This document shows, piece after piece, positions 1-41,388 of a stretch of 41,388 bases of DNA; positions within the stretch are counted from its first letter, which is position 1, and each line of letters starts with the position of its first letter. Both the position numbers and the translations under genes were made by a program. Where the stretch lies: positions 1 through 41,388 of the IMG/VR virus record IMGVR_UViG_3300047409_000603, one strand, 5' to 3'. The notes beneath the pieces are model-generated. The model ran no database searches. It saw only the letters and a list, made by a program, of their open reading frames with translations, and was not told the DNA's origin. This DNA is from a virus.

Positions 1-127
1 GAAGGCCGGCGCTCAGCCAATGACATCAACGCCGCCACCTGCTACCGCGCCGCTCTTTCCACCGGCGGCGGGGGCGGCAACTGCACCGGCGACGCCCGGC
101 GGCACCACGCCACCCCCACCCCCCGGC
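1..127. repeat. Terminal direct repeat, left copy (circular contig overlap)
   Basis: The first 127 bases are identical to the last 127 (41262-41388). An open reading frame continues in frame across the join, so the repeat is the overlap of a circular assembly and not two biological copies. A length of exactly 127 is a common assembler k-mer size, which points to a software origin. The true genome length is then 41,261 bp. Confidence 0.95.
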
Positions 128-148
128 TTCACAATTGACCCGCAATGA
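2..148 (+). CDS. Ejection-type virion protein, C-terminal part of the gene that crosses the contig junction
   Basis: This is the 3' end of the gene that starts at 40369. Reading from base 2 in the frame of the right-hand copy gives a proline- and alanine-rich tail ending FTIDPQ and a TGA at 146-148. Joined over the repeat, the full protein is 346 residues. The stop overlaps the ATG of the next gene at 145 (ATGA), so the two are translationally coupled. The tail is low complexity, so it gives no functional hint by itself; see the entry at 40369. Confidence 0.85.
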   Translation, partial: KAGAQPMTSTPPPATAPLFPPAAGAATAPATPGGTTPPPPPGFTIDPQ

Positions 149-1995
149 GCGATCCAACCGCCACCGGCCCCGATGGGAAGAAGATCGTCTATCGCAACGG
201 CGCCTGGCAACCACTTGCGGCGTCGGCATCGGCCTCCGCCCCCGCCAGTGAGCCCACGGCAACCGGGCCTGGTGGCCAGAAGGCCGTCTATCGGGAAGGC
301 AAGTGGCAGCCTTGGCAGCCCAACTTTGCCGCCGCAACACCCGCAACACCCGCATCTGGCGATCTGCAAACGGCACTCGATTATAAAGCTGAGCACGATC
401 CGCGCGGGCCGGAAGCGCAATCGCTCAAGCCGAGCGAGTTCGAGCTATCGCTCGGCACTGGCATTGTTCGCCTGCCCGCCCGCATGATCGGCGCCTACAA
501 GGACATCACCGAGACGGCGGGAGCAGCTGCCGGCGGCATTGCCGGATGGCTCGGCGCCAGCGACGAGACGGCGAAGGGCATCCACGACACGGTCACCGGT
601 GCCGCTGCCGCAGTGCCGGTCCTGGGCAGCCTGCCGAGCTCGGAACGGGTTCTCGAGGTTGCCGGCAACGTCAACAAGGCGGCATCCGAAGCGACTGGCG
701 TTGATCTCAGCATTCACCAGCCGCAGGGGGTTGCGGGTGCTATCGGCGAGACGGCCGGTGGCTTGCTTGCCGGCCCCAAGCTGGCGGCCCCGGCGGCCGA
801 GCGGGCAGCAGTTGCAGCCGCAGCACCGGCAGCCGAAGCCGCCGCACCGGCGGCAGCCAAGACAGCCGCGCCGACCCTGCCCGAAATGGGGGCTAATACT
901 ACCGCCGCCTATGACGCCGCCCGCGATGCCGGGATCACGGTGCGGGAACGGCCTTTCACACAGGTTCTCGGTGACACCATTAACGCCGGCCGCGTGAAAA
1001 ATGCCGAAGTGGCGAAGACTATGAAGAGCTATCCAAAGGTAACTGAAATAGAAAACTCCCTCGACGAACTGAGCCGCCTCCGACGCGATTTCAGCTTCGA
1101 GGAGGTCGACCAAGTTCGGCGCGGTATCAATGAAGCCATAAACACTCCAAGCATAAGCAAGACCGAGCGCGGCATTCTCATCGACATGAAGAATGCGTTC
1201 GACGATGGCATTGATGCGATGACCGGCGGCCATGACTACACCGCCGCAAATATGGCGCCGGAAGAAGCTGCCAAGCTATGGAAAGACGCCCGCGCTACGG
1301 CTACCGCCGAGTTTACCGCCCAAGAGGTAGAGAGAGCTTTTGGCGGCGACAAAACCCCCGCTCAAATTCTCAAGCAAGCGCAGAAATGGCGCGATGATCC
1401 ACGGCGAATGAGGAAGCTGCAGCCGGAAGACCAGGAACTGGTGCGCCAGATGGCTACCGTCAGCACTCCGGAGAAGTTGGCCACTCTGGTCAGCCGCTTT
1501 TCCGGCGGCGCGCTAGGTAGTTTTCTCAGTTTTCATTTTCTTGGGCCGGTGGGGGCAATTCCTGGGGCAGCTACCGCTATCAAGGTCGCAACTGGTTTCC
1601 AGCGTGGTCGCCGCGCCGGCGCGCTGCGTGACATTGTCCGCGGCTACGGACCTGAGCCTACGCCCGCTGGCGCAGCCGCGCCCACATCTGCCAGAATGGT
1701 AGAGCTTCAGCGATTGAAGAGCATGGCAGAATCTCAAGTGGCGAGTATGGAAGCAGTAATGAATGGCCCGCATTACGATCCCACGCTGCCACAGTATCAA
1801 TATTTAAGGCCGAATGTTGCCAGCCTCAGAGCCGGCATTGCCAGGTATGACGAAGAATTAGCTAGGGGTAATGGGGCCGCCATTCCCGAGCCTGCCGGCA
1901 TGCCGCCTCCTCAACTGCCGCCTGCCACCTCGCCTCCCGTGCCCTGGCTTGCGCTAGGCGCCGGTAGTCGGCCAGAAAGACAACCGCCTCCGTAG
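145..1995 (+). CDS. Probable DNA-ejection/internal virion protein, 616 aa
   Basis: A 616-residue protein translated from an ATG that overlaps the upstream stop. Its N-terminus holds two copies of a short motif, at about residues 4-23 and 38-57 (PTATGPxGxK.VYRxGxWQP). These are followed by Ala/Gly-rich helical stretches (about 115-260) that could be amphipathic or membrane-active, a charged helical centre, and a hydrophobic segment near 455-485 (LGSFLSFHFLGPVGAIPGA). I recognise no enzyme domain. It sits directly after the gp7-like and junction-spanning genes and before the virion lysin, where P22-type phages keep the proteins ejected with the DNA (gp7, gp20, gp16). An ejection role is inferred from this position and composition. 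Confidence 0.6.
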   Translation: MSDPTATGPDGKKIVYRNGAWQPLAASASASAPASEPTATGPGGQKAVYREGKWQPWQPNFAAATPATPASGDLQTALDYKAEHDPRGPEAQSLKPSEFELSLGTGIVRLPARMIGAYKDITETAGAAAGGIAGWLGASDETAKGIHDTVTGAAAAVPVLGSLPSSERVLEVAGNVNKAASEATGVDLSIHQPQGVAGAIGETAGGLLAGPKLAAPAAERAAVAAAAPAAEAAAPAAAKTAAPTLPEMGANTTAAYDAARDAGITVRERPFTQVLGDTINAGRVKNAEVAKTMKSYPKVTEIENSLDELSRLRRDFSFEEVDQVRRGINEAINTPSISKTERGILIDMKNAFDDGIDAMTGGHDYTAANMAPEEAAKLWKDARATATAEFTAQEVERAFGGDKTPAQILKQAQKWRDDPRRMRKLQPEDQELVRQMATVSTPEKLATLVSRFSGGALGSFLSFHFLGPVGAIPGAATAIKVATGFQRGRRAGALRDIVRGYGPEPTPAGAAAPTSARMVELQRLKSMAESQVASMEAVMNGPHYDPTLPQYQYLRPNVASLRAGIARYDEELARGNGAAIPEPAGMPPPQLPPATSPPVPWLALGAGSRPERQPPP

Positions 1996-2218
1996 CCCAT
2001 CGGGCAAAGATGATGGCGACCGGGAACATCCCGCAACACCCGATGACGGTGAAAAGACCATCAGGGTCTGGTCCGACCAGGCCGATAACGCACCAGATGA
2101 CACCGAACATCACGGCGCCCTGAAACGTCGCGCGCCAGTTCTTCATCACCGCCAGTAGAAGCAACGTGGCAGCGATTACCGCGAGGGTGAACATCACCCC
2201 CGCATGCCATTTGTCCAT
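1862..2218 (-). CDS. Small membrane protein on the opposite strand, 118 aa
   Basis: The protein has about three hydrophobic segments (around residues 8-25, 32-48 and 55-75), then an arginine- and alanine-rich cytoplasmic tail. An AGGA-type ribosome binding site lies about 9 bases before the ATG. Its 3' end overlaps the end of the 616-residue gene by 134 bp on the other strand. It is the only leftward gene among rightward late genes, and it fills an otherwise empty 300-bp gap. That layout fits a lysogeny-expressed moron such as a superinfection-exclusion protein, but no family is recognised. It could also be a fortuitous open frame, though the membrane pattern and RBS argue against that. Confidence 0.5.
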   Translation of the reverse strand: MDKWHAGVMFTLAVIAATLLLLAVMKNWRATFQGAVMFGVIWCVIGLVGPDPDGLFTVIGCCGMFPVAIIFARWATEAVVFLADYRRLAQARAREARWQAAVEEAACRQAREWRPHYP

Positions 2219-2298
2219 AGCGATTTTCCTGCTCCATCAGAGCAGCAGCTGAACCATGCCGCAGGCGCCATCGCAAGCGCCCTGAAGGATTAGCCCCC

Positions 2299-5200
2299 GT
2301 GGTCGACTATCCAAATAATGCGCCGGCAGGCTCGTCGCAGGCAAACGCTGCCATGCCGGGCTATGGCGGGCCGTTGCGCACCAATTTCTCGTACGCCGCT
2401 GGCCTGGCCGATGCGGTACGCAACGCCGCCTCGTTCTTTGGGAATATATTCTCGTTTGGCACTCTGGGCGGGTCGTCCCCGAGCTCGTCGGGCTCGCCCA
2501 CGGCAGCGCCGACCGCGACCACCAGTCCGACGAGCAGCACCACGCCCGGCGCCACGACCCCGCGTGAGGCAGCGGCAGCACGCACCGGGCCACCGGCCCA
2601 GTCGACGTACAGCGTTACCGGCACGGCCGGTAAGACCGGCACCACCACCGCGGCGCCCAAGGCAGCGGTGCCGACCGACACGACCGCGCCTAGCGAGAAG
2701 CCCGGCGCCGGCGCGATGGGCGCCATGGGCTACGCTGCCGGGCTGGGCGTATCGCCGCCATCGTCGGGCATCGGCGAGGCCAAAGCGCCAACCGATGTTT
2801 CGAACTTCACCGATACCAAGTTCGGGGACACTACGAACTTCACGCCGGCCCCGGCGGCACCGCCGCCCGGCGAGGGCGTCGAGGCCGCCCACCAGGCGAC
2901 GGCGGCAGCCGAGACGGCAACCTCCGCGGCGCCTGACGTTGCTAGCGCGCGCGCCTTGGTTTCTGACCGCGCCGGCGGCGCTGATATCAGCCACCTCGAA
3001 GATGCCTTTGTCACGCGGCTGGCGGCAGGCATCACCGCCAGCGAGGCCGCGACCGGTCAGCGTTTGACGCTCAACTCAGGCTTCCGCTCGCCGGAGGAGC
3101 AGGGCCGTCTCTATGCCGAGAAGAAGGCGCTCGATCCAAACTACCCGGTCGCTCCGGCCGGGGGCTCCGTCCACAATTTCGGCTATGCGGCCGATTTCAA
3201 TCGCGGTCCCGCCTACGATTACCTGCGCGAAAACGCGGATAAATGGGGGCTGATGAATATCGGCACCGCCAAAAATCCCAACTACGACTATCCGCATATC
3301 CAGATAGCCGGGCCGCGCAACGTCTCCGGTGGTGCCGGCAGTCGCTTCGATCCCTGGTCCGGCGCGGTCGACCCATTCGCCAATGCCACCACCTACGGCG
3401 CCGGCGGCCCGCCGCGCGGCGGCGGATTCGAGCGGGATCCCAACGGCAACCCGGTGCCGCCCGCTGATATTCCCGGCGGCATGACTATTCCGCCCGGTAC
3501 GCCGCACAGTGCCGGGATGGACAACAAAAACCCCGGTAACTTGCAGTGGAGCGGCAGCGATTGGCAGAAGGCAACTTTCCCTGGCGCCCTCGGCCCCTCG
3601 AAAAACCTTGATGCCGGCAAGGCGCAAATCGTTTTTGACACCCAGGAAAACGGCATGACAGCTGCCGCCACCCTGGCAATTCACCGGGCTACCGACAACG
3701 GCCTGAACACCGTCGAGAAGCTGATCGGCGATCCAAAATTCGGGCTGACAGCGGGCAGCAAACTCGCTCCCGGCGCGATCGTCAACATCAGCAAGGCAAT
3801 GGGCGTCAAGCCCGGCGACGTCATCGACATGAACGACCCGGCGACCGCCAAATCGTTCATGCGCGCTTACGTCAATCAGGAGCACGGTGCCGGGGCGGTT
3901 GCCTATACCGATGACTTCATCAATGCCGGCGTCGATCGCGCCCTTGGGCGCACCAGCGGAGCGGCGGGTGCGGCAGAGGCCCAGGCGACCGGCGGCCCGA
4001 TGCCGGCCGCTCCCGGCGGTGCCGATTTCTCCATCCCCGGTGCGGGATTTGGGCAGCCGGAGGCCTACGCGGCGGCGCCTGCACCCGCTGCAGCCAAGCC
4101 AACAGCGCCGGCAGCGCCAGCGGGAGCGGCACCTGCCGCCGCTGGTAAACAGCCATCCCTCAAGATCGGGTCATCCGGTCCTGCCGTGCGCGATCTGCAA
4201 ACGCAGTTGCTCGCCGCCGGCTATAACCCCGGCCCGATCGATGGCAAGTTCGGGCCGCAGACCCGGGCCGCCCTCTACAAGTTTCAGCAGGCGACGCCTG
4301 GTACGGGCAGCCGCTTCGGCCAGCCCGATACGATTGCTGGTCCGCGCACCCAGGCCGCGCTGCCGGGAGCCAATCCCTATCGCGATACCCAGCCGCCCGA
4401 GGACATCGTTGTTCGGCCGCCGGGCGGCTATGTTTACGGTCGCGACTTTGTTTCGAACGTTCCAGGAGGGACGATTTTTCCGCCAGAAGGTTATGCCGCC
4501 GGTCTCACTCCGGCAGCGTTCGACGAACGCTTTGGGCCAACACCTGCCCCTGGCATCACGCCCGCGGCGTTCAATGAGCGCTTCGGGCCGACGATGACCC
4601 CGGCGGCTGCGGCGCCTCCACCCTCCGCGGGACCGAACTTCGACGAGACCTTTAATGCGCCCACGCCACCGCCCGGGCAGGAGCTAACCCCGGAGCAGGG
4701 CGCCGGCACCATGGCGACGCGCGCCGACCTGCGCGACCGCCTGCCGGGCGCAGCGGCCACCACCGGGGCCGGTTACTACCGCGGCCTGCAATCGGTTGAG
4801 GAAGACCGCGCCAGCCGCGCCCGCCTCCCCGAGACGATCGCATCGACCTATGCGGCGATTACCGGCGGCGGCGGCACCGACCAGTTCGCCGGCGGTCCTA
4901 CTGGCGGCATCTCTCCACCAGCCCCGGATTTTTCAACCAATCCCGCCGCAGTGGGAGCCAACATCGGGGCGGCCAGCGCAGCAGCGCCGCCAACCTCAAG
5001 CGGGTATGTGCCAACGCCCTATCGTGACCCCGGCATGGAGCCCGACAGGCTGGATCGGCTGCGGCAGGATTTCGATCGCATCAAGGGCGGCGCTGACACC
5101 GCTGCCCTCGGCGGCGGGATCGGCAGCGATGTGCTGGCAGAGCCTTCCATTTCTCCGCCGCCATACGCAGAGGACTTCTCAACCCCAGAGGAAGAGCAGC

Positions 5201-5787
5201 GGCGGAAAGACCAATTTGGAGCCTATCCCGCTAAATACAACGACCCCAATTATCAGCGGGGTCCAATGCATACTCCGAGGGAGCGCGCTCCAGTTGGCTA
5301 CAACTACAATCGGCGAACGGCCGATTCAGGTGCCGCAGCGCTCACCGCGCCCGAGCCGGACGTCGTCCGCACCCTTGCCAGCTTGCCACCCGAGGGTCAG
5401 GCGCAATACCGCAGCGGCTTCGTCAACAACATCATCGACAGCATCGACCAGGCCGGCGACGCCCGCGGCATCCTGCGGGCAATTGACGCCAGCCCGCAGG
5501 CTTCACGCCGGCTCGAGGTCGTCCTCGGCGCACCAGGTGCCAGCCAGTTCAAGTCATTGGTTCGCGTCGACGGCATCGGCAACCGCGAGCCGGGTACTCG
5601 CTTTGCCGCAGCGCTGCCCAGCATGGCAGGCCTGCGCGGCAGCCCGCCAGTTGACAGCCAGGTGGCGGCGCGCGTCGGGGCAATGCTCGACTCGGAGGAT
5701 CCGGCCGAGTTCTCGCGCGGGCTGAAAATTGTCGCGGCTAATCCGAGTCTTCAGGCGCTCGTCCAGCGCGTTGACGCAATGGTGTGA
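2299..5787 (+). CDS. Multidomain virion-associated peptidoglycan hydrolase, 1162 aa
   Basis: This long protein starts at GTG with a GAAGGA site 8-9 bases upstream. After a Ser/Thr/Ala/Pro-rich N-terminus (1-220) comes a peptidase M15/VanY-like D,D-carboxypeptidase domain (about 230-345) with the zinc pattern SxHxxGxAxD (His292, Asp299) and a later His333. Residues about 405-545 resemble the 'structural protein P5' or lytic-transglycosylase-like phage domain (NKNPGNLQW and a QENGMTAAATLA stretch). Residues about 615-690 are a peptidoglycan-binding domain (SGPAVRDLQTQL, DGKFGPQTRAAL). Two short repeats (TPAAFxERFGPT) follow near 735-770, then a linker and a helical C-terminal domain (about 1010-1162). 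It lies between ejection and tail genes, so it probably opens the cell wall during DNA entry and is not the late endolysin. Confidence 0.8.
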   Translation: MVDYPNNAPAGSSQANAAMPGYGGPLRTNFSYAAGLADAVRNAASFFGNIFSFGTLGGSSPSSSGSPTAAPTATTSPTSSTTPGATTPREAAAARTGPPAQSTYSVTGTAGKTGTTTAAPKAAVPTDTTAPSEKPGAGAMGAMGYAAGLGVSPPSSGIGEAKAPTDVSNFTDTKFGDTTNFTPAPAAPPPGEGVEAAHQATAAAETATSAAPDVASARALVSDRAGGADISHLEDAFVTRLAAGITASEAATGQRLTLNSGFRSPEEQGRLYAEKKALDPNYPVAPAGGSVHNFGYAADFNRGPAYDYLRENADKWGLMNIGTAKNPNYDYPHIQIAGPRNVSGGAGSRFDPWSGAVDPFANATTYGAGGPPRGGGFERDPNGNPVPPADIPGGMTIPPGTPHSAGMDNKNPGNLQWSGSDWQKATFPGALGPSKNLDAGKAQIVFDTQENGMTAAATLAIHRATDNGLNTVEKLIGDPKFGLTAGSKLAPGAIVNISKAMGVKPGDVIDMNDPATAKSFMRAYVNQEHGAGAVAYTDDFINAGVDRALGRTSGAAGAAEAQATGGPMPAAPGGADFSIPGAGFGQPEAYAAAPAPAAAKPTAPAAPAGAAPAAAGKQPSLKIGSSGPAVRDLQTQLLAAGYNPGPIDGKFGPQTRAALYKFQQATPGTGSRFGQPDTIAGPRTQAALPGANPYRDTQPPEDIVVRPPGGYVYGRDFVSNVPGGTIFPPEGYAAGLTPAAFDERFGPTPAPGITPAAFNERFGPTMTPAAAAPPPSAGPNFDETFNAPTPPPGQELTPEQGAGTMATRADLRDRLPGAAATTGAGYYRGLQSVEEDRASRARLPETIASTYAAITGGGGTDQFAGGPTGGISPPAPDFSTNPAAVGANIGAASAAAPPTSSGYVPTPYRDPGMEPDRLDRLRQDFDRIKGGADTAALGGGIGSDVLAEPSISPPPYAEDFSTPEEEQRRKDQFGAYPAKYNDPNYQRGPMHTPRERAPVGYNYNRRTADSGAAALTAPEPDVVRTLASLPPEGQAQYRSGFVNNIIDSIDQAGDARGILRAIDASPQASRRLEVVLGAPGASQFKSLVRVDGIGNREPGTRFAAALPSMAGLRGSPPVDSQVAARVGAMLDSEDPAEFSRGLKIVAANPSLQALVQRVDAMV

Positions 5788-5790
5788 CCG

Positions 5791-6741
5791 ATGGCCGGCC
5801 TTTTCCAACTTGCTCTGCAGCAAACCAACGATGACTTCGGGCGGCCAATCAAAGGCGCGCTCGCCTACTTTTACGAAGCCTCGACGCTCACCCCACTGCC
5901 CGTGTTCAACGACTATAATTGCCTGGTGCCGGGGCCTAATCCATGGCCGGCCGATGGCTTTGGCAGGTTCCCCGCAATCTACCTCGATCAGCCAATTGGT
6001 GGCAGCGGCTTCTACCGGTTCCAGGTGACCACGGCCGAGGGCGCCATAGTACCCGGTCTTGACCTGCAGATGCTGCCGGTGATCGGGCCGAGCAGCGGCG
6101 GTGGCGGTGGCGGCCCGGCGCCGACGCCGGTCGACCCCTCCACGCTGCACATCACTGGCGATACGGTATTTCGTCTACAGTTTGCCGCGTCGCTGCCCCG
6201 CACCGGTTGGGTCAGGGCAAACGGTAATACGATCGGCGATGCAGCAAGCGGCGCCAGCGAACGCGCCAACAGCGATACTCAGGGGCTATTTCAATTCCTG
6301 TGGAGCAATGTCGTTGACGCGGCCTGTCCCGTGTCGGGCGGGCGCGGTGCGACGCCGGTGGCCGACTTCAACGCCCACAAGCGGATTACTTTGCCCGATA
6401 TGCGTGGCCGGGCGCCGTACGGCACCGACAAGATGGGCGCCGCGGCAACTGCCGGCCGGTTAACCGCCCTGACGATTGGCGGCCCCGGCCTCGGGCCGGA
6501 TATTGCCGGTTCAAGCGGTGGCTTCGAGACCATCGTATTGTCCGCCGCTCAAATACCGCAGCACACACACCTGATTGCAGGCACGACCGCCGCCGGCGGT
6601 GGGGCATTGGGGGTGTTTCAATTATCCTCGGTTAATGGGTCACCCGCCAATCGGCTGGTGACGGACGGCGGGACGGGTGGTGGCGGCTCGCATAGCAATT
6701 TGCCGCCGGCCCTTCTGGGCACCTGGTACGTCAAGCTGTAA
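5791..6741 (+). CDS. Tail fibre or collar-domain protein, 316 aa
   Basis: The N-terminal 75 residues (FQLALQQTNDDFGRPIKGAL and on to PADGFGRFPAIYLD) look like the virion-attachment module of many phage tail proteins. A Gly/Pro linker (about 100-115) follows. The C-terminal half has the hallmarks of the phage tail-collar (microcystin-dependent-like) fold: LPDMRGRAPYGTDKMG, then GGFETIVLSAAQIPQHTH and a C-terminal LPPALLGTWYVKL. It begins 3 bases after the virion lysin stop. The likely role is a receptor-binding or host-contact fibre at the short tail. Confidence 0.8.
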   Translation: MAGLFQLALQQTNDDFGRPIKGALAYFYEASTLTPLPVFNDYNCLVPGPNPWPADGFGRFPAIYLDQPIGGSGFYRFQVTTAEGAIVPGLDLQMLPVIGPSSGGGGGGPAPTPVDPSTLHITGDTVFRLQFAASLPRTGWVRANGNTIGDAASGASERANSDTQGLFQFLWSNVVDAACPVSGGRGATPVADFNAHKRITLPDMRGRAPYGTDKMGAAATAGRLTALTIGGPGLGPDIAGSSGGFETIVLSAAQIPQHTHLIAGTTAAGGGALGVFQLSSVNGSPANRLVTDGGTGGGGSHSNLPPALLGTWYVKL

Positions 6742-6757
6742 CCCTTGGGTTCAATCC

Positions 6758-7123
6758 ATGATCACCGGCCCCTTCGAGGAAGTTTCCAACCGCGCCGATT
6801 TTACCGATGTGATCGAGGTCCATGATGGCGATACGCACGAGCTGATCGATATCACCGGAGCGTCTATCCAGATTGAGGTGGGCCGGCAGACGAGGCCACC
6901 ATGGGGTAGCGGCGATATCGTGCTACGCGCCTCGACCGACGACGGCTCAATCACCATCCTGAGCACCAACGTGTTTGATTTTATCTTTCCGGTCGAGAAA
7001 ATGCGCGCTCTTGAGCCGGGCAATTATGATGTCGGTGTGACCATCAAACGCGATGGCCGCACTGCGCAACAGGCTATCGGCTCGCTGCCCGTGGTCGACG
7101 GCATAGTGAGAACCTCCCAATGA
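6758..7123 (+). CDS. Small tail-associated protein, 121 aa
   Basis: The protein begins MITGPFEEVSNRADF and appears to be an all-beta domain (VIEVHDGDTHELIDITGA, then FIFPVEKMRALEPGNYDVGVTIK). The ATG at 6758 was preferred over an in-frame upstream start because that start would overlap the fibre gene. The pattern of a field-like domain ending in GNYDVGVTIKRDG resembles small tail or baseplate-like phage proteins described as BppU-like N-terminal modules, but I cannot name the family with certainty. Its stop overlaps the next start (ATGA), so it is coupled to the putative receptor-binding protein and may act as its adaptor or chaperone. Confidence 0.6.
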   Translation: MITGPFEEVSNRADFTDVIEVHDGDTHELIDITGASIQIEVGRQTRPPWGSGDIVLRASTDDGSITILSTNVFDFIFPVEKMRALEPGNYDVGVTIKRDGRTAQQAIGSLPVVDGIVRTSQ

Positions 7124-8340
7124 CCTATCAGCTTGGCGTCATCCCTCGCTTTCCAGCGCGTGTGGTTGCCGGTGTTGGCATCCGCATCGATCGCGCCAAT
7201 GCGGTTTATACTTTCTCGACCGATTACAGCACAGTAGCGCCGGGCAGCGTCGCCGATCCCGCTAATACTGACGTTCTGGTCCAGTTGCCCGATGGCACTT
7301 ATGCGACGGTGCCGGTTTCGGCGATCGCCGCGAGCACCCTGCCGGTCCAGCAGACCGGCAAGCGCAATGCGCTGATCAACGGCGGATTCGGCGTCTGGCA
7401 GCGCAACACGACCTTCGCTCCAACGACGGTGCGGATGTTGACAGCGGATCGCTGGGGGATCGCGGCCGGCGCCGGCACACTGACGTCGGTTCAGCGGGCC
7501 GCCCCGATGGGTGTCGTCCGCGGCATGAACGGACTGCAGTTGACCGGCAACCCGGGCGTGACCGTCGTCGACATCAGCCAGCGCATCGAGGCGATCAACG
7601 CCAACGTGCTGCGCGCGGCACCGCCTTACATCACGTTCAGCGCACAGCTTTTCAACAGCACCGGCGCGGCCTTCACGCCGACGCTCTTTGTCGACACGCC
7701 AAATGCGCTCGACACATGGACGACCAGTGCCGTGCAGAATAACGCGGGTGCCGGCGATACCTTGCAAAGCTGTCCCGGCGGCCTCTTGAGCACCATTACC
7801 TGGTCGGCCGACATCGGCGCCTATGCCAATCTCGCCAACGGACTTGGCTTCCGGCTGCGGATTCCGAGCGGCGCCCTCGACAACAACACCAAGTCGGTAA
7901 ATCTTTATGATGTTCAGGTCGAGCCGGTGACGGCGGTCGGCGCCGCGCCGAGCCTGTTCGAAGTAGAGACCTTCAGCGACGAGCTCGCTCGTTGCCAGCG
8001 CTATTATTTCAAGACATTTGCCTACGGCACGGTGCCAGTGAACAATGCCGGCCAGGTTGGGGCCCTTGCGTTTACGCAAGTCGTAGCGGCTGCGGCCAGT
8101 CAGTCAGGACAGGCGCTGCGCTATCCCGTGACCATGCGGGTTGCTCCAGCTGCTGTATTATTTAATCCATTGGCGGCCAACGCACAAATTCGCAACCCGA
8201 CAGCCTCGTTGGATTGGACGATCAGTGCGGTGGGGGGCGCATCGTCAGACAGTCAGGTGCAGGTTACCGGGACGGCGGCCGCCGGGAGTGTCGCCGGGCA
8301 GACCGCCGTTGTCCATATCACCGCCGACGCGGAGCTTTGA
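7120..8340 (+). CDS. Putative receptor-binding tail protein, 406 aa
   Basis: The first 80 residues are a short virion-anchoring part. From residue 85 (KRNALINGGFGVWQRNTTF, then a TADRW motif) the protein follows the pattern of phage tail proteins with a carbohydrate-binding-like beta-sandwich. These proteins typically carry 'LINGGF.VWQRG' at the start and a late segment like DELARCQRYYFKTF, here near residue 287. The rest is beta-rich and would form the host-contact tip. It is coupled to the gene before it through an ATGA overlap. Substrate is not visible in the sequence. No enzymatic tailspike motif is seen. Confidence 0.7.
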   Translation: MTYQLGVIPRFPARVVAGVGIRIDRANAVYTFSTDYSTVAPGSVADPANTDVLVQLPDGTYATVPVSAIAASTLPVQQTGKRNALINGGFGVWQRNTTFAPTTVRMLTADRWGIAAGAGTLTSVQRAAPMGVVRGMNGLQLTGNPGVTVVDISQRIEAINANVLRAAPPYITFSAQLFNSTGAAFTPTLFVDTPNALDTWTTSAVQNNAGAGDTLQSCPGGLLSTITWSADIGAYANLANGLGFRLRIPSGALDNNTKSVNLYDVQVEPVTAVGAAPSLFEVETFSDELARCQRYYFKTFAYGTVPVNNAGQVGALAFTQVVAAAASQSGQALRYPVTMRVAPAAVLFNPLAANAQIRNPTASLDWTISAVGGASSDSQVQVTGTAAAGSVAGQTAVVHITADAEL

Positions 8341-8342
8341 CC

Positions 8343-8564
8343 ATGGACGAAATCATCAGCGCACAGTGGACCGACGCGGATTACACGACCATCGCCATGA
8401 CGATCAAGGGCGCCGCCGTGATGAATGCCGAAAAGAGCGTCGAGCATGATCCCGAAGGCGAGACGGTGATGTTTGTGCCCGACGACATGGCCAACCGGCA
8501 CCGGCAGGAACTCGCCGAGTGGGAAGCGGCGGGCAACATCATCGGTGAGCCGCCGGCAGCCTGA
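8343..8564 (+). CDS. Small acidic protein of the tail cluster, 73 aa
   Basis: A 73-residue acidic protein (MDEIISAQWTDADYTTIAM...) begins two bases after the preceding stop. It has no membrane segment or recognised domain. A longer frame exists upstream, but it would overlap the receptor-binding gene, so the ATG at 8343 is preferred. Its stop overlaps the next ATG (TGATG). From its place between receptor-binding and lysis genes it could be a tail-fibre assembly chaperone; that is position-based inference only. Confidence 0.6.
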   Translation: MDEIISAQWTDADYTTIAMTIKGAAVMNAEKSVEHDPEGETVMFVPDDMANRHRQELAEWEAAGNIIGEPPAA

Positions 8565-8848
8565 TGCCAATCCGGCTCCGCAACATACCGGGCGACCGCC
8601 AACCGGTCAGCCATGAGCCTAACGCTCGGGCCGATACCGACTGGTACGGCTACTGGCAGGATCTTGGTCGCGGCATCCGCGAACTACAGGCCGGCCCGGT
8701 GGCAACGTCCTACACGGTGGCGACGTTGCCGACGACGGCAACGGCGGGGGCGATGATCTATGTCAGCAACGAAAGTGGCGGCGCCGTGCCGGCCTTCTGG
8801 GACGGGACCAACTGGCGGCGGATGACCGATAGAGCCATCGTGAGCTGA
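8564..8848 (+). CDS. Small virion or tail-tip protein, 94 aa
   Basis: The protein starts in a TGATG overlap with the previous gene. Its C-terminal half (VATLPTTATAGAMIYVSNESGGAVPAFWDGTNWRR) matches a short beta module common at the ends of phage tail and fibre proteins, where a 'GA.IYV.DE.GGAVPAFSDGTNWRR'-like sequence is familiar. It is therefore probably a small fibre-related or host-contact protein. Three bases separate it from the lysozyme gene. No catalytic residues are seen. Confidence 0.65.
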   Translation: MPIRLRNIPGDRQPVSHEPNARADTDWYGYWQDLGRGIRELQAGPVATSYTVATLPTTATAGAMIYVSNESGGAVPAFWDGTNWRRMTDRAIVS

Positions 8849-8851
8849 GCC

Positions 8852-9550
8852 ATGCCCGATACAGTAGTCTGTGACCTCTCGCACTGGAATTGGATTCCGC
8901 AGTCGCTCAAGCCGGCGGCGGCGAGCGGCGTCCGCGGCATGATCCACAAGGTGACCGAAGGGCCGTCGATGGTCGACGACAAGATGCCCGCCCGGTTCTA
9001 CTTGGCGCGCGATGCCGGCATGTTGGTCGGGGGATACCATTTTCTCAGACCCGGCAACATGCAACAGCAGGCTGATTTCTTCCTCAACCACCTGACCGGC
9101 TACATGGATGACTACACCCTGCTTGCCGCCGACTACGAGGACAGCCGCGTCAGCCTAGCGGACTTGCGGACATGGATAGCCGCGGTCGAGAAGCGGGCTA
9201 AACGCACCGTCGTGCTCTACAGCGGGCATGTGCTCAAGGACGCGCTCAAGGCCGGCCAGGATCCCGGCGACCTGGTCGATCAGCGCTTGTGGTTGGCACA
9301 GTACGGGCCGGCGCCAGAGTTGCCTACGGGATGGTCCGACTGGTGGCTGTGGCAGTGGACCGATCGCGGTACCGTGCCGGGTATTGATCCCCCCGTTGAT
9401 TGCAACGATTTCCCGGGATCAGATGCTGATCTCGTCGCCGAGTGGAGCGGTGGCGATAGCGTCCCGCCGACCCCGTTGCCGCCATCCGATGAGATTGTCG
9501 TGAAGATCACCGTCCCGCCCGGCGTGCGCGTCGAGGTAACGGAGGGCTAA
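8852..9550 (+). CDS. GH25-family lysozyme (endolysin), 232 aa
   Basis: A glycoside hydrolase family 25 muramidase, which cleaves the MurNAc-GlcNAc bond of peptidoglycan. The family pattern is clear: CDLSHWNW at the start (Asp8), GMIHKVTEG (about 29-37), GGYHFLRPG (60-69), the catalytic DYED motif (Asp94 and Glu96 as the DxE pair), and a late WLWQWTDRG followed by DCNDFPG. The remaining ~30 residues form a proline-rich, beta-type tail. There is no signal peptide, so release would need the membrane proteins encoded immediately downstream. It is the likely end-of-cycle lysin, distinct from the virion hydrolase at 2299. Confidence 0.9.
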   Translation: MPDTVVCDLSHWNWIPQSLKPAAASGVRGMIHKVTEGPSMVDDKMPARFYLARDAGMLVGGYHFLRPGNMQQQADFFLNHLTGYMDDYTLLAADYEDSRVSLADLRTWIAAVEKRAKRTVVLYSGHVLKDALKAGQDPGDLVDQRLWLAQYGPAPELPTGWSDWWLWQWTDRGTVPGIDPPVDCNDFPGSDADLVAEWSGGDSVPPTPLPPSDEIVVKITVPPGVRVEVTEG

Positions 9551-9552
9551 CC

Positions 9553-9744
9553 ATGGTCGAGGTCGTCATTAAGGGGCTGATTGCCCTGGTCATACTGGCG
9601 ATATGCGTCTTCCTGATCATCTGGGTGCTCGGTGCGATCGGCATCATCATCCCCGATGTCATTGTAAAGTTGATCTATGTGATAGCGGTCTTGGTCGCGT
9701 TATTGTTTATCTATAGAACCGCTAAGGCCGCCAACCTGTTTTGA
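9553..9744 (+). CDS. Two-helix membrane protein, holin candidate, 63 aa
   Basis: Almost the entire 63-residue protein is hydrophobic, with two transmembrane segments (about 5-32 and 36-56) separated by a short turn (IPDVIVK) and ended by a basic RTAKAAN tail. It starts two bases after the lysozyme stop and overlaps the next gene by four bases. Size, topology and position fit a class II holin or a small spanin-like helper. Homology cannot be judged by eye because such proteins have low complexity. Confidence 0.65.
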   Translation: MVEVVIKGLIALVILAICVFLIIWVLGAIGIIIPDVIVKLIYVIAVLVALLFIYRTAKAANLF

Positions 9745-10007
9745 CCGACCCGCACCATGCGCCGGACTATGAGCCGCCACCAAGCCCCGTCATGCATGAG
9801 CCCACCGACTACCGCGGCCTCATCGCGCTGGTGCTCGCCGTCGCGGTTGGGCTGACGCTAATCATTGGCATTGGTGGCGGGGCGTGGGCCGGCCGCTCGT
9901 TGGGCGACGCCGGCAGCGAGGCGCTGATTGCGCTCGGTGGCGCCATTGTCGGCGCGTTGGCCGCCTACATCGCTGGCCGCGCCGTCAACGGCCACGGCAA
10001 GAGCTAG
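9741..10007 (+). CDS. Second small membrane protein, holin candidate, 88 aa
   Basis: Begins at TTG in a TTGA overlap with the preceding stop. A polar, proline-rich N-terminus (about 25 residues) precedes one strong transmembrane segment (GLIALVLAVAVGLTLIIGIGG) and a second, weaker alanine/glycine-rich one (EALIALGGAIVGALAAYIAG). Together with the 63-residue protein it may form a holin/antiholin pair for the GH25 lysin. Which of the two is the holin cannot be told from sequence. It is the last gene of the rightward late operon. The leftward early operon ends against it with a 150-bp tail-to-tail overlap. Confidence 0.65.
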   Translation: MTDPHHAPDYEPPPSPVMHEPTDYRGLIALVLAVAVGLTLIIGIGGGAWAGRSLGDAGSEALIALGGAIVGALAAYIAGRAVNGHGKS

Positions 10008-10292
10008 CCTCTCGCAGACGGTTCGATGCACCGCCGCAGCCTCCTCCCAAGTGGCGGCGGTTAACCTCATCTTGTCGAGCTCGCCGCCAATCACCATGGT
10101 CTCGAAGATCTGCGGCGGGTCGGCTTCATCGGCAGCGGCGTCAATGCCGAGAAAGATCGTGCTCACCTTGGCGTCGCCGACATAGGTCCAACCTACTCGG
10201 CGAACGGTGTAGTCACAGGCTAACGCCCACTGCACCAAATCCGCGACGCGCACCGGCTCATGCCCCTCGAGCCGATAGTACCGGCTGATCAT
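9858..10292 (-). CDS. Hypothetical protein at the end of the leftward operon, 144 aa
   Basis: The first ~95 residues look like a folded alpha/beta domain (HEPVRVADLVQWALACDYTVRRVGWTYVGDAKVSTIFLGID, then PQIFETMVIGG). The family-like sequence 'TIFLGID.....PP.IFETM.FGG' is familiar from phage and prophage hypothetical proteins, but I cannot assign a function. The last ~50 residues overlap the membrane-protein gene on the opposite strand and look like read-through of low complexity. Its ATG overlaps the upstream stop (ATGA), so it belongs to the leftward operon. Confidence 0.6.
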   Translation of the reverse strand: MISRYYRLEGHEPVRVADLVQWALACDYTVRRVGWTYVGDAKVSTIFLGIDAAADEADPPQIFETMVIGGELDKMRLTAATWEEAAAVHRTVCERLALAVAVDGAASDVGGQRADNGATERNQRLAAGVAQRAAGPRPATNAND

Positions 10293-10489
10293 AGCGGCAG
10301 CCTTTCGGTTGTGTCTTCGGTCTTGCGGTAGTCGTCGGCGATCTCACGCATGATCGCCAGGCGATAGTCGGCCTGTGACTGGAGCATTTTGCCTTCGGCC
10401 ACTAGCCGCGCGAAGACGCGCTTGCGGTAGTTGACCTCCTTCTCGGCCTCGGCCCGTTTTTGGCCGGCGCTGAATGTCATAGCGGGCAT
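10289..10489 (-). CDS. Small helical protein, 66 aa
   Basis: A charged, helical protein (SAGQKRAEAEKEVNYRKRVFARLVAEGKM...) with no recognisable domain. A GGAGG ribosome binding site lies about 6 bases before its ATG. It overlaps its upstream neighbour by 13 bp and its downstream neighbour by 4 bp, so translation is coupled. The composition suggests a cytoplasmic, possibly DNA- or protein-binding helix; function unknown. Confidence 0.6.
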   Translation of the reverse strand: MPAMTFSAGQKRAEAEKEVNYRKRVFARLVAEGKMLQSQADYRLAIMREIADDYRKTEDTTERLPL

Positions 10490-10854
10490 GGCGTCCTCCC
10501 CTTGGCGCCTTTCTTGATCACCGTCCCGTCCTCCTCCCGATAGCTCGCATAGGCTTTTTTGCAGCGCTTGACCGATGGGTCGGGCGGTGTTGCCGGCGGA
10601 GCTTGCACTTTGACCGCAAGCGGCGGTTCGTCGACCAGGATGCAGTGCGCTTCGGCTGCCGCCGCTACTGCCTGCATCAGGTCGTCATCGGCGGTGGCCG
10701 TCTGCACGATCAGCCCGACCTGCTCGGCGAGCGTATGGCAGTCCTGCGGGTCGGCGGCGAGAGCTGGCGAAGCGATGAGGAGAAGCGCGAACCAGCCGTG
10801 AACAGCGTGTGCCGATTTTGTACCGCTTTTGCGCAGCGTTCCTTGCCTGTTCAC
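10477..10854 (-). CDS. Exported cysteine-containing small protein, 125 aa
   Basis: I chose the GTG at 10854: a GAGGGG site lies about 8 bases upstream, and it gives a classic signal peptide with a basic start (MNRQGTLRKSG), a hydrophobic core (WFALLLIASPALA) and an AxA cleavage site. A longer frame starts at 10959 but adds an unlikely extension. The mature protein has four cysteines (DCHTL, AHCILV, RCKKAY, TPCPL) that could form disulfides in the periplasm, and a proline-rich middle. Lying just beyond integrase, it may be expressed in the lysogen. Function unknown. Confidence 0.6.
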   Translation of the reverse strand: MNRQGTLRKSGTKSAHAVHGWFALLLIASPALAADPQDCHTLAEQVGLIVQTATADDDLMQAVAAAAEAHCILVDEPPLAVKVQAPPATPPDPSVKRCKKAYASYREEDGTVIKKGAKGRTPCPL

Positions 10855-10959
10855 GGTCTGAAGCCCCTCAATCTGCACGTTCGCGCTTGCGTTTTTCCTA
10901 GAAAACCCTAGAAACCGTGGTGGGCCACCCCTCCCCACCGAGCGGAGTGGGGTATCCAA
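10855..10959. other. Gap beyond integrase: direct repeat and hairpin, possible attP region
   Basis: This 105-bp gap lies downstream of the integrase stop. It holds two copies of CCTAGAAA at 10897-10904 and 10907-10914, one helical turn apart. A hairpin follows, with CCCCAC at 10933-10938 pairing with GTGGGG at 10947-10952. The hairpin has no T-tract on either strand, so it is not a convincing terminator. Tyrosine-integrase phages often keep attP beside the integrase gene, so this is one candidate site. No tRNA 3' end is recognisable here. Confidence 0.3.
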
Positions 10960-11958
10960 TTAAGCTGTTGATTTCCAAGGCTTATTACCTATTGCCGCCG
11001 ATCCCTGCGTGGGATTTGCTGCAACTAATCGATCAGTCAACGTCTTGTCATCGGATGCGTGGCCATATGTGGCGAAGACATGGGCCGGGCTTTTCCAACC
11101 GCCCAGCTTCGCCACCGTCACAATGTCCACTCCCGCCTGAAGCAGCGACGTCGCGAACCCATGCCGGCAAGCGTGGAAGCGGAGCGGCTTGATGCCAGCG
11201 CGCTTGCAGGCGGCCAACCACGGCGGCTTGGCCGTGTCGCGGCTGCTGTAGCGGAAGACCTTGCCCTCACGGTTACCGGAGACGTTTGCCAGAGCTGCTA
11301 TCAATGCCGGCGGCAGATGGGCTCTCCGCTCCGCGCCGATCTTGGTCTGCCGGATCAGGGCTTGCGCTGCGCCAAAGTCCACGTCCGTCCACATCAAACC
11401 CAAGGATTCCGAGATTCTTGCGCCCGTCAGAAACATAAAAGCCGCGAGTGCCCCCAGATGAGGCGAAGACGCGGACTGAAAGGCCGTTATCCAGCTCCAC
11501 GTAACGGGTTCTTTCTCTGTCTTCACCACCGGGTATCGCTTCACGCTGATCTTTGGACATAGCCCTTGCTCCGCGGCATGGTTGATTATGGCTTGGGTCG
11601 GGACGATCACTTGTCGGTTCCAAGTAGCGCCGCCAGCAAAAGGATATAGCTCAGGGCAAGAGCTCCTAATGCGACCGCCGTTAATGTCTCTGACGGGCGT
11701 GTCTCGCCAATAATCCTCGATGCGACCGAGAAAACGAGCGGGCTTGTCGATACTGCGATAAAGGATAGCAGCTTGCGCAAAGGTCAGGACCGCCGCGGGT
11801 CCATCGAGACGACGTTGCCATGCTTTGGCTTCTTCTTCGGCCGCAATGCGTTGGGCGATTGCCTTGTCCTGAGAGCCTGTAGAGCGGCATACCCGCCGCT
11901 TGGCAACCGTACCTCGGTACCACCACCACTTGCCTCGCTTGAAAATTCGGTAGGGCAT
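10960..11958 (-). CDS. int: Tyrosine-type site-specific integrase, 332 aa
   Basis: A phage integrase that would insert and excise the genome at att sites. The catalytic set is visible: Arg181 (TGARISESL), His262-x-x-Arg265 (HACRHGFAT), Trp288 in the third-histidine position (LGGWKS) and the nucleophile Tyr298 (ATYGH). The N-terminal 150 residues include a basic, tryptophan-rich arm (IFKRGKWWWYRG) and the SAM-like core-binding region. The ATG at 11958 has a GGAGG site 10 bases upstream; an in-frame upstream extension lacks these features. Its 5' end overlaps the excisionase-like gene by 175 bp in another frame. Its presence makes this a temperate phage. Confidence 0.93.
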   Translation of the reverse strand: MPYRIFKRGKWWWYRGTVAKRRVCRSTGSQDKAIAQRIAAEEEAKAWQRRLDGPAAVLTFAQAAILYRSIDKPARFLGRIEDYWRDTPVRDINGGRIRSSCPELYPFAGGATWNRQVIVPTQAIINHAAEQGLCPKISVKRYPVVKTEKEPVTWSWITAFQSASSPHLGALAAFMFLTGARISESLGLMWTDVDFGAAQALIRQTKIGAERRAHLPPALIAALANVSGNREGKVFRYSSRDTAKPPWLAACKRAGIKPLRFHACRHGFATSLLQAGVDIVTVAKLGGWKSPAHVFATYGHASDDKTLTDRLVAANPTQGSAAIGNKPWKSTA

Positions 11959-12125
11959 GGGCGTAGGGCCTCCACCAGCCGGGCAATATCGTCCTCGCTC
12001 ATTCGCATCGCCTTGCCGGCGATCATGCAAGCGCGGTGCTTCCTAGCTTCGCGCCGAATGGTCCGTTCAGGCAAGTTGAGCCGGGCGGCGACCTCGGCTG
12101 GCGTGAGGAAGGCGGCGCTGCTCAT
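11784..12125 (-). CDS. Excisionase-like helix-turn-helix protein, 113 aa
   Basis: The first 55 residues are a MerR/AlpA-type winged helix-turn-helix of the excisionase family (FLTPAEVAARLNLPERTIRREARKH, then SEDDIARLVEAL). Such proteins bend att DNA or regulate integrase. The C-terminal 55 residues are low complexity and basic, and they overlap the integrase start. Its position just ahead of integrase in the same operon supports an Xis role. The start ATG overlaps the upstream stop (ATGA). Confidence 0.75.
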   Translation of the reverse strand: MSSAAFLTPAEVAARLNLPERTIRREARKHRACMIAGKAMRMSEDDIARLVEALRPCPTEFSSEASGGGTEVRLPSGGYAALQALRTRQSPNALRPKKKPKHGNVVSMDPRRS

Positions 12126-12553
12126 CTGAGGGCCTCGGCCATTGCTTGAATGGCAGCGCGAGCGTCGGCCATGAGGCGCGCATGGACATGCGGCTTCATC
12201 GCCTCGACCTCGGTAAACTCCAATAGGGTCTGCCCATCGTCGCCGACGCAGAGTGGATTGCTGCCATACAGTGCCTCTGCAACTCGGGTCGTAAGCTCGG
12301 TATCCTGTGGATCGACCAGAAGTTGACCGATCGAGTGTCGCAGCTCGTCCTCAATGAGAGCGATTTGATCGGGAATGGCACGGAGATCGTCGAGCAGCTT
12401 TTCAACTCGCTCCACTTCCTCGCTTACCGGCTTCGACGGCGCAGACAGCCTCGCGACTTCGGCCCGAAGAAAGCGGTTACCCTCCTCGTACTCTTTGCAT
12501 TGCGCATCGCAGTGGGCCAGCTTCTGCTCGGCGTCAGCAATGGGGGAGTTCAT
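12122..12553 (-). CDS. Coiled-coil protein of the recombination operon, 143 aa
   Basis: The N-terminal 80 residues are strongly helical and charged (AEQKLAHCDAQCKEYEEGNRFLRAE..., VERVEKLLDDLRAI) and predict a coiled coil. A smaller acidic C-terminal part follows. No family recognised. It is coupled by 4-bp overlaps to ninB upstream and the excisionase-like gene downstream, so it is expressed with the recombination functions and may be an accessory factor. Confidence 0.6.
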   Translation of the reverse strand: MNSPIADAEQKLAHCDAQCKEYEEGNRFLRAEVARLSAPSKPVSEEVERVEKLLDDLRAIPDQIALIEDELRHSIGQLLVDPQDTELTTRVAEALYGSNPLCVGDDGQTLLEFTEVEAMKPHVHARLMADARAAIQAMAEALR

Positions 12554-12960
12554 GCTACCGCTCTTTCCGCCGGCGCATCCGGCTCGTGGAAGGTGACTTG
12601 GTGCTCAGCCCCCCATGCGAGGATAAACTCGATCAATTCGGTCATTTCAGCCTTAGACAGGTCGGATGAGCGCTGTCCCCACGGGATGAAGGTCGATCCG
12701 TCCAGGCTCGGCAAGAACTGCACCTTATTCCCGCATGCGGCCATGAAGAGCACCTTCCATTGATCCGGCGTGTAGCGCTTGCCCATGTGGGTTGCCTGGG
12801 TCGCCACGTCGGTGAGACAGGCCCACATGCGCGAATTTTGGTCGAGGGTTCGCTTGACGGCCTTGAACTCAACAGTCGTTCCCCAAGGAGCCTTCTGAGC
12901 CCACGAGGCTATGCGGTCCCGATCGGCCGCAGTGTTGATGACGACGAGGGCTCGACTCAT
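12550..12960 (-). CDS. ninB: NinB-like recombination protein, 136 aa
   Basis: The sequence follows the lambda NinB (Orf) family: KRTLDQNSRMWACLTDVATQ, RYTPDQWKVLFMAACG, FLPSLDGSTFIPWGQRSSDLSKAEMTELIEFILAWGAEHQV. NinB binds single-stranded DNA and acts as a recombination mediator with the phage annealing protein, in a RecFOR-like role. An AGGAGG site sits 5 bases before the ATG. It lies immediately downstream of the exonuclease and annealing genes, forming a complete Red-like module. The protein is close to the usual family length. Confidence 0.88.
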   Translation of the reverse strand: MSRALVVINTAADRDRIASWAQKAPWGTTVEFKAVKRTLDQNSRMWACLTDVATQATHMGKRYTPDQWKVLFMAACGNKVQFLPSLDGSTFIPWGQRSSDLSKAEMTELIEFILAWGAEHQVTFHEPDAPAERAVA

Positions 12961-13586
12961 GCCGCCTCCTGCTGCGGATAGGCCTTGGCCAGATCGGCAA
13001 GTTTGGCCTCGACCTCAACGAGAAAGATCATCACCTCCTTCTCGAGCGCGGCGATCTGCTCCTCGTCACGATGTATGCGTTTGACGAATAGCTGCATGTG
13101 CTCGGGGAGCCTTGGATCATAGCTCACGTAGTCGCACCAACTCCTGCCCGTACACGCCATCTGAAACATCATCTGCGTGATGTATTTTCCATCGGGTGCG
13201 CGGCGCAGCAGAGTATCAATGTGGTTTGCCGTAAGCGGGCATTTGATTTCAACGAGGCCATCTTCGCCAACCAGACCATCGGGCGAAGCGCCAGCCATGG
13301 CGATCGTCGGATGAGCAACAAAGCCAACCTCAGTCACCTCGACGTCCTGCCAAAACTGGTATGCCGTGCGGGCTTGAGGCTCCATCTCAATGCCGCGCTG
13401 CATGGCGGCGTTGGTGTAGCTGTCCTGGGGCTCGCCGGTCAGACGCTCGACGATGAGCTGCGCGGCGTAGTTTGCCCGCGAGCTCCCCCACCCGGATTTG
13501 ATGCGGGCAACCACGTCGGCGACGCGCGAGGCGGTTACCTTGCCGAGCCTGTCCTGCCGCCATGCGTCGGTGCCTTGCTCGCTCAT
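12957..13586 (-). CDS. Lambda-Exo/YqaJ-family 5'-3' exonuclease, 209 aa
   Basis: A YqaJ-type viral recombinase nuclease that resects DNA ends for annealing. Motifs: TASRVADVVARIKSG near the N-terminus, RGIEMEPQARTAY (about 64-75), and the catalytic core AGASPDGLVGEDGLVEIKCP with Asp103, Glu113 and Lys115 forming the D-(E)xK site. The glutamine near QMMFQMACTG is also typical. Its start overlaps the ERF stop by four bases. Length is normal for lambda Exo relatives. Confidence 0.92.
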   Translation of the reverse strand: MSEQGTDAWRQDRLGKVTASRVADVVARIKSGWGSSRANYAAQLIVERLTGEPQDSYTNAAMQRGIEMEPQARTAYQFWQDVEVTEVGFVAHPTIAMAGASPDGLVGEDGLVEIKCPLTANHIDTLLRRAPDGKYITQMMFQMACTGRSWCDYVSYDPRLPEHMQLFVKRIHRDEEQIAALEKEVMIFLVEVEAKLADLAKAYPQQEAA

Positions 13587-14362
13587 TGGGGCACCCTGTT
13601 ACGTTGCCTGTCGGCGGCTTTCCGATTAAGGGCGCGCACGGCCTCATCAAATTTGCTGGCGGGCAGATCCGCTAGGTCTGTGATGCTGAAAAGCTTCAGG
13701 AAACGTGGCAAGTCGGAGTCGGTGTCGATGATCTTCCGCTGCAACTCGGCGATCTGCGCTTCACTGATGGTTCCGTTGTCGGAGCCGTTGCTGCTCTTGC
13801 CATCATCGTCGGCGCTGACAGCGAGGCCAAGCGCCGCCTTGAGCGTATAGCGCTGCAGGTAAGTGACGGTGGACCCTAGCGACTGAAGCGGGTTCTTCTT
13901 GCCACTGTCGTCGCGGGGGCCGGGCAGGCTGTTCTCCTCGCTATGTCCGTCGCGGTGCGAAAGAATGCACGTCACATAGACCGGCGCGTTAAGTTCGGCC
14001 GCAGTGCGGAAGCGATAGCTGAGGCCGTACTTGCCAAGAATCGGGTCGATGGTTCGGGCGATTTCGGCAAGATCTTCGTGGCGGTAGGATTTCTGTCCGC
14101 CGCCGGTCATTTCGAAACGGACCTCGCGGTTTTTGTAGATAGGCGGGATTTCCCCGCGTGCTTGGGCGATGGCGGCGTCGAAGGCTTTGCGGGCCTGGTT
14201 TGCTTCCCAGCGCTCTGATAATCCCATGAGCTTCTCGAGAAGCTCAATGTTGGCGCCCTTGTCGAGGGCGCGGCTGAGCATGTCCATCGGCGTGATGGAT
14301 GCCGCCATGTTCTCGGACTGCGCCGGTACCGTAATGGCCGTTTCAGTTTCTGCGTTACTCAT
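13583..14362 (-). CDS. erf: ERF-family single-strand annealing protein, 259 aa
   Basis: An ERF superfamily annealing recombinase. The recognisable core runs from about residue 45 to 180: KAFDAAIAQARGEIPPIYKN, YRHEDLAEIARTIDPILGKYGLSYRF, a central ILSHRDGHSE, and the near-invariant GSTVTYLQRYTLKAALGLAV. A low-complexity, DNA-polymerase-tail-like C-terminus follows. I preferred ATG 14362 over an in-frame TTG at 14380 because the ATG overlaps the upstream stop as ATGA, the rule in this operon. It would partner with the exonuclease and NinB in circularisation and recombination. Confidence 0.9.
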   Translation of the reverse strand: MSNAETETAITVPAQSENMAASITPMDMLSRALDKGANIELLEKLMGLSERWEANQARKAFDAAIAQARGEIPPIYKNREVRFEMTGGGQKSYRHEDLAEIARTIDPILGKYGLSYRFRTAAELNAPVYVTCILSHRDGHSEENSLPGPRDDSGKKNPLQSLGSTVTYLQRYTLKAALGLAVSADDDGKSSNGSDNGTISEAQIAELQRKIIDTDSDLPRFLKLFSITDLADLPASKFDEAVRALNRKAADRQRNRVPQ

Positions 14363-14571
14363 GGTGTTTTCTGGTCCCAAAATTTCAGTCGTGAGATTTC
14401 TCGTTTGAGGTATGCGATTTCATCCAGTCGGAGCTTTTCCATCGCCTTGAAATGCCGCCTCTGTGCCTCGATGACGCGGTCGGCCTGAGTTTCGTACCGG
14501 GTCCAATCGTGCCAGCGGCGCCAGTAGGCGCGGGCGCGCATGTTCTGCCAGTAGCGCCAAGCGCCTTTCAT
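14359..14571 (-). CDS. Small tryptophan-rich basic helical protein, 70 aa
   Basis: Starts MKGAWRYWQNMRARAYWRRWHDWTRYE and continues as a charged helix. A GGAAAG-type site lies about 7 bases upstream, and both ends overlap neighbours as ATGA. This bracketing is the main support for a real gene. The Trp/Arg-rich start is unusual and may contact nucleic acid or membrane; no family recognised. Confidence 0.6.
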   Translation of the reverse strand: MKGAWRYWQNMRARAYWRRWHDWTRYETQADRVIEAQRRHFKAMEKLRLDEIAYLKREISRLKFWDQKTP

Positions 14572-14762
14572 CGATCGCTTTCCGGAACTTCGATATCCCA
14601 GCCTTCCTCGCGATCCTCGCCGGTGCCGGAACAAACCGGGCAGACGATGTAGCGGTAGTCGACCTCGATCTTGCCGCGCCCGTTGCAATGCCGGCAGGCG
14701 GGCTTGCTGTCGTCGGGCTCCGCGTCGCGCGGATCAGTCGTGAGCCAGTGGTCATAGCTCAT
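14568..14762 (-). CDS. Zinc-ribbon protein with DnaJ-type CxxCxGxG motifs, 64 aa
   Basis: Two cysteine pairs, CRHCNGRGK (about 23-31) and CPVCSGTGE (about 41-49), form a DnaJ-central-domain-like zinc-binding ribbon. The rest is acidic and probably flexible. Such small proteins are common in phage early operons as nucleic-acid or chaperone-like factors. Coupled by ATGA overlaps on both sides. Confidence 0.7.
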   Translation of the reverse strand: MSYDHWLTTDPRDAEPDDSKPACRHCNGRGKIEVDYRYIVCPVCSGTGEDREEGWDIEVPESDR

Positions 14763-15046
14763 GACACGGTCGCCGGTTTGCTGGTGGCGCGAGCCCGCTC
14801 GTAAGCATCGATGGCCGCGGCAACCTGCTGCACCGCCTGGCGCGCATACGCCAATTGATAGCCGGCTAACCTTTCCTGCCGGATGCTGCGGTCACTGATG
14901 CCGCCGGCCAGCTTGAGCAACTTGGTGCCGGTGATTTCGAGTGCGACTCCCAGATCGACGGCGGCATCTGAGTGAGCATCGAGGCCGGCGGCGTCATCCA
15001 TATGAAGGGAGGCGAGCAGGGCGGCGCGTAAGGTCGAGGCAGTCAT
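14759..15046 (-). CDS. Helical protein of the leftward operon, 95 aa
   Basis: An alanine-rich, mainly helical protein (ALEITGTKLLKLAGGISDRSIRQERLAGYQLAYARQAVQQVAAAID). A GGAG site lies about 9 bases before the ATG, and the stop overlaps the zinc-ribbon start. No domain recognised. Confidence 0.6.
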   Translation of the reverse strand: MTASTLRAALLASLHMDDAAGLDAHSDAAVDLGVALEITGTKLLKLAGGISDRSIRQERLAGYQLAYARQAVQQVAAAIDAYERARATSKPATVS

Positions 15047-15127
15047 TGGTGGTTTGCTCCATCAGTTCTGCCGGGATGGCATCGGAGAAGGGGCGTCCGC
15101 ATACGCCGCCTCCCCGGGCCATCGCGA

Positions 15128-15289
15128 CTAGTTGCAGTACGAGAAGTTGCCAATGCGCTGGCAGGTGATGCTCGGCCCGCCATCGACGCTGCAGTAGGTA
15201 AAGTTACCGATGCGCTGGCAGGTAGAACCGGCCATTGCCGACGATGCGGCCAGTGCCAGAACGGCGAGGGTTGCGAGGATAAGCTTCAT
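15128..15289 (-). CDS. Secreted small protein with duplicated cysteine motif, 53 aa
   Basis: A signal peptide (MKLILATLAVLALAASSAMA) would release a mature peptide of about 33 residues made of two copies of TCQRIGNF[T/S]YC joined by a short SVDGGPSI linker. The four cysteines suggest disulfides in the periplasm. I chose the ATG at 15289 because GGAG lies 8 bases upstream; a longer frame to 15361 adds an implausible start. The rest of the operon is cytoplasmic apart from the neighbour at 15550, so these two may act together on the envelope. Confidence 0.7.
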   Translation of the reverse strand: MKLILATLAVLALAASSAMAGSTCQRIGNFTYCSVDGGPSITCQRIGNFSYCN

Positions 15290-15328
15290 TTCATCTGCTC
15301 CATTGTGATGCCGGGGTTGGCATCGGGC

Positions 15329-15350
15329 AGAGCACTCAGTGGAGTGCTCT
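15329..15350. promoter_or_regulatory. Perfect 9-bp hairpin ahead of the secreted-peptide gene
   Basis: AGAGCACTC at 15329-15337 pairs perfectly with GAGTGCTCT at 15342-15350 around a 4-base loop. On the leftward transcript it falls between two genes, 12 bases after one stop and about 40 bases before the next RBS. There is no U-tract, so an attenuator, RNA-processing or stability element is more likely than a simple terminator. Confidence 0.5.
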
Positions 15351-15361
15351 AACCGAACCAA

Positions 15362-15553
15362 TCAGTCGCGGGTTTCAAGGTCAGTGGCTTTGGCGATGTC
15401 GTCGCTCGCCTTACGGCCAGCGGCATAACCTTCGTCGTAGGCCTGGTTGATATCGGCCGGCCACATTGGCCAGACGCCGGCGCTCATGCCGTCGTAGGCC
15501 TCCTCATAGCCGAGCACGTAGGCGTCCTTCGGGGAGCGGGGCCGGATCGTCAT
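15362..15553 (-). CDS. Small hypothetical protein, 63 aa
   Basis: MTIRPRSPKDAYVLGYEEAYDGMSAG... ending in a charged helix. The motif DAYxxGYEEAY...QAYDEGYAAGRKA contains two GY[EA]-type half repeats, which resemble 'AYxxGxxAG' phage proteins of unknown role. The ATG overlaps the upstream stop (ATGA). Confidence 0.6.
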   Translation of the reverse strand: MTIRPRSPKDAYVLGYEEAYDGMSAGVWPMWPADINQAYDEGYAAGRKASDDIAKATDLETRD

Positions 15554-15903
15554 GGCTGCATCACCGCATGGTGCATGCCGGCGCAATGGGCGCGCTCGTG
15601 GCGATCGACGATGGCCGTCTGCGCGTCGGTCAGGCCATTGGCGATGTAGATGAAGCAGGTGTCGTTCTTCGTGAAGGCGCAGCCCCAATAGCGCAGACGC
15701 TCTGTCGGCTGCAGGCTGCACCAAGCGGGGATATCGTTGATGTCAACGAACTGTTCCCAGACCGGGTGAAGCGGCTTGGCCTTGCGCCATTGCGGCGTCA
15801 GTTGATCGCTGAAGACCTCATCCTTGCCGGGCAGGGTCTGCCAGGCGTGGGCGGGGAGGGCGACGGCGATGAGCGCCGCGGCGAGCAGGAGGCGGCGGAT
15901 CAT
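15550..15903 (-). CDS. Exported protein with HExxHxxGxxH metalloprotease-like motif, 117 aa
   Basis: A signal peptide (MIRRLLLAAALIAVALPAHA) precedes a mature domain of about 97 residues. Near the C-terminus it reads HERAHCAGMHH, an exact HExxHxxGxxH zinc-binding signature as in metzincins. Cysteines at WCSL, WGCAF, DTCF and AHCAG may add disulfides. The protein is much smaller than any classical metzincin, so it could be a minimal peptidase or a fold that kept the site. Similar short phage and plasmid proteins with a 'HE.AHC.GW..H' end are familiar to me but have no known function. Starts in an ATGA overlap. Confidence 0.7.
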   Translation of the reverse strand: MIRRLLLAAALIAVALPAHAWQTLPGKDEVFSDQLTPQWRKAKPLHPVWEQFVDINDIPAWCSLQPTERLRYWGCAFTKNDTCFIYIANGLTDAQTAIVDRHERAHCAGMHHAVMQP

Positions 15904-16292
15904 CGGTCTTGCTCGAACTTGGCGCGGTAGTGGTCGCGAGTTTCGTCGTCGTGATCGAGCTTGGCCCAGACATCGCGCGCCCATTGCTGGTCGCGGATGC
16001 GCTGCCGGTCGGCGTTGCATTCCTCCCGAGCATCATCAAAGGCGTCGTCCGAGGTGACAAACGGACCCTCGTGCCGGCTGGGACGTCCGATGCGGCCCCA
16101 ATACCAACCGGTATCGATGCCGTTACCGTTGTCGTCGATGTCGGCGTCCATCCAATAGACATTGAACTCACCGGCGACGCAGCAGCCTTCACGGCTGTCC
16201 TCGGTCGGGTCGGGGGAATGGGTGGGGGAGATTTCCAGGGGCAGCATGGTCGTGGCTCGTTCTCCAGATCGTCCGGGGTGTCCGGACTGCAT
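15900..16292 (-). CDS. First gene of the leftward operon, acidic protein, 130 aa
   Basis: The ATG at 16292 lies exactly at the predicted start of transcription from the leftward promoter (-10 at 16300-16305), so the mRNA would be leaderless. The protein begins MQSGHPGRSGERATTM; an internal ATG at 16247 is a possible second start, with GGAG 14 bases upstream. The body is acidic (EFNVYWMDADIDDNGNGIDTGWYWGRIG, then helical DQQWARDVWAKLDHDDETRDHY). No known domain. As first product of the early operon it may act early on the host. Confidence 0.65.
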   Translation of the reverse strand: MQSGHPGRSGERATTMLPLEISPTHSPDPTEDSREGCCVAGEFNVYWMDADIDDNGNGIDTGWYWGRIGRPSRHEGPFVTSDDAFDDAREECNADRQRIRDQQWARDVWAKLDHDDETRDHYRAKFEQDR

Positions 16293-16299
16293 GAGGAGA

Positions 16300-16318
16300 A
16301 TGATAGTGCAGCTAACAA
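16300..16318 (-). promoter_or_regulatory. Operator in the leftward promoter
   Basis: TTGTTAGCTGCACTATCAT lies in the spacer and -10 region of the leftward promoter. It matches the right operator at 16 of 19 positions. The shared core is TTGTTAG-N4-ACTRTC, with a TAG-N5-CTA dyad. A protein bound here would block RNA polymerase. The likely ligands are the repressor and Cro-like proteins encoded alongside. Confidence 0.65.
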
Positions 16319-16328
16319 AGGAGTGCAA
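16300..16328 (-). promoter_or_regulatory. Leftward early promoter, PL-like
   Basis: On the minus strand TTGCAC (16328-16323) is followed after exactly 17 bases by TATCAT (16305-16300). The predicted start of transcription, 7 bases beyond, falls at 16293-16292 on the ATG of the first leftward gene, so no ribosome binding site precedes it. The rightward promoter at 16805 has the same hexamers but one base, the same spacing and the same distance to its ATG. Confidence 0.75.
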
Positions 16329-16404
16329 TAGGGGGAGGCAAAAAAAAGTTAGTATGGCTCACAGAATATGGCCAAACGGCAGATTTGCCAAGCGGGCTGC
16401 GGCT

Positions 16405-16764
16405 TTAGCGGTGCTTGCGGAAAGCCTCGATGATCGCCGTCAGGCGTTCCTGGTCGTCGGCGGGCATCCGGCGCACGTTGTCCCAGACCGACCAGAGCTC
16501 TGAGTTGGGATCGCGCATGATCAGATCGGCCGGCTCGCATCTAAGAGCGACCGCCAGGGCTTCAAGCATTGTCTGCGTATAGTTTACCAAGCCGCGCTCG
16601 AGCTGAGAGAGAGCGCCGTGGGTGACGCCAGTCATTTCAGCGAGCTGTTCTTGAGTGTATCCGCGATAGAGTCGCCACTCCTTGATGAAATGACGCGGCG
16701 GGCGACGCTTGGCGAGAGGCTGTACTTTAGCCATGCCGGCAGTGTGTTGCACGGCGGCGGTCAT
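16405..16764 (-). CDS. XRE-family phage repressor, CI-like, 119 aa
   Basis: A helix-turn-helix XRE domain occupies residues 26-82 (FIKEWRLYRGYTQEQLAEMTGVTHGALSQLERGL), with the recognition helix near THGALSQLE. A short C-terminal segment follows (DNVRRMPADDQERLTAIIEAF), probably for dimerisation; there is no LexA-like peptidase domain, so SOS-triggered self-cleavage is not expected. It lies between the two divergent early promoters, as CI does between PL and PR. ATG 16764 lies just downstream of the third operator; ATG 16734 (MAKVQPL) is an alternative. Neither has a good RBS. Confidence 0.82.
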   Translation of the reverse strand: MTAAVQHTAGMAKVQPLAKRRPPRHFIKEWRLYRGYTQEQLAEMTGVTHGALSQLERGLVNYTQTMLEALAVALRCEPADLIMRDPNSELWSVWDNVRRMPADDQERLTAIIEAFRKHR

Positions 16765-16768
16765 CTAC

Positions 16769-16787
16769 CAGACAGTCCCTCTAACAA
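16769..16787 (-). promoter_or_regulatory. Third operator, upstream of the repressor gene
   Basis: TTGTTAGAGGGACTGTCTG on the minus strand keeps the TTGTTAG-N4-ACTRTC core found in both early promoters. It lies 4 bases before ATG 16764, but no good -10 or -35 accompanies it. It could be an autoregulatory site for the repressor gene, comparable in position to OR3 or PRM. Confidence 0.5.
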
Positions 16788-16804
16788 AAAAGCCTCGCCG
16801 GGAC

Positions 16805-16833
16805 TTGCAGAAGGTTGTTAGTGGTACTATCAT
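16805..16833 (+). promoter_or_regulatory. Rightward early promoter, PR-like, with embedded operator
   Basis: TTGCAG (16805-16810), 17 bases, TATCAT (16828-16833). The operator TTGTTAGTGGTACTATCAT (16815-16833) sits in the spacer and -10. The predicted start of transcription at about 16840-16841 coincides with an ATG at 16841, so the cro-like mRNA would be leaderless, like lambda cI from PRM. Confidence 0.75.
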
Positions 16834-16840
16834 CATGGCC

Positions 16841-17050
16841 ATGATAGATATTCAGTCTGTGTTTTCGGGAGAGCGTGGCTTGCGGCTCAGGGTGGCCAAA
16901 ACCCTGAAGATCACGCATGGCGCGGTTTCACAGTGGCGACGGGTGCCGGTTGAGCGCGTGCTCGATGTGGAAAAGATCACGGGCATACCTCGCCATGTGC
17001 TGCGCCCGGACATTTATCCGCCGAACGACCGGGAAACCGGCGCCGCCTAA
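16841..17050 (+). CDS. Cro/YdaS-like regulator, 69 aa
   Basis: A small helix-turn-helix protein (LRLRVAKTLKITHGAVSQWRRVPVERVLDVEKITGIPRHVLRPDIYP) of the YdaS/Cro type, which binds operators and shuts down the repressor gene. Two in-frame ATGs exist: 16835 (MAMID) and 16841 (MIDIQS). I chose 16841 because it is exactly where transcription from the promoter should begin, the same distance as in the leftward promoter. It is the first gene of the rightward early operon and divergent from the repressor. Confidence 0.8.
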   Translation: MIDIQSVFSGERGLRLRVAKTLKITHGAVSQWRRVPVERVLDVEKITGIPRHVLRPDIYPPNDRETGAA

Positions 17051-17070
17051 CCGAGATCTGGGTCTGCCAA

Positions 17071-17592
17071 ATGAGTGGCTTCATTTATGCCATTGCTGCG
17101 GGTGAGGTGGTGAAGATCGGCTATTCACGCGATCCGCAAAAACGGTTTGCAAAGCTAAAAACAGACAATTCTACCCCCTGTCATCTCATTGGCTTTGTTG
17201 CGGGAACGCTGGTTGAGGAAAAGGAACTTCATCGCAAGTTCAAACCGTGGCGGGTTTATCGGGAATGGTTCCACAACACGGGACCGGTTCACGAATTTTG
17301 CGCGGCAATTCGCTTGCCCCTGGCGCCGACACAAAAACGAGGTCGGAGACCAACGACAAAGCCTAGCAATCCGCTTCATTATTGGACCTTGGCCGAAGAC
17401 TTGACCGACGCCGAGTTGGCCCTGGCAGTTGGGCGCGAACGTTCGACGATCACCAAGATTCGGCTTGGACAAGCAATGCCGTCGCTCGAGCTCGCTTTGA
17501 GTCTCGAGAAGGTGTCGCGGGGCGCGGTGCCGGCCAACTCATACAAGCGCATCAAGTCCCAACAGAGTGGGATCGCCGCCTTGGCGGATTAG
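17071..17592 (+). CDS. T5orf172/MUG113 (GIY-YIG-like) nuclease domain fused to a helix-turn-helix, 173 aa
   Basis: Residues 1-80 match the GIY-YIG-related T5orf172/MUG113 domain: SGFIYAI, VVKIGYSRDPQKRFAKLKT, an LHRKF helix and REWFHNTG. Residues about 105-160 look like an XRE-type DNA-binding helix-turn-helix (LAEDLTDAELALAVGRERSTITKIRLGQAMPSLELALSLEKV). A nuclease joined to a specific DNA-binding head suggests either a DNA-targeting endonuclease or a regulator that kept only the fold. It follows the cro-like gene by 20 bases. The exact activity is not evident. Confidence 0.75.
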   Translation: MSGFIYAIAAGEVVKIGYSRDPQKRFAKLKTDNSTPCHLIGFVAGTLVEEKELHRKFKPWRVYREWFHNTGPVHEFCAAIRLPLAPTQKRGRRPTTKPSNPLHYWTLAEDLTDAELALAVGRERSTITKIRLGQAMPSLELALSLEKVSRGAVPANSYKRIKSQQSGIAALAD

Positions 17593-17660
17593 TGGCGCAG
17601 CGTCGTGCGTTTGTCCAAGCGTTTGAAAAAACATGGTTAATTGCGGCGGAGGAGGCGGCA

Positions 17661-18026
17661 ATGGCGCGCAAGGCATTGGCGGGCAACAAGATCGACCCGG
17701 ACGTTGCCGACCGATACGTCCAGCGGATCGAGCAGCTGCTCGACGACATAGCGACGATGCGGGCGGAGAATGCCGAGCGCTGCGGAAACATCCGCGAGGA
17801 CATCAAAGAGATCTACCACGACGCCCGGGAGGCGGGGCTGGCGCCCAAGCCGCTCAAGGCGCTGATCCGGGTGCGCGAGTTGAGCCGCAAGCAGCATGCG
17901 GTGCGCAAAAAGCTTGATCTGGATCAATTAGCTGAGTTCGAACAGCTCGTTGAAGCGCTCGGCGAGTTTGCCGAGACGCCGCTCGGCGAGGCGGCGGTCT
18001 TGGCGGCCGAGCCGACCCGGGCATGA
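17661..18026 (+). CDS. GapR-like (DUF2312) nucleoid protein, 121 aa
   Basis: The pattern RYVQRIEQLLDDIATM (helix), EDIKEIYHDAREAGLAPKPLKALIRVRELSRKQ and LDQLAEFEQLVEALGEFAETPLGEAA fits DUF2312, the family of Caulobacter GapR, a protein that clamps overtwisted DNA and supports replication. The chosen ATG at 17661 has GGAGG about 6 bases before it; the open frame extends further upstream with no sensible start. It ends three bases before dcm. A phage copy might act on host or phage replication; that is inference. Confidence 0.82.
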   Translation: MARKALAGNKIDPDVADRYVQRIEQLLDDIATMRAENAERCGNIREDIKEIYHDAREAGLAPKPLKALIRVRELSRKQHAVRKKLDLDQLAEFEQLVEALGEFAETPLGEAAVLAAEPTRA

Positions 18027-18029
18027 GCC

Positions 18030-18779
18030 ATGCTCCGCACCCTGGACCTCTTCTCGGGCATTGGCGGCTTCTCGCTCGGTCTTGAGCGCACGGGTGGTTT
18101 CCGCACGGTCGCCTTCTGCGAGATAGAGCCTTTCTGCCGTCGCGTGCTCAAGAAGCATTGGCCCGATGTTCCGCAATACGATGATGTTGTGAGCGTTGAT
18201 TTTCACCGAGGCGAGGCGGATGTCATTACTGCGGGATTCCCCTGCCAAGATATTTCTTACGCAGGCCGTGGCGCCGGACTTGCCGGCGAGCGTTCGGGAT
18301 TGTTTTGGGAGGTCATACGAGCCGTTCGCTTGGTGGGACCCGTCTACGTCTTGCTGGAGAACGTGGCAGCGCTCCTTGATCGAGGGCTGGACGTTGTTTG
18401 CGCAGCCTTGGCCTCTTGCGGGTATGACACGGAATGGGATTGCGTGGGCGCGGATAGGATTGGCGCCTCCCAGCACAGAGAGCGTCTCTGGATATTGGCA
18501 TACGCCAACAACCCGAGACGCCAAGGGCCAATCTGGGCGGGGCAATCGCATCAAACGCGGTCGGAATGGCAAACTCCACATTGCGAACCTCTGCGATCAA
18601 CTCGTGGATTCTGGCCGCCCGGACCTCGTGCGGTCGCCAACATTCCGAGAATGGTTGATGGGCCTGCCAATCGGGCACACCGTCTTAGAGCCCTCGGAAA
18701 CGCCGTAGTACCCCAGATTCCGGAGCTGATCGGCCGCGCCGTCCTTGCCTCGCTTCGCTCCGAACCGGTCGGGGCATGA
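18030..18779 (+). CDS. C5-cytosine DNA methyltransferase, 249 aa
   Basis: The conserved motifs of a Dcm-type enzyme appear in order: I DLFSGIGG (6-13), IV GFPCQDIS with catalytic Cys72, VI ENV (110-112), VIII QHRERLWI (148-155) and X LGNAVVPQI near residue 225. It transfers methyl from AdoMet to cytosine C5. At 249 residues it is short, with a target-recognition region of only about 60-70 residues. A second long frame (18220-18708) overlaps it. It probably protects the phage from host restriction or alters promoters. Confidence 0.92.
   Translation: MLRTLDLFSGIGGFSLGLERTGGFRTVAFCEIEPFCRRVLKKHWPDVPQYDDVVSVDFHRGEADVITAGFPCQDISYAGRGAGLAGERSGLFWEVIRAVRLVGPVYVLLENVAALLDRGLDVVCAALASCGYDTEWDCVGADRIGASQHRERLWILAYANNPRRQGPIWAGQSHQTRSEWQTPHCEPLRSTRGFWPPGPRAVANIPRMVDGPANRAHRLRALGNAVVPQIPELIGRAVLASLRSEPVGA
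18220..18708 (+). CDS. Overlapping reading frame inside dcm, 162 aa, resembling a known phage protein
   Basis: In the +1 frame relative to dcm an uninterrupted 162 codons read MSLLRDSPAKIFLTQ, then PFAWWDPSTSCWRTWQRSL, PWPLAGMTRNGIAWAR, YWHTPTTRDAKGQSG and finally FREWLMGLPIGHT-LEPSETP. This string of motifs (SxWRTxQ.SL, WP.SGM.RNG, PTP.ARDxK, EWLMGxPIGxT) matches a protein type I have seen annotated beside phage cytosine methylases. Thus two recognisable families may share one DNA stretch. A real overlapping gene is plausible, but the frame has only a weak RBS, and some database proteins of this kind may themselves be mis-called frames. Confidence 0.45.
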   Translation: MSLLRDSPAKIFLTQAVAPDLPASVRDCFGRSYEPFAWWDPSTSCWRTWQRSLIEGWTLFAQPWPLAGMTRNGIAWARIGLAPPSTESVSGYWHTPTTRDAKGQSGRGNRIKRGRNGKLHIANLCDQLVDSGRPDLVRSPTFREWLMGLPIGHTVLEPSETP

Positions 18780-18782
18780 GCC

Positions 18783-19331
18783 ATGCGCTGGCCGCCGGGG
18801 ATATTGCTCGGATTAGACCTCGGGTCACGTACTGGCGTTGCCATTGGCCGCTCGGATGATGTGCCGCGGTGCTGGTCGGTAGAGTTCGGCGCGGACTTTG
18901 ACGAGCACGGCCGGCTGTTTCACGCGCTGGGTAGCTGGCTGCGCATAGCGCTGCGGGACTGGGGCATCGACGGGGTGGCGTTCGAGGCGACGCTGCCCTT
19001 TCCGGCATATCGCAAGCTTGGCACCAGCGAGGCGGCGGTGCTGGTTGCGCACGGCATGCGGGCGATTGTCGAGGAGGCGTGCTACGGCGCCGGCATACGC
19101 TGTGAAGCGCTACCGGTGATCAGCATCCGCAAGCACTTCATTGGGATGGCATCGGCTGGGAGCAGGGAGGCGACGAAGCTCGCCGTGGTGCGCCGTGCGC
19201 GCAGCCTTGGTTTCATCGGGCCACGGAACCATGACGATGACGCGGCCGACGCGGCCGCCTGCTGGGACCTGGCCGCGCATACGCTGATGGCGCGGCAGCC
19301 CAAGGTGCTGGCCATGTGGGGGGGCGGCTGA
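18783..19331 (+). CDS. RuvC-like Holliday junction resolvase, 182 aa
   Basis: A RuvC/RNase H-fold endonuclease. The acidic residues typical of the site are present: Asp12 in LGLDLGSRTG, Glu near 68 in GVAFEATLPF, and a C-terminal HDDDAADAAA cluster. It would resolve branched recombination or replication intermediates before packaging, complementing the ERF/Exo/NinB module on the other operon. Its stop overlaps the next start (TGATG). Confidence 0.85.
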   Translation: MRWPPGILLGLDLGSRTGVAIGRSDDVPRCWSVEFGADFDEHGRLFHALGSWLRIALRDWGIDGVAFEATLPFPAYRKLGTSEAAVLVAHGMRAIVEEACYGAGIRCEALPVISIRKHFIGMASAGSREATKLAVVRRARSLGFIGPRNHDDDAADAAACWDLAAHTLMARQPKVLAMWGGG

Positions 19332-19915
19332 TGGATTGGCCGTTCGGCGAGCTTGAGCGGGGCAAGTACGGGGCTATCCTCGCCGATCCGCCGTGGCGAT
19401 TTGAAGCGTGGAGCGGCAAAGGGAAGGCACGCGCCGCTGACAACCATTATGACACGGCATCGACGGGCGCCATTGCAGAGCTTCCTGTCTTTGAACTTGC
19501 CGCTGAAAGCGCGGCACTTTTTCTGTGGGCTTGCTGGCCGACATTGGCTGATGCCTTCCGAGTCATCGAGGATTGGGGCTTCGCTTACAAGACGTGCGCC
19601 TTCTCATGGATGAAGGCTGATCCCTACCGACTCTTTGCCGACGACAAAACTCCCTTTGCCGGGATGGGTTACTGGACACGTGCCAACACCGAGCCTTGCC
19701 TGCTGGCGACGCGTGGCAAGCCTAAGCGTCTCAATGCCGATGTGCGTCAGGGCATTATAGCGCCACGGCGCGAGCACAGCCGCAAGCCGGACGGCATCCA
19801 CGAACGCATCGAGCGATTGGTAGCCGGCCCCTACGTCGAGCTGTTCGCCCGCCAGCGTCGTCCCGGCTGGGATTGCTGGGGCAACGAGCTAGACAAGTTC
19901 GCGGAGGGCGGCTGA
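19331..19915 (+). CDS. MT-A70 family N6-adenine DNA methyltransferase, 194 aa
   Basis: An adenine-N6 methyltransferase of the MT-A70/Ime4 type with the diagnostic DPPW (residues 19-22), an AdoMet-binding FLWACWP stretch, and a late PDGIHERIERLVAGPYVELFARQRRPGWDCWGNE, which is characteristic of phage MT-A70 proteins. ATG 19331 was chosen because it overlaps the upstream stop. In Alphaproteobacteria adenine methylation controls GcrA-dependent transcription, and the very next gene is gcrA-like, so the two may work together. Confidence 0.9.
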   Translation: MDWPFGELERGKYGAILADPPWRFEAWSGKGKARAADNHYDTASTGAIAELPVFELAAESAALFLWACWPTLADAFRVIEDWGFAYKTCAFSWMKADPYRLFADDKTPFAGMGYWTRANTEPCLLATRGKPKRLNADVRQGIIAPRREHSRKPDGIHERIERLVAGPYVELFARQRRPGWDCWGNELDKFAEGG

Positions 19916-20412
19916 TGGACGGCACCTGGACGCCTGAGCGCGAGGAGGAGCTCGCCCGGCTGTGGCGCGAGGGCGTCGGTGCGGGCGCGATCGCCGCGTT
20001 GCTGGGTTTCACGCGCAATGCGGTGCTGGGCAAGGTTCATCGGCTGCGGCGGCGGCCGGGTGGGGTGATGCGCTTTGAGGCGCGGGCCACGACGCCGCCG
20101 AAGCGCAAGCCCAAGCGCGTCAAGCGCTACGTGCGGGTGCCGAAGGTCAAGCCGGTGGTGACGCATGCGGCAAAGCACAAGGAGGCAAAGCGAGCCAAAC
20201 CGGACCAGAATGATTTTGCCCGGCAGAAATCCGCCATTCCCGCCGGCCCGCTGACGTTACTGGAGCTGTCGCCGACCAGCTGCCGGTTTATTCTGGGCGA
20301 TGTTAAGGGGCCGCTGACGCTGTTCTGCGGCCGGCCGAAGGACGTGGAGCGTGGCGGGAGCTACTGCGCCGAGCATCGCGACAGGTGCGTGTCACGGCCG
20401 CGGGCGGCATGA
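19915..20412 (+). CDS. GcrA-like cell-cycle transcription regulator, 165 aa
   Basis: N-terminal 50 residues match GcrA: TWTPEREEELARLWREGVGAGAIAALLGFTRNAVLGKVHRLRR, a DNA-binding helix set. The C-terminal end carries the sigma-70-binding-type CRFILGDVKGPLTLFCGRPK...YCAEHRDRC cysteine/histidine pattern. GcrA activates sigma-70 promoters, often at methylated GANTC sites, in the alphaproteobacterial cell cycle. A phage copy next to an adenine methylase suggests redirection of host transcription. Basic linker (TPPKRKPKRVKRYVRVPKVK) between domains. Starts in a TGATG overlap. Confidence 0.88.
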   Translation: MDGTWTPEREEELARLWREGVGAGAIAALLGFTRNAVLGKVHRLRRRPGGVMRFEARATTPPKRKPKRVKRYVRVPKVKPVVTHAAKHKEAKRAKPDQNDFARQKSAIPAGPLTLLELSPTSCRFILGDVKGPLTLFCGRPKDVERGGSYCAEHRDRCVSRPRAA

Positions 20413-20415
20413 GCC

Positions 20416-20793
20416 ATGGGGCAGCCACCCGCCATTCTGGGCAAGCTGATCCCGCTCCTGGGCTCGGACAAGCCGGGCGAGGTGGTGGCGACGGCGTCAG
20501 CGATTGGGCGGGCGCTGCATGGTGCCGGGCTGGACTGGCACGACCTGGCGGGGCGAGCGCTGGCTGAACCGAAGATCGTCATAGTAGAGCGCGAGGCGTC
20601 GCGGCCGCAGTCGGCGCCGGTGTCCTGGCGCGGGCGGCTAGAGTTTTGCCTCGACTTTGGTGATTTTAACGAGCGGGAGTGGCGGTTTATAGCCTCTCTG
20701 CGAGCGTGGCGCGGTACGCCAACCGAGAAGCAACTGGCGTGGCTAGATCAGCTCTACGAGAGGACAGTGCAGCGCACCGGCGAGGAGGTCTAG
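20416..20793 (+). CDS. Hypothetical protein beside the replication helicase, 125 aa
   Basis: The N-terminus (ILGKLIPLLGSDKPGEVVATASAIGRALHGAGLDWHDLAGRAL) and C-terminus (FNEREWRFIASLRAWRGTPTEKQLAWLDQLYERT) follow a pattern common in alphaproteobacterial phages and prophages, always just before a RepA-like helicase, but no function is known to me. It may be a replication accessory or loader. Four bases follow before the GTG of the helicase. Confidence 0.7.
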   Translation: MGQPPAILGKLIPLLGSDKPGEVVATASAIGRALHGAGLDWHDLAGRALAEPKIVIVEREASRPQSAPVSWRGRLEFCLDFGDFNEREWRFIASLRAWRGTPTEKQLAWLDQLYERTVQRTGEEV

Positions 20794-20796
20794 CCG

Positions 20797-22320
20797 GTGT
20801 GGTACGAGCACGTCGAAGCGGGTGGATCGGCGGCGCGCGCGATTGAGGAGCACGGGCTGTTCGATGGGCTTGGCGACGACGTCTGCACGAAGATCGCCGA
20901 ATTGCTGGGCAGTCTCGAGCGGGTACTTGGTCAGGCGGTGCCGGAGCGCCGCGCGAAGGCTTTTGGGCTGATCCTGACGGATGCGCCGAAGCTGCTCGAT
21001 CTCGGCGTTGCCAAGCCTGATCTGGTTGATGCGCTGCGCGATGTGGGGATAGCGGCGGGCATCCCGGCGCTTGAGGTGGATGACGCACTGGCGCTGGTGT
21101 TTGCGGCGCGCAAGGGCAATGGGCATGAGCAGGACAAGAAGGCGGCGGCGAGCGAGCCGGAAATTGATCCAGACATTGTGGCAATGCCCTTTGTGTGGGC
21201 TGAGCCAAAGGACATTCCGCCGCGGCAATGGCTGTATGGCAGCCACGTTGCGCGCAAGTTCGTCAGCGTGACGCTGGGTACTGGCTCGGCCGGCAAGACT
21301 GCCGTGGTGCTTGCGGAAAAATGTGCCTTTGTCAGCGGCCGTGATTTGCTCAATGACGGCGTCAGGCGCTGCGGGCGGGCGTGGTATCTTGGGCTGGAAG
21401 ATCCGTATGTGGAGTATCAGCGGCGGATTGCTGCGATAGTTATACAATACGGCCTGAAACCTTCTGATCTTGGTGGCCTATACCTCAACAGTTCTCGCGA
21501 TGGGCGGTTTGTTATTGCGACAGAGACCCATGGCGGCGTGAAAATCCTGGTACCGAGGATTGATGCAATCAAGGCGCAGATCCGCCGCAACAGTATTGAC
21601 TGGCTATCGGTGGACCCCTTCGTTGCCTCGCATTTGGTCAGCGAAAACAACAATGTACTGATGGCGGAGGTAGCCCGTCAATGGACTGGAATTGCGGACG
21701 AGTGCGGTGTGGGCATCGATTTACTGCATCACCTGCGCAAACCGTCGGGCGACATTTCACCGGACGAGCTCAGTGTTGACGATGCTCGCGGCGCGTCGTC
21801 TCTGGCCACGATAACCCGCTCGGCGCGCCTGTTCACCGGGATGAGCAAAATTCAGGCGAGCGAGGCCCGGGTTGAGGAGAAGGACCGGCGGCGTCATGTG
21901 CAGATGCTGCTTGGCCTCAAACCGAATTTGGCTCTGCCGATGCTTGGTGTGCGCTGGCGCAAGCTGGTGACGGTCAAGCTGGGCAATGCCACTGCGGACG
22001 ACCCTGAGGATGAGCTCGGCGTAGCGATTGACTGGGAGCTACCGTCTTCGCTGGAGGGGGTCACGGTGGCTGATCTCGATCGGGTGTTGGTGGAGGTTGG
22101 TACCGAGCCGAAATGGCGAGCGGACGCTCGCTCGCCGGACTGGGTTGGGTTTCTCATTGGGCGCGTGCTCGACCTTGATGTCAGCGACGAGGGTGGCAAG
22201 CAGCGGGTCCATAAAATGATCAAGACGTGGTTGGCCAACAAGGCTTTGGAGGAGGTCAGGCAGGATGACAAAAAGGGCATGCCGCGCAAGTACGTCATCC
22301 GCGCCAGATCACAACCTTAG
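20797..22320 (+). CDS. RepA/DnaB-type replicative helicase or ATPase, 507 aa
   Basis: Starts at GTG with GGAGG about 9 bases ahead. The Walker A motif is GTGSAGKT (161-168). A downstream acidic Walker B-like SIDWLSVDPFV follows, and a later HHLRKPSG matches RecA-fold RepA-type helicases (AAA_25). A variable N-terminal ~140 residues and a winged-helix-like C-terminus (SDEGGKQRVHKMIKTWLANKALEEV) complete it. The protein would open or unwind the origin; the repeat-rich gap just downstream is a natural candidate for its site of action. Confidence 0.85.
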   Translation: MWYEHVEAGGSAARAIEEHGLFDGLGDDVCTKIAELLGSLERVLGQAVPERRAKAFGLILTDAPKLLDLGVAKPDLVDALRDVGIAAGIPALEVDDALALVFAARKGNGHEQDKKAAASEPEIDPDIVAMPFVWAEPKDIPPRQWLYGSHVARKFVSVTLGTGSAGKTAVVLAEKCAFVSGRDLLNDGVRRCGRAWYLGLEDPYVEYQRRIAAIVIQYGLKPSDLGGLYLNSSRDGRFVIATETHGGVKILVPRIDAIKAQIRRNSIDWLSVDPFVASHLVSENNNVLMAEVARQWTGIADECGVGIDLLHHLRKPSGDISPDELSVDDARGASSLATITRSARLFTGMSKIQASEARVEEKDRRRHVQMLLGLKPNLALPMLGVRWRKLVTVKLGNATADDPEDELGVAIDWELPSSLEGVTVADLDRVLVEVGTEPKWRADARSPDWVGFLIGRVLDLDVSDEGGKQRVHKMIKTWLANKALEEVRQDDKKGMPRKYVIRARSQP

Positions 22321-22530
22321 ATGTTTCCCCAGTGGGCTTTTCACGACTGGGGAAGACTGGGGACCAGTGGGGGACCTAACCAGTTCGACAGGTTCCCCAG
22401 TCAGTCACTGGGCACTCCCCCCTGGGGAGGGGGCCCTTTAGGCCCCCCCCAGGGAGTGACTGGGGAACTGTGGAACACGCGAGCGACTGAACCACACTCG
22501 GAAACAGCGACTGGGGAAAGGAAGGCTACC
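22321..22530. other. Gene-free region with ACTGGGGA repeats and large hairpin, candidate replication origin
   Basis: The octamer ACTGGGGA occurs six times in about 200 bp. Plus-strand copies begin at 22346, 22356, 22459 and 22510. Minus-strand copies lie at 22326-22333 and 22394-22401. Partial copies occur nearby. Between them 22413-22457 can fold into a large GC-rich hairpin (CACTCCC...GGGAGTG arms, loop CTTTA), and the outer repeats TTCCCCAGTC (22393-22402) and GACTGGGGAA (22458-22467) extend the dyad. Iterons beside a RepA-like gene are typical of an origin. A frame stays open through this stretch but its translation looks non-coding. Confidence 0.6.
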
Positions 22531-22860
22531 ATGCCCGAACTGAAACTGCCCTACGAGGTCGACAAGGAACTCGAACTCAAGCTCTACGACGCAATGATGC
22601 GCGCCATCCTCCAGGCGAGCATGACCACCGATGGAGGCCTCTGCCATGTGCGCACCAACGAGGTCATGGCGGCTACGCTCAAAATCCAAGCCTTGTTGCT
22701 CGCGACATCACCGGACGCGATGAACGCCAAGGAGCTGAAATACTGGTCGCAGGGCTACGAAAAGCATCTGCGGAAATACACGCTTGCCTTCAAGGACGAG
22801 ATCCTCAAGGGCGGCTTCCCATGGCCGATGCACTCCCCTGAAACCAAGGGGCATGCCTGA
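22531..22860 (+). CDS. Hypothetical protein, 109 aa
   Basis: Begins MPELKLPYEVDKELELKLYDAMMRAILQ with a strong AAGGAAGG site about 6 bases upstream, which decides the start over a longer upstream frame through the repeat region. Helical, soluble and charged (YWSQGYEKHLRKYTLAFKDEIL). No recognised family. It is the first gene after the candidate origin. Confidence 0.7.
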   Translation: MPELKLPYEVDKELELKLYDAMMRAILQASMTTDGGLCHVRTNEVMAATLKIQALLLATSPDAMNAKELKYWSQGYEKHLRKYTLAFKDEILKGGFPWPMHSPETKGHA

Positions 22861-22863
22861 GCC

Positions 22864-23067
22864 ATGCCCGACCCCATCCCCCTCGTCGACCCGACCGACG
22901 AAGCCATCGGCGAGCAGCTGCAGCGCCTCGCTCAGCCCAAGCTCATCGCCTACCTCAAGGCGCTGCTCGCCTGCCTCGAGGCGGTCGTCGATGGCGCTGA
23001 CCCCGTCATTGCCGCCCGCGACCTCGTCGACACATTCGCCGACCTCGGCGAGAGGCCGCTGCAATGA
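22864..23067 (+). CDS. Small acidic helical protein, 67 aa
   Basis: An Asp/Glu- and Leu-rich protein (DPTDEAIGEQLQRLAQPKLIAYLKALLACLEAV) with no known domain. Starts three bases after its neighbour and overlaps the next ATG by four bases. Confidence 0.6.
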   Translation: MPDPIPLVDPTDEAIGEQLQRLAQPKLIAYLKALLACLEAVVDGADPVIAARDLVDTFADLGERPLQ

Positions 23068-23255
23068 GCCGCAAACCCCGCTACCGCGTCCTCGCCATTC
23101 GCCCGCTCGAAGAGCCCTACGACAACAACGAGCGCTTCGCCTGGGAAGCCAACGTCGCCGAAAACCTCAACGAGCAGTGGGACAACGGCTATCGCGTCAT
23201 CTCGGTGATCGCGGATGGAACGATCGTCTACACGCTGGAGCGCCGCAAGCCATGA
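23064..23255 (+). CDS. Small hypothetical protein, 63 aa
   Basis: MSRKPRYRVLAIRPLEEPYDNNERFAWEANVAENLNEQWDNGYRVISV followed by a beta hairpin-like end (IADGTIVYTLERRKP). It resembles short beta-alpha proteins of the DUF4177 kind, but this is not secure. Overlaps both neighbours by ATGA. Confidence 0.6.
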   Translation: MSRKPRYRVLAIRPLEEPYDNNERFAWEANVAENLNEQWDNGYRVISVIADGTIVYTLERRKP

Positions 23256-23443
23256 CCTGGATCGCGATCGCCGCCCTGACGCTGCTCAACGCCTACAACT
23301 GGCTGATGCTGATCCGCCTCCAGCGCCGCATCGAGCAACTGACCTGGCTCGCCCCTCAGCGCGACGAGAAGCGGAAAACTCGCTGGGCGCCGGACAGCGG
23401 ATGGGCCGCTGCCGATAAACCGCCGGCGAAGCCCCGCCATTGA
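23252..23443 (+). CDS. Small single-pass membrane protein, 63 aa
   Basis: A single N-terminal transmembrane helix (WIAIAALTLLNAYNWLMLI) is followed by a basic, charged tail (RLQRRIEQLTWLAPQRDEKRKTRW). Starts in an ATGA overlap and ends the rightward early operon. Function unknown; it could act at the inner membrane early in infection. Confidence 0.6.
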   Translation: MTWIAIAALTLLNAYNWLMLIRLQRRIEQLTWLAPQRDEKRKTRWAPDSGWAAADKPPAKPRH

Positions 23444-23544
23444 GCGAAAGCCCCTCGGGTGGTATCCCACAGCCTCCGAGGCATGAAACGCGTCCTACGG
23501 GCCTCCTACGCGCCCGCAAGGGCTAACGCGGGAGAGCCCATGCA
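23444..23544 (+). promoter_or_regulatory. Structured leader before the NusG-like gene
   Basis: This 101-bp stretch has no gene. It holds two TCCTACG repeats at 23493-23499 and 23504-23510, exactly 11 bp apart, and can form hairpins CCTCGG/CCGAGG with an inner GTGG/CCAC, and CCCGC/GCGGG (23513-23517 with 23528-23532). The TTG start of the next gene follows a GGGAGAG site. It may hold the late promoter or a loading site for the NusG-like protein. No classical ops sequence is seen. Confidence 0.4.
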
Positions 23545-24105
23545 TTGCCCTGGCACGCCATCGTCACCCGCCCACGCGCCGAGCTCGAAGCCGTCCGCAT
23601 GCTCCAGGACCGCCTCGGCCTGCGCACGTTCCTCCCGCAGCACTGGGTGTGGGTCAGCCACGCACGTCGACGCGAGCAGTTGCCCAGACCCCTGTTTCCC
23701 CGCTACATCTTCGCGCTCGCAAGCATCCGCGACAATATCTATGCCGCCAAATCGCTCCCCAACGTCATCGATGTCGTCCGTACCAGCAACCGCCCACTAA
23801 CCATCCCCGATCAAGTCATGGCTGAACTTATCGCCCGCGCCGACCCCGATGGCCTCGTCGGCAGTACCAAAGCCGCCATCGCCGAGCCAGCATTCCGCGT
23901 CGGCGAGTACCGCCACCTCGCCCGCAATGGCCCACTCCACGATCTCATCTGCCAGATCGCCAGCGTTGACAGCGGCAACAGCTTGCGCGTATGGCTGGAA
24001 GCGTTCGGATCCGTGCGCCAAGTGCGGGTCCAGCGCACCAGCCTGGGTGAGGTGGCCGCTTCACCCAGCACTGCGCAGCCTATTGCGGGTCGCGCCCGCA
24101 AATGA
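23545..24105 (+). CDS. NusG/RfaH-like transcription antiterminator, 186 aa
   Basis: The N-terminal domain follows NusG: WHAIVTRPRAELEAVRMLQDRLGLRTFLPQ, then PRPLFPRYIFAL and VIDVVRTSNRPLTIPD. After a linker, a shortened KOW-like end is seen (FRVGEYRHLARNGPLHDLICQIASVDSGNSLRVWLEAFGSVRQVRV). TTG start at 23545 with GGGAGAG 9 bases upstream. NusG paralogues such as RfaH let RNA polymerase read long operons. Lying directly ahead of terminase and the 25-kb late region, it is the best candidate for the late gene regulator. No Q-like gene was seen. Confidence 0.85.
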   Translation: MPWHAIVTRPRAELEAVRMLQDRLGLRTFLPQHWVWVSHARRREQLPRPLFPRYIFALASIRDNIYAAKSLPNVIDVVRTSNRPLTIPDQVMAELIARADPDGLVGSTKAAIAEPAFRVGEYRHLARNGPLHDLICQIASVDSGNSLRVWLEAFGSVRQVRVQRTSLGEVAASPSTAQPIAGRARK

Positions 24106-24144
24106 TCCCCGTGCTATCACCAATTGCCAGCAAACTTTTGAGCA

Positions 24145-24537
24145 ATGGCTAATCCAGCTTGGGTCAAAGGCGTTAGCGGAAACCCAAAGGGCCGCGCCAA
24201 AGAAGACAATCCCATCATGGCCGCGGCGCGTAAGCTTGCGCCCGAGGCAATTGCTCTTGCTGGCCAGTTGATGAAGGACAAGAAGTCGGGCACGGCGCAC
24301 CGGCTGACCGCTATCACCATCATCCTCGAACGCGCCTATGGCCGGCCGAAGCAAGAGCTTGATATTACCCATCGCCGGCCCGAGGAGCTGACCGACGATG
24401 AACTCTACAGCCGCATCGATGAACTCGAGCGAGAGTACGCGCGAGCATTGGCAGAGGCGCCTCACGATATTGCAGCAGCGGCTCTCGCACCTCCATCTGG
24501 CAGCGGATCGGAGACAGGCGCGGAAGAGCTTCAGTGA
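24145..24537 (+). CDS. Probable terminase small subunit, DUF5681-like, 130 aa
   Basis: Begins WVKGVSGNPKGRAKEDNPI, the WxxGxSGNPxGR signature of DUF5681 proteins, with a helical middle (ARKLAPEAIALAGQLMKDKKSGTAHRLTAITIILERAYGRPKQ). DUF5681 proteins lie beside large terminase genes and are presumed to recognise packaging DNA. Its 3' end overlaps the large terminase start by 140 bp in another frame. The C-terminus is acidic and low complexity. Confidence 0.75.
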   Translation: MANPAWVKGVSGNPKGRAKEDNPIMAAARKLAPEAIALAGQLMKDKKSGTAHRLTAITIILERAYGRPKQELDITHRRPEELTDDELYSRIDELEREYARALAEAPHDIAAAALAPPSGSGSETGAEELQ

Positions 24538-25930
24538 ATGGTGCCGCTATCGGGGGTATGAACCGGCCAAGCATCACCGTATCATCATCGCCGAGATCGA
24601 GGCGTTCCTCACCGATCCAAACCTCGACGTATTACTCCTGTTCGCACCGCCAGGATCGGCGAAGAGTACATACGTATCGGTGCTGTTTCCGTCGTGGTAC
24701 CTCGCACGATATCCGGCTAATCTCATCCTCGCGGCAACTCACTCGGTAGAGTTCGCTCAACGCTGGGGCCGCAAGGTGCGCAATGACATCCAGCTCGAAA
24801 GCGCCACCCTCGGTATCCGGCTACGTGACGATAACCAGGCTGCCGACCGATGGGCACTGGAGACTGGAGGCGAGTACTATGGCGTTGGCGCGGGAGTTGG
24901 TATTGCTGGCTTCCGGGCTGACCTTGGTATCGGAGATGACTTCTTTGGAAGTCGCGAGGATGCCTACAGCGAAACCGTCCGACGCAAGCGATGGGAGTGG
25001 TACCTGGACGATTTCGGGGCCCGCCTCAAGCCCAACGCCAAACGTATCCTGATGATGACACGCTGGCACGAAGAGGATGTAGCCGGCAGGGTATTGGAAC
25101 AGGTCAGGGCGGGTATCGTTCGGGGTAAGACGGTGACGTTTCCCGCCATCGCCGAGGCCAACGATGTACTCGGTCGCGCCGAGGGCGAATACCTCTGGGA
25201 TGAACCCGGCGGGTATGACTACGCGTCGTTCCTGCGTCAGCGGCAACTCGAATCAACCCCGATGATGTGGAGCGCGCTGTATCAACAGCGGCCGGCTCCC
25301 GAAGAGGGCGATTACTTCCGCGCCGAATGGCTGCATACGTATGACATTGCGCCGGCGCGGAATACCCTGCGCATTTATGGCGCATCGGACTACGCCGTCA
25401 CCGGCGACGATGGTGATTACACGGTACACATCGTCGTTGGCCTGGATCCCGACGGCCGCATGTATGTCCTCGACGTCTGGCGCAAGCAGGCCAGCTCGGA
25501 TGCCTGGGTCGAGGCGTTCTGCGACCTTGTGCTCGAGCACAAGCCACTGATGTGGGCCGAGGAGAGCGGCCAGATCAAAGCCGGCGTCGGGCCGTTCCTC
25601 AACCAGCGCATGTTGCAGCGGCGTGCGTTTGTCTCACGTGAAACATTCCCGACGCGGCACGACAAGAGCGTGCGGGCGCAGAGCATGCGGGGGCGGATGG
25701 AGCTCGAGGGGCTGTACCTGCCGCGCAGTGCGCCGTGGCTCGATGCGTTTCGCCGCGAGCTGCTGACGTTCCCGGCAGCGGCGCACGATGATGTTGTCGA
25801 CGCGCTTGGCCTCGTCGGCCAGCTGCTCGACAAGGTCGTGTATGGCGTCAAGCCGGTGGCAATCACCAGGCCGGTGCGGACGGGCTACACCGCGGCGACA
25901 AGGCCAACGCTGAGCATGAAGGTGCTGTGA
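24398..25930 (+). CDS. terL: Terminase large subunit, 510 aa
   Basis: The DNA-packaging motor. ATPase motifs: Walker [10 protein letters not shown] (83-91), Walker B LGIGDD (176-181), coupling [10 protein letters not shown] (221-230). The C-terminal nuclease has Asp331 (GASDYAV), a VVGLDPDG strand and the late [10 protein letters not shown] motif. ATG 24398 gives a conserved-type helical N-terminus ([15 protein letters not shown]... ARKSFSEW) with GAGGAG about 10 bases upstream. It therefore overlaps the small subunit by 140 bp; a later start would lose the N-terminal helix. Headful packaging would fit the P22-like head genes. Confidence 0.93.
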
Positions 25931-26742
25931 TGACGGATGATGTGGACAACGACTTGCTGCACACCACTAACGAGGATGACAGTGGTGACGATCAGGGCGA
26001 GGACGACGACGATCAGGGATCGGACGATGGTGGTGGTCACGACGATGACAACGATGGAGGCTGTGAAGATGGCGATCAGGGACCTCCGGGCCCGCCCGGG
26101 CCTCCTGGACCTCCAGGACCTTCAGGGGAAGATGGTGATCCTGGGCCGCCAGGCCCCCCGGGACCGCCCGGACTGAAGGGCGATGCGGGCGATCCTGGGC
26201 CAGCAGGGCCTCCCGGGCCGATCGGACTGACCGGTGATCCTGGCCCAGTGGGCCCAGTCGGGCCAGCGGGCCCTCCAGGCACAGATGGCACCAACGGTAC
26301 CGACGCGCAGCCGCTCGGAAACTACATCACCGGTACCAAGCTCAGCGACCTGATCGATTCAAGCTTCTGGGATGCCCCGACGCCGTTCGCCGATATCATT
26401 ATCGGCAAGCGCGGCAACGACACGATCCTTGGCGGCGACGGCAATGATTTCATCAGCGGCGGCAAGGGCGCCGATCACCTCATCGGCGGCCATGGTGACG
26501 ACGTCGTACTTGGTGGTCGTGGCCACGACACGTTTGTCTTCGCCGCTGGCGACGGCCACGACAAGTGGCGATTCACTACGAAGGACATTATCGATTTATC
26601 GGGGACAGGTATCGCCAAGTTCGGTGATCTGCATATGACGCAGACGGCGCAGGGGGTGGTGCTCGATCTCGGCGGTGGCGATAGCGTGCTTTTGGCGTTC
26701 CTGCACGTGAATCAGCTTCACGCCAGCGAGTTTCATTTCTGA
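25930..26742 (+). CDS. Acidic collagen-like and RTX-repeat protein, 270 aa
   Basis: Three parts are visible. Residues 1-50 are almost entirely Asp, Glu, Gly and Gln. About 51-125 are uninterrupted Gly-X-Y collagen repeats (GPPGPPGPP and similar). About 155-205 form RTX-type calcium-binding nonapeptides ([30 protein letters not shown]), ending as in haemolysin-type proteins with a [12 protein letters not shown] segment. A trimeric stalk with a calcium-stabilised tip is likely, perhaps a virion surface fibre. It begins in a TGATG overlap with terminase, an unexpected place for a fibre. The RTX end resembles bacterial secreted proteins and may have been captured. Confidence 0.8.
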
Positions 26743-26747
26743 GGGCC

Positions 26748-26972
26748 TCAGTCGGCCCGGGCGAGACCGCCGAGACGCGGGTGTTCAATAACCCGCCACG
26801 GGTTGAAGTCCACGTCGAGGTGCTGTTTCTTGAGCGCCTCCCATTGCTTGCGGGCCTCCAGTTCCTCGCGCCAGCGGTTAATCCGCTCACGGTCGAGGCG
26901 CCGTTCCTCGAGCACCTCCTCCCGGGTTGGGGGAACGTAGTCCTCGTAGCCGTAGCCGGAGTAGCCAATCAT
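26748..26972 (-). CDS. Small charged coiled-coil protein, 74 aa
   Basis: MIGYSGYGYEDYVPPTREEVLEERRLDRERINRWREELEARKQWEALKKQHLDVDFNPW reads like a real helical protein. It is on the minus strand, tail-to-tail with the collagen-like gene and head-to-head with the DUF2829 gene. There is no clear ribosome binding site (a run of C lies before the ATG), so it could be leaderless or spurious. No known domain. Confidence 0.45.
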   Translation of the reverse strand: MIGYSGYGYEDYVPPTREEVLEERRLDRERINRWREELEARKQWEALKKQHLDVDFNPWRVIEHPRLGGLARAD

Positions 26973-26986
26973 GGGGGGATGCTAAC

Positions 26987-27196
26987 ATGAACTTTGGCAA
27001 GGCACTCGAGCTCATGCGGGAAGGCAAGGCCGTAGCCCGCGAGGCGTGGGACGGCCGCACGCTCGAGCTCATCGAGCCGGGGCCGAATGCGCAGATGACG
27101 TTGCCGTACATTTACGAGACCAGCGGCAATGGCGACTGCGTGCCGTGGGCAGCATCGCACCAGGAGCTGCTCGCCACGGACTGGGGCGAGGTTTAG
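26987..27196 (+). CDS. tad2: DUF2829 protein, Tad2-like anti-Thoeris candidate, 69 aa
   Basis: The short protein matches DUF2829: MNFGKALELMREGKAVAREAWDG at the start, a middle PYIYETSGNGDCVPW and an end ASHQELLATDWGEV, close to the family's W.ASQ.D.LA.DW consensus. DUF2829 includes Tad2, which sequesters the cyclic-ADP-ribose signal of Thoeris defence. The ATG at 26987 follows a run of G that may serve as RBS. It sits alone between two leftward genes, as accessory genes often do. Anti-Thoeris activity is inferred from family only; not every DUF2829 protein has been tested. Confidence 0.82.
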   Translation: MNFGKALELMREGKAVAREAWDGRTLELIEPGPNAQMTLPYIYETSGNGDCVPWAASHQELLATDWGEV

Positions 27197-27444
27197 CGCT
27201 TGGTTGGCTTGATGCACCAGACACGCCAGTGCTTGGCGTCGAGTTGACGCGACGTGCCCTGTTTGCCGACATTCTTGAGTGCGAGGAACAGGCCGTGTAT
27301 CTGGCCGAGGCTGGTGAGCGCGACGCTATCGCCGATTTGCATATCCTTGGCGATGTTTTGCCAGATGCCGTTGCCCATGTTCCCGGTGCGTTTGGGCGGG
27401 ATGGGAATGTTGGTCTCGATGACATGACGGACGGCTTCAGGCAT
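27193..27444 (-). CDS. Small hypothetical protein, leftward, 83 aa
   Basis: MPEAVRHVIETNIPIPPKR..., then IWQNIAKDMQIGDSVALTSLGQIHGLFLALKNVG and KHWRVWCIKPTKR. The pattern 'IPIPP...A..M.VGDSV......A..L..A+...G....R.......RVWR' is familiar in phage regulatory-region proteins and suggests a small DNA-binding-like fold. A strong GGAGG site 6 bases before the ATG decides the start over a longer upstream frame. It is tail-to-tail with the DUF2829 gene and probably has its own promoter. Confidence 0.7.
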   Translation of the reverse strand: MPEAVRHVIETNIPIPPKRTGNMGNGIWQNIAKDMQIGDSVALTSLGQIHGLFLALKNVGKQGTSRQLDAKHWRVWCIKPTKR

Positions 27445-27500
27445 ATGATCCTCCATAACTACGGAATATACATATCTTAGCCATATTTCAGTGCGCGACA
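27445..27500. promoter_or_regulatory. AT-rich divergent intergenic region
   Basis: These 56 bases are distinctly AT-rich for this GC-rich genome and separate two head-to-head genes. On the minus strand TATATT (27470-27465) could be a -10, but no matched -35 is convincing. The leftward gene has a clear GGAGG here; the rightward gene at 27501 has no RBS. Probably the promoter of the leftward accessory gene. Confidence 0.35.
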
Positions 27501-27761
27501 ATGCCTCGTTTCAACGGCAACAGCCTTATACCGTTGCGTAATCGTATCGAGCGGCTGTTCCGCGAGCAGCCTGAAGCGCGACTGACGGTGTTTGATGTAG
27601 CCGAGCGGATGCGGGCGATAAGCCGGCGTGACGTGCGTGAATGTCTGGCGGCGCTGGTAGCGATGAACTACCTCGATCAACAGGCAATGTATTCAACGGG
27701 GCATTACGTTGGGACATTTTTCCGACTACGTACCGACACGGGAGACGACAAGCATGGGTGA
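27501..27761 (+). CDS. Winged-helix-like protein, 86 aa
   Basis: IPLRNRIERLFREQPEARLTVFDVAERMRAISRRDVRECLAALVAMNYLDQ... fits a winged helix: three helices and a short wing ending GHYVGTFFRL. It may be a small DNA-binding regulator. There is no RBS, so translation may be coupled or leaderless. Its end overlaps the next gene by 8 bp. Confidence 0.55.
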   Translation: MPRFNGNSLIPLRNRIERLFREQPEARLTVFDVAERMRAISRRDVRECLAALVAMNYLDQQAMYSTGHYVGTFFRLRTDTGDDKHG

Positions 27762-28050
27762 CGAGCGAACCGACATCGAGCAGAAGGAGCTCGAGATCAT
27801 CTCGCGGACGGCGATCGGCGTGCAGCCGGTGCTGCGTGAGGCGGCCGAGGTGATGAAGCGGCTGAGCCGCGACACTGACCCTAAGCTGTACGGCGCCTGG
27901 TTGGATTGGCTGGTGCTGCAGAAGTTGCCGCCGGTTGATATCACTGATCCGCTGCCGGAGACGGACCCGACCCGAGCGGCAGCGCCGGCAGCGCCCAAGG
28001 GTCCGTTCGATGACGACAGCCCGGAGGCGCGACGGGCCAGGCGCAAGTAG
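27754..28050 (+). CDS. Hypothetical helical protein, 98 aa
   Basis: A helical first half (IEQKELEIISRTAIGVQPVLREAAEVMKRLSRDTDPKLYGAWLDWLVLQ) is followed by a proline-rich tail (PPVDITDPLPETDPTRAAAPAAPKGPFDDD). GGGAG precedes the ATG by about 9 bases. Function unknown. Confidence 0.6.
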   Translation: MGDERTDIEQKELEIISRTAIGVQPVLREAAEVMKRLSRDTDPKLYGAWLDWLVLQKLPPVDITDPLPETDPTRAAAPAAPKGPFDDDSPEARRARRK

Positions 28051-28052
28051 CC

Positions 28053-28238
28053 GTGGTCGAGATACTCAAACGCGGCGTCCCCTACGAACAGCGCACCATG
28101 CAGCTCGAATGCAAGCGCTGCCTGTCGGTGCTCCGCTTCAGGGGTGATGAGGTGACCAAGGGCGTCGACATATCGTGGATCGTCTGCCCGGTGTGCGCGC
28201 AGAACATCAACGTGGCGGGGGCTACGGCGGTGCCATGA
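28053..28238 (+). CDS. Zinc-ribbon-like small protein, 61 aa
   Basis: Starts at GTG two bases after the upstream stop. Two cysteine pairs (CKRC near 20 and CPVC near 45) around a RFRGDEVTKG beta strand suggest a zinc ribbon. Overlaps the next start by ATGA. No closer family. Confidence 0.6.
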   Translation: MVEILKRGVPYEQRTMQLECKRCLSVLRFRGDEVTKGVDISWIVCPVCAQNINVAGATAVP

Positions 28239-28504
28239 AATGGCGGTGGACGCACAAGACCCCCGACGGGCTGAAGATACGCAAGCTTTGTGAGGCGCGA
28301 GGAGCGAGCAAGGCCTCTTTTTCGGGGGACGTCGATGGCCTGGACGATTGGGTTGTCTGCTATGACACCAAGTTGGGGGACGTTTGGTGGCGACCAGTAG
28401 AAGAGTTCGAGAGGGATGTAAGGCCGCGAGGGGCTAAAAATGAGCTCATCCAAGCACGACAAGACGCGGCATCCGCCAAAGCGGGAGAAGCCGCTGGGGG
28501 ATGA
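28235..28504 (+). CDS. Hypothetical protein, 89 aa
   Basis: MKWRWTHKTPDGLKIRKLCEARGASKASFSG..., with a VDGLDDWVVCYDTKLGDVWWRP middle. Beta-type, no domain recognised. Its start overlaps the zinc-ribbon stop, and its end overlaps the following small gene by 65 bp. Confidence 0.55.
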   Translation: MKWRWTHKTPDGLKIRKLCEARGASKASFSGDVDGLDDWVVCYDTKLGDVWWRPVEEFERDVRPRGAKNELIQARQDAASAKAGEAAGG

Positions 28505-28628
28505 GCATGTGAGCACGGTCAACATGCCGCCGCGGCCGAAGATACGCATGCCGGCACGGTCTGGAGTTACCCCGCGACCACCACCGCGGCCCATAGCGGA
28601 CGACATCGACGATGAACCCGCAACTTGA
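28440..28628 (+). CDS. Small proline-rich basic protein, 62 aa
   Basis: MSSSKHDKTRHPPKREKPLGDEHVS..., proline- and charge-rich, probably disordered. The 65-bp overlap with the gene before makes it less certain. Kept because it continues a chain of overlapping small genes. Confidence 0.4.
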   Translation: MSSSKHDKTRHPPKREKPLGDEHVSTVNMPPRPKIRMPARSGVTPRPPPRPIADDIDDEPAT

Positions 28629-28782
28629 GCACCGCATTCTGGTCTTGCGGGCGCGCGCGCCGCTCGGGCTACTGCCGGCAATCGACGAGGCACTGATCTA
28701 CATGCGACGGCTGGCGCGCGACATCAACATTCAGGTGTTGCGCAATTTCGTCAATCACCTCGAGCAAGAGCTGGGGCTGTAG
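28612..28782 (+). CDS. Very small helical protein, 56 aa
   Basis: Translation from the ATG at 28612 gives MNPQLEHRILVLRARAPLGLLPAIDEALIYMRRLARDI and ends QVLRNFVNHLEQELGL. It is amphipathic and helical, which makes a real gene plausible. It overlaps its neighbour by 17 bp and fills the gap before the kinase-like gene. No strong RBS. Confidence 0.5.
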   Translation: MNPQLEHRILVLRARAPLGLLPAIDEALIYMRRLARDINIQVLRNFVNHLEQELGL

Positions 28783-28794
28783 CGCACCCGGCCC

Positions 28795-29265
28795 ATGACG
28801 CGCGACATAATCCTGGTCTGCGGCGTCCAGGGTTCGGGCAAGTCATGGGTCTGCCGGCAACTCAAGCACCGCTACCATTACGTTCAGCATGACCGCTGCT
28901 GGCGGCATCCAACGGCGGTGCCCGGCGATGGCGATGACGTCAAATGGGGTCCGCCGGGTAGCCGCAACGTTCATTTGCCGACGCTGGTCATGGAAGCGCA
29001 GAGGGCCGATCGGCCGCTAATCACGGAAGCACCGTTCGGCGAGCGCGAGCTGCGCGAGAAGCTGATTCAGGCCGGCCTCAATGTGCGGGTGCTGTTTGTC
29101 AACGAGCCGCCCGAGGTGCTGGCCAAGCGCTTTCTTCAGCGCGAGCAGCGGCCGATCGACCGGGCCGCGCTGAGCCGCGCCGCGGGCATCGCCAGGCGGG
29201 CAGCCGAATGGGGCTGTTTCGTCGGCTCGTCGGCTGAAGTGCTGGCCGAGCTCAGCAAGCCATAG
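28795..29265 (+). CDS. P-loop kinase-like ATPase, 156 aa
   Basis: The Walker A motif GVQGSGKS (10-17) lies in an AAA_33/zeta-toxin/polynucleotide-kinase-type fold: VQHDRCW, LITEAPFGERELREKLIQAG, VLFVNEPPEVLAKRFLQREQRP (lid region), and a helical end. It probably phosphorylates a nucleotide, nucleic acid end or small molecule. The substrate cannot be told. It is the last gene of the accessory stretch and is followed directly by a perfect hairpin. Confidence 0.75.
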   Translation: MTRDIILVCGVQGSGKSWVCRQLKHRYHYVQHDRCWRHPTAVPGDGDDVKWGPPGSRNVHLPTLVMEAQRADRPLITEAPFGERELREKLIQAGLNVRVLFVNEPPEVLAKRFLQREQRPIDRAALSRAAGIARRAAEWGCFVGSSAEVLAELSKP

Positions 29266-29266
29266 T

Positions 29267-29291
29267 CGGATTATCCCCCGGGGATAATCCG
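29267..29291 (+). terminator. Perfect 12-bp hairpin after the kinase gene
   Basis: CGGATTATCCCC (29267-29278), one central base, GGGGATAATCCG (29280-29291). It begins two bases after the kinase stop. There is no T-tract, so it could be a factor-dependent terminator, a transcript-stabilising element or a protein-binding palindrome (a one-base loop cannot form in RNA without opening several pairs). Confidence 0.5.
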
Positions 29292-29500
29292 AACGCGTGC
29301 TCGTGCTCGTAACGTGCCCGGAACGTAGCCAGAACGTGTCGCACCCCGGCTCGGAGTGAGTAGCGGTCATTCCGGGCTGCATGGGCCGTACGCACCCGTC
29401 GGCCCGGGTGCGACACACCTCACAATCATGGCAGTTGATAACTGCCCTTTCCCAACTGCCAAAAATGGCAGTGCTGAAGTGCCCTTCGACAACTGCCATT
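29292..29500. repeat. Gene-free region with AACTGCC repeats
   Basis: No gene is seen between 29266 and 29552. AACTGCC or its complement recurs: GGCAGTT 29430-29436, AACTGCC 29440-29446, 29454-29460 and 29491-29497, and TGGCAGT 29466-29472. Two imperfect 22-bp direct repeats lie at 29440-29461 and 29477-29498 (18 of 22 identical). ACTGCCA (29455-29461) and TGGCAGT (29466-29472) also form a hairpin. Several GAACGT and CGTGCTCGTG motifs lie at 29291-29340. Looks like a control or binding-site region, possibly for late expression or packaging. Confidence 0.55.
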
Positions 29501-29528
29501 TTCGGACTGAAAGCGCTTTCAGTCCGAA
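29501..29528. promoter_or_regulatory. 28-bp perfect palindrome upstream of the HNH gene
   Basis: TTCGGACTGAAAGC (29501-29514) is followed immediately by its exact reverse complement (29515-29528). It overlaps the -35 position of a candidate promoter for the HNH gene, so it may be the operator of a dimeric regulator. The central GCGC gives no loop, so a DNA site is more likely than an RNA hairpin. Confidence 0.6.
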
Positions 29529-29546
29529 GCTGTCGCAGGCTAGAAT
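29518..29546 (+). promoter_or_regulatory. Candidate promoter for the HNH gene
   Basis: TTCAGT (29518-29523), 17 bases, TAGAAT (29541-29546). The start of transcription would fall on or beside the HNH ATG at 29553, which has no RBS, repeating the leaderless layout of the early promoters. The -35 is weak. Confidence 0.4.
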
Positions 29547-29552
29547 CTGCAC

Positions 29553-30029
29553 ATGGCGGGCTATTACGAGCGACCACCGGAGCAGCGCTTTTGGGCACGG
29601 GCTCATCCCGACCCGAACACCGGCTGCTGGCATTGGAGCGGCAGCCTCAGGGATTATCGGTTTGGTCGCGAGTATCCAATCTTCATGGTCGACCGTAAAA
29701 CCGTGTCGGTCCACCGCTGGTCGTACGAGCACTTCAACGGCCCAATCCCGGAAGGGATGTTCGTTCTGCACTCATGCGACAACCCGCTCTGCGTCAGTCC
29801 CGACCATCTCCGTGTCGGTACGCATGACGACAACATGGGTGACAAGGTCAAGCGGCAGCGTCAGGTCCGCGGCGAGCGGGTTCACACCAACGTCCTGACC
29901 GAGGATGAGGTGCGCGTCATCCGCGCCGTCACCGATATGTCGCAGCAGGAATTGGCTGATCTTTACGACGTGGCTCGCACCACGATTTCCGCGATCCAGC
30001 GCGGCGTAAACTGGAAACACCTCTCCTAA
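29553..30029 (+). CDS. HNH endonuclease with C-terminal DNA-binding helices, 158 aa
   Basis: An HNH homing-type nuclease: GCWHWSG, SVHRWSYEHFNGPIPEGMFVLHSCDNPLCVSPDHLRVGTHDDNM, followed by HTNVLTEDEVRVIRAVTD and a resolvase-like helix-turn-helix (SQQELADLYDVARTTISAIQRG). Such genes are often mobile within phages and sit free between structural genes, as here directly ahead of the portal. Some HNH proteins beside terminase and portal instead help packaging. Confidence 0.88.
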   Translation: MAGYYERPPEQRFWARAHPDPNTGCWHWSGSLRDYRFGREYPIFMVDRKTVSVHRWSYEHFNGPIPEGMFVLHSCDNPLCVSPDHLRVGTHDDNMGDKVKRQRQVRGERVHTNVLTEDEVRVIRAVTDMSQQELADLYDVARTTISAIQRGVNWKHLS

Positions 30030-30044
30030 ACTGAGGCTACCGCC

Positions 30045-32432
30045 TTGCCCCAAGGTTATACCGCTGGATCCGCGGCGCGTCCTGCCGTTGGGGGAAACGA
30101 CCCCTCACGGGGGCCGTCCTTGGCGGTAGACAATACCAGGGAAGAGGAAGATGATTATGATGTTGCCAAGCTTAGAAGGCAGTATCAGGACTTCCAGGGA
30201 GCTAAAAGGGAAGAATTAAAAGAGCAACGTATAGCAAGGCACTACTACAGTGGAGATCAGTGGTCGGCCGACGAGCTGAAGATCCTCAAGGCACGCCGGC
30301 AACCGGCGATCACCCGCAACCGCATTGCGCGCAAGATCGACGCGGTGGTGGGTCTGGTCGAGCGCTTGAGGCAGGACCCGAAGGCCTATCCGCGTTCGCC
30401 GCCGCCAGCCTTGCCGCAGGGCATCGCGTCGATGATGGGCGATGCCGGCATACCGCCCCATCCGGGGGATCCGGGCAGCATGCCGCTACCGCAGGCCGGC
30501 GACGAGGGCATGGGCGTGCCGCCCATGGGTCTGGCCGCCGGCCTCGGGATGGCCGGCCCACCACCACCCAATCCAGCCTCACCGCCCGGTATTGGCACAC
30601 CAATGCCGGAAGGTGGCTCAGGCGGGCCGCCACTACCAGCCCAACCACCGGGGGCACTTCCTCCCCCCCCAGGTGAAATGCCGGGTGGCCCGCCTCCGCC
30701 GCCGCAGCAGGATGAGGACGAAGACGAGCCGGGCGATCTGCAGGAAGAGGGCGCCGACGTCGCCACTGCAGCGATCCGGTACGTGCTCGATAACTGCGAA
30801 TGGCAGACGCACTCGACCAATGCGGCGCGTGAGGGCGCCATCAACGGTGTCGGCGGCATAGAGCTGGCCCTCGAGGAGGGCGACCACAGCAAGCAGCGAA
30901 GCCGCGATAGCGCGCAGCCGCAAGCAGATATGTCGTGGGACATGATCGGCGCGCTTGAGGGTGAGCAGCGCGACGAGGTCGACCCCGACGTCACCATGGC
31001 TGACATTGACCCGGACACGGTGTTCTACGACCCGCGCAGCATGCGGCTCGACTTCAGCGACGCCCGCTACATGGGCGTGGCCAAGTGGCTCGACCTTGAT
31101 CTGGCCAAGGAGATGTTCCCCGACCAGGAAGAGCAGCTCAGCGGGCTGGTGAGCGTCGGCACCGAGATCGAGACCTGGCAGCAGCGCGATCGCGAAAGGC
31201 GCTGGATCGACGTCCAGGACAAGCGACTGTTCGTCATCGAGCACTGGTACAAGCGGCGTGGTGATTGGTGGTGGTGCTTCTATACTGGCAATACGATATT
31301 AATGCGGGGCAAGTCTCCGTTCGTCGATGAGAAGAACAAGACGTTTTGTCGATTTATACTGTATAGCGTCAATAGCGATCATGATGGTGATCGCTATGGC
31401 TTCGTGCGCAATCTGAAGCCGCTGCAGGACGAAATCAACGCGCGGGCCAGCAAGGCGCTGCACCTGATCAATGTGCGGCGCATCATCATGGAGGAGGGCG
31501 CGGCGCCGGATATCGAGGTCGTCCGGCAAGAGGCCGTGCGCCCGGATGGCGTGCTCGTCGTGTCACCCGGCAAGCGCTTCGAGCTCGACGATCAAGCCCA
31601 ACTGGCGATGATCCAGGGGCAGCTCGAGTTCTTGCAGCAGGCGATCACCGAAGTTGAGAATTTCGGGCCAAATCCTGCGGTTATCGGGCAGGGGATCGAA
31701 AATAAGTCAGGACGCGCGATTGCGTTACTACAACAAGCCGGCATCGCCGAGCTAGGGCCGTATATCCTCAGCTATCGCGGTTGGAAAATCCGCGTGTACA
31801 GGGCGATCTGGAACATCATCCAGCACAATTGGAGCGCCGAACGCTGGATCCGCGTGACGGACAACGAGGGACTCGCCAAGTTCCTCCTCCTCAACGGCGA
31901 GCGCGAGAACGAGTACGGCCAACCGTCGATCGTCAATGCGGTCGGCGACCTCGACGTCGACATCGTCCTCGACGAGGGGCCGGATTCCATCTCGTTGATG
32001 ATGGATACCTACGATGCGTTGCAGGCAATGGCGCAGCAGGGCACCGCAGTGCCGCCCGAGGTGCTCATCGAGCTGTCGCCCATCCCGGCAGCGACCAAGC
32101 GCAAGCTCCTGAAAATCGTCAAGGACGCGCAGAAGCCCGATCCCGAGGTCGAGCAGGTCAACAAGGCCGGGGCGCTCGCCAATATCGACAAGACCGCCAG
32201 CGAGACCGAGAAGAACAAGGCGAGCGCGCAGAAGATGCTCGCCGAAATACCGGGCACGCAGGCCAGCGCCGGGCGGGACAAGGCGGCGGCGTTCAAGGAC
32301 ATCACCCAGGCCGTGCTCGACCAGCACCGCGAGCAGCATCCGAGCCCGTTCGATGTGCCGGGCGCCATGCCGGCGGGTGCGGACGACGGCGGCATCGGCG
32401 GCGCTGGCCAGAACTTCCCGATAGGGCAATAG
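30045..32432 (+). CDS. P22-like portal protein, 795 aa
   Basis: The dodecameric DNA gate of the head. Length and pattern fit P22-type portals: RIARHYYSGDQWSADELKILKARRQPAITRNRIARKIDAVVGLVERLRQDPKAYPR at the N-terminus, DIDPDTVFYDPRSMRLDFSDARYMGVAKWLD, and SGRAIALLQQAGIAELGPYI near the crown. Residues about 120-235 are a proline/glycine-rich insertion that is not typical. Start is TTG with GAGG 8 bases upstream. The 5' part (about 30135-30260) uses AGA, AGG, TTA and GTA codons unlike the rest, as if exchanged by recombination. A helical C-terminal barrel region follows. Confidence 0.9.
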   Translation: MPQGYTAGSAARPAVGGNDPSRGPSLAVDNTREEEDDYDVAKLRRQYQDFQGAKREELKEQRIARHYYSGDQWSADELKILKARRQPAITRNRIARKIDAVVGLVERLRQDPKAYPRSPPPALPQGIASMMGDAGIPPHPGDPGSMPLPQAGDEGMGVPPMGLAAGLGMAGPPPPNPASPPGIGTPMPEGGSGGPPLPAQPPGALPPPPGEMPGGPPPPPQQDEDEDEPGDLQEEGADVATAAIRYVLDNCEWQTHSTNAAREGAINGVGGIELALEEGDHSKQRSRDSAQPQADMSWDMIGALEGEQRDEVDPDVTMADIDPDTVFYDPRSMRLDFSDARYMGVAKWLDLDLAKEMFPDQEEQLSGLVSVGTEIETWQQRDRERRWIDVQDKRLFVIEHWYKRRGDWWWCFYTGNTILMRGKSPFVDEKNKTFCRFILYSVNSDHDGDRYGFVRNLKPLQDEINARASKALHLINVRRIIMEEGAAPDIEVVRQEAVRPDGVLVVSPGKRFELDDQAQLAMIQGQLEFLQQAITEVENFGPNPAVIGQGIENKSGRAIALLQQAGIAELGPYILSYRGWKIRVYRAIWNIIQHNWSAERWIRVTDNEGLAKFLLLNGERENEYGQPSIVNAVGDLDVDIVLDEGPDSISLMMDTYDALQAMAQQGTAVPPEVLIELSPIPAATKRKLLKIVKDAQKPDPEVEQVNKAGALANIDKTASETEKNKASAQKMLAEIPGTQASAGRDKAAAFKDITQAVLDQHREQHPSPFDVPGAMPAGADDGGIGGAGQNFPIGQ

Positions 32433-32441
32433 GGCTAAGCT

Positions 32442-33047
32442 ATGGCACGCGGCGACCAGCAACGAGTGCAGGAGCGGCCGGGGGCGCATGCCTACCGGCG
32501 CGGCTATTGGTATATCGCTGGCGATGAAACCATGCTCGTCGCGGCGGGCAATGCCATGGCCGCCAATATCATTCGTGGTTATCCCTTCCGCATCCGTTCA
32601 CTGGTTCAGATTGTAGCCCTTGGCACGCGCATTACGGGCCCGCAGCCGGGGCTAATTCAGTTGGCCATCTATCCAGCGAGTAAGCGGACACTGTTGCCGG
32701 AGGGGCTGCCGGTGGCAGTGACCGGCGACATTGATGTCAGCGTGGCAGCCAATATCTTCGGTGCAATTATAGGCGGCAGCGCCTCGCTGCCGCGTGGATT
32801 GTATTGGGGCGCGTCAAACAACAACATTGGTGCTTTGCAACAGCAGTCGGGTGGACTGTCGTCCAGTTTTTATGGTGCGCTGGTTGGCAGTGCATCGCAG
32901 GATAATATTGCTGGCACCGCAACGACGGCAGCTTGCACCCGCCTTGTCAGCAGCACCTATGGTGTTTGGCCGGATCTCTCTCGGGTTACATTCACCGAGC
33001 AGCCTAACCAGAGTTATGCCCTGCTTCAATTTCAGGTGGCGCCATGA
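32442..33047 (+). CDS. Head or tail accessory protein, first of three tandem paralogues, 201 aa
   Basis: Shares with the next two genes the pattern: GYWYIA, NIIRGYPFRIRSLVQIVALGTRIT, a PGLIQLAIY motif, LPEGLPVAVTGDIDVSVAANI and GGLYW-like LPRGLYWGAS. All-beta, with no enzyme motif. It lies between portal and scaffold, where P22-like phages do not usually have genes; decoration or head-fibre function is possible. Its stop overlaps the second copy by 4 bp. Confidence 0.75.
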   Translation: MARGDQQRVQERPGAHAYRRGYWYIAGDETMLVAAGNAMAANIIRGYPFRIRSLVQIVALGTRITGPQPGLIQLAIYPASKRTLLPEGLPVAVTGDIDVSVAANIFGAIIGGSASLPRGLYWGASNNNIGALQQQSGGLSSSFYGALVGSASQDNIAGTATTAACTRLVSSTYGVWPDLSRVTFTEQPNQSYALLQFQVAP

Positions 33048-33646
33048 TCCCGAGCCGCGCCGCTTATCAGGTCACGAGCGACACCGATCCGCCGCGCTAT
33101 GCGCCGGGGTATTGGTACACCATCGCGCCGACAACGGCGGCGGCGGCGGGCACTGCTACTGTAAATGTCATTCGGGCGTACCCTTGGGTGGTTCGCAGTC
33201 GTGTCCGTGTTCAGGCTCTTGGCGTTCGCATTACGACCGGGGCGGCTGGGCTGATGCAGTTGGCCATCTATCGCGCCAACGCCAGCACGCTCAATCCAAT
33301 GGGCCAGGCAATGGCAAATACCAACGACATCGATGTGTCGGTGGCCCAGAATGTCAATGGTGCGCTGGTTCAGAGCATCGTAACGCTCGGCCCCGGCCTG
33401 CACTGGATGTGCTCTTGGACGAATATAGGCTGCAGTTTTCAGGGTAATCCACTCGCCAATACTTCAGGCGGCGTTCTTTCCGGCGCATCGACGCAAGCGC
33501 TATTGGATAGTGCCACCACAACAGTGGGCATATCTAAGCTTGTCAGTCAGACTTACGGTTCCTTCTGGCCAAATGCTGACGGGTTGCCGTGGGCCGACGC
33601 GGGCACGGCGAATACCTTCCTCGGGCAATTTCAGGTAGCCAGCTGA
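33044..33646 (+). CDS. Second tandem paralogue, 200 aa
   Basis: Same domain order as its neighbours: YAPGYWYTIAP, NVIRAYPWVVRSRVRVQALGVRITTGAAGLMQLAIYRANASTLNPMGQAM, DIDVSVAQNVNGALVQSIVTLGPGLHW and a QTYGSFWPNADG end. Divergence from the other copies is clear at protein level, so the duplications are old. Coupled by ATGA upstream and TGATG downstream. Confidence 0.75.
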   Translation: MIPSRAAYQVTSDTDPPRYAPGYWYTIAPTTAAAAGTATVNVIRAYPWVVRSRVRVQALGVRITTGAAGLMQLAIYRANASTLNPMGQAMANTNDIDVSVAQNVNGALVQSIVTLGPGLHWMCSWTNIGCSFQGNPLANTSGGVLSGASTQALLDSATTTVGISKLVSQTYGSFWPNADGLPWADAGTANTFLGQFQVAS

Positions 33647-34245
33647 TGCCGCGCGATCAGTACTCTCCGCAGGCCGATGCCGAGCCGGGCTATTGCCCGG
33701 GGTTCTGGTATCAGATCGCCGCCGGTCAAGTGGCGGCAGGGGCGGCGGTGACCGCCAATACCCTGCGGCTGTTGCCGTTCCAGGTGCGGGCGTTGGTTGA
33801 CATCGTCGCGCTCGGCGGACGCATCACGACGCTGGCAGCGAGTGGAAATTGCGCTTTCGGTATCTACCGCGCCAACGGCAATACGCTCTTGCCAATGGCC
33901 AGACCGGTAGCGACGACAGCCGCGGTCTCGACGACACTCGCCGTCAACGTCAACGGCGCTCTCAACGAAGGGCGCGTGACATTGCAGCCGGGGCTCTACT
34001 GGTTCGGGGTGATGGCCGACAATGCGACGGTGGTGTTTCAGACCGTCACCAACGCCCAAAACAGTTACCTTTTTGGTGCCACTACGCAGGATCTGGCTTC
34101 ATCGGCAGCTACCGTGGTGACCGGCGCTCGCTCGGTGGCGGCTACCTTTGGCACCTGGCCCGATTTGACCGACCCCGTCCTGACCAGCGCTGTTGTCGGT
34201 AGCGTTCAGTGCCTCGGCCAGTTCCAGGTCGCGCCGGCATCGTAA
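33646..34245 (+). CDS. Third tandem paralogue, 199 aa
   Basis: Carries the shared signature: YCPGFWYQIA, NTLRLLPFQVRALVDIVALGGRITTLAASGNCAFGIYRANGNTLLPMARPVA, LAVNVNGALNEGRVTLQPGLYWFGV and FGTWPDLTDP. The start is ATG 33646 in a TGATG overlap; a longer frame starts inside the second copy and is rejected. A 106-bp gap without a gene follows before the scaffold, holding only a weak TCTC/GAGA stem and the scaffold RBS. Confidence 0.75.
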   Translation: MPRDQYSPQADAEPGYCPGFWYQIAAGQVAAGAAVTANTLRLLPFQVRALVDIVALGGRITTLAASGNCAFGIYRANGNTLLPMARPVATTAAVSTTLAVNVNGALNEGRVTLQPGLYWFGVMADNATVVFQTVTNAQNSYLFGATTQDLASSAATVVTGARSVAATFGTWPDLTDPVLTSAVVGSVQCLGQFQVAPAS

Positions 34246-34351
34246 GCGCCAGTAACCAGTTTCGTCAGCTACACGACACGTAGCCGCGGCCGGGTCCGCG
34301 AGATCACCCCGCATCGTAAATCTCACGAAACGAGAAAGGGACGGCATCACC

Positions 34352-35248
34352 ATGCCCGACACCGACCAAGCATTGTTTGAAGAGGCCCTATCGGGCGAGC
34401 CGGCGGCATCCGCCCCGGCTACCGACGAGTCAGTGCTCACCGAGACGCCAGAGCCACAGCCCGAGGGCGAACAACCGCGCGATGAGCACGGCCGGTTCGC
34501 GCCGAGGGCCGACGGCGAGCAGCCCGCCGCGGAAGAAGAGCAGCCCCAACAGGAGCGGGTGGTTCACTCGGTTCCGTTGAACGAGCTTCTCGCTGTTCGC
34601 GATCGGGCTCAGGCCGCCGAACGGGAGCGCGACGAATACCGGCGACGAGTAGAGGAACGGGACAGACGCGAGCAACAGGCGGAAGCCGCCCGGCGCCAGC
34701 AAGTCCCCGACATGCTCACCCAGCCGCAGCAGTATCACGCCTATGTCATGCAGCAGTTCCGGCAAGAGTTGCAGGCTGAGCGTGAAGCGGCACGGGCGGG
34801 CGTCGTCGACATCTCCATGCGCATGCAGCACCGGCAGCATGGCGATGCGTTCGTGCAGGCTTATCAAAGCCTGCAGAGCGAGTATCAGCGCGGCAACGTC
34901 CAGCTTCGTAACTGGGTGGTCAACTCGCCCGATCCGGGCGAGGCGCTGATGACCTGGTGGGCAGATGTCTCGGCCCGGCAAGAGATCGGCAACGACTTTG
35001 CCGGCTTCAAACAACGCTACCGTGAGCAATTGAAGGCCGATCCGGCCTTTCAGAAGGAGCTCGCGGATTTCATTCGCGGCCGGCAAGCGCAAGCTGCGCA
35101 AGCCAGCCGCGGCAATGGTGTCGTGCGTAACCGTCCCGGACTGCGCAGCATCCCGTCCTTGACCAGAGCCACCGGCGCCGCTGACAGCGACGACCGCGCC
35201 GAGGAGAGCGAGGCGGGACTTCTCACCAGTGCGCTACGCCGGGGATAG
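34352..35248 (+). CDS. Scaffolding protein, 298 aa
   Basis: An acidic, glutamine-rich and strongly helical protein typical of phage scaffolds: an acidic N-terminus (about 1-75), a coiled coil (AVRDRAQAAERERDEYRRRVEERDRREQQAEAARRQQ), a helical centre and a basic tail (FIRGRQAQAAQASRGNGVVRNRPGLRS) that could bind the capsid protein. It lies immediately before the major capsid gene. Family names cannot be set by eye because scaffolds diverge quickly. Confidence 0.8.
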   Translation: MPDTDQALFEEALSGEPAASAPATDESVLTETPEPQPEGEQPRDEHGRFAPRADGEQPAAEEEQPQQERVVHSVPLNELLAVRDRAQAAERERDEYRRRVEERDRREQQAEAARRQQVPDMLTQPQQYHAYVMQQFRQELQAEREAARAGVVDISMRMQHRQHGDAFVQAYQSLQSEYQRGNVQLRNWVVNSPDPGEALMTWWADVSARQEIGNDFAGFKQRYREQLKADPAFQKELADFIRGRQAQAAQASRGNGVVRNRPGLRSIPSLTRATGAADSDDRAEESEAGLLTSALRRG

Positions 35249-35328
35249 CAGCCCGAGCTACGTCCGCGAGCCCTCGCTCGCCGTCAATCCGATCCGCTAG
35301 GAAGTAAATCGTGAAGCAATAGCCGCGC

Positions 35329-35353
35329 GTGGCGCTCCGCCAAGGAACGCCAC
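35329..35353 (+). promoter_or_regulatory. Hairpin holding the capsid ribosome binding site in its loop
   Basis: GTGGCG (35329-35334) pairs with CGCCAC (35348-35353). The loop displays AAGGAA (35342-35347), the Shine-Dalgarno site 7 bases before the capsid ATG. An RBS presented in a loop can support strong, controlled translation. The 106-bp gap upstream contains nothing else recognisable. Confidence 0.45.
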
Positions 35354-35354
35354 A

Positions 35355-36524
35355 ATGGCACTCACAACTATACAATCCAATAATAAGCTTGTTCAGTATC
35401 GCAAGGAGATCATCCGCGAATACGTCCGGGAGAATCTATTCTCCCCGTACATGGGCGACGAGCTCACCAGCATCATCCGCCTGCTCTACGACCAGAAGAA
35501 AGGCGGCGAGCAGGTAAACGTCCCGATTGTATCGAGGCTCAATTCTCGCGGTAAGGGTGTAGGCACCCTCGTGGGAAACGAGGAGAGAATCGACAATTAC
35601 GGCTGCCGAATTTATGTAGATTGGGCGCGTAATGCAGTAAAGACGAACAAGGCAGAAGATCAGAAAGACAGCGCCGACGTATTCGGTATAGCAAAGCCCC
35701 TGCTCAGCGATTGGGGCAAGGAGCTTCAACGCGACGAGATCATCGAAGCGCTGATGGCTATACCGAGCGAGGCGGCTCCGGCCGGTCTTGGCAGCGATGA
35801 AGGGCAGAGGGTCAACGGTATCCTTTACCAGAACGCCACGGCAGCCCAGCGTAACCAGTGGCAGACGGATAATAACGATCGCATCCTGTTCGGAGCGACC
35901 ACCGCCAATCTGGTGGCCGGCAACCACGCCTCGAGCTTGACCAACGTCGACAACGCCGCCGACCTGTTCACGCCCGACGCGGTCGCCCTGATGAAGCTGC
36001 TGGCGAAGAAAGCGCAACCTAGGATACGTCCGTTTCAACTTAAGGATGGTAGAGAGTACTTCGTGGCGTTCTGCTCGTCGCTGGCCTTCCGCGATTTTTC
36101 GAAGGCAATGCAGGCGATCAACCAGAACGCGAGGCCGCGTGAAAATCTATCGGGAGTTGGTGGTGCGCCGAACAACCCGATCTATCAGGACGGCGACGAG
36201 ATGTATCGCGGCGTCATCGTTCGCGAAGTGCCAGAAATAGATACGTACGTGGACGAAGTATGGACTAGCTTACTCACGGCAGGCGCAGGCGGAACGACTC
36301 GAGTGAACCCGGTATTCCTCTGCGGACAGTCAGCTGTTGCCATGCCATATGCTCAGATGCCCCAGCCAACTATACTTAACGAGGACGACTATTCATTCGT
36401 CGAGGGAGCTGGGATCGAGATGTGCTATGGCGTAGGTAAGCTATTCAAGAAGGCGCCGATGGATGGCACCGCACTCAAGCAGTGGGGAATTGTCTCTGGA
36501 TTCTTCGCCTCCACCGCGACGTAG
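35355..36524 (+). CDS. Major capsid protein, 389 aa
   Basis: The sequence (MALTTIQSNNKLVQYRKEIIREYVRENLFSPYMG..., GEQVNVPIVSRLNSRGKGVGTLVGNEERIDNYGCRIYVDWARNAVKTNK) fits a Phage_capsid_3/P22-coat-like HK97-fold family, and its place after the scaffold is diagnostic. Much of it uses codons rare in this genome (ATA, AGA, AGG, GTA, CTT), alternating with GC-rich blocks, unlike the neighbouring genes. Strong AAGGAA site in a hairpin loop. Confidence 0.9.
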   Translation: MALTTIQSNNKLVQYRKEIIREYVRENLFSPYMGDELTSIIRLLYDQKKGGEQVNVPIVSRLNSRGKGVGTLVGNEERIDNYGCRIYVDWARNAVKTNKAEDQKDSADVFGIAKPLLSDWGKELQRDEIIEALMAIPSEAAPAGLGSDEGQRVNGILYQNATAAQRNQWQTDNNDRILFGATTANLVAGNHASSLTNVDNAADLFTPDAVALMKLLAKKAQPRIRPFQLKDGREYFVAFCSSLAFRDFSKAMQAINQNARPRENLSGVGGAPNNPIYQDGDEMYRGVIVREVPEIDTYVDEVWTSLLTAGAGGTTRVNPVFLCGQSAVAMPYAQMPQPTILNEDDYSFVEGAGIEMCYGVGKLFKKAPMDGTALKQWGIVSGFFASTAT

Positions 36525-36538
36525 CCACTACCTGCGAC

Positions 36539-36581
36539 ACACGGTGGTAAAATGCAGCGAAATTTAATTTTACCACTGTGT
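36539..36581 (+). terminator. Long hairpin after the capsid gene
   Basis: ACACGGTGGTAAAAT (36539-36553) pairs with ATTTTACCACTGTGT (36567-36581): 15 pairs with one G-U, 13-base loop. It lies 14 bases after the capsid stop. There is no T-tract after it. It may stabilise the capsid mRNA or partly end transcription to set gene dosage. Confidence 0.55.
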
Positions 36582-36827
36582 TGACTTCGTCCCATCTATC
36601 TTATGGCGAGGGCTCCCGTCTTTTGACCATCGTCCGACGCCCCCCAGCCGCGACGGGGGTTCCTCGCCACCAGCTCTGAGCCTCCATTCAGCCGGAAGCT
36701 CATTGGCGCCGGGCGGCGCTTCATCTGCTCCATCAGTTGACCACCGCCGCCCGGCTGCTCTTCCCCGGTCGGGTCGCCTGGAGGGCGCCCCCGCGCTTCG
36801 CTCCTCATCCCAACGAAGGACACGACA
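36582..36827. other. Gap between capsid and head protein genes, no clear gene
   Basis: About 246 bp. A possible promoter TTGACT followed by TATGGC lies just after the hairpin (36581-36610), with a 15-base spacer, which is short. A leftward open frame crosses here (36596-36964) but its 5' part is a shadow of the next gene and it has no RBS. I see no RNA gene. Confidence 0.4.
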
Positions 36828-37190
36828 ATGCCTCGCACCATTTCCTCACGTAAGCTCGACTCGCAGCAGGTACACTTCCTCTCCAAGGACTTCACTGCTC
36901 CGGCTACCGTTGTTCTCGGCACGCTGCCCGCAGGCGCTACTCCGATCAGCGTCATCTTTGCCAACGACGTGGCGATCTCGGGTGGTACTCCGGTGGCCTC
37001 GGTGGGAACTGTCGCGTCGCCGACGTCTTACCTTGCTGCCGGTACGCTCACCGCTGGCGTCAACGCACCCCAGGCAGTGATTGCCGGCGTCGGGCGGCCA
37101 ACCGCCGACACTACGCTGCAAGTGGTCTTCACCGGCGGCGTAACTACCGGATCGGGCAGGGTCCACCTGCAGTACATTCCAGCGATGTAA
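36828..37190 (+). CDS. Head-associated beta protein, decoration candidate, 120 aa
   Basis: Ser/Thr/Ala/Val-rich beta protein (FTAPATVVLGTLPAGATPISVIFANDVAIS..., TLQVVFTGGVTTGSGRVHLQYIPAM). AAGGA lies 7 bases before the ATG. Position directly after the capsid fits a capsid decoration protein. No family recognised. Confidence 0.6.
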   Translation: MPRTISSRKLDSQQVHFLSKDFTAPATVVLGTLPAGATPISVIFANDVAISGGTPVASVGTVASPTSYLAAGTLTAGVNAPQAVIAGVGRPTADTTLQVVFTGGVTTGSGRVHLQYIPAM

Positions 37191-37201
37191 GGGAGAACTC
37201 C

Positions 37202-37492
37202 ATGACCAAAGTGACCTATGTCGGCGGCCAGGACGATGGCAACGCCGGCACCGTATCAATGGCCGGCATCGTCTTTCCGCTCAACAAGGCGGTCGAGGTG
37301 AAAGACGCCCGCATGCTCGAGAAGCTCAAGGGCAACCGCTTTTTCGACGTGGAGGGCGTCGACAAGCCGCCGGTGGCGGAGCGCCACAAGTCAGCGCAAC
37401 CGGCTGAAGGCGAAGCCGAACACGACGATGACGACGACCATACCACGGGTGTCAAGTCGACGGTCTCGCGCTCGAGCCGCATGGCGCGCTAA
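37202..37492 (+). CDS. Small head protein, 96 aa
   Basis: MTKVTYVGGQDDGNAGTVSMAGIVFPLNKAVEVKDARMLEKLKGNRFFDV then a disordered acidic/basic tail with an Asp run (EHDDDDDH). The core resembles short phage 'VEV.D..ML.KL..N.FF' proteins of unknown role. GGGAG precedes the ATG. One base separates it from the gp4-like gene. Confidence 0.6.
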   Translation: MTKVTYVGGQDDGNAGTVSMAGIVFPLNKAVEVKDARMLEKLKGNRFFDVEGVDKPPVAERHKSAQPAEGEAEHDDDDDHTTGVKSTVSRSSRMAR

Positions 37493-37840
37493 ATGAGCAC
37501 CAAAACCCGCGATCAATTGATCACTGCGGTTTTGGGCAAGCTTCAGGTGCTTGCGGCTGGCCAGCCGCAGGCACCTGAAGACGAGGCGCGCGTCAGCGAT
37601 AACCTCGAGGCTATCGTTGAAAAACTCAACGCGATGAAGATCACCTACGTCCCCAACACTGACGCTGTCCCCGGCGCGCTCTTCAACGATCTCGCGGTGA
37701 TGGTCGCCGCTGCGCTGATCAACGAGTTCCAATTGGTGCAGCCACCTGCCGGCCTCGATCCGGTGAGGAGTGAACTGGACCTGCGCACCATGCTCGCCGG
37801 CGAACCCAGTCGGGCGATATTGCAGGTCGATTACTTCTGA
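37493..37840 (+). CDS. P22 gp4-like head-completion protein, 115 aa
   Basis: The pattern T+DQLI.AVL.KL.VLAAGQ...EDEARVSDNLEAIVEKLNAMKITYV and FNDLAVMVAAALINEF follows P22 gp4 (the tail accessory factor that extends the portal and closes the head), though shorter than the 166 residues of gp4. It is followed by a gp10-like gene, the same order as in P22. A 40-bp near-perfect palindrome is embedded in its coding sequence. Confidence 0.75.
   Translation: MSTKTRDQLITAVLGKLQVLAAGQPQAPEDEARVSDNLEAIVEKLNAMKITYVPNTDAVPGALFNDLAVMVAAALINEFQLVQPPAGLDPVRSELDLRTMLAGEPSRAILQVDYF
37541..37580. repeat. 40-bp near-perfect palindrome inside the gp4-like gene
   Basis: CTTCAGGTGCTTGCGGCTGG is followed at once by its reverse complement with a single mismatched pair. 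It encodes KLQVLAAGQPQAPE. A shorter palindrome, GATCAATTGATC, lies just upstream at 37511-37522. Such symmetry in coding DNA usually marks a binding or processing site, here possibly a packaging or regulatory site. Confidence 0.65.
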
Positions 37841-39267
37841 TGGCTCCGATCGTCTGGCCCACAACGACCTCTCCCGGCTACCGCGCTTCCGAGAGCGGGG
37901 GCAGGCTCGTGAACTGCTATGCCGCGCCGCTCACCGATGGCGCCCCGGCGCCGATCGTCATCCGCCGCACCACCGGCCTCGAGCGCTGGGTGAGCACGGC
38001 GCAGACCGGCTACCGCGGCGGCTATTACGATGGCGGCGCCTATGCCTATGCCGCATTCAACGGGGTTCTGCGCAAGTTCGATGGCGCTGGCGTCGAGAGC
38101 GCGGTGGGCGCCCTGCCCGGTACCGATCCATGCTTCTTTGCGCGCAACCAGCGTACTCCGACACCGGATCAGCTTGTCGTTTGCAATGCCGGCACGTTTG
38201 CCTTTACGCCAACCACGATAACCCCGCTGGCCCCACCGGCAGCATTCAATTCGATCTGCTTTCTCGACGGGTACTTTTTCGGGAGCGTCGGCGATGGCCG
38301 GGTTTATGCCAGTGGCATCAACGCCACGACATGGAATACCAGTGACGTCATCCGCGCCGAAGCCAAGCCGGATGGCCTCGTGCGAGTCATCGCTTTTTCG
38401 GGTGAGCTGTGGGCGTGTGGCCTCGATAATATCGAGGTGTGGGCTGCCGGCGGTAGCCCTAACCTGACCGGATTTCCACTGCGCCGAACAACAGTCATTG
38501 ATCGTGGGCTGATCAATAACACCGCCATCAGCGGTTTTGAGGCCAGCTTCGAAAGCACCCTGGTGCTGGTCAGCAATGATAACACCGTGAGGCTGTTCGA
38601 GGGCTATACGCCGCGTGTGGTTAGCACCCCCGACCTCAATCGCCTGCTCGATCGCGTCAGTGATAAAAGCACGATCAGCGCTTATTGCTACGTCAAATAC
38701 GGTCTCAGCCGCATCATTGTCACGGCTCGCGGGCAGTTCTCCTGGGTGATCGATCCACTGTCGCAAACCTGGTATGAGCGGCAGAGCTATCTCCGAAACG
38801 ACTGTCGCTTTCAGGGCGAAACGTTCTACGCCTTCGGCGAATGGATCGGCGGCGATGTCGTCAACACCGGTGACCTGATCTTTCCCTCGGAAGATACTCA
38901 GCGCGAGATCGATCAACCGCTCATCCTCGATGTGTGGAGTGCCGTCGGGCAGGGCTTTCCGCAGCGGGTGCATGTTGCCCGCGCCGATTTCCAGTTTGTC
39001 ACCGGTCAGGGCATCGTCAACGGCGAAGACCCGATCGAGCGCAATCCGCGCTGCGAAATCATGTGGTCTGACGACGGCGGCAATACCTGGAGCACGCCAC
39101 TGCTTCGGCGGCTGGGGGCGAGCGGTCAATACGGCGAAATCACCATCAAAGCGCATGGACTTGGCGTCAGCGGGGTCAAGGGCCGACGCTGGCGTATTCG
39201 CATATCGGACCCGGTGTATGCGGGTCTGTTGGCCGGCGACATGACCGTGTCGCCCTACGCCAGCTAG
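37840..39267 (+). CDS. P22 gp10-like packaged-DNA stabilisation protein, 475 aa
   Basis: This matches the gp10 (Phage_stabilise) type: TTTSPGYRASESGGRLVNCYAAPL near the N-terminus, GLERWVSTAQTGYRGGYYDGG, QLVVCNAGTFAF, FLDGYFFGSVGDGRVYAS, and later RLFEGYTPRVVSTPDLNRLL and WSDDGGNTWS. gp10 forms the tail-hub collar that plugs the head after packaging. It starts in a TGATG overlap with the gp4-like gene and has near the usual gp10 length (472 in P22). Confidence 0.88.
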   Translation: MAPIVWPTTTSPGYRASESGGRLVNCYAAPLTDGAPAPIVIRRTTGLERWVSTAQTGYRGGYYDGGAYAYAAFNGVLRKFDGAGVESAVGALPGTDPCFFARNQRTPTPDQLVVCNAGTFAFTPTTITPLAPPAAFNSICFLDGYFFGSVGDGRVYASGINATTWNTSDVIRAEAKPDGLVRVIAFSGELWACGLDNIEVWAAGGSPNLTGFPLRRTTVIDRGLINNTAISGFEASFESTLVLVSNDNTVRLFEGYTPRVVSTPDLNRLLDRVSDKSTISAYCYVKYGLSRIIVTARGQFSWVIDPLSQTWYERQSYLRNDCRFQGETFYAFGEWIGGDVVNTGDLIFPSEDTQREIDQPLILDVWSAVGQGFPQRVHVARADFQFVTGQGIVNGEDPIERNPRCEIMWSDDGGNTWSTPLLRRLGASGQYGEITIKAHGLGVSGVKGRRWRIRISDPVYAGLLAGDMTVSPYAS

Positions 39268-39276
39268 GAGAGCGAA

Positions 39277-40365
39277 ATGACTACGCCTTTACAGGACAAG
39301 CGTAAGGTCGACGGCAGCGGCGGTCAGAAGAAAAAGCAGGGCAAGACGCTACCCGATATTGGCGGCGTCCACAGCCTGTTCAGCTCCGGCAACGAGGCCA
39401 AGGGCCGCCAGGAGAGCGCCCGCGGCTTTCGCAAGGCCGATCGCGCCGCCACCAAGCAGCTGACAAAAGGTAAGAATGCGCTGCTCGGTGATTACCGCAG
39501 CGCTGAGAGCACAGTCGCTGCTACCGGCCCGATGGGGGTGCAAAAGCTCGGCACCGCCGAGCAGGTCGAGCGCGGTGACGTCAACAAGGCGCTCGGCACC
39601 TCGGTCGGTGCCGTCAACCAGGGCTACAACACCGCTACCGGGGCGATCACCGGCGCGCGCGATACCTCGCTTGGCTATTACGATCCGTATGCCAAGGCTG
39701 GCCAGGCCGGCAGCCAGAGCTACGCCGACGCCCTCGGCCTCAACGGGCAGCAGGGTATTGCGCGCTCGCGTCAGCAGTTTCAAACCGGCCCGGGCTATCA
39801 GTTCGCCCTGGATCAGGGCCTCACCGGCATTGAGCGAACCGCGGCCGCGCGCGGCGAACTCGGCGGCGGCGGCACGACGCTCGATCAAATCAAATACAGC
39901 CAGGGTCTCGCCAATCAGGAATGGAACAACTACCTCGGCAACCTGCAAAAGGAGCAGGAACTCGGCTACAGCACTGCCGGAGCGCAGGCGGGAATTACCA
40001 CTAACGCCGGTTCGGCTTTGTCCAACCTGGCCACCGGGCGGGGCACCGCGCTCGCCAACCTGCAGACCGGCGCCGGGCAAAGCCTGGCCGACATCAATCA
40101 GCAGATCGCTACTCGCCAGGTGGCGGCGGCCACTGACGCGGCAACCAAAGCCGCCGCCATCCGTCAGGGCATGGGCGAAGCCAAGAGCGCCTATTACAGT
40201 GGTCTCGCTAACCTCGATTACAGCAAATACCTCGGCATTGCCGGAGCGCGCAATCAGTACCAGGGGTCAAAAGACCAGACTGGCGCTAATGTCTTCAACG
40301 GTGTCACCAGCGCGGCGAAGACCGCCAGCGACATATTCAAGCCGACCTATAGCGTGGCGGGATAG
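39277..40365 (+). CDS. P22 gp7-like DNA-transfer/ejection protein, 362 aa
   Basis: The middle shows the typical signature of phage DNA-transfer proteins: YDPYAKAGQAGSQSYADALGLNG, GPGYQFALDQGLTGIERTAAARGELGGGGT and LANQEWNNYLGNLQKEQELG. The rest is alanine/glycine-rich and helical. AGGAG 7 bases before the ATG. Such proteins are packed in the virion and leave with the DNA to line a channel through the cell envelope. Confidence 0.85.
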   Translation: MTTPLQDKRKVDGSGGQKKKQGKTLPDIGGVHSLFSSGNEAKGRQESARGFRKADRAATKQLTKGKNALLGDYRSAESTVAATGPMGVQKLGTAEQVERGDVNKALGTSVGAVNQGYNTATGAITGARDTSLGYYDPYAKAGQAGSQSYADALGLNGQQGIARSRQQFQTGPGYQFALDQGLTGIERTAAARGELGGGGTTLDQIKYSQGLANQEWNNYLGNLQKEQELGYSTAGAQAGITTNAGSALSNLATGRGTALANLQTGAGQSLADINQQIATRQVAAATDAATKAAAIRQGMGEAKSAYYSGLANLDYSKYLGIAGARNQYQGSKDQTGANVFNGVTSAAKTASDIFKPTYSVAG

Positions 40366-40368
40366 GTC

Positions 40369-41388
40369 ATGGCCGAATTTCCCATCTTCACGCCGCCGTC
40401 GCCGGCACCGTTCTTCAACCTGCCCAAGCAGCCCGACTACTCGGGCGGCATTGCGACGGGGATCGGCGGCATCGGGGAGAGCTTCCGGGCTAATCGCGCC
40501 GAGGATTTTGCTGCGCAGAAGCTCGCCGACGAGAACGCCTATCGCAATGCGCAGATCGAGACGGAAAAGCGCGGGCAGGACATCACCGCGGCGCATTACG
40601 CCACAGATGCCGGACCCGGTGGCGAAAAATGGTTCGGCAATACGGTTCCCATCAATGGGCCGAATGGGCCGAAACTTGTCATCAACAGCGATCGCGGGAA
40701 TACCAAGGAGTTGCCACTGCCTCCAGGCTACAAGCCCACCGGTGGCAAAATACAATTTCACGACATGGGTTCATGGTGGGCAGCTACAGATAATTTCGGC
40801 AATCCGGTGACCGATGACAATGGCGTAGCAATCAAATGGCAGAAGGATCTTGCTGGGGCCGCATCGTTAGCAAAGCAGGGCGAGTTGCAAGGCACGGCGG
40901 CCGCCAACCTAGCCACCATCGAGGATGCCCAAAAGCAGTTCAACCGGGATATCGACGCGGTAACGAATAATCCCAATCTTGGGTTTGTAGTTGGGCCGAT
41001 TTATTCGAAGCTACCCACGGGGATGGACTTGAGTGGAGGTCGCCAGAAGGTTAGCGCCGACATCCAGAGTTTGATCTCGCAATCCTTCTTCCAGGCTTTC
41101 GAGAAACTCAAAGGGGCTGGCTCTGTCACTGAACAGGAAGGCGCGGCAGCCAGGGATGCAATAAACAAACTGAACAAAACCGACGTTAACGTCGAGGATT
41201 ATCGCATCTATCTGCAGCAAGCCAAGGATCGTATGGCTGAGCTTGTCGAACTGGCGCGTAAGAAGGCCGGCGCTCAGCCAATGACATCAACGCCGCCACC
41301 TGCTACCGCGCCGCTCTTTCCACCGGCGGCGGGGGCGGCAACTGCACCGGCGACGCCCGGCGGCACCACGCCACCCCCACCCCCCGGC
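40369..41388 (+). CDS. Ejection-type virion protein, N-terminal 340 codons of a 346-residue protein crossing the contig end
   Basis: Starts at ATG 40369, three bases after the gp7-like stop, and remains open to the last base. On the circle it continues into the bases at the start of the window and stops at 148. MAEFPIFTPPSPAPFFNLPKQ is followed by helical stretches (FRANRAEDFAAQKLADENAY), a beta centre (WWAATDNFGNPVTDDNGV), a helix-rich domain (about 165-295) and a low-complexity Pro/Ala tail. No known domain by eye. Position suggests a gp20-like ejection protein. Confidence 0.75.
   Translation, partial: MAEFPIFTPPSPAPFFNLPKQPDYSGGIATGIGGIGESFRANRAEDFAAQKLADENAYRNAQIETEKRGQDITAAHYATDAGPGGEKWFGNTVPINGPNGPKLVINSDRGNTKELPLPPGYKPTGGKIQFHDMGSWWAATDNFGNPVTDDNGVAIKWQKDLAGAASLAKQGELQGTAAANLATIEDAQKQFNRDIDAVTNNPNLGFVVGPIYSKLPTGMDLSGGRQKVSADIQSLISQSFFQAFEKLKGAGSVTEQEGAAARDAINKLNKTDVNVEDYRIYLQQAKDRMAELVELARKKAGAQPMTSTPPPATAPLFPPAAGAATAPATPGGTTPPPPPG
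41262..41388. repeat. Terminal direct repeat, right copy
   Basis: Exact copy of bases 1-127. Removing one copy closes the circle at about 41,261 bp and joins the reading frame at 40369 to its stop at 146-148. Confidence 0.95.

Follow-up and report, generated by a model that had tools for sequence, protein, structure and literature searches.

The window examined here, the whole 41,388-nt stretch of viral DNA that was analysed, contains two outward-facing promoters, each with an ATG at about the place where transcription would begin. An earlier note had read this arrangement as a switch like that of lambda, in which both outward operons begin with leaderless mRNAs. The locus therefore raises the question of which of its transcripts, rightward, leftward and repressor, begin at their start codons, and whether such an arrangement is kept in related phages.

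Genes and Probable Host

The layout is that of lambda, with a repressor gene between the promoters PL and PR and a cro gene divergent from it. The cro gene (16841..17050, + strand) encodes a 69-aa HTH protein of the P22_Cro/YdaS family. The product scores above the curated Pfam cut-offs for PF15943 (4.3e-10, 39.7 bits, cut-off 30) and PF14549 (1.7e-9, 37.8 bits, cut-off 30.2), and its relatives start at the same Met. The repressor gene (16405..16734, - strand) encodes a short HTH_3 protein (PF01381, 2.3e-13). Its homologous start, MAK, is at 16734, and a further in-frame ATG is found at 16764. The first leftward gene (15900..16247, - strand) would give 115 aa from ATG 16247 and 130 aa from ATG 16292. 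No homologue of its product was detected in viral contigs, phage records or fetched loci, and the DNA of the window has no similarity to deposited phages.

Homologues of GcrA (19918-20412, +; PF07750, 6.4e-24) and GapR (17652-18026, +; PF10073, 7.8e-7) are encoded in the early rightward region. GcrA and GapR are cell-cycle proteins of alphaproteobacteria, and it is these two homologues alone that point to an alphaproteobacterial host. The early region also encodes a C5 cytosine methylase (18030-18779, +) and an MT-A70 adenine methylase (19316-19915, +). The gene after cro (17071-17592, +) has a T5orf172/MUG113 (GIY-YIG-like) domain and a weak HTH match. A protein of similar type, identified by eye, follows cro in relative L016 (5191-5706), and in L110 the Cro-like match seems to lie within the frame of such a protein. 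Further downstream, a NusG-family protein (23545-24105, +; PF02357, 1e-12) that could be an antiterminator is encoded directly 5' of the terminase gene, and a reading frame between the terminase and portal genes (25927-26742, +) contains collagen-like triple-helix repeats followed by RTX calcium-binding repeats.

Promoters and Operators

The PR core (16805..16833, +) consists of a -35 hexamer TTGCAG (16805-16810), a 17-bp spacer and a -10 hexamer TATCAT (16828-16833). The PL core (16300..16328, -), which has equivalents in 30 relatives, consists of TTGCAC, a spacer of the same length and TATCAT. In each, the motif TTGTTAG starts at spacer base 5 and an ATG lies 8 bases past the -10, at 16292 (-) for PL and 16841 (+) for PR. 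Re-reading of both cores bore out all of these features as the earlier note had given them. Its view that the match is too exact for chance is also upheld: a joint pattern of the 29-bp cores has two matches with 0 mismatches in the window, whereas with up to 3 mismatches the mean in shuffled sequence was 0.03, and two matches occurred in 0/100 shuffles. A scan of the window with the standard sigma-70 consensus listed neither core, because TTGCAC, TTGCAG and TATCAT are imperfect hexamers.

The 41 kb contain exactly three copies of TTGTTAG, all of them in the switch region; the third copy (16787-16781, -) was absent from the earlier note. Each copy is followed by a second half-site, giving TGTTAG-N5-CTRTC, and the motif can be regarded as half of a 17-bp imperfect palindrome, TGTTAG-N5-CTATCA, with the ideal form TGTTAG-N5-CTAACA. 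In relative L018 a perfect palindrome, TGTTAGtggcgCTAACA, is found at the position of O_R1. The right half of the palindrome overlaps the -10 at PL and PR alike, and the shared operator and shared -10 therefore count in part as a single feature. O_R1 (16816..16832, +; TGTTAG-TGGTA-CTATCA) lies over the PR -10, and O_R2 (16770..16786, -; TGTTAG-AGGGA-CTGTCT) is 29 bp from it, its centre 44 nt 5' of the repressor ATG. On the other side, O_L1 (16301..16317, -; TGTTAG-CTGCA-CTATCA) lies over the PL -10, and a weak O_L2 (16347..16363, +; AGTTAG-TATGG-CTCACA) is located 29 bp from O_L1, upstream of PL. The two sides thus carry mirror-image cassettes in which 29 bp separate the operators. The two 72-bp cassettes have 36 identical positions, a level reached in 0/20,000 shuffles. 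In relatives the cro-side gap, judged by eye, is 17-19 bp (L013, L016, L018, L047) compared with 29 bp in the window, a difference of about one helical turn. The same operator at PL and PR, together with the layout and the gene families, supports the proposal of a lambda-like switch with shared operators.

Both regulators may read this operator. A comparison of 41 phages shows covariation between the recognition helix of Cro and the half-site of its operator (Mantel r 0.53, 0/5000 permutations), and r is 0.47 for pairs <50% identical. The Cro and repressor helices are alike at 3.34 of 7 positions within a phage versus 2.74 between phages (0/5000). In the window they are THGAVSQW for Cro and THGALSQL for the repressor, with THGA and SQ common to both. 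These comparisons, in which shared ancestry is only partly controlled, support the recognition of TGTTAG by Cro and repressor alike; they also yield a table of recognition helix versus operator half-site for one Cro family. Searching the collection for precisely TGTTAG-N5-CTATCAT-N7-ATG returned 19 stretches that lack the switch layout and have mostly very short frames; these were set aside as unrelated.

The cro Transcript

Cro relatives were gathered from viral contigs and genomes, with start codons assigned by homology and not by promoter. The main test set comprised 44 viral representatives <80% identical, the window included. The distance from the first base of the -35 TTG to the cro ATG is 35, 36 or 37 nt in 37/44, where 3.1 were expected from other positions (p=5e-36). 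With the -35 hexamer at about -36, the predicted +1 falls on the cro AUG. The search for conserved promoter-to-ATG spacing suggested in the earlier note thus gave, on the cro side, a -35-to-ATG distance that is kept among relatives. In a wider set the TTG is at leaderless spacing in 44/54 phage-type loci versus 2/22 chromosomal paralogues, a split that was made after viewing the sequences; the test on the 44 viral-contig members does not involve that choice. Among the 54, dyads that form at least 4 of 5 pairs have their centre 16 nt before the ATG in 16 loci, 17 nt in 7 and 18 nt in 11. These counts come from ATG-anchored profiles, used in place of a generic dyad search over 200 nt that found other palindromes in many loci. 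The half-sites vary among phages (TGTTAG, TGAAAG, GTAAG, TTAAG, GTTGCA, TTAGG) and the spacing is constant.

Shine-Dalgarno (SD) pairing is depleted at these genes. The mean energy for the cro relatives is -1.5, weaker than in random DNA (-2.65) and much weaker than at chromosomal paralogues (-4.27). In the window, values of +2.2 kcal/mol at the left ATG 16292 and -2.8 at the right ATG 16841, against the random mean of -2.65, agree with the claim that neither has a ribosome binding site; cro itself is thus without a Shine-Dalgarno sequence. A leaderless cro mRNA, its +1 predicted on the A of ATG 16841, is strongly supported by these comparisons as a feature conserved in relatives. A second in-frame cro ATG at 16835, 1 nt past the PR -10, lies upstream of the expected transcript start and would therefore be unusable by a leaderless message. 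The spacing could serve as a start-codon rule for annotating cro genes of these phages. For example, the Rhizobium phage RHph_I1_23 (L175) has cro annotated from ATG 2471, 9 nt too far upstream of the ATG at the leaderless position (2480).

The chromosomal paralogues form a Cro/YdaS family (MRDxGLxxAI...) found in Rhodospirillaceae, Beijerinckiaceae and others (L051, L053, L054 and others among L057-L091), with SD-led starts unlike those of the phage genes. An independent class-wide sample was made up mostly of chromosomal paralogues. Pseudanabaena phage Pam5 (L176), recorded from a cyanobacterium, has an annotated GcrA along with a leaderless-type cro, which suggests that its true host may be an alphaproteobacterial companion.

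Leaderless spacing occurs in three named alphaproteobacterial phages (vB_LagS-V1, the Sinorhizobium phage PBC5 and RHph_I1_23), whereas cro relatives are leadered, with SD energies of -4.1 to -8.9, in seven named gammaproteobacterial phages (SEN34, Ab31, Kp4865-4, phi12.4, SaltyDalty, PS-1 and phi18.2). This distribution also fits the view that the leaderless cro, while real, has no regulatory role of its own and that, in hosts able to translate such messages well, a palindromic operator on the -10 beside the start codon is merely a compact arrangement. Alphaproteobacteria have many leaderless mRNAs: 171 have been reported in S. meliloti (PMC3616915), 192 Bradyrhizobium transcripts start exactly at start codons (PMC4842269), and in Caulobacter there are 375, with a translation efficiency equal to that of leadered mRNAs (PMC4117421). 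However, the PL promoters of these phages likewise carry an operator over the -10 and yet appear to retain a leader with an SD, which argues that packing alone does not remove leaders. Compactness as the whole meaning of the trait is accordingly a serious contender that falls somewhat short of an even chance.

The Leftward Transcript

For the left side, a PL-type cassette was defined as an operator like that of PR plus a TTG at the PR-like distance, and was detected in 30 relatives. The position equivalent to the PR +1 carries an ATG in 0/30 of them. Three (L103, L135, L148) have an ATG within 3 nt of the +1, and for two of these the frame that follows is short (23 and 6 codons). A later ATG, 10-66 nt downstream of the +1 and with SD pairing at -4.0 or lower, is present in 27/30; in L143 and L153, which are among the 27, this ATG opens a very short frame. 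The window has a corresponding start at ATG 16247, 45 nt downstream of the PL +1, with an SD energy of -6.4, although its GGAG is 14 nt before the ATG, a longer spacing than usual. An ordinary leader, with translation from ATG 16247, is therefore the most likely arrangement for the leftward gene. The predicted 45-nt leader (16248..16292, -) would contain a 5' AUG that is probably unused, a GUCCGG/CCGGAC hairpin and the GGAG. The earlier claim of two leaderless outward operons is thus sustained for cro but not for the left side.

If translation began instead at ATG 16292, both outward operons would be leaderless and the left protein would have 130 aa. That ATG does coincide with the PR-like +1 of PL, lacks an SD and opens the full frame. 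However, apart from its absence at this position in the relatives, an ATG at one exact position is expected with a frequency of about 1/64. The 15 codons between the two ATGs have a GC3 of 0.53 versus 0.72 for genes and score like a wrong frame, below all but 0.75% of real segments, and a stable 6-bp hairpin almost directly after the 5' AUG covers codons 2-7. Taken together, the left-leader hairpins of the relatives show no excess of stability over shuffled sequence (mean z -0.55), which does not speak for a conserved leader RNA. Two leaderless operons are therefore unlikely, and ATG 16292 at the PL +1 is best read as a coincidence in favor of the leadered start at 16247. That both mRNAs are leadered, the promoters being unreal or the starts lying further upstream, is very improbable: the -10 hexamers match the sigma-70 consensus only in part and the consensus scan missed both promoters, but the fixed -35-to-ATG distance would be left unexplained and the right ATG has no SD.

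The Repressor Transcript

In lambda, the centre of OR2 is at -42 from the PRM start. The repressor ATG 16734 of the window has no SD, and O_R2 is centred 44 nt upstream of it, which makes a leaderless repressor mRNA, activated from O_R2, probable as well. An operator centred 42-44 nt before the homologous repressor ATG is found in the window and in L013, L016, L017 and L047 (the last a prophage in Ancylobacter dichloromethanicus); this distance was not seen in L012, L018 and L048. ATG 16764 has SD-like pairing (-6.3) and the PRM -10 and -35 are poor in the window, which leaves room for a leadered repressor. Only the downstream repressor start is present in L017 and in L045, a prophage in Roseibium suaedae. 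In the earlier note the logic of lambda, in which the cI mRNA is leaderless, had seemed to be reversed here. With a repressor ATG that lacks an SD and an operator at an OR2-like place, such a reversal is doubtful; since the repressor is probably leaderless as well, that logic would be extended instead.

Proposed Mechanism

The promoter cores, operators, gene families, -35-to-ATG conservation and covariation of Cro helix and operator are read from the sequence; transcript starts, binding and regulation are deduced from them. A lambda-like immunity region of a temperate alphaproteobacterial phage, with a leaderless cro, a leadered PL operon and a probably leaderless repressor is, on this basis, quite likely as an overall model. 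Dimers of repressor and of Cro would read the same 17-bp palindrome, and protein bound at O_R1 and O_L1, over the -10 of PR and PL, would block RNA polymerase. A repressor on O_R2, at about -44 from its AUG, could touch polymerase at PRM in the manner of lambda OR2, and the message made there would probably be leaderless. The PR transcript would start at the A of the cro AUG, with cro translated from a leaderless mRNA. The PL transcript would start at about 16292 and carry the leader of roughly 45 nt with its SD ahead of ATG 16247.

It is possible, and is offered tentatively, that alphaproteobacterial phages keep an asymmetry of translation mode within the switch, with cro and repressor leaderless and the left lytic operon led by an SD. 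If so, both regulators would be made once polymerase clears the promoter, without selection by an SD. Because the same Cro family is leadered in gammaproteobacterial phages, the trait would track the translation machinery of the host.

Comparison with Known Systems

Leaderless phage regulators are known already as single cases (lambda cI, PaaR2, PY54 cI and cro). The window resembles lambda in layout, in having operators at both outward promoters, in an operator about -42 to -44 from the repressor start and probably in a leaderless repressor mRNA. Unlike in lambda, where cro is leadered, cro in the window is predicted to be leaderless. The repressor also differs: at 110-119 aa it consists of the HTH only, without a peptidase domain, so the C-terminal S24/LexA-like domain of an SOS-cleaved, lambda-type repressor is missing. 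There are two operators per side, the inner left one weak, and not three.

The immB region of PY54, a telomere phage of Yersinia/E. coli, is also a divergent cI/cro switch, and both transcripts begin at the AUG by RACE (PMC4488713). However, the single operator bound by PY54 Cro, OR3, lies upstream of cI, and Cro apparently does not repress its own promoter there, whereas the palindrome of the window sits on the cro -10; the host of PY54 is gammaproteobacterial. In CP-933P a YdaS-family protein likewise acts as Cro, with inverted-repeat operators common to repressor and YdaS, but the mRNA found leaderless by RACE is that of the repressor paaR2, and ydaS mRNA was not reported to be so (PMC8630535). 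Controller (C) proteins of restriction-modification systems, e.g., C.Csp231I, are small HTH autoregulators with an operator on their own promoter, and many have leaderless mRNAs (PMC4824078); they are not part of a divergent phage switch. Judged against the open-access literature, so that an earlier report is possible, what appears to be new is that a YdaS-type switch combines a conserved, leaderless cro with a left operon that is leadered. The cro geometry is kept across dozens of phages whose operators differ, which makes a comparative study possible.
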